A stretch of 39,594 nucleotides of DNA, taken from NCBI GenBank assembly GCA_015488555.1, contig WFNO01000077.1, positions 1 to 39,594 of the forward strand, read 5' to 3'. This stretch comes from Gammaproteobacteria bacterium (lineage in GTDB: Bacteria; Pseudomonadota; Gammaproteobacteria; SZUA-140). This document shows positions 1 through 39,594 of this stretch, piece after piece. The notes beneath the pieces were generated by a model. The model did not search any database and was not told the origin of the DNA. It saw nothing but the letters and a program-made list of their open reading frames with translations. Position 1 is the stretch's first letter, and every line of letters starts with the position of its first letter. The translations under genes and the position numbers were made by a program.

Positions 1-999
1 CATCGCGTCGATGCCAACCCCCAGCGCTGGTGGTTGGTGCGTTCGGCGGAAGGAAACAGTTACGCCAAGTTCCATGTCACTGGCATCGTGCAGGCGACGC
101 GCGAGATCACCCTGGAACTCTTCTATCAAGGGCCTGCGGACGACGCCTTCTCGAACACCCCAATCACGTGGACGGCCGTACTCGGTGCAGGTGGTGGCCG
201 CCGCTGTTTCGACTTCGACAGCGTAACGGAAGTGGATTGCGAAGGCGCCGCGGACACCTGGGATCTGCAAGTGGAGGTGGCCGCGCGCGCTTGGAACATT
301 TGGACCAATGGCGGCGTGCGCGGCAGTGGGCGCGGCGCGGCCTTCGGGCCGTTGGATGCAAGTACCGCCGCGAACTATGCCAGTGGCACGGTCAGTCCCG
401 GCGGTCGCAACATCGTCCGCCTGTACCGGCAGGACAGCACGGGAGGCATATTCGAAGAATATCCCTGGTATGCCTATGACCTGTTGGGTGAGAACAAGCT
501 CTGGCCCAATTATCGCGTCTACGCCATCGATACCGGCAGCGCACACTACAAGCTGCAGATCCTGGGTTATTACGACGAGGCCGGCGTGAGCGGTCATTAC
601 ACCTTGCGTTACGCCGCGCTCGCCGGCAGTCGTTCTTTCGAAACCTTGCAAGTCCGTCTGCGCGAATGGGCGGTGGAGGCCGAGCGTACCCGCGTGCAGC
701 CCGGACCCGTGGTCATCCAGGTCGTCAACGAGGGCCCGCAGGATGTGCACGAGCTGGTGGTGATTCGTACCGATCTCGATCCCGGCCAATTGCCCACCGA
801 TGCCGATGGCAACGTCGACGAAAGTGGCGCTGGCATCGAGATCGTGGGTGAGATCGAGGGCCTCGCCGTGGGCGAGCGGGCCCGAGCCACTTTCGAACTG
901 TCATCGGGGCGTTACGTGTTGCTTTGCAATGTGTGGGATGCCGGCGAAGGGGAGTCCCATTATCGTCGGGGCATGTATACCGCGCTGCTCGTGGAGTGA
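1..999 (+). CDS. HmuY-family protein fused to a C-terminal cupredoxin domain (5' end cut off)
   Basis: The frame is open to the first base, so the N-terminus and any signal peptide lie outside the window; an internal TTG at 34 is not a convincing start. The first ~200 residues resemble the HmuY family (beta-rich, haem-binding in Porphyromonas): aromatic and glycine-rich, with AFGPLDASTAANYASGTV and YPWYAYDLLGENKLWPN, ending in a module like HYTLRYAAL. From about nt 660 a cupredoxin-like domain follows (VNEGPQDVHELVVIRTDLD, then YVLLCNVWD and HYRRGMYT). The four usual type-1 copper ligands are visible: His at nt 748, Cys at 925, His at 958 and Met at 973. I infer an exported copper- or haem-binding protein. 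The next large gene encodes a CbiX-like protein, which fits metal or tetrapyrrole handling. The domain calls come from sequence pattern alone. Confidence 0.75.
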   Translation, partial: HRVDANPQRWWLVRSAEGNSYAKFHVTGIVQATREITLELFYQGPADDAFSNTPITWTAVLGAGGGRRCFDFDSVTEVDCEGAADTWDLQVEVAARAWNIWTNGGVRGSGRGAAFGPLDASTAANYASGTVSPGGRNIVRLYRQDSTGGIFEEYPWYAYDLLGENKLWPNYRVYAIDTGSAHYKLQILGYYDEAGVSGHYTLRYAALAGSRSFETLQVRLREWAVEAERTRVQPGPVVIQVVNEGPQDVHELVVIRTDLDPGQLPTDADGNVDESGAGIEIVGEIEGLAVGERARATFELSSGRYVLLCNVWDAGEGESHYRRGMYTALLVE

Positions 1000-1051
1000 C
1001 CGGTCCAAACCGATCGCATCCATCGGGCAATCATCGAGGAAGGAGGGTGAC

Positions 1052-1198
1052 ATGAAGCCACGCAAGAGGAGGAGAAATCGTTATCGGCGCTTGCACCGGC
1101 GTCTCGTTCCGGCCAAGCAGGCTTGTCGTAGGATCGGCGAAGGTATCTACGTGACACCGTGCCGCGAGGGGCAGCGATCGGGCGATGGGAGTTCGTGA
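1052..1198 (+). CDS. possible 48-residue arginine-rich small protein
   Basis: An ATG sits 5 nt behind a strong ribosome binding site (GGAAGGAGGG, 1037-1046). The frame runs 48 codons and encodes a very basic peptide beginning MKPRKRRRNRYRRLHRRL. It fills the space between the HmuY-cupredoxin gene and the CbiX-like gene, on the same strand. I do not recognise a family. The case rests on the ribosome binding site and position; Arg-rich frames also arise by chance in GC-rich DNA, so it may be a leader peptide or not a gene. Confidence 0.3.
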   Translation: MKPRKRRRNRYRRLHRRLVPAKQACRRIGEGIYVTPCREGQRSGDGSS

Positions 1199-1234
1199 GC
1201 GTTTTGCTGCAGAGGATGCAAGGGGGTGATGGCG

Positions 1235-2983
1235 ATGCAAATGAAACAGCGGTGGGCCTTGGTCGGTCTGGGGATGCTGATCGGGTATTTTCTCGTGTTC
1301 CTGATCTGGTTCAGCTTGATGGCCCTGGTGCCGGCGCCGGCATGGGCCAAGGCCGGATTTCTGGTCGTGGCCGGAGATCGGGGCTTTCTCGGCAACCAGG
1401 AACTGGATACCGTGGTGGAACGTTTCGGCCGTTACGCCGCCGCCCGGCTGGCACTCATCGGCAAACATCGTCAAGGGGTGGAAGACTATGCCGGGTACGC
1501 AGAGCGTGCCATGGCGGAATTGGTCCGCGAAGGGGCGACGAAAATCGTGGTCGTTCCCCTGTTCGTGTCTGCTGCAGATGCCACGCTGCAGCGTTATCGC
1601 CACCAGATTCCAGCACGCTTTCAGGGGTTGCCGATCCGTTGGGCGCCGCCCATGGCGGCTAGTCATCTGACGGCTCAGATCCTGCTCGATCGGGTGGCGG
1701 CCTTGAGCCGGCGCCCGGCAGAGGAGCGCCTGGTGGTGGTGGGGGCAGGCGCCTGGGATGAACAAGGGGCACGGCGCATCGAGACGGAATTGCGTGCTTT
1801 GCTGCGCGAAGTGACCGATCGTTTTACCTTCCGTGAGATCACCGTTGAGGTCTACTACGATCCCGATGCGCCCGAGAGTGAAGCCCGCAACGAAGCCGTG
1901 CGGGAAAGAATCGTGCACCTGGCTGCCAAACGTGGGCGCACCTTGCTGGTTCCTTTCATCATCGGGGTCAAGTTCGATGGGCGCATGTCCGTGGAGGGCT
2001 GGTTGCGGCGCCAATTCGGCGCCTACGACATCCAATTGGGGGAAACTGTCTTGCCCCATCCGGAAGTGCTCACTTGGTTGCGGTACACGGCCAATCGCTT
2101 CACACCTGCCACGCGGAACGAAGTGGCCGTGCTGGTGATGCCGCATGGTTCCACTCGCCCTTACAACAGAGGATTGGAGCGTGTCTTGGATCCGCTGCGC
2201 AGCGACTATCGCATCGAAATGGCGCCCGGCATGGGCGATGCGCAGATTCTCCAGCAAGCGGTGTCCAAGTTGGAAGAGGAAGGATATCGGCGCATCGTTT
2301 TCGTGCGGTTCTACGCCCTGGAGGATCACATGAAGGCGCGTACCGACTACATCCTGGGATTGCGTGCCACACCACCACCCGGCGCGGGCAGTCCGCCGCC
2401 CCGCGTGCGCAGCAGCATGGTGTTCGCAAGCTTCGGAGGGTATGAAGAATCACCGCTCATTGCCCGGATTCTGCGCGACAGGATCCTGGAGATCAGCCAG
2501 CGGCCAGCGGAGGAGACCGTGATTCTGCTGGCGCATGGGCGGCGTGAGGACGAGGCCGACCGCCGCTGGCGCGCAGTCATGGAGGCCAACATCGAGCGGA
2601 TCCAGGGTATGTTGGCGCAGCCGTTCCAGAGCATCAAAGCCATGACCCTGCGTGAGGATTGGCCCGAGCAACGGACCCAGGCCCTGGCACGTATCCGGAA
2701 AGAGATCGAAACGGTCAACCGCAACGGGGGCCGGGTGTTGGTGATTTCCAATCGCTTGTACGGTTCCGGGCCCTACCGGCGCTTGCTCGGGAATCTGGAA
2801 TTCGTCATGAACGACCAGGGACTGGTTCCTCATCCACTCATGACCCGCTGGCTGCGCGAAGGTATCGAACGCCTGTTGCCGGGCTTGTTGCGTGCTCAAG
2901 AGCCGGGCGAGGAGGACTCGTTGGAGTTGCCGTCACGGCTGACGGCAGATGAGCAAGCGCCCGATCCAGTAGCTGAACCATAG
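1235..2983 (+). CDS. membrane-anchored protein with four CbiX/SirB-like chelatase modules
   Basis: CbiX/SirB proteins insert cobalt or iron into sirohydrochlorin and are normally small and cytoplasmic. This 582-residue protein starts with a hydrophobic segment (about residues 8-32, ending near VPAPAWA) that looks like a signal peptide or membrane anchor, so the rest probably lies outside the cytoplasm. Four modules follow, near residues 40-147, 165-287, 296-417 and 427-547. Module 3 keeps both family histidines (MPHGST, His304; EDHMKARTD, His365). Module 4 keeps only the first (LAHGRR, His434). Modules 1 and 2 have VVAGDRG and VVGAGAW instead. The ATG at 1235 is preferred because AGGGGGT at 1221-1226 is 8 nt away; GTG 1226 and ATG 1229 are alternatives. 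The HmuY-cupredoxin gene lies upstream on the same strand. Substrate unknown. Confidence 0.75.
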   Translation: MQMKQRWALVGLGMLIGYFLVFLIWFSLMALVPAPAWAKAGFLVVAGDRGFLGNQELDTVVERFGRYAAARLALIGKHRQGVEDYAGYAERAMAELVREGATKIVVVPLFVSAADATLQRYRHQIPARFQGLPIRWAPPMAASHLTAQILLDRVAALSRRPAEERLVVVGAGAWDEQGARRIETELRALLREVTDRFTFREITVEVYYDPDAPESEARNEAVRERIVHLAAKRGRTLLVPFIIGVKFDGRMSVEGWLRRQFGAYDIQLGETVLPHPEVLTWLRYTANRFTPATRNEVAVLVMPHGSTRPYNRGLERVLDPLRSDYRIEMAPGMGDAQILQQAVSKLEEEGYRRIVFVRFYALEDHMKARTDYILGLRATPPPGAGSPPPRVRSSMVFASFGGYEESPLIARILRDRILEISQRPAEETVILLAHGRREDEADRRWRAVMEANIERIQGMLAQPFQSIKAMTLREDWPEQRTQALARIRKEIETVNRNGGRVLVISNRLYGSGPYRRLLGNLEFVMNDQGLVPHPLMTRWLREGIERLLPGLLRAQEPGEEDSLELPSRLTADEQAPDPVAEP

Positions 2984-3015
2984 CGGCAAAGACTTACTCG
3001 GTCGGGGTATGGGGG

Positions 3016-3366
3016 TCAATCACCGCCGCCTTCGTTACGGGGCACGTAGGCGGGCATGGGGAACGGTGCGGTTTTGTCCGCTTTACCGCCGGGCAGGGCC
3101 ACGATCTTGGCGGTGCCTTCCTTTTCCACTTCGTCGATGCGGATGATGGCGTGCATGGGAATGTAACTGCGTTTGACACCGGCGAATTCCGCTTTGAGCC
3201 GTTCCTCTGCGGGGTCCACCACCACGGCAGACTTCTCTCCGAATACCAGCTCCTCCACTTCCACGAAGCCATAGAGCTGCCCCTGGTAGACCTGCCGGGC
3301 ATAGATCTCGTAGATCTTGCCCTCGTTGACGAAACGGATCTTGTAGATGCGTTTGGATTGGCTCAT
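3016..3366 (-). CDS. DUF1820 family protein
   Basis: A 116-residue cytoplasmic protein starting MSQSKRIYKIRF. It matches the proteobacterial DUF1820 pattern: YEIYARQVYQ, GFVEVEELVFGE, VVDPAEERLKAEF, then YIPMHAIIRIDEVEKEGTAKI. The family has no established function. The frame is open 22 codons further upstream, but homologues begin at the MSQSKR-type start, and a candidate promoter at 3510-3538 lies upstream of it. It is transcribed convergently with the CbiX-like gene (33 bp gap) and divergently from the nirK operon. Confidence 0.85.
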   Translation of the reverse strand: MSQSKRIYKIRFVNEGKIYEIYARQVYQGQLYGFVEVEELVFGEKSAVVVDPAEERLKAEFAGVKRSYIPMHAIIRIDEVEKEGTAKIVALPGGKADKTAPFPMPAYVPRNEGGGD

Positions 3367-3509
3367 GGATCCCGTGGTTCCTGAAATCTTTGTGCCCTCA
3401 TCGATAGGTGTGGGCTCGGCCACCCAATTCAAGTCGGTCGCGGCCCGCGGAAATTGAGTCCGAACACCGGAGGAGAGGATGCGCTCTCGACCCGCTGCCG
3501 ACTTACGAG

Positions 3510-3538
3510 ATTATAACTGACTGATTGGGAAGTGAAAT
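3510..3538 (-). promoter_or_regulatory. candidate sigma70 promoter for the DUF1820 gene
   Basis: On the minus strand a perfect TATAAT -10 box (plus-strand 3510-3515) lies 17 bp from a weak -35 (ATTTCA, 3 of 6). Transcription would start near 3503, about 137 nt before the ATG at 3366. Confidence 0.4.
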
Positions 3539-3605
3539 CTCCGGCAATGCGGGCGTGTGACCGCAGGCCGGGATTCACTCACGCGTGCGGTACAGGGAAA
3601 AATGC

Positions 3606-3633
3606 TTGCATTGCCCATAAAGTTGCATATAAA
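3606..3633 (+). promoter_or_regulatory. promoter of the ncgABC-nirK operon
   Basis: TTGCAT (-35, 3606-3611) and TATAAA (-10, 3628-3633) are 16 bp apart in an AT-rich island unlike its surroundings. Transcription would start near 3640, giving a leader of about 180 nt before the ATG at 3820. Two palindromic operators cover the -10 box and the region just past the start, as expected for repression. Confidence 0.55.
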
Positions 3634-3642
3634 ATGCACGTT
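3620..3642 (+). promoter_or_regulatory. NsrR-type operator 1, overlapping the -10 box
   Basis: The core is TGCAT-N5-ATGCA (3624-3638), a perfect inverted repeat with the half-sites and spacing known for the nitric-oxide-sensing repressor NsrR (RATGYAT-type half-sites). It includes the -10 box, so binding should block RNA polymerase. It is weaker in the outer positions than operator 2. Confidence 0.5.
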
Positions 3643-3645
3643 ATT

Positions 3646-3670
3646 AAAGATGTATTCATAATACAACTTT
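3646..3670 (+). promoter_or_regulatory. NsrR-type operator 2, just downstream of the start site
   Basis: Left arm AAAGATGTATT (3646-3656) and right arm AATACAACTTT (3660-3670) are an 11-bp inverted repeat with one mismatch, separated by 3 bp. It closely matches the NsrR consensus of beta- and gammaproteobacteria (AAGATGTATT arms). Its centre is 27 bp from that of operator 1. NsrR is known to repress nirK clusters, including that of Nitrosomonas europaea. No nsrR gene is in the window. Confidence 0.65.
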
Positions 3671-3727
3671 AAGGGGTCGCACGAGGGAGCCCCAGAAAAT
3701 CACCGGAGAATCATCGGGGAAACGCCG

Positions 3728-3777
3728 GGGAGAAATCTCCCGGGAAAATTTCCAACGTTTTCGAGGGGCGGCGCCCC
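3728..3777 (+). other. two hairpins in the leader of ncgA
   Basis: GGGAG (3728-3732) pairs with CTCCC (3737-3741) over a 4-nt loop. GGGGC (3765-3769) pairs with GCCCC (3773-3777) over a 3-nt loop. Both lie in the ~180-nt leader, which also has repeated GGGGAAA/GGAGAA purine runs. No terminator T-run follows. A role in mRNA stability is possible but unproven. Confidence 0.3.
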
Positions 3778-3819
3778 GCCTGCGGATCGGGACGACGAAA
3801 ATCGAGAAGGGGGTCGATC

Positions 3820-5022
3820 ATGAGCCAGCGCGTACGCCACGCATCACACCTGCAGCGGCTGCGGGTATGCCTCCACGGGACCCAGAATGAAACTGGGGAA
3901 GAAACTGGGACAGAAACTGGGACAGAAACTGGGACAGAAACTGGGATAGAAACTGGGAAAGAGACCGGCAAGGGTGCCAGAGGGTTGGTCTGGTGGTCGA
4001 TGGTGGCACTCTTGTTTGCCGCTTTCCCGGCCTGGGCGGCGAAACACGAATTCGAGATGACCATCGAGGAGGTGAAGATCCAGGTGGCCCCGGGGCTGAG
4101 CTACAACGTCTTCGCCTTCAATGGCCAGGTGCCTGGTCCTCTGTTGCACGTGCGCGAAGGCGACGAGGTGACGGTGCACGTCACCAACAACACCTCGCTG
4201 GCTCATACCGTGCACTGGCACGGCCTCTATCACCATGACAACTGGCGCAACGACGGGGTACCCGCCGTCAGCCAGCCTGCCATCGAACCGGGAGACACCT
4301 TCACCTACCGCTGGATCGCGGACAAGCCCGGCACGCTCTGGTACCACTGTCATGTCAACGTCAACGAACACGTAGGGATCCGCGGCATGTGGGGTCCTAT
4401 CGTGGTGGATCCCAAGACCCCTACGGCCTTGGAGCAACGGGTGACCAAGGACGTGATCATGATGCTCAGCGGCTGGGAGTCCGAGTTCGCCGACAAGTTC
4501 GGTGAGGGCAGTGTGCCCGGCACGGTGGTGGATTTCTTTTCCATCAACGCCAAGGCCTTTCCCCTCTCCCAACCCCTGCGGGTCAAGCGTGACGACGTGG
4601 TGCGGGTGCGCTTCATCGGCGCCGGCGGCGAGATCCACGCCATGCACAGCCACGGCCACGACATGCTCATCACGCACAAGGACGGCCTCCCCTTGCCGGC
4701 CCCCTATGCGGTGGACACGCTGCTGTTCGGCCCCGGCGAGCGTTACGACGCCATCATCGACATGAGCAATTCGGGGCGCTTCATCTTCCACGATCACGTG
4801 GACAAGCACGTGGTCAACGGCAGCAAGTTCCCGGGCGGGGCCATCACCATCATCGAATACGAGGATACGCCTCAGGACGATTGGTACGTGTGGCGCGACA
4901 AGGACTACGATCCAGACTTCTTCTACAGCGAATCGCTGCGCAAGGGTTACGGCATGTTCGAGAATCCACGTTTCAAGGGTGAGCCCTTGCAGCAGCGCCG
5001 GCGCCATCGCAAGGCACGCTGA
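3820..5022 (+). CDS. ncgA: two-domain multicopper oxidase of the nirK cluster (NcgA-like)
   Basis: A 400-residue periplasmic blue copper oxidase. All four multicopper-oxidase copper motifs are visible: HWHG (132-135), WYHCH (174-178), MHSHGH (275-280) and HDHVDKH (324-330). The size fits two-cupredoxin-domain, laccase-like oxidases. It is first in an operon with two cytochromes c and nirK, matching ncgA of Nitrosomonas europaea, where the cluster is linked to nitrite tolerance. Unusually, a signal-like segment (about 55-74) is preceded by some 55 residues containing ETGx repeats. The ATG at 3820 has a good ribosome binding site (GAAGGGGGT); Met61 is a possible later start but lacks basic residues before the hydrophobic run. 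The terminal QQRRRHRKAR is strongly basic. Confidence 0.85.
   Translation: MSQRVRHASHLQRLRVCLHGTQNETGEETGTETGTETGTETGIETGKETGKGARGLVWWSMVALLFAAFPAWAAKHEFEMTIEEVKIQVAPGLSYNVFAFNGQVPGPLLHVREGDEVTVHVTNNTSLAHTVHWHGLYHHDNWRNDGVPAVSQPAIEPGDTFTYRWIADKPGTLWYHCHVNVNEHVGIRGMWGPIVVDPKTPTALEQRVTKDVIMMLSGWESEFADKFGEGSVPGTVVDFFSINAKAFPLSQPLRVKRDDVVRVRFIGAGGEIHAMHSHGHDMLITHKDGLPLPAPYAVDTLLFGPGERYDAIIDMSNSGRFIFHDHVDKHVVNGSKFPGGAITIIEYEDTPQDDWYVWRDKDYDPDFFYSESLRKGYGMFENPRFKGEPLQQRRRHRKAR
3889..3972 (+). repeat. 12-bp in-frame tandem repeat inside ncgA
   Basis: Six copies of the unit GAAACTGGGACA or one-to-two-base variants run from 3889 to 3960, and a degenerate seventh (GAGACCGGCAAG) follows. The unit is a multiple of three and encodes Glu-Thr-Gly-X, so copy-number change would lengthen or shorten the protein without a frameshift. 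It lies before the apparent signal segment. Confidence 0.95.
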
Positions 5023-5034
5023 GGAGGGCTGGCG

Positions 5035-5724
5035 ATGATCCGGTCGATCGGCATGACGGTTGCCTTGCTGTTGCTGCCCGCGGTGGCGCTGGCGGGCGGG
5101 GACGGCCAGCGCCTGCTGCAGGAACGCTGCAGTGGCTGTCACAACCTCACGGGGCCGGCCCCGCAGACCCTGGCCGAATTGTGGGCGCGCAAGGGCCCGG
5201 ATCTGTTCTATGCCGGGAACAAGTACCGGCCGGAATGGGTGGAGCAGTGGTTGCAGGCGCCGCGCCGCATCCGCCCGGCGGGCATGTACTACGGCAATCA
5301 CATCAAACCAGGGCCGGACGGGGACATCATCGACGAGCGCAGCTTGCCCGAGCATCCCCGCCTGGGGGCGGAAGACGCGCGCGCCGTCACCCGCGCCCTC
5401 ATGCAATTGAAGTGGGGCAGCCATCTCATCACCCCCGGGGCCTACAAGCCTGGACGCATTTCCTTGTCCATGGGTGAACTCATGTTCGACAAATTCCGCG
5501 GCTGCCTGGCCTGCCACGAGATCGAGCCCGGCTATGGCGGCCGTTCCGGCCCCGAGGTGTACACCGTCGCCCGGCGCCTGCAGGCGGATTATCTCATCAG
5601 CTACATGCGCAATCCGCAGGCCTGGGATCCACGCATCTTCATGCCCAACAAACATCTCAAGGAACGCGATCTGCAGAAGTTCGTGCATTACTTCCGAGCC
5701 TTGAGCGAGGAGGATTTCCAATGA
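5035..5724 (+). CDS. ncgB: dihaem cytochrome c (NcgB-like)
   Basis: A 229-residue exported cytochrome. The first 20 residues form a signal peptide ending near AVALA. Two haem-attachment motifs are present, CSGCH (32-36) and CLACH (157-161), one per half; Met203 in IFMPNKH is a likely axial ligand of the second haem. It starts 12 nt after ncgA, behind GAGGAGG, and overlaps the next gene by 4 nt (ATGA). By position it matches ncgB of Nitrosomonas europaea and probably passes electrons within the oxidase/nitrite reductase system in the periplasm. Confidence 0.85.
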   Translation: MIRSIGMTVALLLLPAVALAGGDGQRLLQERCSGCHNLTGPAPQTLAELWARKGPDLFYAGNKYRPEWVEQWLQAPRRIRPAGMYYGNHIKPGPDGDIIDERSLPEHPRLGAEDARAVTRALMQLKWGSHLITPGAYKPGRISLSMGELMFDKFRGCLACHEIEPGYGGRSGPEVYTVARRLQADYLISYMRNPQAWDPRIFMPNKHLKERDLQKFVHYFRALSEEDFQ

Positions 5725-6098
5725 CGCCGAGACGCGGATGGTGGAGAGCGGGCGCGTTCGGTGCCGCACTGGCGGCCGCCACGATGGCGGGGCCGTCATC
5801 GGCCGCCGAGCGGGCCGAGGATCTGTACAAGACCTATTGCTGGCAGTGCCACGGCATGAAGGGGGACGGCAACGGTATCAATGTACGCGACATGTCGGTA
5901 CAGCCGCGCGATCACACCGATGCCAGGGCCATGTCGGCGCGCACGGACGAGGAACTGTTCACGGCCATCAAGAAGGGCGGGCAGGCCATCAACAAGTCGG
6001 TGTTGATGCCGCCCTGGGATGGCGTCCTGAGCGACGAGGAGATTCACAGCCTGGTGCGCTACCTGCGGGAGCTGTGCCAGTGCCGCCATGGAGGCTGA
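5721..6098 (+). CDS. ncgC: monohaem cytochrome c (NcgC-like)
   Basis: A 125-residue exported class I cytochrome. It has a signal peptide to about residue 29, a CWQCH haem motif (40-44) and a probable axial Met96 in LMPPWDG. The fold fits small periplasmic electron carriers related to c551/c552. Its ATG overlaps the ncgB stop codon, indicating translational coupling. The C-terminus has two extra cysteines (LCQCRHGG). It probably donates electrons to NirK or links it to the oxidase; the direction is not visible from sequence. Confidence 0.85.
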   Translation: MTPRRGWWRAGAFGAALAAATMAGPSSAAERAEDLYKTYCWQCHGMKGDGNGINVRDMSVQPRDHTDARAMSARTDEELFTAIKKGGQAINKSVLMPPWDGVLSDEEIHSLVRYLRELCQCRHGG

Positions 6099-6101
6099 GA
6101 T

Positions 6102-6139
6102 TAACCCCTCCTGCAACCGATGGGGGGCGGGAGGGGTTA
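6102..6139 (+). other. intercistronic hairpin between ncgC and nirK
   Basis: TAACCCCTCC (6102-6111) pairs perfectly with GGAGGGGTTA (6130-6139) over an 18-nt loop. It lies 3 nt after the ncgC stop and about 40 nt before the nirK start. No T-run follows, so it is unlikely to be a full terminator. It may protect the nirK portion of the mRNA or mark a processing point. Confidence 0.55.
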
Positions 6140-6181
6140 GGCCATGGGAAGCCTTTCAACATCAAGAAAAGGAGAGGAAGA

Positions 6182-7180
6182 ATGAAACGAAGCATCGAGA
6201 GCAGCAGCAAGATCGCCGTCGCCGGCCTGCTGGCCGCGGGTCTGGGATTGACGGCCACGGTGGCAGCGGCCAAGACCGTGCAGGTGACCTTCGTCGCCAA
6301 GGAGACCACGGTTGTGATTGCCAACGACGGGACCACTTATCCGGCCTGGACCTTCGACGGCATGATTCCTGGCAAGGTGGTGCGCGTGCGGGAAGGGGAT
6401 GTGGTGGACTTCAAGCTCATCAATCCCAAGGAGAACAAGAATTCCCACTCCATCGACTTCCATGCCGCCGAAGTGGACGTGCTGGATGAATTCGCACCGG
6501 TCAAGCCGGGCCAGACCAAGCATTTCAAGTTCGAGGCCAAGCGTGCCGGTGTCTACATGTACCACTGTGGCGCCGCCACCATGGCCCAGCACATCGCCCG
6601 CGGCATGTACGGCATCATCATCGTCGATCCCAAGGAGGGTTACAGCGAGAAGTACCCCAAACCGGACCGCGAATACGTGCTGATTCAGGGCCAGTATTTC
6701 CCCGATGCCGAGGACAAAATGGCCATGATCGAGAATCGTGGCTGGGCCGGCTCTCTCATCAATGGGGTCATGTTCCACTATGACCCGGTGCACGATCCCG
6801 ACGCCAGCCTGGTGCTGGAGGCCAAGCCCGGCGAGCGTGTGCGTTTCTACTTCGTCAACGCCAACATCAACATGCCCGTGGCCCTGCATCCCATCGCCGG
6901 CATCTGGGACCGGGTCTACATCAACGGCAATCCGGAGAACGTGCTCTACGACGTGCAGACCTACAACGTGGCGGTCGCCGAGGCCTCCACCTTCGATCTG
7001 GTCTCGCCGGCCGACCGGCCCACCAACAACGCCATCGTGGATCACACCATGAGCGCCGCCATGCGCGGGGCCATCACGGTGCTGATGAACAAGCCCGATG
7101 CCGATCCCAATGCCGGTCGCGGCGACAACATCCTCCCTCGTGCCAAAATCGAGCCCAAGGGCATCGTGTCCGCCCATTGA
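6182..7180 (+). CDS. nirK: copper-containing nitrite reductase NirK
   Basis: Reduces nitrite to nitric oxide in the periplasm. The 332-residue protein has a signal peptide ending near residue 30 (TVAAA) and two cupredoxin domains. All copper and catalytic residues are present: type-1 copper His89, Cys129, His137 and Met142; type-2 copper His94, His128 and His288; catalytic Asp92 (HSIDFH) and His236 (ALHPIAG). The short length and the context resemble the Nitrosomonas-type NirK rather than the longer denitrifier enzymes. It is last in the NsrR-controlled operon, starts behind AGGAGAGGAAG and is followed by a strong terminator. No norB or nsrR lies in the window. Confidence 0.95.
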   Translation: MKRSIESSSKIAVAGLLAAGLGLTATVAAAKTVQVTFVAKETTVVIANDGTTYPAWTFDGMIPGKVVRVREGDVVDFKLINPKENKNSHSIDFHAAEVDVLDEFAPVKPGQTKHFKFEAKRAGVYMYHCGAATMAQHIARGMYGIIIVDPKEGYSEKYPKPDREYVLIQGQYFPDAEDKMAMIENRGWAGSLINGVMFHYDPVHDPDASLVLEAKPGERVRFYFVNANINMPVALHPIAGIWDRVYINGNPENVLYDVQTYNVAVAEASTFDLVSPADRPTNNAIVDHTMSAAMRGAITVLMNKPDADPNAGRGDNILPRAKIEPKGIVSAH

Positions 7181-7206
7181 GGCCGAGCGCACGCACTCAA
7201 CCTTGG

Positions 7207-7229
7207 GGGGCGGCAACGCCCCTTTTTTT
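7207..7229 (+). terminator. rho-independent terminator of the nirK operon
   Basis: GGGGCG (7207-7212) pairs with CGCCCC (7217-7222) around a GCAA tetraloop, followed by seven T (7223-7229). It lies 26 nt after the nirK stop codon. Confidence 0.9.
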
Positions 7230-7246
7230 GTCTGTCACCGCCGGGT

Positions 7247-7942
7247 TCATTCGCCGGTGGGGGTGATGGCGAACTCCACGACCTGGTCGGTCTCGGTCAG
7301 TTGCTCGGCCAGGCGCCGGAAATTGGTGCTGTCGCTGGTGTGGATGGTGAGCTGGTATTGCAGGATCTTGCCCTCGTTCTCCAGCTGATAGGTGAAGCGG
7401 CTGCCGCACTGGATGGCCTGGGCTTCGATCAGGTCCTTGATCTGCTGCTCGGTCATGTGATCGTGGCGATGGAAACGCAGCACCAGGCGTGCATAGCGCA
7501 TGGTGCGCAACTGGTTCTCGATCTTGCGGAACACCACCAGGATGGCCAGCGCCAGGAGGGTGGCGAGGACGGCGGCGGAATACAGCCCCATGCCGATGAC
7601 GATGCCGATGGAAGCGGTGAGCCAGATGGAGGCGGCGGTGGTGAGGCCGCGGATGGTGAGGCGTTCCTTGAGGATCACGCCGGCGCCGAGGAAACCGATG
7701 CCGGTCATGATGCCCTGGGCCATGCGCGTGGGATCCACGCGGATGGTTTCCAGGGGCGCCTCGCTCAGCAGCTCCCATTGAAAGACGGTGATGAGCATGA
7801 GCAGGCTGGAGGCCATGCATACCAGGGTATGGGTGCGAAAGCCCGCCGGCCGGCCGTGGTAGGTGCGTTCCAGGCCGATGAGGCCGCCGGCCAGGGCGGC
7901 GGCGAGCAGGCGCAGGAGTGTGGTCTGCAGTTCGTGTTCCAA
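7247..7942 (-). CDS. MgtC/SapB family membrane protein
   Basis: A 231-residue inner-membrane protein. The N-terminal ~140 residues carry the MgtC hallmarks GLERTYHGRPAGFRTH (23-38) and GIGFLGAGVILKE (81-93), then TIRGLTTAASIWLTASIGI. A soluble ACT-like domain of ~85 residues follows. MgtC proteins are linked to growth in low magnesium and to modulation of membrane ATPase or energy state; the molecular activity is unsettled. The start is a TTG at 7942, placed by GAGGA a few bases upstream and by the 8-nt gap from the tiny upstream frame. Confidence 0.9.
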   Translation of the reverse strand: MEHELQTTLLRLLAAALAGGLIGLERTYHGRPAGFRTHTLVCMASSLLMLITVFQWELLSEAPLETIRVDPTRMAQGIMTGIGFLGAGVILKERLTIRGLTTAASIWLTASIGIVIGMGLYSAAVLATLLALAILVVFRKIENQLRTMRYARLVLRFHRHDHMTEQQIKDLIEAQAIQCGSRFTYQLENEGKILQYQLTIHTSDSTNFRRLAEQLTETDQVVEFAITPTGE

Positions 7943-7950
7943 ATCCGTCC

Positions 7951-8073
7951 TCAGCGAAAGCGTTCCAGGGCGGCGGCGCCCCTTCTCATGTAGCGTTTGG
8001 TAAACAACTTATCGGGCAGGCCGCCGTCCACCTTGATGATTTCCGTGACGGTCGGATTCCGAGAGTGTTTCAC
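7951..8073 (-). CDS. possible 40-residue protein coupled to the kinase gene
   Basis: A GTG start overlaps the stop codon of the fructosamine-kinase-like gene (GTGA), and the frame ends 8 nt before mgtC. It encodes a basic peptide containing EIIKVDGGLPDKLF and YMRRGAAALERFR. It exactly fills the gap in a minus-strand operon, as translationally coupled genes do. I recognise no family. It is the only thing seen between the two genes and may be a remnant of a longer C-terminus. Confidence 0.35.
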   Translation of the reverse strand: MKHSRNPTVTEIIKVDGGLPDKLFTKRYMRRGAAALERFR

Positions 8074-8969
8074 CGACCGGCTTCGGCCAGGAGGCGGTCG
8101 ATCATGGTCTCAGCCTGGCTCCGGTAACCCCCGCCGAACAGATTGAGATGGTTGAGGATGTGGTAGAGGTTGTACAGGGTCTTGCGCACGGCGTATTCGG
8201 GCGGCAGCGGCCAGGCCTCACGGTAGGCGGCGTAGAAGGCCTCCGGGAAGCCGCCGAACAATTCCGTCATGGCGAGATCGGCCTCGCGGTCACCGTAGTA
8301 CACCGCCGGGTCGAAGATCACCGGTTCGCCGGTGTGGAGTACGGCGTAGTTGCCGGACCACAGGTCGCCGTGCAACAGCGAGGGCGGAGGTGGCGGGCCG
8401 GGGAAGAAAGCCGGGACCACTTCCAGCAGGCGGCGGCCGCGTTCCTGCAGGCGCCCGCCATATCCTGCGGCGGCCGCCAGTTCCAGTTGGTGACCCAGGC
8501 GGTGGTGTTGCCAGAAGCGCACCCAGTCCTGCTCGGGCGGGTTGGGTTGCGGGGTGGAGCCGATGGTATTGTCCCGTTCCCAGCCATAGTGCGGGGTGCT
8601 GTGGCGGTGCATGGCCGCCAGTCCGCGGCCCAGCAGGACCATGCTGTCCCGCCCGCCGTGGCCCGTCTCCAGATATTCCAGCACCAGAAAGGCCTGGTCT
8701 CCGGCGCTGCCGTAGCCCAGCGGGCGGGGGGCGCGCAGGGTATTCGTGCGCAGAATGGCCTCCAGGCCGGCCGCCTCGGCTGCGAACATGTCCAGGCGCG
8801 CAGATTGGTTGAGCTTGACGAAATAGGCGCGCTTCCCGTCGCTCACCCGGCAGGCGCGGTTGATACAACCACCTCCCACCTCCTGATGGTCACGCACGGT
8901 GAAGGGCTTGCCGGTGGCCTCGGTGATGGTCTCGGCGATGGCCTGCCAGAGATCCATGGGAGGCGTCAT
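8070..8969 (-). CDS. fructosamine kinase family protein
   Basis: A 299-residue cytoplasmic kinase of the fructosamine-3-kinase/aminoglycoside phosphotransferase fold. These enzymes phosphorylate sugar amines on glycated proteins or small molecules so that the adduct breaks down. Visible motifs: GGGCINRACRV near the N-terminus, the nucleotide-binding lysine in AYFVKLN, the catalytic loop HGDLWSGN (200-207) and the metal-binding FDPAVYYGDREADLAM. ATG 8969 is chosen because GGGAAG lies 8 nt upstream; a GTG at 8978 would be too close to it. It follows transaldolase by 81 bp on the same strand, which suggests sugar-phosphate context, but the substrate is not known. Confidence 0.85.
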   Translation of the reverse strand: MTPPMDLWQAIAETITEATGKPFTVRDHQEVGGGCINRACRVSDGKRAYFVKLNQSARLDMFAAEAAGLEAILRTNTLRAPRPLGYGSAGDQAFLVLEYLETGHGGRDSMVLLGRGLAAMHRHSTPHYGWERDNTIGSTPQPNPPEQDWVRFWQHHRLGHQLELAAAAGYGGRLQERGRRLLEVVPAFFPGPPPPPSLLHGDLWSGNYAVLHTGEPVIFDPAVYYGDREADLAMTELFGGFPEAFYAAYREAWPLPPEYAVRKTLYNLYHILNHLNLFGGGYRSQAETMIDRLLAEAGR

Positions 8970-9050
8970 GGCCGGCACTTCCCAAGCGGTGTTTGGAGCG
9001 GGAGAGGCGTGCTCTTACAGGTCATGGCCGGGTGTATGCCACGGGGCTCC

Positions 9051-10178
9051 TCATGCGATGGCGCGCCGTTTCTCCGCCACTCGCTCCAGCAGGGCGCGAT
9101 AGGACTCGGCGAAGCGTGCCACCCCGTCTCGCTCCAGTTCCTCGGTGACCGCATCCAGGTCGATGCCCAGTTCCCGCAGGGCCGCCAGGGCCTGGCGGGC
9201 CCCCGCTACGTCCTCGGTCAGGGTGGGGCGGGGACGGCCGTGGTCCTTGTAGGCCGCATAGGTGGCGGGTGGCATGGTGTTGACGGTTTCCGGGCCGATG
9301 AGTTCGTCCACGTAGAGCACGTCGCTGTAGGCGGGATTCTTGGTGCCGGTGCTGGCCCAGAGCAGGCGTTGCGGTGCGGCGCCGGCCTCACGCAGCGCGG
9401 CCATGCGCCGGCCGGCCTGGATCTCCAGGTAGTTCTGATAGGCGATCTTGGCATTGGCGATGGCGATCCGGCCCCGCAGCGCCTCGATGGCGGGGCGTTG
9501 TCCGGGATCGGCCCGGCTCAGGCGCTCTTCCAGCAGGGCGTCCACCCGGGTGTCCACCCGGCTGACGAAGAAGCTGGCCACGGAGCGCACCCGTTCCACG
9601 GACTGGCCGCGGCGCAGGCGGGCCTCCAGCCCCAGCAGATAGGCCTCCGCCACCTCGCGGTAGCGGTCCACGGAGAACAACAAGGTGGCGTTGACGTTGA
9701 CGCCTTCCGCGGTCAGGGTTTCGATGGCCTCCAGACCCGCCCGGGTGGCCGGCACCTTGATCATGACGTTGGGGCGTGCCAGGCGCCGGAACAGGGCCAG
9801 GGCCTCGCGGATGGTGCCGGCGCTGTCATGGGCCAGTTCCGGTGAGACCTCCAGGCTCACCATGCCGTCCGTATGGCCGCTGGCGCGGTAGGCGGGTTCG
9901 AGGATGTCCGCCGCAGTCTGTACGTCCTCCACCGCCAGGGCGAAGAACAGGGCCTGCTCGTCCAGTGCAGGCTGGTCTCGCAGCAATGCCCGCAAGGCCT
10001 CGTCGTAGGTGGTGCCGGTGTGAAAGGCCTGCTCGTAGATGGTGGGATTGGAGGTGATCCCGCACAACCCGTCTTCCTGCATCAGGCGGGACAATTTTCC
10101 CGACTGCAACAGCTCGCGGTGGATGTAGTCGTACCACACACTCTGTCCCAGCGCTTCCAGTGCACGCAGTGCATTCAT
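9051..10178 (-). CDS. tal: transaldolase
   Basis: Moves a dihydroxyacetone unit between sugar phosphates in the pentose phosphate pathway or, in autotrophs, in sedoheptulose metabolism. At 375 residues it belongs to the longer transaldolase group (TIGR00876-like) rather than the ~317-residue E. coli type. Motifs: [12 protein letters not shown] near residues 41-52, [13 protein letters not shown], and the Schiff-base lysine Lys141 in [25 protein letters not shown]-like sequence marks the phosphate-binding end. The ATG follows GAGAGGTGA. It heads a minus-strand run with the kinase-like gene and mgtC. Confidence 0.93.
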
Positions 10179-10718
10179 GATTCACCTCTCGGGTTGGGTA
10201 CCCCGCTCGTTTTCCCTCCGTGAGGCACGCGCCCTGTGGCATACCTCAGTGGCATACCATGGTCCCGCATCCGGTGACCGGTGGTCCTGAGCGGTTCTCG
10301 TCGCGTGGCCACTGAGCCCCGAACTACGAGTGCTTGGAAGCGAAGGGACTGGAGGCGGAACGGCCCGCGCGGCCACGCGCCCAGGGAGCAGGCGACATGC
10401 TGGAGGGAAGGATCTCGTCTTCGGGTCCTCCTGACAAAGATGGCCGCGGTATCCGGATCGGCGTTCCGTCTCGCGGCCTTGATCGCGGATCCTCGCGCCA
10501 TCATAACATATTCCGGTGGTGAGGATTCATCCGCGCTGCCTCTGAGTTTCCCGGTGGCATTCACCCATGGATTACAAGGTTTCGAAAGGTTTCAAGAGGG
10601 GATCCATGTACGTGTGTGGAATGGGTGCGCCTGCAAGTGGATTTTTGTCTGCCTGCGGATACCGGTATCATGAAGGCCTGCCCGCTGCGGACATTGCCTC
10701 GTCGATTCAGGAGTGGTC
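10179..10718. other. 540-bp divergent intergenic region
   Basis: It separates tal (-) from the methionine-synthase-domain operon (+). Several open frames cross it on both strands, but none has a recognisable family or a good ribosome binding site near 5' ends. A weak promoter candidate lies at 10479-10507. Nothing else was recognised. Confidence 0.5.
10479..10507 (+). promoter_or_regulatory. candidate promoter for the operon starting at 10719
   Basis: TTGATC (10479-10484) and CATAAC (10502-10507) are 17 bp apart, each matching the sigma70 consensus at 4 of 6 positions. The start site would be near 10514, about 205 nt before the first ATG. Weak evidence. Confidence 0.25.
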
Positions 10719-10940
10719 ATGTATCTGAGACGGAAAGAATCGGGCGATCTGGTGGAAGTGCTCGATGTACGCGCCCTGGTGGACCCCTGCCGGGAACACA
10801 TACCCGGCCGGCTGCATGCCGGAGAGGAGTTGCAGGAGCCGGCGGAGTACGCCAAATCCGAACTGGAGTTTCCATCGGGGGAGCCGCTGCCACGGTGCTG
10901 GCTCGATCCCCATTACCGGGAAGAGGCCCTGCGGCGCTGA
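10719..10940 (+). CDS. small conserved protein of unknown function
   Basis: A 73-residue soluble protein, MYLRRKESGDLVEVLD to the end DPHYREEALRR, with a conserved-looking core HAGEELQEPAEY and FPSGEPLPRCWLDP. I believe similar short proteins occur in related proteobacteria, sometimes labelled acetyltransferase, but I see no acetyltransferase motif at this length. The ATG is 5 nt behind AGGAG. It ends 5 nt before the GTG of the methionine synthase activation domain gene, so the two are probably translated together. That makes it a candidate partner of that domain. Confidence 0.65.
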   Translation: MYLRRKESGDLVEVLDVRALVDPCREHIPGRLHAGEELQEPAEYAKSELEFPSGEPLPRCWLDPHYREEALRR

Positions 10941-10945
10941 GCGAG

Positions 10946-11758
10946 GTGGCACACGACAACCCGGTACCCGAGCCGCCGTTCTGGGGCAGCAAGTGCCTGG
11001 AGCACGTGCCCCTGCGCAGTATCGTTCCCTACATCAACCGCAACGCGCTGTACAAGTTCCAGTGGGGCTTCAAGCCGCAGGGCCGCTCGCCCGAGGAATA
11101 CCAGCGCTGGGCGCGCCTGGAACTGGATCCCATTCTCAAGCGCCTGGTGGCTCGCAGTGAGGAGGAACAGATCTTGCAGCCACAGGCGGTGTATGGCTAC
11201 TTCCCCTGCCAGTCGCAAGGTGACGATCTCATCGTCTATGCCGATCCGGAGGGGCGCGAGGAACGCTGTCGTTTCACCTTCCCGCGCCAGGCCAAGGGCC
11301 GGCACCTGTGTATCGCGGATTTCTTCCGGCCGGTGGCTTCGGGAGAGATGGACGTGGTGGCCTTCCAACTGGTGACGGTGGGGCAGAAGGCCGCGGATTT
11401 CGCCCGCCGGCTGTTCGAACAGGACCAGTACCAGGAATATCTCTTCTGGCATGGTCTCAACGTAGAGGCCACCGAGGGATTGGCGGAGTTCGTGCACAAA
11501 CGCATCCGTACCGAGCTGGGTTTCGGCGGGGAGGATCACCGGGTCATCGGTGAGATGATCAAGCAAAAATACCGCGGTTCGCGCTATTCCTTCGGCTATC
11601 CGGCCTGTCCCAATCTGGCGGATCAGGCCAAGATCCTGGAATTGTTGGATGCCGAGCGGATCGGGGTGGTGATGGGCGAGGCCGACCAGCTGTGGCCGGA
11701 GGAGAGCACCAGTGCCATCGTCGTGCACCATCCACAGGCCAAGTATTTCAGTGTATGA
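10946..11758 (+). CDS. free-standing methionine synthase (MetH) activation domain
   Basis: In MetH this C-terminal domain binds S-adenosylmethionine and helps re-methylate inactive cob(II)alamin. Here 270 residues are essentially only that domain: AVYGYFPCQSQGDDLIVY, FPRQAKGRHLCIADFF, LFWHGLNVEATEGLAEF, the AdoMet-binding RYSFGYPACPN and the terminal TSAIVVHHPQAKYF. No homocysteine, folate or cobalamin domain is present in this frame or upstream. The frame is open back past 10616, but that extension overlaps the small upstream gene; GTG 10946, 5 nt after that gene's stop, fits better. It is either one half of a split MetH or a reactivator for another corrinoid enzyme. Confidence 0.85.
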   Translation: MAHDNPVPEPPFWGSKCLEHVPLRSIVPYINRNALYKFQWGFKPQGRSPEEYQRWARLELDPILKRLVARSEEEQILQPQAVYGYFPCQSQGDDLIVYADPEGREERCRFTFPRQAKGRHLCIADFFRPVASGEMDVVAFQLVTVGQKAADFARRLFEQDQYQEYLFWHGLNVEATEGLAEFVHKRIRTELGFGGEDHRVIGEMIKQKYRGSRYSFGYPACPNLADQAKILELLDAERIGVVMGEADQLWPEESTSAIVVHHPQAKYFSV

Positions 11759-11807
11759 AGGCGCCGCCAGGACGCTGGAAGAGACGCTGAGAAAACTGCG
11801 ACGAAAT

Positions 11808-12362
11808 ATGAAACTGCTGTTGCAAAGGTTTTACGAGATCTGCCTGTTACGGGTCGGGCCACAGGACCTGCCGGCTTCCAATTTCCTGTTGGGCTTGGTC
11901 CTATTGGTCTATATGGTGCTGGGGGTGGTGTTGTCCTCGGTAAACCTGCCCTTGAGCCAAGCCCTGATCACGGTGCCGGTGGACACCGCGCTCATGGGAC
12001 TGCTGACCTTCTTCCTGCTCTGGGTGCGCGATCTGCCGCAGCGTTTCCGACAGGTGTACACGGCCTTGTTGGGTACCGGTGCCTTTTTCCAGATCCTGGC
12101 TTTTCCGCTGCTGGTGTGGCAGCAGGACAGCCTGCAGGCCTTCCAGGAGAGCGGCATGCAGGAGGGACAGACCGGAGTCTTCGTCTCCACCTTCGCCCTG
12201 TGGCTGGTGGTCTTCTGGAACGTGGTCGTCATCGGTCACATCGTGCGCCATGCCCTGTCCAGCATCATGCTGGTGGGTATGGCCCTGGCGGTGCTCTACA
12301 TGTTTATCTCCATCTCCACCAATTATCAGCTCAACGCCCTGTTGAGCGGTGGCACCACCTGA
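11808..12362 (+). CDS. five-helix membrane protein of unknown function
   Basis: A 184-residue inner-membrane protein with about five hydrophobic segments, near residues 26-45, 50-72, 84-103, 121-143 and 147-168. It has a short N-terminal cytoplasmic part (MKLLLQRFYEICLLRVGPQDLP). I do not assign a family; it resembles Yip1-like small membrane proteins only in layout. The ATG at 11808 is chosen by where the natural protein pattern begins; the ribosome binding site is weak, and a GTG at 11751 is an alternative. It lies 49 bp after the MetH-domain gene and its stop overlaps the ribosome binding site of mpl, so it belongs to that operon. Confidence 0.7.
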   Translation: MKLLLQRFYEICLLRVGPQDLPASNFLLGLVLLVYMVLGVVLSSVNLPLSQALITVPVDTALMGLLTFFLLWVRDLPQRFRQVYTALLGTGAFFQILAFPLLVWQQDSLQAFQESGMQEGQTGVFVSTFALWLVVFWNVVVIGHIVRHALSSIMLVGMALAVLYMFISISTNYQLNALLSGGTT

Positions 12363-12372
12363 AGGACGCGCC

Positions 12373-13779
12373 ATGCGCGTGCACATCCTGGGCGCTTGCG
12401 GCACCTTCATGGGTGGGGTGGCCGTGCTGGCCCGCGAGTTGGGCTTCGAGGTGGCCGGAAGCGACGCTTGCGTCTATCCCCCCATGAGCGAACTACTGGC
12501 GGCCCAGGGAATCCGCCTGCACGAAGGCTACGAACCCGGACATCTGCAACCGGCCCCGGATCTGGTGGTGATCGGCAATGCCCTGTCGCGCGGCAACCCG
12601 GCGGTGGAATACGTGCTCGACCGCGGCCTGCCCTATGTGTCCGGTCCCGAGTTTCTGGCCCGCCACGTGTTGCCGGAGCGCTGGGTGGTGGCGGTAGCGG
12701 GTACCCATGGCAAGACCACCACCACCGCCATGGTGGCCTGGATCCTGGAGGCGGCGGGCCTGGCGCCGGGCTTTCTCATCGGCGGTGCGGCCTTGAATTT
12801 CCAGACCTCGGCGCGCCTGGGGCGCGGGCCCTTCTTCGTCGTGGAAGCGGACGAATACGATACCGCCTTTTTCGACAAGCGTTCCAAGTTCGTGCACTAC
12901 CGGCCGCGTACCCTGGTGTTGAACAACCTGGAATACGACCACGCCGACATCTTTCCAGATCTCGCAGCCATCCAGACGCAGTTCCATCATCTCCTGCGCA
13001 CCGTGCCAGGTAACGGGCGCATCGTCCTGCCCCGCGAAGACGAGGCGCTGGCGGAAGTGGTGGCGCGTGGTTGCTGGACGCCGCGGGAATATTTCAGTAC
13101 CCGCATTCCCTTGCCCGCAGAGGAAATGGACGCCGCCCTCTGGCACGCCCGGCCTGCAGCGGGTGGGGGGCCGGACGACCCGGGCGACGGCCAGGTCTTC
13201 GACGTCTTCCTGGGCAGCGCGCTCCAGGGGCGCGTGCAGTGGTCCCTGTTGGGACACCACAACATGACCAACGCCCTGGCGGCGGTGGCGGCGGCCCGCC
13301 ATGCGGGGGTGCCGCCGGCGCAGGCGGTACGGGCCCTGGCGGCATTCCGGGGCGTGCGCCGGCGGCTGGAGCTGCGCGGCACCGCGCGCGGGGTCTCGGT
13401 CTACGACGACTTCGCCCATCACCCCACCGCCATCGCCGCCACCCTCGCGGGCCTGCGCCGGCGGGTGGGCGATGCGCGCATCCTCGCCGTGCTGGAACCC
13501 CGCTCCCACACCATGCGTATGGGCGTGCATGCCGCCTGCCTGCCGGCGGCGTTGGCGGCCGCCGACGCGGTATTGTTCTACCGGCCGCCGGAGCTGGGTT
13601 TCGATCTGGAGGCGGTGGCCGCCCGTCTGGGAGGCAAGGCCCGGGTGTTTGCGCGCATCGAGGAGATCGTGGACCATATCGTCCAGGAGGCCGCCGCCGG
13701 CGACCAGGTGCTGGTGATGAGCAACGGTGCCTTCGGCGGCATCCACGACGCCATCCTGGAGGCCTTGCAGCGCGCGTGA
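12373..13779 (+). CDS. mpl: UDP-N-acetylmuramate:L-alanyl-gamma-D-glutamyl-meso-diaminopimelate ligase
   Basis: A cytoplasmic Mur-ligase-family enzyme that recycles the murein tripeptide by joining it to UDP-MurNAc. The 468-residue length fits Mpl. Visible: N-terminal dinucleotide-like start HILGACGTFMGG, the ATP loop GTHGKTT (110-116), EADEYDTAFFDKRSKF, the NNLEYDHADIF segment typical of Mpl over MurC, and the C-terminal VYDDFAHHPTAI. Its ribosome binding site GAAGGA overlaps the upstream stop codon. Its own stop overlaps the ubiX GTG (GTGA), and mpl-ubiX neighbourhood is known in gammaproteobacteria. Confidence 0.95.
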   Translation: MRVHILGACGTFMGGVAVLARELGFEVAGSDACVYPPMSELLAAQGIRLHEGYEPGHLQPAPDLVVIGNALSRGNPAVEYVLDRGLPYVSGPEFLARHVLPERWVVAVAGTHGKTTTTAMVAWILEAAGLAPGFLIGGAALNFQTSARLGRGPFFVVEADEYDTAFFDKRSKFVHYRPRTLVLNNLEYDHADIFPDLAAIQTQFHHLLRTVPGNGRIVLPREDEALAEVVARGCWTPREYFSTRIPLPAEEMDAALWHARPAAGGGPDDPGDGQVFDVFLGSALQGRVQWSLLGHHNMTNALAAVAAARHAGVPPAQAVRALAAFRGVRRRLELRGTARGVSVYDDFAHHPTAIAATLAGLRRRVGDARILAVLEPRSHTMRMGVHAACLPAALAAADAVLFYRPPELGFDLEAVAARLGGKARVFARIEEIVDHIVQEAAAGDQVLVMSNGAFGGIHDAILEALQRA

Positions 13780-14438
13780 AAGAGCCGCAGACCATCGCCC
13801 TGGCCCTCACCGGTGCCTCCGGCATCGCCTACGGCCTGCGCCTGTTGGAGTGCCTGTTGCAGAAGGGACAGCGGGTCTATCTGCTCGTCTCCCCCGCGGC
13901 CCAGGTGGTGATGGCCATGGAGACGGATCTGCAGGTCAAGGGGTCTCCCGCCGCCCTGCAGGCCCTGTTCGAAAACCGCTACCGGCCAGCGCCCGGGCAG
14001 TTGCAAGTGCTGGGCCGCGACCAGTGGTCGGCGCCCATCGCCAGCGGCTCCAATCCTCCGGACGCCATGGTGGTCTGTCCCTGTACCAGCGGTACCCTGG
14101 CGGCCATCGCCTGCGGCACCAGCGACAATCTGCTGGAACGGGCCGCGGACGTGGTGCTCAAGGAGAGGCGCCGCTTGATCCTGGTGCCGCGCGAGATGCC
14201 CCTGTCCGAGATCCACTTGCGCCACATGCTGGACCTGAGCCGCATGGGGGCGGTGATCATGCCCGCCTGTCCCGGTTTCTATCACAAGCCGCGCACGGTG
14301 GAGGACCTGGTGGACTTCGTGGTGGCGCGCATCCTCGACCATCTGGGCGTGGCACACGATCTGGTGCCGCGCTGGGGGCAGAGGACGGAGGACGGAGAAC
14401 AGAAGACAGAAGGCAGAGGACAGGAGACAGAGAGTTGA
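13776..14438 (+). CDS. ubiX: flavin prenyltransferase UbiX
   Basis: Makes prenylated FMN, the cofactor of UbiD decarboxylases in ubiquinone synthesis. The 220-residue protein shows the flavoprotein start LTGASGIAYG (11-20), VCPCTSGTLAAIACG, DNLLERAADVVLKERR and LVPREMPLSEIHLRHM, ending in PACPGFYHKPRTVEDLVDF. The start GTG 13776 overlaps the mpl stop. The last ~18 residues (RTEDGEQKTEGRGQETES) do not belong to the family: they are encoded by a GACAGAAGACAG-like repeat that has run into the 3' end of the gene. Confidence 0.93.
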   Translation: MKEPQTIALALTGASGIAYGLRLLECLLQKGQRVYLLVSPAAQVVMAMETDLQVKGSPAALQALFENRYRPAPGQLQVLGRDQWSAPIASGSNPPDAMVVCPCTSGTLAAIACGTSDNLLERAADVVLKERRRLILVPREMPLSEIHLRHMLDLSRMGAVIMPACPGFYHKPRTVEDLVDFVVARILDHLGVAHDLVPRWGQRTEDGEQKTEGRGQETES

Positions 14439-14510
14439 GGGTGGCGGTCATCTCGGACTCCGTCCACCACGATTGAGCTTCAGCTTTTTGTCCTCCGTCT
14501 TCTGTCCTCT
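14381..14510. repeat. GGACAGAAGACGG-type repeat with inverted copy between convergent genes
   Basis: 14381-14434 is a run of short variants of GAGGACGGAG / GACAGAAGACAG. At 14491-14510 the sequence TCCTCCGTCTTCTGTCCTCT is its reverse complement; against 14415-14434 it pairs at 16 of 20 positions across a loop of about 56 nt. The structure spans the end of ubiX (+) and touches the end of the lipoprotein gene (-), so it could act as a two-way terminator or be a dispersed repeat. Confidence 0.7.
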
Positions 14511-15564
14511 ACAACCGCCAGCCCCAGAAGCGCAGGAAATCCGCGAACTCCCACATGTCCGAGGCCTTGCGATACCAGGGCCAGAGGCTGGTGTAGAACA
14601 CCGTGCCGGTTTCGCGGGCGTCCCCGTAACGCTTGTCCATGCCCACGTGGGGATCCAGCACCCACCAGCTCATGAGCAGCAGTTCGAAAGGTTTGAAGGC
14701 ATTGCGCACGTAGCCCCGGCTGGGGCCTTCGGTATAGAAGAACGAGGCGGTGCCCCCTTCCGGCAGGGGCAGGTGCTCCAGTTCCGCCATGGGGCGCAGG
14801 GGCGCTTGCAGGAGGGTGGGCGCGGCACCGTCGACAGCGGTTTTGTCAGGGCCAGCCAGCCGTGCCAGGGCGCCGGGCTGCTCCAGGTCCACCACACGCA
14901 CGTCTTCCACCCGGTGGGTGGCGTCGCGCAGGAAGACCGCCGGGCGCAGGCTGGGGCGAAAGTGCGGCGGGTAGTCCAGGCGCCCCGGCAGTTCGATGCC
15001 ATAGACGCGCTGCCGCTGCACGTTCCAGCCCTTGGGATAGGCCGACTCCGGTAGATAACTGGTGGGGACGAAGGCCAGATAGCAACCGCAGCTGTGTACC
15101 GTGGTCACCAGCAGTGGCCGGCCGTCGGCGGCCACGGTGATCACCACCAGCAGACCGCTGTTGCGGCCGCTGGTGAGATGCAGGTAGGGTACGCGCGGGA
15201 AATGGACCCGGTAGACGAAATTGGTGTAGCGCTGCCCGCCGCTCTCGAAGGTTCTTTCCAGGACGTAGAAGACCGGCCGGGCCGGGTCCACCGCCGCCTC
15301 CAGCACATCCGGCCGCGGGCGCCGCAGTACGGGAGTGCCGATGCGGTTGTAGTCCCGGCCGTTGGGAATCACGAACACCGGCGCGTAACTCGCGGCGCGG
15401 CTGCCATCGTCCAGCGCCCGGTAGACCAACGGCCCGTCCGCCGTCTCCTGCCGCAGCGGGACCAGGGTACAGCCGGCCAACACGGCCGCCAAGCCCAGCA
15501 GCAGCCCCAGGCGGGCGCACGGGGATGCAATGCAAGAGGCCAAGTGTCGCAGGCAGGGGATCAT
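14509..15564 (-). CDS. predicted lipoprotein of unknown function
   Basis: A 351-residue protein with a lipoprotein signal: hydrophobic run LGLLLGLAAVLAGC and lipobox Cys32. The next residues (TL) suggest outer-membrane sorting rather than inner-membrane retention. The mature part is beta-rich and aromatic (PVFYVLERTFESGGQRYTNF, VITVAADGRPLLVTTVHSCG), with a C-terminal hydrophobic stretch near PFELLLMSWWVLDPHVGMD. I do not recognise the family. Its ATG overlaps the patatin stop codon (ATGA), so the two are translated together and may act together on envelope lipids. A longer in-frame extension past 15564 runs through the patatin gene and is not real. Confidence 0.75.
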   Translation of the reverse strand: MIPCLRHLASCIASPCARLGLLLGLAAVLAGCTLVPLRQETADGPLVYRALDDGSRAASYAPVFVIPNGRDYNRIGTPVLRRPRPDVLEAAVDPARPVFYVLERTFESGGQRYTNFVYRVHFPRVPYLHLTSGRNSGLLVVITVAADGRPLLVTTVHSCGCYLAFVPTSYLPESAYPKGWNVQRQRVYGIELPGRLDYPPHFRPSLRPAVFLRDATHRVEDVRVVDLEQPGALARLAGPDKTAVDGAAPTLLQAPLRPMAELEHLPLPEGGTASFFYTEGPSRGYVRNAFKPFELLLMSWWVLDPHVGMDKRYGDARETGTVFYTSLWPWYRKASDMWEFADFLRFWGWRL

Positions 15565-16502
15565 GACGGCCGGGGGAGTGCGCTCAGCAGGTGTTCGATG
15601 GCGGAACGGGCGCGCCGCACGCAGGCCCGCCCTTCGTCGATGGCCTCGCCGGCCCGGTGGAATTCCAGCAGGCCGATGTGGGAGAGGCGGGGGGTGAGCA
15701 GGGCATCGGGTGGGTCGCCCGCCATGCGGCTGCGCGTGATCCGGTCCTGGGTGATGTTGATGGCACCGGCGATGGCCTCGAACAGGGAAGGCGGCGAATG
15801 CGTGTTTTTGTCGGTGCTGAACAAGGCCGGGGAATATTCCCGCAGGGTGGTGATGAAGACCTCCAGCATGTTCTTCTGGTTGTCGCGCGATTTGTTGCGG
15901 GGGGCGGGGGGGCGAAAGTGTTTGCCGACGATGTCTCCGTTCAGGTTGACGGCGATCACCACCTCGGCGCCCAGCGCATGGCACAGGGATACGGGTACCG
16001 GGTTCACCAGGCCGCCGTCCACCAGCCAGCGGCCTTGATAGGGTACCGGGGGAAACAGGCCGGGCAGGGCGATGGAGGCGATGACCGCATGGAGTACCGG
16101 ACCTTGGGTGAACCAGATCTCGCGGCCGGTTTCCAGTTCCGTGGAGACGGTGGCGAAGGGCTTGGACAGGGATTCGATGGGGACCTCTTCCGTGCACACG
16201 TACTGGTGCAGGAAATTGCGAAAGCGGTCCGCGGCCACGAAGCCGTTGAAGGAGAAGTTGAGTTCGAAGAAACGCACCAGCTCGCGGCGGGTGAGGGCCC
16301 GCACCCAGTCTTCCAGGCGTTCCAGGTTGCCCGCGGCATAGGAGGCCCCCACCAGCGCGCCGATGGAACAGCCGCAGACGATGTGTGGCTCCAGGCCGAT
16401 CTCGGCCAGTTCGCGGATGATGCCGATGTGCGCCCAGCCCCGGGAAGAACCGCTGCCCAGGGCCAGCCCGATGCGCGGCGTGTTGTCCGGAGGGGCGTAC
16501 AT
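15561..16502 (-). CDS. patatin-like phospholipase (RssA/YchK type)
   Basis: A 313-residue patatin-fold serine hydrolase. The oxyanion-hole motif GSGSSRGWAHIG (16-27), the nucleophile motif GCSIG (44-48, Ser46) and the catalytic DGG (162-164, Asp162) are all present, so it should be active on acyl esters. The size and start resemble bacterial RssA-like enzymes with no signal peptide, so it is probably cytoplasmic or membrane-associated. The downstream lipoprotein gene overlaps by 4 nt. Substrate not known. Confidence 0.88.
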   Translation of the reverse strand: MYAPPDNTPRIGLALGSGSSRGWAHIGIIRELAEIGLEPHIVCGCSIGALVGASYAAGNLERLEDWVRALTRRELVRFFELNFSFNGFVAADRFRNFLHQYVCTEEVPIESLSKPFATVSTELETGREIWFTQGPVLHAVIASIALPGLFPPVPYQGRWLVDGGLVNPVPVSLCHALGAEVVIAVNLNGDIVGKHFRPPAPRNKSRDNQKNMLEVFITTLREYSPALFSTDKNTHSPPSLFEAIAGAINITQDRITRSRMAGDPPDALLTPRLSHIGLLEFHRAGEAIDEGRACVRRARSAIEHLLSALPRPS

Positions 16503-16583
16503 GCCGGCATTTTAGCCCATGCCGGCGGGCGACTGTATGGGCAATGGCGATGGCCTGTGATGTGAAGCGGGCCGGTGGCGTGC

Positions 16584-16967
16584 TCAGAGGCCGGAAGCGC
16601 GCCGCGGGGCCGCTGCTGGCGGTGGGTCCTCGGCGTACTGCCAGGGACGGTGGCGCCGTTCCTCGTCCACCACATGGGGGGTGCGGCGGCGGTCCTCTTG
16701 GATGCGCAGCTGGTTGCTGTGGGCGAAGGCCATCACGAAGTGATAGAACTCGGGATGGGTCTCGTGCAGGCGCCGGGAGACCACTAGACACTTGCGGCCG
16801 TCGATAATGCAGGGGTGAACCAACTCGGAGTAGCGCAGGCGCTGATCAGGCCCGAAACTGGCCAGGGAAGCGGAGATCCGTTCCACCCAGTCCGAGGGTC
16901 GGAATTTCGGCCCACCTTCGCGGTGACCGTCGATGATGAGGCGTTCGTCGTCAATATATCGGGTCAT
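16584..16967 (-). CDS. DUF3579 family protein
   Basis: A 127-residue protein matching the DUF3579 pattern: LIIDGHREGGPKFRPSDWVER, RLRYSELVHPCIIDGRKCLVV and FYHFVMAFAHSNQL. The family is proteobacterial and uncharacterised. ATG 16967 (MTRYIDDERL) is chosen by family pattern; the frame is open 16 codons further with a GTG, and neither start has a strong ribosome binding site. The C-terminal ~30 residues are charged and proline/alanine-rich, probably disordered. It lies 81 bp before the patatin gene. Confidence 0.82.
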   Translation of the reverse strand: MTRYIDDERLIIDGHREGGPKFRPSDWVERISASLASFGPDQRLRYSELVHPCIIDGRKCLVVSRRLHETHPEFYHFVMAFAHSNQLRIQEDRRRTPHVVDEERRHRPWQYAEDPPPAAAPRRASGL

Positions 16968-17150
16968 GGCTTGCGCGTCACTGCCCTGTGGGGGTCTCCC
17001 GAGGAGGTCTCCCACTTCTAGATCCGGGTTTGGATCTGGCTATGGATACGGGATCCTGGCCTGGAAGCAGCCCGGGAATCGTAGAGATTATCGGTCGCCT
17101 GATGGAAAAGTTGACGCGTTCTCCTCTCGTGCCGAATCTCGTTCTGGATT

Positions 17151-18428
17151 TCATGTGGGGGGGGCGGCCTGCCGCAGGGCCCGGGCGATGGCCTGCAGGC
17201 GTCGCTGGCGCAGGGCCTCGCCCAGCGCGGCGCCCGCCAGCCCCTGCGCGCGCAAGGGGGCGGTTTCCACGCTGCGAGCCGCCGTCAGGGCTAGGCGCAG
17301 TCGCTGTGCCTGGGGATAGGGGCGGTCCTCCAGGCCCGCGCGCCCGCGCGCGTCGGCTTCACAGGCCAGGAGAAAGGGGTCCAGGTGCTTAGGATTGCGC
17401 AGGGCGTCCAGGCCCTCCAGGGTCTTCAACAGGGTGGCGGGCCGCAATGTCTCGGCACGGTGCACCAGGACGTGATAGCGGGCCACCTGTCGGGCCAGGT
17501 CGCGATAGGCATTGGGAATGCGCAGGCGCCGGCACAGGGCATCGACCAGTACCGCGCCGCGTTTCTCATGACCGTAGTGATGGGGCCACTGGTCCCGCGG
17601 CGTCAGGCCCTTGCCCAGGTCGTGTACCAGGACAGCGAAGCGTACCCGACGGTCTTCGCTCAAGCGGCAGGCCTGATCCAGCGCCAGCAGGGTATGGCGG
17701 CCGGTGTCGATCTCTGGGTGATGGCGGGACGGTTGGGGTACGCCGAAGAGGCGGTCGATCTCCGAGAACAGGCGGGCCAGGGCGCCGCAGCGGCGCAGGA
17801 CCTCGATGTAAGTGCGGGGTGAGGCCTCACCCAGGGCCCGCTCGGTCTCTTTCCAGACCCGCTCCGGTACCAGGGCGTCCACTTCACCTGCTTCCACCAT
17901 GCGTTGCATGAGGGCTAGGGTCTCTTGCGCCACCCGGAAGCCGAGAGGAGCGAAGCGGGCCGCGAAACGGGCCACCCGCAGGATGCGCAAGGGATCTTCG
18001 GCGAAGGCCGGCGAGACGTGCCGTAGCAGGCGGGCCTCGAGGTCCCGGCGGCCGCCGTAGGGATCGACGAGTTCTCCTGCCGGGGTCTCGGCCATGGCGT
18101 TGATGGTGAGGTCGCGGCGGCGCAGGTCCTCTTCCAGGGTGACGTCCGGTCCGGCATGGACGGCGAAACCGCGATAACCCGGGCCCGTCTTGCGTTCCGT
18201 GCGTGCCAGGGCGTATTCCTCGTGGGTGCGGGGATGGAGAAAGACGGGGAAGTCCCGCCCCACTTCCCGGAACCCGCGGGCGCGCAGCTCCTCCGGGGTG
18301 GCGCCCACCACCACCCAGTCCCGGTCGCTCACCGGCAGTCCCAGGAGCCGGTCGCGCACGGCGCCGCCCACCCGGTAGACCTGCAGGCCGGCAGCGGGAT
18401 CCCGTTCGTTTCCTTCACCCGCCGCCAT
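17151..18428 (-). CDS. cca: multifunctional CCA tRNA nucleotidyltransferase
   Basis: Adds or repairs the CCA end of tRNAs. The 425-residue class II enzyme has the nucleotidyltransferase head with [10 protein letters not shown] (21-30) and metal-binding Asp35/Asp37 (SDRDW), the [10 protein letters not shown] motif (104-113) and [18 protein letters not shown]-terminal HD domain (His269-Asp270 in VHDLGKG), as in E. coli Cca, adds phosphatase/phosphodiesterase activity. The start carries about 16 extra residues before the usual YRVGGAVRD. It starts 18 bp after the NDUFA9-like gene. The 183-bp gap to the DUF3579 gene holds nothing I recognise. Confidence 0.95.
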
Positions 18429-18446
18429 GTCCGGATGGGATGGCCC

Positions 18447-19424
18447 TCAATACTCGTGTCGAGCCAGGGCCCGGAACTGGTCGTAACGGGCACGCAGGGT
18501 CTGATTGGCCAGATAGACCGGCACGATGGCTTCGATGGGCTGGGGATCGATGCCGAAGATCTCCGGGAAGCCCTGGCGGCAGACGCCGTCCACCTGCAGC
18601 GAACGGTAATTGTCGTAGGTGAACAGCTTGCCGGGCAGGTGTTGCAGGATGCGCGCCTGGAGCCGGGACAGGCCGTCGCCCAGGGGGATGACGAGGCGCT
18701 TGACGCCGATGGTCTGGGCGGTGAATTCCACCAGTTGCTGCAGGGTGTAGGCATGAGGCCCGCAGAGATCGTAGCGCTGGCCAATGGTGCGGCGGTCTTC
18801 CAGGGCGTGGATCATGGCTCCCACCACGTCGTCCACGTACACTGGCGCCAGGCGGCTGCGGGGGCAGGCCAGGGGTAGCACGAAGGGACTCAGGCGCAGC
18901 AGGGCCGCGAAGCGGTTGAAGAAGTGATCGCCCAGACCGAAGATGATGGAGGGGCGGAAACTGGTCACCTCCAGATCCTGCACGCCATGCACCAGCGCCT
19001 CCCCCTCGCCCTTGCTGGTGAGATAGCGGCTCAGGTCGCCGCGAGGATCCGCGTTCAAGGCGCTCATGTGCAGCAGGCGCTGGACGCCGGCGTCCTGGCA
19101 GGCCTGGACCAGCTTGCGGGGCAACTCCACGTGTACCCGCTGGAAATCACCGGGGCGCTCCTCGTTGAGAATGGCCACCAGATTGACGGCCGCATCGCAG
19201 CCCCGCACCAGGCGCGACAAGGTCTGCGGATCGTGCACGTCCGCTTCCAGCAGCTCCACGTGCGGCAAGACCCCCAGTTCGCGATGCCGCTGGGGACGGC
19301 GGCTGGGAATGCGCACCCGGTAGCCGTGTTCGGTCAGGTGGTTGACTAAGTGGTGGCCCACGAAGCCGGTGCCCCCGAGCACGCACACCAGCGGCCTTTG
19401 CGCCCTAGTGAACTCCACATCCAT
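18447..19424 (-). CDS. NDUFA9-like atypical short-chain dehydrogenase
   Basis: A 325-residue Rossmann-fold protein of the extended/atypical SDR group often annotated as complex I NDUFA9 subunit family. The NAD(P)-binding motif GGTGFVGHH is at 17-25. Later segments include NLVAILNEERPGDF, HMSALNADP (where SDR enzymes have the catalytic Ser), a YLTSKGEGE segment with a YxxxK-like Tyr and Lys, and SFRPSIIFG. ATG 19424 is 8 nt behind GGAGGAG. It lies upstream of cca in the same direction. Substrate unknown; bacterial relatives may bind quinone- or lipid-like compounds. Confidence 0.82.
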   Translation of the reverse strand: MDVEFTRAQRPLVCVLGGTGFVGHHLVNHLTEHGYRVRIPSRRPQRHRELGVLPHVELLEADVHDPQTLSRLVRGCDAAVNLVAILNEERPGDFQRVHVELPRKLVQACQDAGVQRLLHMSALNADPRGDLSRYLTSKGEGEALVHGVQDLEVTSFRPSIIFGLGDHFFNRFAALLRLSPFVLPLACPRSRLAPVYVDDVVGAMIHALEDRRTIGQRYDLCGPHAYTLQQLVEFTAQTIGVKRLVIPLGDGLSRLQARILQHLPGKLFTYDNYRSLQVDGVCRQGFPEIFGIDPQPIEAIVPVYLANQTLRARYDQFRALARHEY

Positions 19425-19632
19425 CGATCGTTCTCCTCCCATTACATCACGCTATTTCTCGCAGTGCCGCCCGCCGGGTTTCTCGTGCGCGGCGCCGATT
19501 TGCGCGGACCGGTGGTGCGCGGACTTTCCCCGGCGGGGCGTTTCGTGTTTTCCTGTTACAGGATCCCGGGCCGGCCCCGGGCGAGCTTGGTAAGTATAGC
19601 GTCTGGGCCGGCTCGATGCTGGAGGAGCGATC

Positions 19633-21003
19633 ATGACTTTCCAATCCATCAATCCCGCCACCGGCGAGTGCCTGGCCACGGTGGCGGCCTTCGATGCCGG
19701 GCAGCTGGAAGAGGCACTGGCGAGCGCCGCGCAGGCCGCGCCCGCTTGGGCCGCGCTGCCGGTGTTGGAACGCTGCGCGCACCTGCGCCGCCTGGCCCAT
19801 ACCCTGCGGGACCGGCGCGAGGAGTGGGCCCGGCTCATCACCCTGGAGATGGGCAAGCTCATCGGCGAGGCACGCGCCGAGATCGACAAGTGCGCCCTGG
19901 CCTGCGAGTACTACGCCGAACAGGCGCCGCGCTTCCTGGCGGCGGAAGAGATCCCTTCCGATGCGACCCGCAGCTACGTGGCCTGTGAGCCGCTGGGCAC
20001 GGTGCTGGCGGTGATGCCGTGGAATTTCCCCTTCTGGCAGGTGTTTCGTTTCGCCGCGCCGGCCCTGGCGGCGGGCAACACCGTGCTCCTCAAGCACGCC
20101 GCCAACGTGCCTCGATGCGCTCAGGCCATCGAGACGGCGATGCACGCCGCGGGACTGCCGGCGGGGGTGTTCCGCACCCTGTTGATCGAGTCCGAGCGGG
20201 TGGCCGACGTGATCGCCGATGCGCGAGTGCACGCGGTGACCCTCACCGGCAGCGAGGCCGCGGGCCGGGCCGTGGCCGCCACTGCCGGCGCCCATCTGAA
20301 GAAGACCGTGCTGGAACTGGGCGGCTCGGATCCCTTCATCGTCCTCGAGGATGCCGATCTGGAGGCGGCGGTGGCCGTGGGGCTCACCTCCCGCTTTCTC
20401 AACGCCGGACAGAGCTGCATCGCTGCCAAGCGTTTCATCCTGGTAGCGGACGTGGCCGACGCCTTCCTCGAACGCTTCCGCACGGCGGTGGCCGGACTGC
20501 GCTGCGGGGATCCCCTGGACGAACACACCACCCTGGCTCCGCTGGCCCGGCCCGATCTGCGCGCCGAGCTGCACCGCCAGGTGCAGGACAGCCTGGCACG
20601 GGGGGCGGTGGCGGTGACCGGGTGCGCCCCCCACACGGGGCGCGGTGCCTTCTACCTGCCTTCCATCCTGGACCGGGTGGCGCCGGGCATGCCCGCCTGG
20701 GAAGAGGAGCTGTTCGGGCCGGTGGCGGCCGTCATCCGGGTGGCGGACGAAGATGAGGCGGTGGCGGTGGCCAACGCCTCGCGTTTCGGTCTGGGCGGCA
20801 GTGTGTGGACCCGGGACGTGGCGCGCGGCGAGGCCCTGGCGCGGCGCATCCAGAGCGGTTCGGTGTTCGTCAACGGTCTGGTGAAGAGCGATCCCCGCCT
20901 CCCCTTCGGCGGCATCAAGGCCTCGGGTTACGGGCGCGAATTGTCCCATCACGGCCTGCACGAATTCGTCAATTTCAAGACCGTGTGGATCGGCGGGGGC
21001 TGA
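19633..21003 (+). CDS. succinate-semialdehyde dehydrogenase (Sad/YneI type)
   Basis: Oxidises succinate semialdehyde, and perhaps other aldehydes, to the acid using NAD(P)+. The 456-residue protein closely follows the pattern of E. coli Sad (YneI): ISINPATGE-like start, PLGTVLAVMPWNFPFWQV (120-137), LKHAANV, the general base Glu228 in ELGGSDPF and the nucleophile Cys262 in NAGQSCIAAKRF. The C-terminus GRELSHHGLHEFVNFKTVW is also typical. The ATG is preceded by GGAGGAG. The ~208 bp upstream contain a GC-rich palindrome (CCCGGGCCGG region near 19566) but no clear promoter. Confidence 0.92.
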   Translation: MTFQSINPATGECLATVAAFDAGQLEEALASAAQAAPAWAALPVLERCAHLRRLAHTLRDRREEWARLITLEMGKLIGEARAEIDKCALACEYYAEQAPRFLAAEEIPSDATRSYVACEPLGTVLAVMPWNFPFWQVFRFAAPALAAGNTVLLKHAANVPRCAQAIETAMHAAGLPAGVFRTLLIESERVADVIADARVHAVTLTGSEAAGRAVAATAGAHLKKTVLELGGSDPFIVLEDADLEAAVAVGLTSRFLNAGQSCIAAKRFILVADVADAFLERFRTAVAGLRCGDPLDEHTTLAPLARPDLRAELHRQVQDSLARGAVAVTGCAPHTGRGAFYLPSILDRVAPGMPAWEEELFGPVAAVIRVADEDEAVAVANASRFGLGGSVWTRDVARGEALARRIQSGSVFVNGLVKSDPRLPFGGIKASGYGRELSHHGLHEFVNFKTVWIGGG

Positions 21004-21026
21004 ACGCCCGTGGGACCGGGTCGCGC

Positions 21027-21719
21027 GTGAACTGTCCCCTGTGCCTGGCGGGCGGAACCCGTTTCTTCTGTGCGGACCGCAGGCGCCCCTATCACCGGTG
21101 CATCCGTTGCGATCTGGTGTTCGTACCGCCCACCCACCATCTGGACCCCGCTGCCGAGAAGCGCCGCTACGACCTGCATCGCAACGATCCCGGGGACGCC
21201 GGCTACCGCGCCTTCCTGGAACGCCTGGCCCGGCCGCTGCTGGCGCGGCTGCCGCCGGGGGCCCGGGGGCTGGACTACGGCTCGGGACCCCAGCCCGTGC
21301 TGTCGCAGATGCTGGCCGCGGCCGGTCACCACATGCGCCAGTACGATCCCTACTATGCCCCGCACCCCCGGGTCCTGGAAGAACGATACGATTTTCTCGT
21401 CTGCTGCGAGACCATGGAACATTTCGCCGCCCCAGCCCGGGAGTGGCGCCGTTTTCTGGAACTGGTGCGCCCGGGAGGGTGGCTGGGCGTCATGACCCGC
21501 CTGCGCGACAGCGCCGTGCCCGCCGCGCGCGCGGGGTCGGGGCCGTCCGGCGCAACGGATTCGGAGGGCGCTGCGGCGAGGGCCTTCCTGGACTGGTATT
21601 ACAAGAACGATCCCACCCACGTGGCCTTCTACAGCCGCGCCACCTTCCGCTATCTGGCGCGCCGTGACGGGCTGGCGCACGAGTTCCACGGCGATTCCGT
21701 GATCCTGCTGCGGTGCTGA
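21027..21719 (+). CDS. zinc-ribbon class I SAM-dependent methyltransferase
   Basis: A 230-residue protein. The N-terminus carries two CxxC pairs, Cys3/Cys6 (NCPLC) and Cys25/Cys28 (CIRC), a probable zinc ribbon. A Rossmann-like methyltransferase domain follows with the SAM loop GLDYGSGPQP, an acidic YDPYY strand end, FLVCCETMEHF and PGGWLGVMT. It resembles the methyltransferase group related to sugar and small-molecule enzymes. The start is a GTG 23 nt after the dehydrogenase stop; its ribosome binding site is weak, and no better in-frame start exists. Substrate not known. Confidence 0.8.
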   Translation: MNCPLCLAGGTRFFCADRRRPYHRCIRCDLVFVPPTHHLDPAAEKRRYDLHRNDPGDAGYRAFLERLARPLLARLPPGARGLDYGSGPQPVLSQMLAAAGHHMRQYDPYYAPHPRVLEERYDFLVCCETMEHFAAPAREWRRFLELVRPGGWLGVMTRLRDSAVPAARAGSGPSGATDSEGAAARAFLDWYYKNDPTHVAFYSRATFRYLARRDGLAHEFHGDSVILLRC

Positions 21720-21755
21720 AGCGCAGCCGGCGCGTGTGGCGAAAGAGGCGCCGTT

Positions 21756-24700
21756 TCAGGGCAGGGGCGTTGGAGACGGCGCGGCCTGCCTGCGGCGCAG
21801 GGCTTGCTCCAGGTCGTCCATGGTGAAACGCGGCCCGCTGAAGCGGGGCAGTGTCACGGTGAGGGCGTCGGCGTACTCGGCGCCGAGACGGCCGTCGGAT
21901 TCCCGGATCACCAGGTCGTAGTGGCCCGGCGGCAGGCCGGCGGGCAGGGAGAGCCGGGTGCCGGCGGCGGCCGGTGCCGGTAACTGTTGCAGGGCGATGA
22001 GCTGGGCGCTGCCACCGAGATAGAGGATTTCACCATGGGGGGTCAGGGTGCGGATGTCGCCCAGCGTGCGGTATTCGGTGAGGGGGCGCCAATGCGTTTC
22101 GTGGCGTGCATAGACATAGATGCGGTTTCCTGCCGTCAAGGCAAAGAGCCGTTCGCCGTCCACTTGCAGGTCCAGGATCGGGCCGGGTACGGCGAGGCGC
22201 TCGGTTGCGATGAGGCGGTCGCCGGCGCGGCGCAGCACTTCGATGGTGCGGCCGCCGGCGACGTAGAGCGCGGCGTCCCGGGCCCGCAGCAGCCGGGGAT
22301 CGGGTAGGTCCGGCTGGTACACGATGTCCGGACGCGTCGCCCGGGCGCGGTAGCCCCGGATGCGGCCGTCGTCGCCGAGTACCCACAGCCGCTCTTCTGC
22401 GGCCCACAGGTCCCGGACGGCGGCGGGCTGGGTGAAGCGTTCGATACTGCCGCTGGGGAGTTGCACGCGGCTCAAGTCCCGGCCACCCGCGGCATAGAGC
22501 GTAGTGCCCCGGCGGCGCAGGACTTGTACCGCATGGCCCAGCTCCAGGTGTCCGGCCAGGCGGGATTCGAAGGGGTTGCGGATGTCCACCACGGCCAGGC
22601 CCGTGGCTTGGGGCAGGTAGGCATGGTCTTCGCCCAGTACCACGGCCCGCACCGCGGGCAGGTCCACGCCGGTGATCCAGGTGGGGTTGAGGGGGTTGTC
22701 GATGTCGAAGACCTGCAGGCCGTCGTCGCCCTTGGCCGCGTAGGCATAGCGGCCGCGGGTGGCCACCTGGAACACGGGCGCGCCGCGCAGGTAACGGCCG
22801 GCCAGGCGCGGCCGTGCCGGGCGGCTCACGTCTAGGACCACCAGGCCGCCCCACCAGTCGGCCACCACGGCATGGCGGCCCATGAGGGCCACGCCCCAGG
22901 CGGCGCCTCGCGTGTCGAAACTGCCCACGATGCGGGCGCGGTAGGGGCTGCTGATGTCCACGATGTGCACCCCGGCGAGCCAGTCGGCGAGCAGCAGATG
23001 GCGCCCGGACTTGTACAGGCCGCGGGCGTTGCCGGGCGTGCGCAGGTGGGCCACGGCACGCGGCTGTTCGGGGTCGGAGACGTCCAGCACGTAGAGGCCG
23101 TCGTCGAAGAAGGCCACGTAGGCGATGTTGCCGTCGATGATCACGTCTTCGGCCGCGGTGCCGGGTGTGAAACGCCCCAGCAGGCGGGGGGCCTGCGGGT
23201 CGAGGACGTCGTAGATGAGCAGGCCGGCTTCGTCGTCGGCCACGTAGGCGATGTCGCGCTGGACCTGGATGGACCAGGCCTTGCCCGGCGTGTCGATGCT
23301 GGTCACCAGTTCCGGGGCCGCGGGATCGAACAGATCGATGATCTGGAATCCGCCGCGGTGGCTGGCCAGATACAGGTAGTCACCGGCGATCACCGGCGTG
23401 TAGGCCAGTCCCGGCGTCTCCAGGCGGCCCACCAGCCGGGGGCGCCGGGGATCCTGAATGTCCACGACCTGCAGGCCGTGGTCGTCGTCGGCCACGTAGG
23501 CGTAGTCACCGTGCAGTACGATCCCCTTGGGGGAGCCCGGCGTGTGGAGGCTGGAGAGCAGCCGCGGGCGCCGGGGATCGCTGAGGTCGTAGAGATGGAT
23601 GCCGGAGAACCAGTCGGCCACGTAGGCGAGGTGCCCGCGCAAGGCCAGCCGGCGCTGGCCGCCGTAATTGACCCCCTGGCCGAAGTCCAGCCCTTCGTTG
23701 CTCAATTGGGGCGGGTGGCTGTCCAGGCGCAGGGTGGCCAGGGCATCGGGCAGCAGCAGCAACGGTCCCGCTGCGGTGACGGCCAGGTCCGCCAGGGGGG
23801 CGTCCAGGGGCAGGGCGGCGCTCAGGGAAGGCATGCCGGGGCTGCCGACGTCCAGGAGGAAGAGCTGGTTGCGTGCGTTCACCGCCAGGGCGCGGCCGCC
23901 TTCCAGGAAGTGGACGCGGCGTACCGTGCCCAGTTGCTGGTGGCTGCCCAGCCAGCGGGGATGCGCGGGATCGCTGGCGTCCAGCAGGGTGATGCCTCGG
24001 GGGCCGCAGGCCAGCAGCAACAGCTCGTCGCGGACGGCCACGTCCCAGACCGGGCCGGTGCTGGCGTACTGGGACAGGACGCGGGGATTGTGCGGCTCGG
24101 CCACGTCCACCACCAGCAGTCCTTGTTCGCCGGCCGCCAGGAACAGGCGGTCGCCCTGCAGGGCCAGGGCGCGGGCGGCGAAGGAGAGGCCCAGCCGCCC
24201 CCGGATGCGCATGCGCTTGGGCCGTTTCACGTCCACCAGCAGCACCTTGCGCTCGGAAAGCACGGCGGCCAGGCCGTCCGCCACCGCCAGGTCCACCACC
24301 GGCACGCGGGCGTTGAAACTGCCGATCACACGGGGTTTGTGGGGTTTCTCCAGGCGTACCAAGTCCAGGCGTTTGCCCGCCACCAGATAGGCGCGATCCT
24401 GCCGGATCACCGCCCGGGTGTAGGGGCGGCCATTGTCCAGTTCGCCGATCAGGCGCCAGCCCTCGGCGGCGAGTTGCACCACCAGCAGCCCGCCACCGGT
24501 GCGGGCCACCAGGGCCAGCCGATCGGTGGCGGCCAGGGCCGCGGCGGCCGGTTCCGCCGGGCCTTCACTGGACTGCAAGCCGGACAGCGACAGGCGCCGG
24601 TCCAGATACAAGCCCCCGGGACGCAGATAGGCCTGTTGGCCCGGTTGCAGCGGGATGGTGATCCGTACGTCTTGGGTCTGTCCGGTGGTGACCGACGCGG

Positions 24701-24833
24701 GTTCCAGCACTGCGGGGTCGGCGTGGACCGCAGCCGCCAGCGCGCTCAACAGAAGACCGCACAGCAGGGATGCAACAGCGGTACGGCGTCCGGAAGGTCT
24801 CGGGGTCGTGAACCGGTATGGGTCTACTGCCAT
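21756..24833 (-). CDS. exported LVIVD-repeat beta-propeller protein
   Basis: A 1025-residue protein with a signal peptide (hydrophobic VASLLCGLLLSALAAAVHA, cut near residue 38). Most of it is tandem repeats of the LVIVD type: units such as AYVADDDHGLQVVDIQDP, AYVAFFDDGLYVLDVSDP and HAVVADWWGGLVVLDVSRP, each ~43 residues, with PRRPRLVG-like links. The layout suggests two or more propellers for protein or ligand binding, not catalysis. The N-terminal VTTGQTQDVRITIPLQPGQQ part and the C-terminal PAGLPPGHYDLVIRESDGRLGAEY part are separate from the propellers. It starts 13 bp after the hemL stop, so it is probably co-transcribed. Its ribosome binding site is weak. Confidence 0.88.
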   Translation of the reverse strand: MAVDPYRFTTPRPSGRRTAVASLLCGLLLSALAAAVHADPAVLEPASVTTGQTQDVRITIPLQPGQQAYLRPGGLYLDRRLSLSGLQSSEGPAEPAAAALAATDRLALVARTGGGLLVVQLAAEGWRLIGELDNGRPYTRAVIRQDRAYLVAGKRLDLVRLEKPHKPRVIGSFNARVPVVDLAVADGLAAVLSERKVLLVDVKRPKRMRIRGRLGLSFAARALALQGDRLFLAAGEQGLLVVDVAEPHNPRVLSQYASTGPVWDVAVRDELLLLACGPRGITLLDASDPAHPRWLGSHQQLGTVRRVHFLEGGRALAVNARNQLFLLDVGSPGMPSLSAALPLDAPLADLAVTAAGPLLLLPDALATLRLDSHPPQLSNEGLDFGQGVNYGGQRRLALRGHLAYVADWFSGIHLYDLSDPRRPRLLSSLHTPGSPKGIVLHGDYAYVADDDHGLQVVDIQDPRRPRLVGRLETPGLAYTPVIAGDYLYLASHRGGFQIIDLFDPAAPELVTSIDTPGKAWSIQVQRDIAYVADDEAGLLIYDVLDPQAPRLLGRFTPGTAAEDVIIDGNIAYVAFFDDGLYVLDVSDPEQPRAVAHLRTPGNARGLYKSGRHLLLADWLAGVHIVDISSPYRARIVGSFDTRGAAWGVALMGRHAVVADWWGGLVVLDVSRPARPRLAGRYLRGAPVFQVATRGRYAYAAKGDDGLQVFDIDNPLNPTWITGVDLPAVRAVVLGEDHAYLPQATGLAVVDIRNPFESRLAGHLELGHAVQVLRRRGTTLYAAGGRDLSRVQLPSGSIERFTQPAAVRDLWAAEERLWVLGDDGRIRGYRARATRPDIVYQPDLPDPRLLRARDAALYVAGGRTIEVLRRAGDRLIATERLAVPGPILDLQVDGERLFALTAGNRIYVYARHETHWRPLTEYRTLGDIRTLTPHGEILYLGGSAQLIALQQLPAPAAAGTRLSLPAGLPPGHYDLVIRESDGRLGAEYADALTVTLPRFSGPRFTMDDLEQALRRRQAAPSPTPLP

Positions 24834-24846
24834 GGCGCGCGGCGGG

Positions 24847-26127
24847 TCACAAGCGGGAGAACACCTGTTCGGCCGCGATCAGGGTGCGCTTGATCTCGTC
24901 CTGGCCGTGGGCGGACGAGACGAAGCAGGCCTCGTAGGCGGAAGGGGCCAGATAGACCCCTTCTTCCAGCATGCCATGGAAGAACCGGCGGAAGCGGTCG
25001 AGGTCGCACTGGCTGACCTGGGCATAATTGTGCACGGCCTCCTGTTCCGTGAAGAACAGGCCGAACATGCCGCCCACGCGGGTGGTGAGCAGGGGCACGT
25101 TGAAGGCCCGCGCCCGGGTGGCCAGGCCTTCGGCGATGCGCTGGGTGACCGCGCTCAGGTTTTCGTAGAAATCGGGCTTGCTCAACTCCTCCAGCGTGGC
25201 CAGGCCGGCCGCCATGGCCACGGGATTGCCCGACAGGGTGCCCGCCTGGTACACGGGGCCCAGTGGGGCGATCTTCTCCATGATCTCCTTGCGGCCGCCG
25301 AAGGCGCCCACCGGCAGGCCGCCGCCGATCACCTTGCCCAGGGTGGTGAGATCGGGGCGCACGCCGTAGCGCTGCTGGGCCCCGCCCAAGGCCACGCGAA
25401 AGCCGGTCATCACCTCGTCGAAGATGAGCACGCTGCCGTGCTCGTCGCAGAGCCTGCGCAGGCCGTCCAGGAAACCGGGCAGCGGTGGAATGCAGTTCAT
25501 GTTGCCGGCCACCGGTTCGACGATGATGCAGGCGATCTGGCTTCCTACCCGGGCGAAGACCTCTTCCACGCGCTCCAGGTCGTTGTAGGGCACGGTTATG
25601 GTGTGTTCCGCCAGGGCCACCGGCACGCCCGGGGAGGTGGGCACGCCCAGAGTCAGGGCCCCGGAGCCCGCCTTCACCAGCAGGGAATCGGAATGCCCGT
25701 GATAGCACCCCTCGAATTTGAGGATTTTGTCGCGACCGGTGTAGGCACGAGCCAGGCGAATGGCGCTCATGGTGGCCTCCGTGCCCGAATTGACCATGCG
25801 CACCATTTCGATGGAAGGCACCAGCTCGCAGATGCGCTCGGCCATGGCGATCTCGATTTCGGTGGGGGCGCCGTAGCCCAGGCCCTTGTCCACCGCTTCG
25901 TGTACCGCGGCCAGCACCCGGGGATGGGCGTGCCCCAGGATCATGGGCCCCCAGGAACCCACGTAGTCCACGTAACGTTTGCCGTCTGCGTCTTCCAGGT
26001 AGGCCCCTTCGGCCCGGCGGATGAAGACCGGTTCCCCGCCCACGCCATGGAAGGCGCGCACGGGGGAGTTGACGCCGCCGGGAATGTGGCGCTGGGCCCG
26101 GTGAAACAATTCTTGGGACAAGGTCAT
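24847..26127 (-). CDS. hemL: glutamate-1-semialdehyde 2,1-aminomutase
   Basis: Makes 5-aminolevulinate, the first tetrapyrrole precursor, from glutamate semialdehyde with PLP (C5 pathway). The 426-residue protein has the usual length. The PLP lysine is Lys265 in [33 protein letters not shown] (112-127) and [10 protein letters not shown] also fit. AGGAAA precedes the ATG. It follows thiE on the same strand after 226 bp in which I see no gene; thiD-thiE-hemL order is common in gammaproteobacteria such as Pseudomonas. The demand for haem in this genome is clear from the cytochromes nearby. Confidence 0.97.
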
Positions 26128-26353
26128 GATATTTCCTGTCTGATGATGGTTCTGTGGTGGATGATTTCCGTGCCGAGCTGTGCCCGTACCCTCCTGTTTT
26201 CATTCCCAGCCATCCTTGGACGGGTACGTACCCGGGAGGCACGGTGCGTTCGTTGTTGTCGTTGTCGGAACGTCGCTGCACGCACGGTGTTTGCCTCCAG
26301 TGGCACGCCCACGACTCTTTAACCTTGAGGCCTGAATCCCTTCTGGTATTCCT

Positions 26354-26968
26354 TCAGGCAAACAGGGCGGCGAAACGGCGGGCCGCGGCCGCGATATCAT
26401 CCGCCTCGAAGAGGGCCTGGATGACGGCCAGGGCCTGGGCACCGTGTTCGACCAGGATGCGGCCCCGATCGGGCGTCAGGCCACCGATGGCAACCACCGG
26501 AATCTTAAGCGCATTCCGGGCCTGTTGCAAAAGTTCCGGCGCCGCGCGCCGGGCATGGGGTTTGCTGGTGGAGGGGAAGAAACTGCCGAAGGCCACGTAA
26601 TCGGCGCCCAGCTCCTGGGCCGCCCGCGCCCTGGCCAGGTCGTCGTAGCAGGAGACACCGATCATGGCCCGCTGTCCGAGCAGGCGCCGGGCGTAGGTGA
26701 CGTCCGGATCGTCCTGGCCCAGATGTACGCCATCCGCCTCCAGCTCGGCGGCGAGTCGCGGATCGTCGTTGACGATCAGCGGGATGCGCAGGCGGCGGCA
26801 GAGCACGGCCAGGGCCTGTGCCTGGTGACGGCGTTCATCGGGCGTTCCCCGTTTGTTGCGATATTGCACCAGGGACGCCCCGCCTTCCACGGCCGCGGCC
26901 ACCGCCGCCAGCAGCTCGGCGGTGGGCCATTCGGGGGTGATGGCATAGAGTCCGGAGATGGGTTTCAC
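26354..26968 (-). CDS. thiE: thiamine-phosphate synthase
   Basis: Joins hydroxymethylpyrimidine diphosphate and thiazole phosphate to thiamine phosphate. The 204-residue TIM-barrel protein shows LYAITP at the N-terminus, SLVQYRNKR, PLIVNDDPRLA, GVHLGQDD, GADYVAFGSFFPS and VVAIGGL, the usual series of substrate and phosphate sites. The start is GTG 26968, overlapping the thiD stop (GTGA), so translation is coupled. Confidence 0.95.
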   Translation of the reverse strand: MKPISGLYAITPEWPTAELLAAVAAAVEGGASLVQYRNKRGTPDERRHQAQALAVLCRRLRIPLIVNDDPRLAAELEADGVHLGQDDPDVTYARRLLGQRAMIGVSCYDDLARARAAQELGADYVAFGSFFPSTSKPHARRAAPELLQQARNALKIPVVAIGGLTPDRGRILVEHGAQALAVIQALFEADDIAAAARRFAALFA

Positions 26969-27849
26969 GAGTGCGACCGTCTGTCCGTGGCCACACCTGC
27001 GGGGGCTTCGTCGTCCAGTCCCTGGTCGTACAGGGCCCAGAAGAGCCGGTTGGGGACATGCTGGCCCATGCCCACCCGGTACCCCTGTTTGAGGGTCTCC
27101 CAGGTGTACTCCTGGGCCTCCTGGATGGCCGTGAGGGGTTCCATGCCGTGGGCCAGGAGTCCGGCGATGGCCGCCGCCAGGGTGCAGCCGGAACCGTGAT
27201 AGGTGTGGGGCAGCCGCTCCCACTGGAAGACGTCCAGCAGGCGCCGGTTGCCGTACAGGCGGTTGGTGACCGCGGGCGTGGGTTCGTGGCTGCCGGTGAT
27301 GAGCACGTATTCGCAACCGGCGTCCATGAGTTCCTGGGCGCAGGCGTCCAGGTCGTCGGCCTCCGGCGCCAGCAGGCGTGCTTCCACACTGTTGGGGGTG
27401 AGCACCGTGGCGTAGGGAAAGAGCAGGGTGCGCATGGCCTCCACCACCGCCTCGTCAGCGAGCCGGGCACCGCCACCGGCCTGCAGCACGGTGTCCAGTA
27501 CCAGGGGCACGTCGGGGTAATCCTGGAGAATGGTGTGCAGGGCTTCCACCGTGGCCACACTGCCCAGCAGACCCACCTTGAATACGGCCACGTCCATGTC
27601 CTCTAGTACAGCACGCGCCTGCTCGATGAACAGCACGGTATCCACGGGGGACACTTCCAGGATGTTGCGCGTGTCCTGTACGGTGAGCGCCGTAATCACG
27701 GGTGCGGCATGGCAACCCATGCTGCCCAGGGCCTCCACGTCGGCTTGTACGCCGGCTCCTCCGGTGGGATCGTGGCCGGCGAAAGCCATGACCACCGGGA
27801 TGGGCGGCGACAAGGGGGACGAGTCCTGCGGGCGAGCAGTCATGGACAT
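26965..27849 (-). CDS. thiD: hydroxymethylpyrimidine/phosphomethylpyrimidine kinase
   Basis: Phosphorylates the pyrimidine precursor of thiamine twice. The 294-residue ribokinase-fold protein has GHDPTGGAGVQAD near residues 25-37, VLTPNSVEA, and the anion-hole HGSGCTLAAAIAG motif with the catalytic Cys/Asp-region variant typical of ThiD. The C-terminus has some 30 residues beyond the usual end (WALYDQGLDDEAPAGVATDRR). ATG 27849 or 27843 (MTARPQ) are both possible. I looked for a TPP riboswitch upstream and did not see one. It is divergent from rubredoxin. Confidence 0.93.
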   Translation of the reverse strand: MSMTARPQDSSPLSPPIPVVMAFAGHDPTGGAGVQADVEALGSMGCHAAPVITALTVQDTRNILEVSPVDTVLFIEQARAVLEDMDVAVFKVGLLGSVATVEALHTILQDYPDVPLVLDTVLQAGGGARLADEAVVEAMRTLLFPYATVLTPNSVEARLLAPEADDLDACAQELMDAGCEYVLITGSHEPTPAVTNRLYGNRRLLDVFQWERLPHTYHGSGCTLAAAIAGLLAHGMEPLTAIQEAQEYTWETLKQGYRVGMGQHVPNRLFWALYDQGLDDEAPAGVATDRRSHS

Positions 27850-27984
27850 GGTAGTGTCATGCTGGTCACCATTCTATCACTGGTACACGGCTGCGTGTTG
27901 CAGGCATGCATGGCGGGCCATGGCAGATGGCTATGAAAACGGTAGAATGAGGCCCTTCGAGTCAGCGGCAGGAGAACATCTTCC

Positions 27985-28158
27985 ATGAATCAGGAGTACA
28001 AGCGTTACATCTGTGTGGTGTGTGGTTATATCTATGACGAGGCCCAGGGGTGTCCCGAAGAAGGCATTCCGCCCGGAACCCGATGGGAGGATGTGCCGGA
28101 GACCTGGGTCTGTCCCGAGTGCGGGGCCGGAAAGGGTGACTTTCAGTTGCTGACCTGA
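27985..28158 (+). CDS. rubredoxin
   Basis: A 57-residue one-iron electron carrier, [20 protein letters not shown] at the start. The iron is bound by Cys10/Cys13 (CVVC) and Cys43/Cys46 (CPEC), and the conserved [16 protein letters not shown] and GKGDF are present. AGGAGA lies upstream of the ATG. It stands alone, divergent from thiD, and ends near a two-way terminator shared with the cytochrome gene. Its partner enzyme is not in the window; rubredoxins serve alkane hydroxylation, oxidative-stress defence or electron transfer to oxidases. Confidence 0.97.
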
Positions 28159-28213
28159 ATTGTTTCCAACTCGTATCCGGCGCCAGCCGCCGGGTGCCTA
28201 ACAGCTAAAAGAA

Positions 28214-28238
28214 GAAAGCCGGCCCAAGGCCGGCTTTC
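28214..28238. terminator. two-way terminator between rubredoxin and cytochrome c
   Basis: GAAAGCCGGCC (28214-28224) and GGCCGGCTTTC (28228-28238) pair perfectly over a CAA loop. On the minus strand a T-rich run (TTCTTTTAG) follows the stem; on the plus strand the A run precedes it. It sits between convergent genes and could end both. Confidence 0.8.
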
Positions 28239-28261
28239 CGTTCCACACTATGCCAGATGCG

Positions 28262-28603
28262 TTATTGCGCCAGACTGAGGACGAAGTCCACCAGCTTTTC
28301 GATATCGGCATCTGCCACACGCGGCGAGTAAGGAGGCATGGGTACACCGCCGGTTACTTCTGTCCAATTCCCCTTGCCGCCGGCTTTCACTGCGTTGATC
28401 AGACGCTCCTTGGCGCCAGCGTCACCTTTATACTTCTTAGCTACATCCGCCCAGGCGGGCCCCACTACTTTCTTGTCGATGGCGTGGCATGCGGTGCAGC
28501 CACCCTTCTTGGCCAGTTCGGGCATTTCGGCAGCGGCGGCCTGGCCGGCGGTACCCAGCATGAATACTGCAGCAGCAGTTACACTCAACCAACGTGCTTT
28601 CAT
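28262..28603 (-). CDS. class I cytochrome c (c551/c5-like)
   Basis: A 113-residue exported monohaem cytochrome. The signal peptide ends near AAAAE (25), the haem motif is CTACH (36-40) and Met89 in VPMPPYS is the likely axial ligand. The GPAWADVAKKYKGD and GGKGNW segments are typical of the c551 family. Such proteins carry electrons in the periplasm, here possibly to NirK or a terminal oxidase. It has an AAGGAGGG ribosome binding site and a strong promoter ~170 nt upstream. Confidence 0.93.
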   Translation of the reverse strand: MKARWLSVTAAAVFMLGTAGQAAAAEMPELAKKGGCTACHAIDKKVVGPAWADVAKKYKGDAGAKERLINAVKAGGKGNWTEVTGGVPMPPYSPRVADADIEKLVDFVLSLAQ

Positions 28604-28776
28604 ATTTCCCTCCTTAAGGATTTATCGTTAGTTGTTAGAGAGGTCGCAGTTCCCTCCCTACGCCTGTCGTCTGCGACACTTTCTCGAGAAAGGCCGATAA
28701 CTTCAGCGTGGGCAACTTCGGGTAACTTCAGAGTGTTGTTCTAAAAAATTTCCTCTGTTCCCAGCGGGAGTGCTAG
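28604..28776 (-). other. long leader of the cytochrome c gene with palindrome and direct repeats
   Basis: Downstream of the promoter the leader holds a perfect 14-bp palindrome CTTTCTCGAGAAAG (28679-28692) and two near-identical 13-mers on the plus strand, TAACTTCAGCGTG (28698-28710) and TAACTTCAGAGTG (28723-28735), 25 bp apart. These could be operator or mRNA structure; no known motif was recognised. Confidence 0.5.
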
Positions 28777-28805
28777 ATTATCCGTAGTCTTCTCAAAGGT
28801 GTCAA
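28777..28805 (-). promoter_or_regulatory. strong sigma70 promoter of the cytochrome c gene
   Basis: On the minus strand TTGACA (plus 28800-28805) is followed after exactly 17 bp by GATAAT (plus 28777-28782). The start site would be near 28770. This is among the best sigma70 matches I found in the window. Confidence 0.7.
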
Positions 28806-29025
28806 GCGGCGGTCAGATTCTGAGGCGGGGAATGAAATCGATAGAAAAATCAAATCATTGCGAATTTTTATATATTTGGAATCGACGTGTTGTGAGACAG
28901 CGGCGGAAGTTTGGTCGCGAGCTGGCCCGCTGCACTCGCATCAAGGACCGCGAGCGCCTGTCGTTCAGGGCAAGCCCCCGCAAAGCGGATGGAAGTGCAG
29001 AGGTTGTGCGGGGAACATCGTGAGA

Positions 29026-29256
29026 TTATCGACGGAAACGACCGCCGTTGCGACGATGCGCGGCACGGTTGAGATGCACTTCCAGATCCAGGCGATTCCA
29101 ATCCGCGAGGGAAAGGATGCGTCTCTCGCCATTGAGGAATTCGATAACCACAGTGGTCAATCGTCCCCTATGATAAGCCAAGGCCCAGACCTTGATGAGC
29201 TGGCCGGTCATGTTCATGTACCAATTGCCGACTTCTGGTTCTATATTCTGCGCCAT
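29026..29256 (-). CDS. small conserved protein of unknown function
   Basis: A 76-residue soluble protein, beginning MAQNIEPEVGNWYMN and continuing through GQLIKVWALAY, VVIEFLNGERRILSL and DWNRLDLEVHLN. It resembles short proteobacterial proteins of the DUF6763 type, but that is a weak assignment. The C-terminus (NRAAHRRNGGRFRR) is basic. The frame is open to an earlier ATG at 29307, but a promoter at 29313-29318 would start transcription near 29306, so ATG 29256 is the real start. The 220 bp beyond its stop, up to the cytochrome promoter, hold nothing recognisable. Confidence 0.65.
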   Translation of the reverse strand: MAQNIEPEVGNWYMNMTGQLIKVWALAYHRGRLTTVVIEFLNGERRILSLADWNRLDLEVHLNRAAHRRNGGRFRR

Positions 29257-29312
29257 GACTTTCCGCCCCCTGCTGTGGCTGTCACCGGCTTTTTCATGCA
29301 AAGCCAAAATCC

Positions 29313-29321
29313 ATTATACCA
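29313..29321 (-). promoter_or_regulatory. extended -10 promoter for the small gene at 29256
   Basis: TGGTATAAT on the minus strand is a perfect extended -10 element; the -35 region is poor (TACTCA at 17 bp), as extended -10 promoters allow. The predicted start near 29306 decides the start codon of the next gene. Confidence 0.5.
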
Positions 29322-29418
29322 GGGCCGAATGGTCGTGAGTAGCAAAGACATGCACTCCCTGATGATGCTAGGACGGAGTTTCTCGAGTTTTTTGTAATAG
29401 CCACAGGGTTTTGGCAGT

Positions 29419-30135
29419 TTACCCGCACTTGGATTCCCCGCAGTTCAGACAAGTGAGGCAGCCGTCCATCTGGATCATGGCCTTGGTCTGGCACTTGGTG
29501 CAGAGTTCTGCACCCGGCGGAAAGTCAGCCGGGGTATCATCGCCGTCCTGCGCTTGCATCGAGGCCTCGGGCGAGGGTGCGGCGGAAGTGCGGCCGGCCG
29601 CCTCGAATTTCTGCCGTTTCTGGGCCACGAAGCGCTGTTGGTGGGGATCCAGGCCTTCCTCTTGTAGCAGGCCGATGGTCTTCAGGTGATGTTCGATCAC
29701 GTCACCGATCTCGGCCACCAGTGAAGGCATGAACTTGCCGCCTTTCTTGAAATAGCCGCCGCGGGGGTCGAACACCGAACGCAGCTCTTCCACCAGGAAG
29801 GTGATGTCCCCCCCTTTGCGAAATACCGCGGAAATGATGCGGGTGAGCGCCACGATCCACTGGAAGTGGTCCATGTTCTTGGAGTTGATGAAGATCTCGA
29901 AGGGACGGCGCAATTCGTGCTCGGTGCCCGGATTGAGGACGATGTCGTTGATGGTCACGTACAGGGCGTGCTCGCTCAGGGGGGTCTTGACCTTGTAGGT
30001 GGAGCCCAGAAGCATGTCCGGGCGCTCCAGTTTCTCGTGCATCTGGATGATGTCGGCACCGCGTGCCGCCGGCGCCTGCGGCTCGTCCTTGACGACCTGG
30101 TACTTGACGATCTTCTGGTCGATCTTGATGGTCAT
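29419..30135 (-). CDS. nrdJb: class II ribonucleotide reductase accessory subunit NrdJb
   Basis: The separate C-terminal half of a B12-dependent ribonucleotide reductase, as in Pseudomonas aeruginosa. The 238-residue protein has the TSCPD-like domain (LSEHALYVTINDIVLNPG, NMDHFQWIVALTRIISAV, FKKGGKFMPSLVAEIGD) and a cysteine-rich tail CTKCQTKAMIQMDGCLTCLN with more Cys to the end (CGESKCG), a zinc site and likely carrier of the cysteines that reset the active site. It starts behind AGGAGA, 20 bp after nrdJa, so both are made from one mRNA. Confidence 0.88.
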   Translation of the reverse strand: MTIKIDQKIVKYQVVKDEPQAPAARGADIIQMHEKLERPDMLLGSTYKVKTPLSEHALYVTINDIVLNPGTEHELRRPFEIFINSKNMDHFQWIVALTRIISAVFRKGGDITFLVEELRSVFDPRGGYFKKGGKFMPSLVAEIGDVIEHHLKTIGLLQEEGLDPHQQRFVAQKRQKFEAAGRTSAAPSPEASMQAQDGDDTPADFPPGAELCTKCQTKAMIQMDGCLTCLNCGESKCG

Positions 30136-30155
30136 GGTTCTCTCCTGATGCGGTT

Positions 30156-32309
30156 TCAGTGTTTGCCGTAATAGCCTTCCTTGAGGGCGTCGTAGAGATT
30201 GGCGGCTGTGTGGGTCTCGCCGTCGTATTCGATCTCTTCGTTGCCTTTGGCCTCCACCACGCTGCCGTCTTCGAGGACGAAGCGGTAGGTGGTGTTGGCG
30301 AGATCCTTCTCCTTCACCAGCACCCCCTGGAAGGCCTCGGGGTTGAAACGAAAGGTGGTGCAGCCCTTGAGGCCCTGTTCGTAGGCATAGAGGTAGATGT
30401 CCTTGAAATCCTCGTAGTCGTAGTCGCTGGGCACGTTGGCGGTCTTGGAGATGGAGGAGTCCACCCAGCGCTGGGCGGCTGCCTGGATGTCCACGTGTTC
30501 CTTGGGCGTGATGTCTTCGGCGGTGATGAAATAGTCGGGCAGCCGCCATGCCTCGTCCTCGGCGTCCGGCATGGCCTGGGGATTGACCAGATGCCGGTAG
30601 GCGAGCAGCTCGTAGGAATAGACGTCCATCTTCTCCTTGGTCTTCTTGCCCTCGCGGATGACATTGCGGAAATAATGATGCGCGAAGCTGGGCTCGATGC
30701 CGTTGCTGGCGTTGTTGGCCAGGGACAGGGAGATGGTGCCGGTGGGGGCGATGGAGGTGTGGTGGGTGAAACGCGCCCCCACCAGGGCCAATTCATTCAC
30801 CAGTTCCGGGGCCACCTCCGCCAACCGCTGCATGTAGCGGCTGTACTTGGCGTGCAGCACCTTGCCCTTGACCACGTCGCCCACCTTGTAGCCGTCGCGG
30901 ACCATTTCCGGGCGCTTGCGCAACATCTCCTCGGTGACCGTGAAGTGCTGTTCCAGCAGGGGAGCAGGGCCCTTCTCGCGCGCCAGCTCCAGGGCCGTTT
31001 CCCAGCCCACCAGGGCCATCTCCCGGGTCACTCGTTCGGTGAAGGCCAGGGAGTCGGGGTCCCCGTATTTCATGCGCAGCATGGTGAGCGTGGAGCCCAG
31101 TCCCAGATAACCCATGCCGTGGCGACGCTTGCTCAGGATCTCGCGGCGCTGCGGTCCCAGGGGCAGACCGTTGATCTCCACCACGTTGTCCAGCATGCGC
31201 GTGAAGATGGCCACCACCTTGCGGTACTCGTCCCAGTCGAAGTGGGCCTGATCGGTGAAGGGATCGCGCACGAAGCGGGTGAGGTTGACCGAACCCAGCA
31301 GGCAAGAGCCGTAGGGCGGCAGGGGTTGCTCGCCGCAGGGGTTGGTGGCGCGGATGTTCTCGCAGAACCAGTTGTTGTTCATCTCGTTGACCTTGTCGAT
31401 GAGGATGAAGCCCGGTTCCGCGTAGTCGTAGGTGGAGGACATGATGAGGTCCCACAGGCGCCGCGCGCGCAGGGTGCGGCTGATGCGGCAGGCCACCAGG
31501 CCCGCGCCGTTGGTGATGTAGCCCTCCTGGATAGGCCATTCGCGCCAGATGATCCGTTCCGGATCGTTGAGATCGAGGCCTTCTTCCTCCACCTCCCGGC
31601 GGGTGACGGGGAAGGAGAGATGCCAAGGGCGGTCTCGCTTCACCGCTTCCATGAATTCCTCGGTGATGAGCAACGACAGATTGAACTGGCGCAGGCGGCC
31701 GTCTTCCCGCTTGGCGCGGATGAAGTCCAGCACGTCGGGGTGACCGATGTCGAAGGTACCCATCTGGGCGCCGCGCCGGCCGCCGGCCGAGGAGACGGTG
31801 AAACACATCTTGTCGTAGATGTCCATGAAGGACAGGGGTCCGGAGGTGTAGGCCCCGGCCCCCGAGACGTACCCGCCCCGCGGCCGCAGGGTGGAGAATT
31901 CATAACCGATGCCGCATCCGGCCTTCAGGGTCAGGCCCGCCTCGTGCACCTTGCGCAGGATGTCGTCCATGGAGTCCTGGATGGTGCCGGAGACGGTGCA
32001 GTTGATGGTGGATGTGGCCGGCTTGTGTTCTTGGGCCCCGGCATTGGAGGTGATGCGCCCGGCGGGAATGGCGCCGTGGCGCAGGGCCCACAGGAATTGC
32101 GCGTACCAGTGTTCCCGCAATTCCGGCGTGGCCTCCACCTCGGCCAGGGCACGGGCCACGCGCTTGTAGGTGTCGTCGATGGTCTGGTCGATGCAACGGC
32201 CGTCCCGGCTCTTCAGGCGGTATTTCTTGTCCCAGATGTCCAGGGATGCGGCTTGCAGGGGGATCTCGGGGCTGTGGTCGGATACGAGGCGCAATTGTGC
32301 GGATTCCAT
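30156..32309 (-). CDS. nrdJa: class II adenosylcobalamin-dependent ribonucleotide reductase NrdJa
   Basis: Reduces ribonucleotides to deoxyribonucleotides with adenosylcobalamin. The 717-residue catalytic subunit shows TSTINCTVSGTI with the N-terminal active-site Cys, SSAGGRRGAQMGTFDIGHP, the radical-cysteine segment NPCGEQPLPPYGSC, and PTGTISLSLANNASNGIEP. The class II enzyme works with or without oxygen. ATG 32309 (MESAQLRLVSDHS) is chosen because the family starts there and GAGGAGA lies upstream; the extra 48 codons back to 32453 would pass the promoter and NrdR box. The tail is completed by NrdJb. Confidence 0.95.
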   Translation of the reverse strand: MESAQLRLVSDHSPEIPLQAASLDIWDKKYRLKSRDGRCIDQTIDDTYKRVARALAEVEATPELREHWYAQFLWALRHGAIPAGRITSNAGAQEHKPATSTINCTVSGTIQDSMDDILRKVHEAGLTLKAGCGIGYEFSTLRPRGGYVSGAGAYTSGPLSFMDIYDKMCFTVSSAGGRRGAQMGTFDIGHPDVLDFIRAKREDGRLRQFNLSLLITEEFMEAVKRDRPWHLSFPVTRREVEEEGLDLNDPERIIWREWPIQEGYITNGAGLVACRISRTLRARRLWDLIMSSTYDYAEPGFILIDKVNEMNNNWFCENIRATNPCGEQPLPPYGSCLLGSVNLTRFVRDPFTDQAHFDWDEYRKVVAIFTRMLDNVVEINGLPLGPQRREILSKRRHGMGYLGLGSTLTMLRMKYGDPDSLAFTERVTREMALVGWETALELAREKGPAPLLEQHFTVTEEMLRKRPEMVRDGYKVGDVVKGKVLHAKYSRYMQRLAEVAPELVNELALVGARFTHHTSIAPTGTISLSLANNASNGIEPSFAHHYFRNVIREGKKTKEKMDVYSYELLAYRHLVNPQAMPDAEDEAWRLPDYFITAEDITPKEHVDIQAAAQRWVDSSISKTANVPSDYDYEDFKDIYLYAYEQGLKGCTTFRFNPEAFQGVLVKEKDLANTTYRFVLEDGSVVEAKGNEEIEYDGETHTAANLYDALKEGYYGKH

Positions 32310-32385
32310 GGTATGCAGGTCTCCTCGCTGCTGGTGTTCGTGTTCTGGTCGGAGAATGAAGACCCGGCGCGCGGCCGGGTTGGAA

Positions 32386-32401
32386 ACCCAATATCTTGTG
32401 T
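32386..32401 (-). promoter_or_regulatory. NrdR box before nrdJa
   Basis: The minus-strand sequence ACACAAGATATTGGGT matches the NrdR box consensus (ACACAATATATTGTGT) at 14 of 16 positions. NrdR represses ribonucleotide reductase genes. It lies just past the predicted start site (near 32404). NrdR usually binds two boxes about 31 bp apart; I saw no good second one. Confidence 0.55.
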
Positions 32402-32410
32402 GTGGGCTAA

Positions 32411-32440
32411 AGCGTAGGACGGCCGGCGGAGGCTTGTCAA
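32411..32440 (-). promoter_or_regulatory. promoter of nrdJa-nrdJb
   Basis: A perfect TTGACA (plus 32435-32440) is followed after 18 bp by TACGCT (plus 32411-32416, 3 of 6). The start site near 32404 abuts the NrdR box. Confidence 0.45.
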
Positions 32441-32562
32441 CCGCTTTCACCAAGCGTGTATCGGAACGGCGGAAATTTACAAATAACTGTTTTCAATGAG
32501 GAATTTTTTGAAGCAGGTTTCGTGCCCGATGGATTTTTGCCAAGGAATACAGGCACTCAGCA

Positions 32563-32593
32563 AAAAGGCGCGACCACAACATCTTGTGGTCGC
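32563..32593 (-). terminator. rho-independent terminator of sat
   Basis: On the minus strand GCGACCACAA pairs perfectly with TTGTGGTCGC (plus 32570-32579 and 32584-32593) over a 4-nt loop, followed by GCCTTTTTGC. It lies 45 nt after the sat stop codon. Together with the promoter and NrdR box it accounts for most of the 328-bp gap before nrdJa; no gene was seen there. Confidence 0.85.
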
Positions 32594-32637
32594 AGAGAAG
32601 GCGATCCGTGCCCCCGGAGATCCCGGCATTGTGGATT

Positions 32638-33819
32638 TCACGAGGACGGGGGCTGGGAGGCGTAGTGGCGGCGCAGGATCTCCAGTACCTCGGGCCGGCT
32701 GAATTCCGGTGGCACTTCCTCGCCGGCGGCCAGGGCCTGGCGCAGCTTGGTGCCCGAGAGCAACAGGCGGTCGCTGCCTTCGTGGGGGCAGGTGCGCATG
32801 GAGGCCATGCCGTGGCACTTGTAGCACCAGAAGGTCCAGTCGATCTTCAGCGGTTTGGTTTCCAGCGCATCCTGGGGAATCTCGTCGAAGATGTGCTGGG
32901 CATCGAAGGGGCCGTAGTAGTCGCCCACCCCGGCGTGGTCGCGCCCCACGATGAGGTGGGAACAGCCATAGTTCTGGCGGAACAGGGCGTGCAGCAGCGC
33001 CTCGCGCGGCCCGGCATAGCGCATGTCCAGGGGATAGCCCGCATGGACCACGGTATCCGGTACGAAATAGTGCTCGATCAGGGTCTCGATGGCGGCACTG
33101 CGCACTTCGGCAGGGATGTCGCCGGGTTTGAGCTTGCCCAGCAGGGAATGTACGAGCACCCCGTCGCAGATCTCGATGGCGATCTTGACCAGGTATTCGT
33201 GGGAGCGGTGCATGGGGTTGCGGGTCTGGAAGGCCGCCACTGTGGACCAGCCCTTGAGTTCGAACAGGGCGCGGGTCTGGGCCGGGGTCAGGTAGATGCC
33301 GGGGAAGCGATCGGCGAAATCGCCCTGGGAGAGTACCTTCACCGGCCCGGCCAGGTTCACCTCGCCCTGTTCCAGCACCATCTTCACCCCGGGATGGGCG
33401 GGATCCACGGTCTTGTACACCATCATGCACTCGTGTTCCTTGTCGATGGTGTATTTCTCCGTCACCTGCATGGTGGCCATGAGTTCCCCACTGTCCGGAT
33501 GGGCCAGCGCGACGTGGCTGCCCAGGCGGATGGTGTCCGCGGTGTCCCGGTCCGTGGACAGGGTGATGGGGATGGGCCAGAACAGGCCGTTGGCCATCTT
33601 GAAACCGTCGCAGACCCCCTCCCAGTCGGCCCGGGTCATGAAGCCCTCCAGGGGGGTGAAGCCGCCGATGCCCATCATGATGAGGTCCCCCGCCTCGCGG
33701 GACGAGAGGGTGATGCGGCGCAGGCTGCGGGCGCGGGTCCGTTCCTCCTCCAGGGCCTCGCCTTCCAGCAGCAAAGGCTTCAAAGATTCCCCACCATGGG
33801 GTCTGACCAGTTTGGACAT
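32638..33819 (-). CDS. sat: ATP sulfurylase (sulfate adenylyltransferase), Sat type
   Basis: Interconverts ATP + sulfate with adenylylsulfate (APS) + PPi. The 393-residue single-chain Sat is the form used by sulfur oxidisers to make ATP from APS and PPi, and by sulfate reducers in reverse. The catalytic [13 protein letters not shown] and GRDHAGVG are present, and the Cys pair plus Cys/His in [18 protein letters not shown] may bind zinc, as in many dissimilatory Sat proteins. ATG 33819 ([10 protein letters not shown]) is placed by GGAGGAAAAG; an ATG ten codons earlier is possible. No cysC, cysH or aprAB lies in the window. Its companions are other PPi enzymes. Confidence 0.93.
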
Positions 33820-33896
33820 GGGCTTTTCCTCCGGACCGGGCTTTTTCATTATCTATGAGGGAGCGCGTATGGTAGCAAAAACGGGCACGGCGGGGA

Positions 33897-33927
33897 CAGA
33901 TATCAGACGTCAGGTGTCAGATATCAG
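33897..33927. repeat. short direct repeat upstream of sat
   Basis: CAGATATCAG occurs at 33897-33906 and again at 33918-33927, separated by ACGTCAGGTGT, which itself carries a TCAG echo. It lies in the 141-bp gap between the cation transporter gene and sat. It may be a fragment of a dispersed minisatellite. Confidence 0.7.
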
Positions 33928-33960
33928 GATTTTAAGACGCCGTCGCACCCGTGCGGTGTT

Positions 33961-34890
33961 TCAGGGGTCGGGCGGGTGGAGGCGGTCCAGCTGGATGGGC
34001 ACCACCTGCTGGGGTTCCGGCTGCAGGGTGACGTGTTCGATGGCATAGCGTTCCTTGAGCAGCCGCTGGAGATCGGACAGCACGCGGGTCCACTGGCGCA
34101 TGTCGTCGATGACCACGTGCGCGGACAAGGCCACCAGCCCGGAGGACAGAGTCCAGATGTGCAGGTCGTGGATGGAGCGCACTCCTGGCACTGCTGCCAT
34201 GGCGCGGCCGACTTCCGGCAGATCGATGTAGGGCGGTACGCCCTCCATGAGGACGTGCAGGACGTCGCGCAACAGGCGCATACTGGAGGCGAGGATGAGG
34301 GCGCAGATGAGCAGGGAGAGCAGGGGGTCGATGGGATTCCAGCCAGTGAGGGTGACGACGATGCCAGCAAGCAAAGCGGCCACCGAGCCCAGCAGATCCC
34401 CCAGCACGTGTAGCAGGGCGGCACGGGTGTTAAGATTCTGCTCGCCACTGTGCAGGATCCTGACCACCACCAGGTTTACCACCAGGCCCAGGGTGGCGAT
34501 GACTATAACGATGCCGCCGTCCACTTCGTGGGGCTGGCGCAGGCGTTCTATCGCGTGATAGGCAATACTTCCCACCACTACCAACATGAACAGACCGTTG
34601 GCCAGGGCCGCTACGGCCTCGGCCCGCACTAGGCCGTAGGAATGGCGGGCCGAAGGTGGCTGTTGGGCCACCCAGGCGGCGAAGGCTGCCAGGCCCAACG
34701 CGGTAGCGTCCGAGACCATATGGCCGGCATCGCTCAGCAGAGCCAGGGAGTCGGCCCACCAGCCTCCCAGTGCCTCCACCACCGCGAAACCCACCGTGAT
34801 GCCTAGACTCCATAACAGTCTACGGCCGGTACGGCGACCGTGGTCGTGGGCTTCGTGGGGGGCGTGCAGGTGGGGAGGGCGGCCAGTCAT
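33961..34890 (-). CDS. cation diffusion facilitator (CzcD/ZitB type)
   Basis: A six-helix inner-membrane exporter of zinc or similar divalent metals. The 309-residue protein has a His-rich N-terminus (HLHAPHEAHDHG), the LSDAGHMVSD metal site in helix 2, HVLGDLLGSVAALLAG with the second HxxxD site in helix 5, and a C-terminal cytoplasmic domain (VPGVRSIHDLHIWTLSSG). ATG 34890 is chosen by family start; its ribosome binding site is weak. It lies 50 bp after ppa and is probably co-transcribed. Mg2+ or Zn2+ control of pyrophosphatases is a possible link, but that is speculation. Confidence 0.9.
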   Translation of the reverse strand: MTGRPPHLHAPHEAHDHGRRTGRRLLWSLGITVGFAVVEALGGWWADSLALLSDAGHMVSDATALGLAAFAAWVAQQPPSARHSYGLVRAEAVAALANGLFMLVVVGSIAYHAIERLRQPHEVDGGIVIVIATLGLVVNLVVVRILHSGEQNLNTRAALLHVLGDLLGSVAALLAGIVVTLTGWNPIDPLLSLLICALILASSMRLLRDVLHVLMEGVPPYIDLPEVGRAMAAVPGVRSIHDLHIWTLSSGLVALSAHVVIDDMRQWTRVLSDLQRLLKERYAIEHVTLQPEPQQVVPIQLDRLHPPDP

Positions 34891-34940
34891 CGGCGACTGT
34901 TTGCTGGCATGGGAGAAACGCCCATTCGGGGGGAAGGCTT

Positions 34941-35489
34941 TCAGAAGCAGGGTTTCTCGGGTGCGCGCTCGTACCGTTCCAGGCTCTCGAGTATTTCCCT
35001 GTGGGCCAGCTCCGGACCGCCCCAGCCCTCGATGCGCACCCATTTGTTGGGTTCCAGGTCCTTGTAATGCGAGAAGAAATGGGTGATCTGGCCGAGCAGG
35101 TGGGGGGGCAGATCCTGAGCAGAGCGCACGTGGGAGTAGAGGTTGCAGAGAGCATCCGTGGGAACGGCCAGAATCTTACCGTCTTGCCCGGCCTCGTCAC
35201 GCATGTGCAGCAGGTCTACCGGCCGGCAGGTGATGACTGAACCACTGATGAGGGGTACGGGGGTGATTACCAGTACGTCCACCGGATCGCCGTCCTCGGA
35301 GAGGCTGTGGGGAATATAGCCATAGTTGCAGGGATAGTACATGGCTGCGGTCATGAAACGATCTACGAACATGGCGCCGGTGCCTTTGTCCACCTCGTAC
35401 TTCACCGGTTCGCTGTGTGCTGGGATCTCGATGATGACATTGACTTCGTCCGGGACCCGTTCGCCCGGAGTGACCCTGTCCAGGTTCAT
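34941..35489 (-). CDS. ppa: soluble inorganic pyrophosphatase, family I
   Basis: Splits pyrophosphate to two phosphates in the cytoplasm and pulls biosynthetic reactions forward. The 182-residue protein fits family [33 protein letters not shown], the metal-binding DGDPVDVLV and the C-terminal [20 protein letters not shown] precedes the ATG. It is transcribed divergently from hppA and followed by the cation transporter and sat. Having both a soluble and a proton-pumping pyrophosphatase in one neighbourhood means PPi use must be balanced between heat and energy capture. Confidence 0.96.
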
Positions 35490-35559
35490 GGTTTTGACTC
35501 CTGATTATGTTTAGGTGATCTTTGTGCGGTCTTGCCGCGGGTGGCGAGAAAAGGCGGCT

Positions 35560-35565
35560 ATTATA
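35560..35565 (-). promoter_or_regulatory. -10 box of the ppa promoter
   Basis: TATAAT on the minus strand, about 70 bp before the ppa ATG. The -35 at 17 bp is GTGCGC, a weak match. Confidence 0.35.
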
Positions 35566-35925
35566 GCGCCTGCTCGGGCGCCGCGCACCGGGCGATTTCT
35601 CGGCGGGGCATCTTGGCGCTGGCCTGGGTGCAGGCCATGCCGACGTGTTCCGCCGTAGCGGGCGCCTGAATGAAAATCACCAGCGTTCCAAGAGGTTGCG
35701 AGCCACGGTCACGCATGTGGTGTTGCGCTGCTTGCCCGTAGCCCAGGTACGGGACTGCGCTGCCCAGCTGTAAACGCACAACACGACTCGCGCGGAATTT
35801 GAGATGGGTTCTAGGTGTTTGATTTGCCGCAAGGGTTCTAATATTCTGGACGCAGGGAGGGCTGTGCAGCCTGTTGGGCCCGACCGGAGCACGCGAGTCG
35901 AAACCGACCAACAATAACGAGAAAG

Positions 35926-35945
35926 GGGCATGTCGCAACATGCCC
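35926..35945 (+). other. hairpin in the hppA leader
   Basis: GGGCATGT (35926-35933) pairs perfectly with ACATGCCC (35938-35945) over a CGCA loop, ending 25 nt before the hppA ATG. The ribosome binding site (AGGGGGAAAT) lies after the stem and stays open. It may stabilise the mRNA. Confidence 0.5.
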
Positions 35946-35970
35946 GGGTCTTCAAAAAATAGGGGGAAAT

Positions 35971-37980
35971 ATGAGCATTTCTCATCTATTGCCCCCCCTG
36001 CTGGGAGCCGGGGGATTGTATGTGGCATATCGTGTCTACCAGCTAGTAAAGCAATATCCAGGCGGCGAAGGCAAGATCGCCGAAATCGCTGAGGCCATCC
36101 ACAATGGGGCCATGGTGTTCATCCGCCGCGAATACCAGATGCTGGGCATCTTCGTGGCCGTGGTGGCGGTATTGCTGTGGATGTCTCTGGGCTTCGCCAC
36201 GATGTTTGCCTTCCTAGTGGGGGCCTTCAGTTCCGCCACGGCGGGCTACATCGGCATGTACACGGCCACCAAGGCCAATGTGCGCACGACAGTGGCTGCC
36301 CATGACAAAGGGGCGCCCGAGGCCCTCTCAGTGGCCTTCTTTGGTGGTTCCATTATGGGCCTGGCGGTGGCTTCCGTGGGCTTGTTGGGGTTGGGCTTCT
36401 TGTATCTGATTTTCGGCGGCGACCCGGAGACCGCGGTGGTGATTCACGGTTTCGGCATGGGGGCTTCCAGCGTGGCGCTGTTTTCCCGTGTGGGTGGTGG
36501 CATCTACACCAAGAGCGCGGACGTGGGCGCGGACCTGGTGGGCAAGGTGGAAGCCGGTATTCCGGAGGACGACCCGCGCAACCCGGGCGTGATCGCCGAC
36601 AACGTGGGTGACAACGTGGGCGACGTGGCCGGCATGGGCTCGGACATCTTCGAGTCCTATTGCGGTGCCATGATCGCCACCATCGCCATGGCCTCCACCA
36701 TGGCCGTGGAACGCTTGGCCCAGCTGGGGGAGCGCGCCGATCTCATGTTTCTACCGCTGGCCCTGGCCTCCGGCGGGCTGCTCTGCTCCATCGCCGGCAT
36801 CGTGCTGGTGCGCAAGTCCTCGCACAAGTCGCCGGAGGTGGCCCTGCGCACTGGAACCATCGGTGCCACGGTGCTGTTCATTATGTTGGCCTATCTTATC
36901 ATCCTCATGGTGGGGGTGAACGGTGCCGTCTGGGGAGCGGTACTGGTTGGCGCCTTGGGCGGAATCATCATCGGATTGGTAACGGAATTCTACACGTCCG
37001 GGCCTCCTGTCCGGCACATTGCCAAAGCGGGGGAGACCGGCCCTGCCACGGTGATGATCGCGGGGCTGGCCACGGGCATGCAGTCGGTGGTGGTGCCGTT
37101 GCTTACCATCGCCACCATCATTTACGTCTCCAGCGAATTGTGCGGGCTCTATGGCGTGGGCGTGGCCGCCGTGGGCATGTTGGCGACGGTGGGGATCACC
37201 ATGGCCATCGACGCCTACGGTCCGGTGGCGGACAATGCCGGTGGTATCGCTGAGATGGGTGAGTTGGGAGAGGACACCCGCAAGATCACGGACTCTCTGG
37301 ACGAGCTGGGCAACACCACCGCGGCCATCGGCAAGGGCTTCGCCATCGGTGCCGCGGCGCTGGCGGCTCTGGCCATCATCACCGCCTATGTGCAGGAGGT
37401 CTCCATGCACGTGGTGGATTTCAGCCTCGAGCTGGGCGAGCCCAAGGTGCTCATGGGCATCTTCCTGGGAGGCATTTTTCCCTTCCTCGTGGCTTCGCTC
37501 ACCATGACCGCGGTAGGGGATGCCGCCTTCGACATGATCAAGGAGATTCGACGTCAGTTCAGGGAGATTCCCGGGCTTATGGAAGGCACCGCCAAGCCCG
37601 ACAGCGACCGCTGTGTGGATATCGCCACCCAAGCGGCTTTGAAGAAGATGATCCTGCCGGGGGTGCTCGCGGTCTCGGCGCCGGTGGTGGTGGGCTTCGG
37701 CATCGGTCCCCAGGCCTTGGGCGGCATGCTCGGCGGCGCCCTGGTGGCCGGGGTGTTGCTGGCGCTCACCATGGCCAATGCCGGTGGGGCCTGGGACAAC
37801 GCCAAGAAATACGTGGAGCAGGGTAATCTGGGAGGCAAAGGTTCCGACGTCCACAAAGCCACGGTAGTGGGGGACACGGTGGGCGATCCTTTCAAGGACA
37901 CTTCCGGTCCTTCCATGAACATCCTTATCAATGTATTGGCCATCGTCAGCCTGGTGATCGCTCCCCTACTGGGGGATTGA
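35971..37980 (+). CDS. hppA: membrane-bound proton-translocating pyrophosphatase, K+-dependent type
   Basis: Uses PPi hydrolysis to pump protons (or Na+) out of the cytoplasm, or makes PPi from the gradient. The 669-residue protein has many membrane helices and the substrate motif [20 protein letters not shown]. The residue that separates K+-dependent from K+-independent enzymes is Ala451 in [14 protein letters not shown] (Lys in K+-independent enzymes), so this one should need K+. Whether it moves H+ or Na+ cannot be told from the sequence. AGGGGGAAAT precedes the ATG. The stop codon lies inside a 14-bp repeat. The pfp gene lies immediately beyond, convergent. Confidence 0.95.
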
Positions 37981-38012
37981 GGTTGGGGGATTGAGGTTGG
38001 GGGATCGAGGCT
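37971..38012 (+). repeat. 14-bp tandem repeat at the end of hppA
   Basis: Three copies of GGGGGATTGAGGTT (37971-37984, 37985-37998, and 37999-38012 with two changes). The hppA stop TGA (37978-37980) is part of the first copy. Confidence 0.9.
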
Positions 38013-38043
38013 GAAAGTGGGGAAGTTGTGAACGCAAAGTAAC

Positions 38044-38142
38044 GCCCGGCATGCCGGGTTGTGCTTGCCCCGCGGGCGGAACAGGAAGGGGGTGGTGCAA
38101 CCGCACCACTCCTGTCTCTTTGGTGGTTACGGGTTCCTGTTC
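38044..38142. repeat. nested inverted repeats between convergent hppA and pfp
   Basis: CCCGGCATGCCGGG (38044-38057) is a perfect 14-bp palindrome. Next, GAACAGGAA (38079-38087) pairs with TTCCTGTTC (38134-38142) as an outer arm, and within it GTGGTGC (38092-38098) pairs with GCACCAC (38103-38109) over an AACC loop. No T-run follows on either strand. The layout is like a REP-type or terminator element closing two convergent genes. Confidence 0.65.
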
Positions 38143-38154
38143 GCCAGCCCAGCC

Positions 38155-39417
38155 TCATTTGAGTTCGAACGGCGGCAGTTTCTTGGGTACAGCCTGGTTC
38201 TTCAGGCGTATGTAGCGGGGTAGCCCGTTGCGGAAAGGAGGATAGTCCTCCCCTTTGATGAGAGGGGCGAGATAATCCCGACACTTCTCGGTGATGCCGA
38301 AGCCGTCGCGGGTGATGAAGCTCCTGGGCATCATCTTCTCCACGTTGGCCACTTTCTTCAGAGGGGCCGTGCCCACGCCCCAACGATAGGGCTTGTTCGA
38401 ACGCCGTTCGATGGTGGGCATCACCGCGTTGTTGCCCTGCAAGGCCAGGCGTACCGCGGCCTGGCCCATGGCGTAGGCCTGTTCCACGTCCGTCTTGGAA
38501 GCGATGTGGCGCGCGGCGCGTTGTAGGTAGTCAGCCACCCCCCAGTGGTACTTGTAGCCCAGACCTTCTTTGACGATGCCGGCCACCACCGGCGCTACCC
38601 CGCCGAGCTGGGCATGGCCGAAGGCATCGCGCATGCCCTGATCGGAGAGGAACTTGCCGTCGGGCCCGCGCACGCCTTCGGAGACCACCACCGAACAATA
38701 TCCGTGGCGCTGGACCATCTCTTCCACCCGGGCCAGGAACTTGTCCTGATCGAAGGGGATCTCGGGGAAGAGGATGACGATGGGCAGGTTGTAGGGTTCC
38801 CCGGCAGCCAGGCCCCCGGCGGCGGCGATCCAGCCGGCGTGGCGGCCCATCACCTCCAGCACGAAGACCTTGGTGGAGGTCTTGGCCATGGAGGCCACGT
38901 CGAAACTGGCCTCCAGGGTGGAAACGGCGATGTATTTGGCCACCGAGCCGAAACCGGGGCAGTTGTCGGTGATGGGCAGGTCGTTGTCCACGGTCTTGGG
39001 TACGTGGATGGCCTGGATGGGATAGCCCATGCGTTCCGAAAGCTGGGATACCTTGAGGCAGGTGTCCGCCGAGTCCCCACCGCCGTTGTAGAAGAAATAA
39101 CCGATGTCGTGGGCCTCGAAGACTTCGATCAGGCGTTCGTATTCACGCCGGTTCTCGTCCAGGCCTTTGAGTTTGTAGCGACAGGAACCGAAGGCACCCG
39201 CCGGGGTGTGATGCAAGGCAGCGATGGCAGTGGCCGTCTCTTTGCTGGTATCGATGAGGTCTTCCGTGAGGGCGCCGATGATGCCATTGCGTCCTGCATA
39301 GACCTTGCCGATCTTATCCCTGTGCTTGCGGGCCGTTTCGATGACACCACAAGCGCTGGCGTTGATGACCGCAGTGACCCCTCCCGACTGGGCGTAAAAG
39401 GCGTTTTTTCTTGTCAT
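38155..39417 (-). CDS. pfp: pyrophosphate-dependent 6-phosphofructokinase
   Basis: Phosphorylates fructose 6-phosphate with PPi instead of ATP; the reaction is reversible, so it can return PPi while making fructose 6-phosphate. The 420-residue protein has the marks of PPi use: an extra Asp in GGGDSADT where ATP enzymes have GGDGS, and Lys in PKTVDND where ATP enzymes have Gly. MGRHAGWIAAAGG is the substrate-binding segment. GGGAGGTTGCC precedes the ATG. In Methylococcus such an enzyme also acts on sedoheptulose 7-phosphate, and tal occurs in this window. The 177 bp upstream hold nothing I recognise. Confidence 0.95.
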   Translation of the reverse strand: MTRKNAFYAQSGGVTAVINASACGVIETARKHRDKIGKVYAGRNGIIGALTEDLIDTSKETATAIAALHHTPAGAFGSCRYKLKGLDENRREYERLIEVFEAHDIGYFFYNGGGDSADTCLKVSQLSERMGYPIQAIHVPKTVDNDLPITDNCPGFGSVAKYIAVSTLEASFDVASMAKTSTKVFVLEVMGRHAGWIAAAGGLAAGEPYNLPIVILFPEIPFDQDKFLARVEEMVQRHGYCSVVVSEGVRGPDGKFLSDQGMRDAFGHAQLGGVAPVVAGIVKEGLGYKYHWGVADYLQRAARHIASKTDVEQAYAMGQAAVRLALQGNNAVMPTIERRSNKPYRWGVGTAPLKKVANVEKMMPRSFITRDGFGITEKCRDYLAPLIKGEDYPPFRNGLPRYIRLKNQAVPKKLPPFELK

Positions 39418-39594
39418 GTGGCAACCTCCCTTCGCTGGACTGGCTGGATGAGCGCGCTGTGACCCTTGCCGGTGCTCCGGATACCCTGCCCTGCGGGTGC
39501 CGGCTGGGCCTGCAGGGGCCAGACTGCCTGCCGCATCGGACCCTGGAAGGCGCCCGCGGGAGGCGCCTGTGCCCGCCGCGACTGCATACGGTAC

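Follow-up and report, generated by a model that had tools for sequence, protein, structure and literature searches.

In textbooks, class II chelatases are cytoplasmic enzymes. SirB/CbiX-L of Bacillus, a sirohydrochlorin chelatase, is cytoplasmic and built as one two-lobed unit, and, as in canonical two-lobed class II enzymes generally, both of its catalytic histidines are located in one lobe (PMC7689651; PMC4063343). A class II chelatase outside the cytoplasm is CbiK-P, the periplasmic cobaltochelatase of Desulfovibrio vulgaris (2xvz; PMC4063343), which is also a single two-lobed unit, and DR2241 of Deinococcus (2jh3) is a chelatase-like protein with multiple domains.

The first direct demonstration of enzymatic heme dechelation was reported only in 2025, and concerned a class I chelatase from Bacteroidota of the gut (PMC12583661; PMC13227078). 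This enzyme, HmuS, belongs to the CobN/ChlH proteins of class I, is about 1,470 aa long and takes Fe(II) out of heme (PMC12583661); which donor supplies its electrons in the cell is still unsettled (PMC13227078). The corresponding operon, hmuYRSTUV, combines a TonB receptor, the HmuY lipoprotein and an exported chelatase-family protein (PMC12583661; PMC13227078) and, as described, contains neither a cupredoxin domain nor HemP.

Here we analyze an operon of a gammaproteobacterium that shares these three components and has both a cupredoxin domain and HemP. Its chelatase-family protein, CbiX4, is 582 aa long and, unlike HmuS, has a class II fold; no sequence relation between the two could be detected. 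With a probability of about one half (0.52), we propose that HmuS has given way in this hmu-type operon to a class II chelatase that arose by duplication and that would bind heme in the periplasm and release the iron.

An hmu-type operon across two contigs

The window, meaning the whole stretch of 39,594 nucleotides under analysis (contig C77), starts inside the HmuY-cupredoxin gene. Given that its start and the end of contig C83 share an exact overlap of 151 bases, the operon can be completed across the two contigs, and the joined locus reads hemP - TonB-dependent receptor - small membrane protein - HmuY-cupredoxin lipoprotein - CbiX4 (Table 1). HemP lies just upstream of the receptor on C83 (Pfam hemP, 74.7 bits).

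Table 1. Features of the CbiX4 operon; coordinates refer to the window unless another contig is named.
Feature	Coordinates	Strand	Basis
TonB-dependent receptor	G000:C83:1122-3176	-	genome's best relative of a homologue's TonB receptor
HmuY-cupredoxin lipoprotein, C-terminal 332 aa	1..999	+	ORF open at window start; overlap with contig G000:C83
Cupredoxin domain	628..996	+	ligands H, C, H, M at nt 748-750, 925-927, 958-960, 973-975
Small Arg-rich ORF between hmuY and cbiX4, 48 aa, doubtful gene	1052..1198	+	ORF only; no Pfam match
CbiX4, putatively exported, tandem-duplicated class II chelatase-like protein, 582 aa	1235..2983	+	ORF, Pfam, model, Foldseek, profiles
Alternative CbiX4 starts, near purine-rich stretch	ATG 1229, GTG 1226	+	sequence
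CbiX4 N-terminal export segment	1235..1348	+	sequence; helix 2-31 in model; signal peptides of Nitrospira homologues
Module 1, first lobe of N-terminal half; first-position histidine lost; conserved DRGFLGNQ	1349..1711	+	profiles, alignment
Module 2, second lobe of N-terminal half; no first-position histidine; invariant H275	1712..2113	+	profiles, alignment
Module 3, first lobe of C-terminal half; MPHG, GMGD, MK	2114..2503	+	profiles, alignment
Module 4, second lobe of C-terminal half; AHG, REDW	2504..2902	+	profiles, alignment

The gene next to cbiX4 encodes a HmuY-fold lipoprotein, as judged from Pfam, from the Foldseek result of a homologue and from the lipobox (LFLSAC) in its N-terminal part on C83. 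Pfam HmuY scores 43.5 bits on this C83 half and 61.3 bits on the homologue at locus L018, which is predicted as a HmuY fold plus a cupredoxin and matches HmuY (6ewm/3h8t), auracyanin and EfeO. The fold is thus that of the HmuY hemophore family. Unlike 6ewm and 3h8t, however, the window's protein has an insertion of ~130 aa, inferred from a split Pfam match, as well as the fused cupredoxin, and the heme ligands of HmuY hemophores are not recognizable in it. Among the aligned cupredoxin rows, the ligands C, H and M are present in 13/13 and the first H in 12/13. Within the paper library searched, no paper names both HmuY and cupredoxin. The adjoining genes, the Pfam match and the copper ligands bear out the pairing with a HmuY-cupredoxin protein that was asserted in the preliminary description. 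Its further suggestion of an undescribed envelope metal system holds as far as an envelope metal or tetrapyrrole system with a TonB receptor is concerned, but this system is a variant of the hmu operon.

The TonB receptor adjoins HmuY at this locus, as it also does in all of the 11 HmuY loci fetched from the class (L063-L073). No CobN-type HmuS was found in the window's genome and CbiX4 occupies the slot. No MotA/ExbB-like or DUF2149 partners were seen at the window's locus; both occur in L063, a sister locus of the HmuS type, and L015 also has a MotA/ExbB-like protein. The genome contains HemH and therefore makes its own heme, and no Fur box scored above shuffles before the window's operon, good matches being confined to certain other loci (e.g., L072, L073 and the cupredoxin gene of L015). 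We count both the heme synthesis and the lack of an evident Fur box against heme dechelation. FeoB and FTR1 were considered as iron importers and rejected, as neither had a match in the window's genome.

Among receptor families, those for B12 and heme give the highest scores on the receptor of the window's genome, all below cut-off, and the homologous receptor at L018 scores best with the heme family, likewise below cut-off. The B12 scores, together with the fact that known members of the chelatase family are metal insertion enzymes, could be taken to mean that CbiX4 works in the periplasm by charging scavenged tetrapyrroles with a metal (Co, Fe, Zn), or that it has a part in uptake of the cobalamin type. 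We regard this as very improbable, given that no cobalamin riboswitch was detected in the window or before the receptor in the eight loci tested, that HemP and HmuY mark heme, and that the forward reaction would require a supply of free porphyrin.

Downstream of the operon (3820-7180), a row of genes encodes a multicopper oxidase, which has an ETG-type repeat close to its N-terminus, along with two c-type cytochromes and a NirK-like protein. This cluster was rejected as a fixed partner of CbiX4, since L005 and L006 have other genes following CbiX4, although in L016, and apparently L017 too, a multicopper oxidase lies on its upstream side. Further along the window, the activation domain of B12-dependent methionine synthase is encoded by a separate ORF (10616-11758).

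Export, fold and tandem duplication of CbiX4

Residues 1-38 of CbiX4 contain a single long hydrophobic segment, preceded by KQR and closing with PAPAWA/K, which may be either a cleavable signal peptide or an uncleaved N-in/C-out anchor. Several Nitrospira homologues open with a classical signal peptide (e.g., MYKQAISVIAAVVILGASWMPASAAAPSK). Taken together, the export segment and these signal peptides place the chelatase domains outside the cytoplasm, as far as sequence can tell, and thereby set CbiX4 and its homologues apart from the cytoplasmic CbiX/SirB proteins. This agrees with the location given in the preliminary description; homologues that lack the long anchor are exported as well.

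The same description had divided the protein into four CbiX-like modules, and this division is confirmed. Pfam CbiX scores 26.2 bits on the full sequence (cut-off 22). An AlphaFold model built from 20 sequences (pLDDT 86.1, pTM 0.83) consists of an N-terminal helix followed by four consecutive alpha/beta domains, and in a Foldseek search with this model the top eight matches are all Bacillus SirB, the closest solved structure (E down to 2.8e-5; TM 0.66-0.68 over SirB). Lower in the list come ferrochelatase and the periplasmic CbiK of Desulfovibrio; CbiK-P is 13-17% identical to CbiX4 in structural alignment, and the match to DR2241 is weak and partial (TM 0.27-0.34). Searched singly, the modules give less: module 1 is weak at 21.9 bits, and modules 2 and 4 have no Pfam CbiX match. 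No family other than CbiX fits them better. A search of the window's genome for a further CbiX gene gave cbiX4 as its sole match.

Profile comparison of the modules with one another pairs module 1 with module 3 (94.5%, E 1.5e-8) and module 2 with module 4 (96.9%, E 2.9e-10), and the other four pairs give no match. Given this pairing, CbiX4 is a class II chelatase whose two-lobed unit has been duplicated in tandem, and not a set of four independent repeats. The two alpha/beta lobes of a class II chelatase, recognized by the model and by the Foldseek matches to SirB, are thus present as two such units in tandem. No Pfam match to the class I domain CobN-Mg_chel was found in CbiX4. Homology to the head/neck part of HmuS was also considered and rejected, as hhalign detects no sequence relation (probability 0.4% against the N-terminal parts of CobN-type proteins).

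A changed histidine site

CbiX4 shares with SirB the first-position HG motif, but it carries one invariant first-position histidine in each lobe of its C-terminal half. H304 (module 3, MPHG, nt 2144-2146) and H434 (module 4, AHG, nt 2534-2536) are invariant in 20/20 sequences and sit in different lobes, so that no catalytic histidine pair is conserved within one lobe. The first-position histidine is absent from modules 1 and 2 in every homologue (n=20 sequences). The second site of module 3, position 365, is occupied by H in 11 of the 20 sequences, by Q in 6 and by S in 3. Compared with the one-lobe pair of canonical enzymes, the non-conserved second position makes the site of CbiX4 a changed one. 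The statement in the preliminary description that only module 3 keeps both histidines is accordingly true of the window's sequence (H304, H365) but not of the family, in which position 365 varies and the constant residues are H304 and H434. Both canonical histidine motifs are retained in the two-module CbiX proteins (CbiX2) of Nitrospira and of locus L067.

The changed site bears on whether CbiX4 is an enzyme at all. It may instead be a non-catalytic periplasmic heme carrier or buffer, in which the cleft was kept and the chemistry lost, and which would pass the heme received from the receptor on to a step at the inner membrane or to the assembly of cytochrome c. The non-conserved canonical pair and the N-terminal half devoid of first-position histidines argue for this, the duplicated architecture would suit two bound tetrapyrroles, periplasmic binding proteins turn up among the Foldseek matches with weaker E-values, and a genome that makes its own heme is in line with it. 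The invariant histidines in both lobes of the C-terminal half, however, point to a retained metal or porphyrin contact, no heme ABC transporter was seen adjoining CbiX4 in the window's locus, and HmuS-type proteins fill the same slot in sister operons. Such a carrier is the main rival to heme dechelation, and we hold it to be doubtful on balance. The suggestion of a scaffold rather than an enzyme in the preliminary description is therefore left divided, with the altered histidines favoring a binder and the operon position favoring a dechelatase.

Sister operons and the proposed function

What fills the slot downstream of receptor and HmuY differs among the 11 fetched loci. In L063 and L064 it is a CobN-type protein of 1,334-1,347 aa, and the best PDB match of the one in L063 is the HmuS heme dechelatase 9d26 (E 1.4e-122). 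Two CbiX2 proteins take the position in L067. In L068, receptor and HmuY are followed by one HutZ/HugZ-type and one periplasmic binding protein and by HemS, with similar ORFs in L069 and part of the set in L073. L066 and L019 are one and the same CbiX4 locus, and L070, L071 and L072 show no clear counterpart in the slot. Across 39 genomes, full-length CbiX4 was found in 3, a CobN-type protein in 5 others and both together in none, although these numbers are small. The DNA after HmuY in L065 (7102-8346) holds a CobN-type gene cut to its first 414 aa, with a cupredoxin-like ORF behind it; the short gene is either decayed or encodes a form with head and neck only.

Given the same slot in sister operons and the chemistry known for HmuS, replacement of HmuS by CbiX4 is the simplest account. 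The gene context (HmuY, HemP, the receptor score and the HutZ/HemS sister loci) supports heme acquisition as the likely role of the system, and slot and fold suggest that CbiX4 probably removes iron rather than carrying heme. According to this proposal, cbiX4 would be the last gene of an hmu-type operon hemP - hmuR - hmuY-cupredoxin - cbiX4. The HmuY lipoprotein would capture heme and the TonB receptor would carry it across the outer membrane, so that CbiX4 would meet it in the periplasm. Heme could then be bound in the cleft between modules 3 and 4, with H304 and H434 as likely contacts to iron or porphyrin, and CbiX4 would release the iron and leave the porphyrin behind. The cupredoxin domain may pass electrons to or from the heme iron. 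Our confidence is only moderate because of the changed active site, the missing FeoB and FTR1 matches and the Nitrospira loci without HmuY described below.

A broader version is more tentative still, and we place it somewhat below even odds: that periplasmic heme dechelation evolved independently a second time, in Gammaproteobacteria and Nitrospirota, by means of a class II chelatase that is duplicated and has an invariant histidine in each lobe, together with a hemophore-fused cupredoxin that passes electrons. If true, an unrelated chelatase fold in the HmuS slot would mean that the stripping of iron from heme evolved more than once, and outside the gut too, and class II chelatases would have an envelope branch. 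The HmuY-fused cupredoxin, which is found in both domain orders, is a concrete candidate for the missing redox partner of dechelation.

Distribution of CbiX4 and its gene neighborhoods

A search of genome contigs with the single CbiX4 sequence found nothing. Scanning a collection of 84,980 species with a three-sequence alignment as query retrieved 20 CbiX4 loci, from Gammaproteobacteria, Manganitrophaceae and Nitrospira-type Nitrospirota, and the protein tree is mostly well supported. In all 17 loci with enough flanking sequence, a TonB receptor lies on the same strand within about 4.5 kb of CbiX4; the remaining three are cut by contig ends. The conserved pairing with HmuY, which the preliminary description named as a check, extends to most gammaproteobacterial loci and to Manganitrophaceae, but not to Nitrospira, where the TonB receptor is kept and neither HmuY nor HemP was found in the flanks. 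HemP is located upstream in the operons of L013, L015, L016 and L019, and directly before CbiX4 in L021 and L024, which have no HmuY in the flank.

Within the HmuY-type loci the cupredoxin may be fused after HmuY, fused before it (L020) or encoded separately (L015, L017, L030), and this association in several arrangements suggests that the two functions are tied together. The Manganitrophaceae protein with the cupredoxin preceding HmuY (L020:4393-5976) has the reverse domain order of the window's protein.

Some Nitrospira loci have the order TonB - CbiX4 - receptor - CbiX2 - PepSY plus a MacB-type exporter, and others ExbD - DUF2141 - receptor - CbiX4. One Nitrospira cluster (L027:3610-15332) comprises an AraC regulator, an HlyD adaptor, an ABC ATPase, two MacB-type permeases, TonB, CbiX4, the receptor, a CbiX2 with both histidines and a PepSY protein. 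This layout resembles periplasmic siderophore release and recycling, as in pyoverdine systems. It can be speculated from these clusters that CbiX4 frees iron or another metal from a non-heme metallophore, the free ligand being recycled, and that heme is not its general substrate. We consider this unlikely, given that HmuY and HemP accompany the gammaproteobacterial loci, that sister receptor-HmuY loci come with HutZ/HemS, and that tetrapyrroles are what class II chelatases are known to act on. The proposed heme dechelation provides a function hypothesis for the poorly annotated CbiX4 family in Nitrospira.

A genome of the same family encodes a two-module CbiX of 293 aa with a signal-peptide-like start, closest to modules 3-4 (L007:9635-10516), and the stretch examined there showed no receptor. 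In three loci, CbiX4 is preceded by a gene for a conserved small protein of ~80-90 aa (L016:9706-9945, L017:1820-2089 and L019:4708-4983), the L016 copy having no Pfam match. Both two-domain CbiX proteins of L067 (5417-8314) keep the canonical motifs HGS and PLFLTV..H. A DUF2325 protein, assigned by Pfam, is encoded near receptor or CbiX2 genes (L016:2114-3412 and L067:4090-5433), and look-alike ORFs are present in the HmuY loci L063, L064 and L065.
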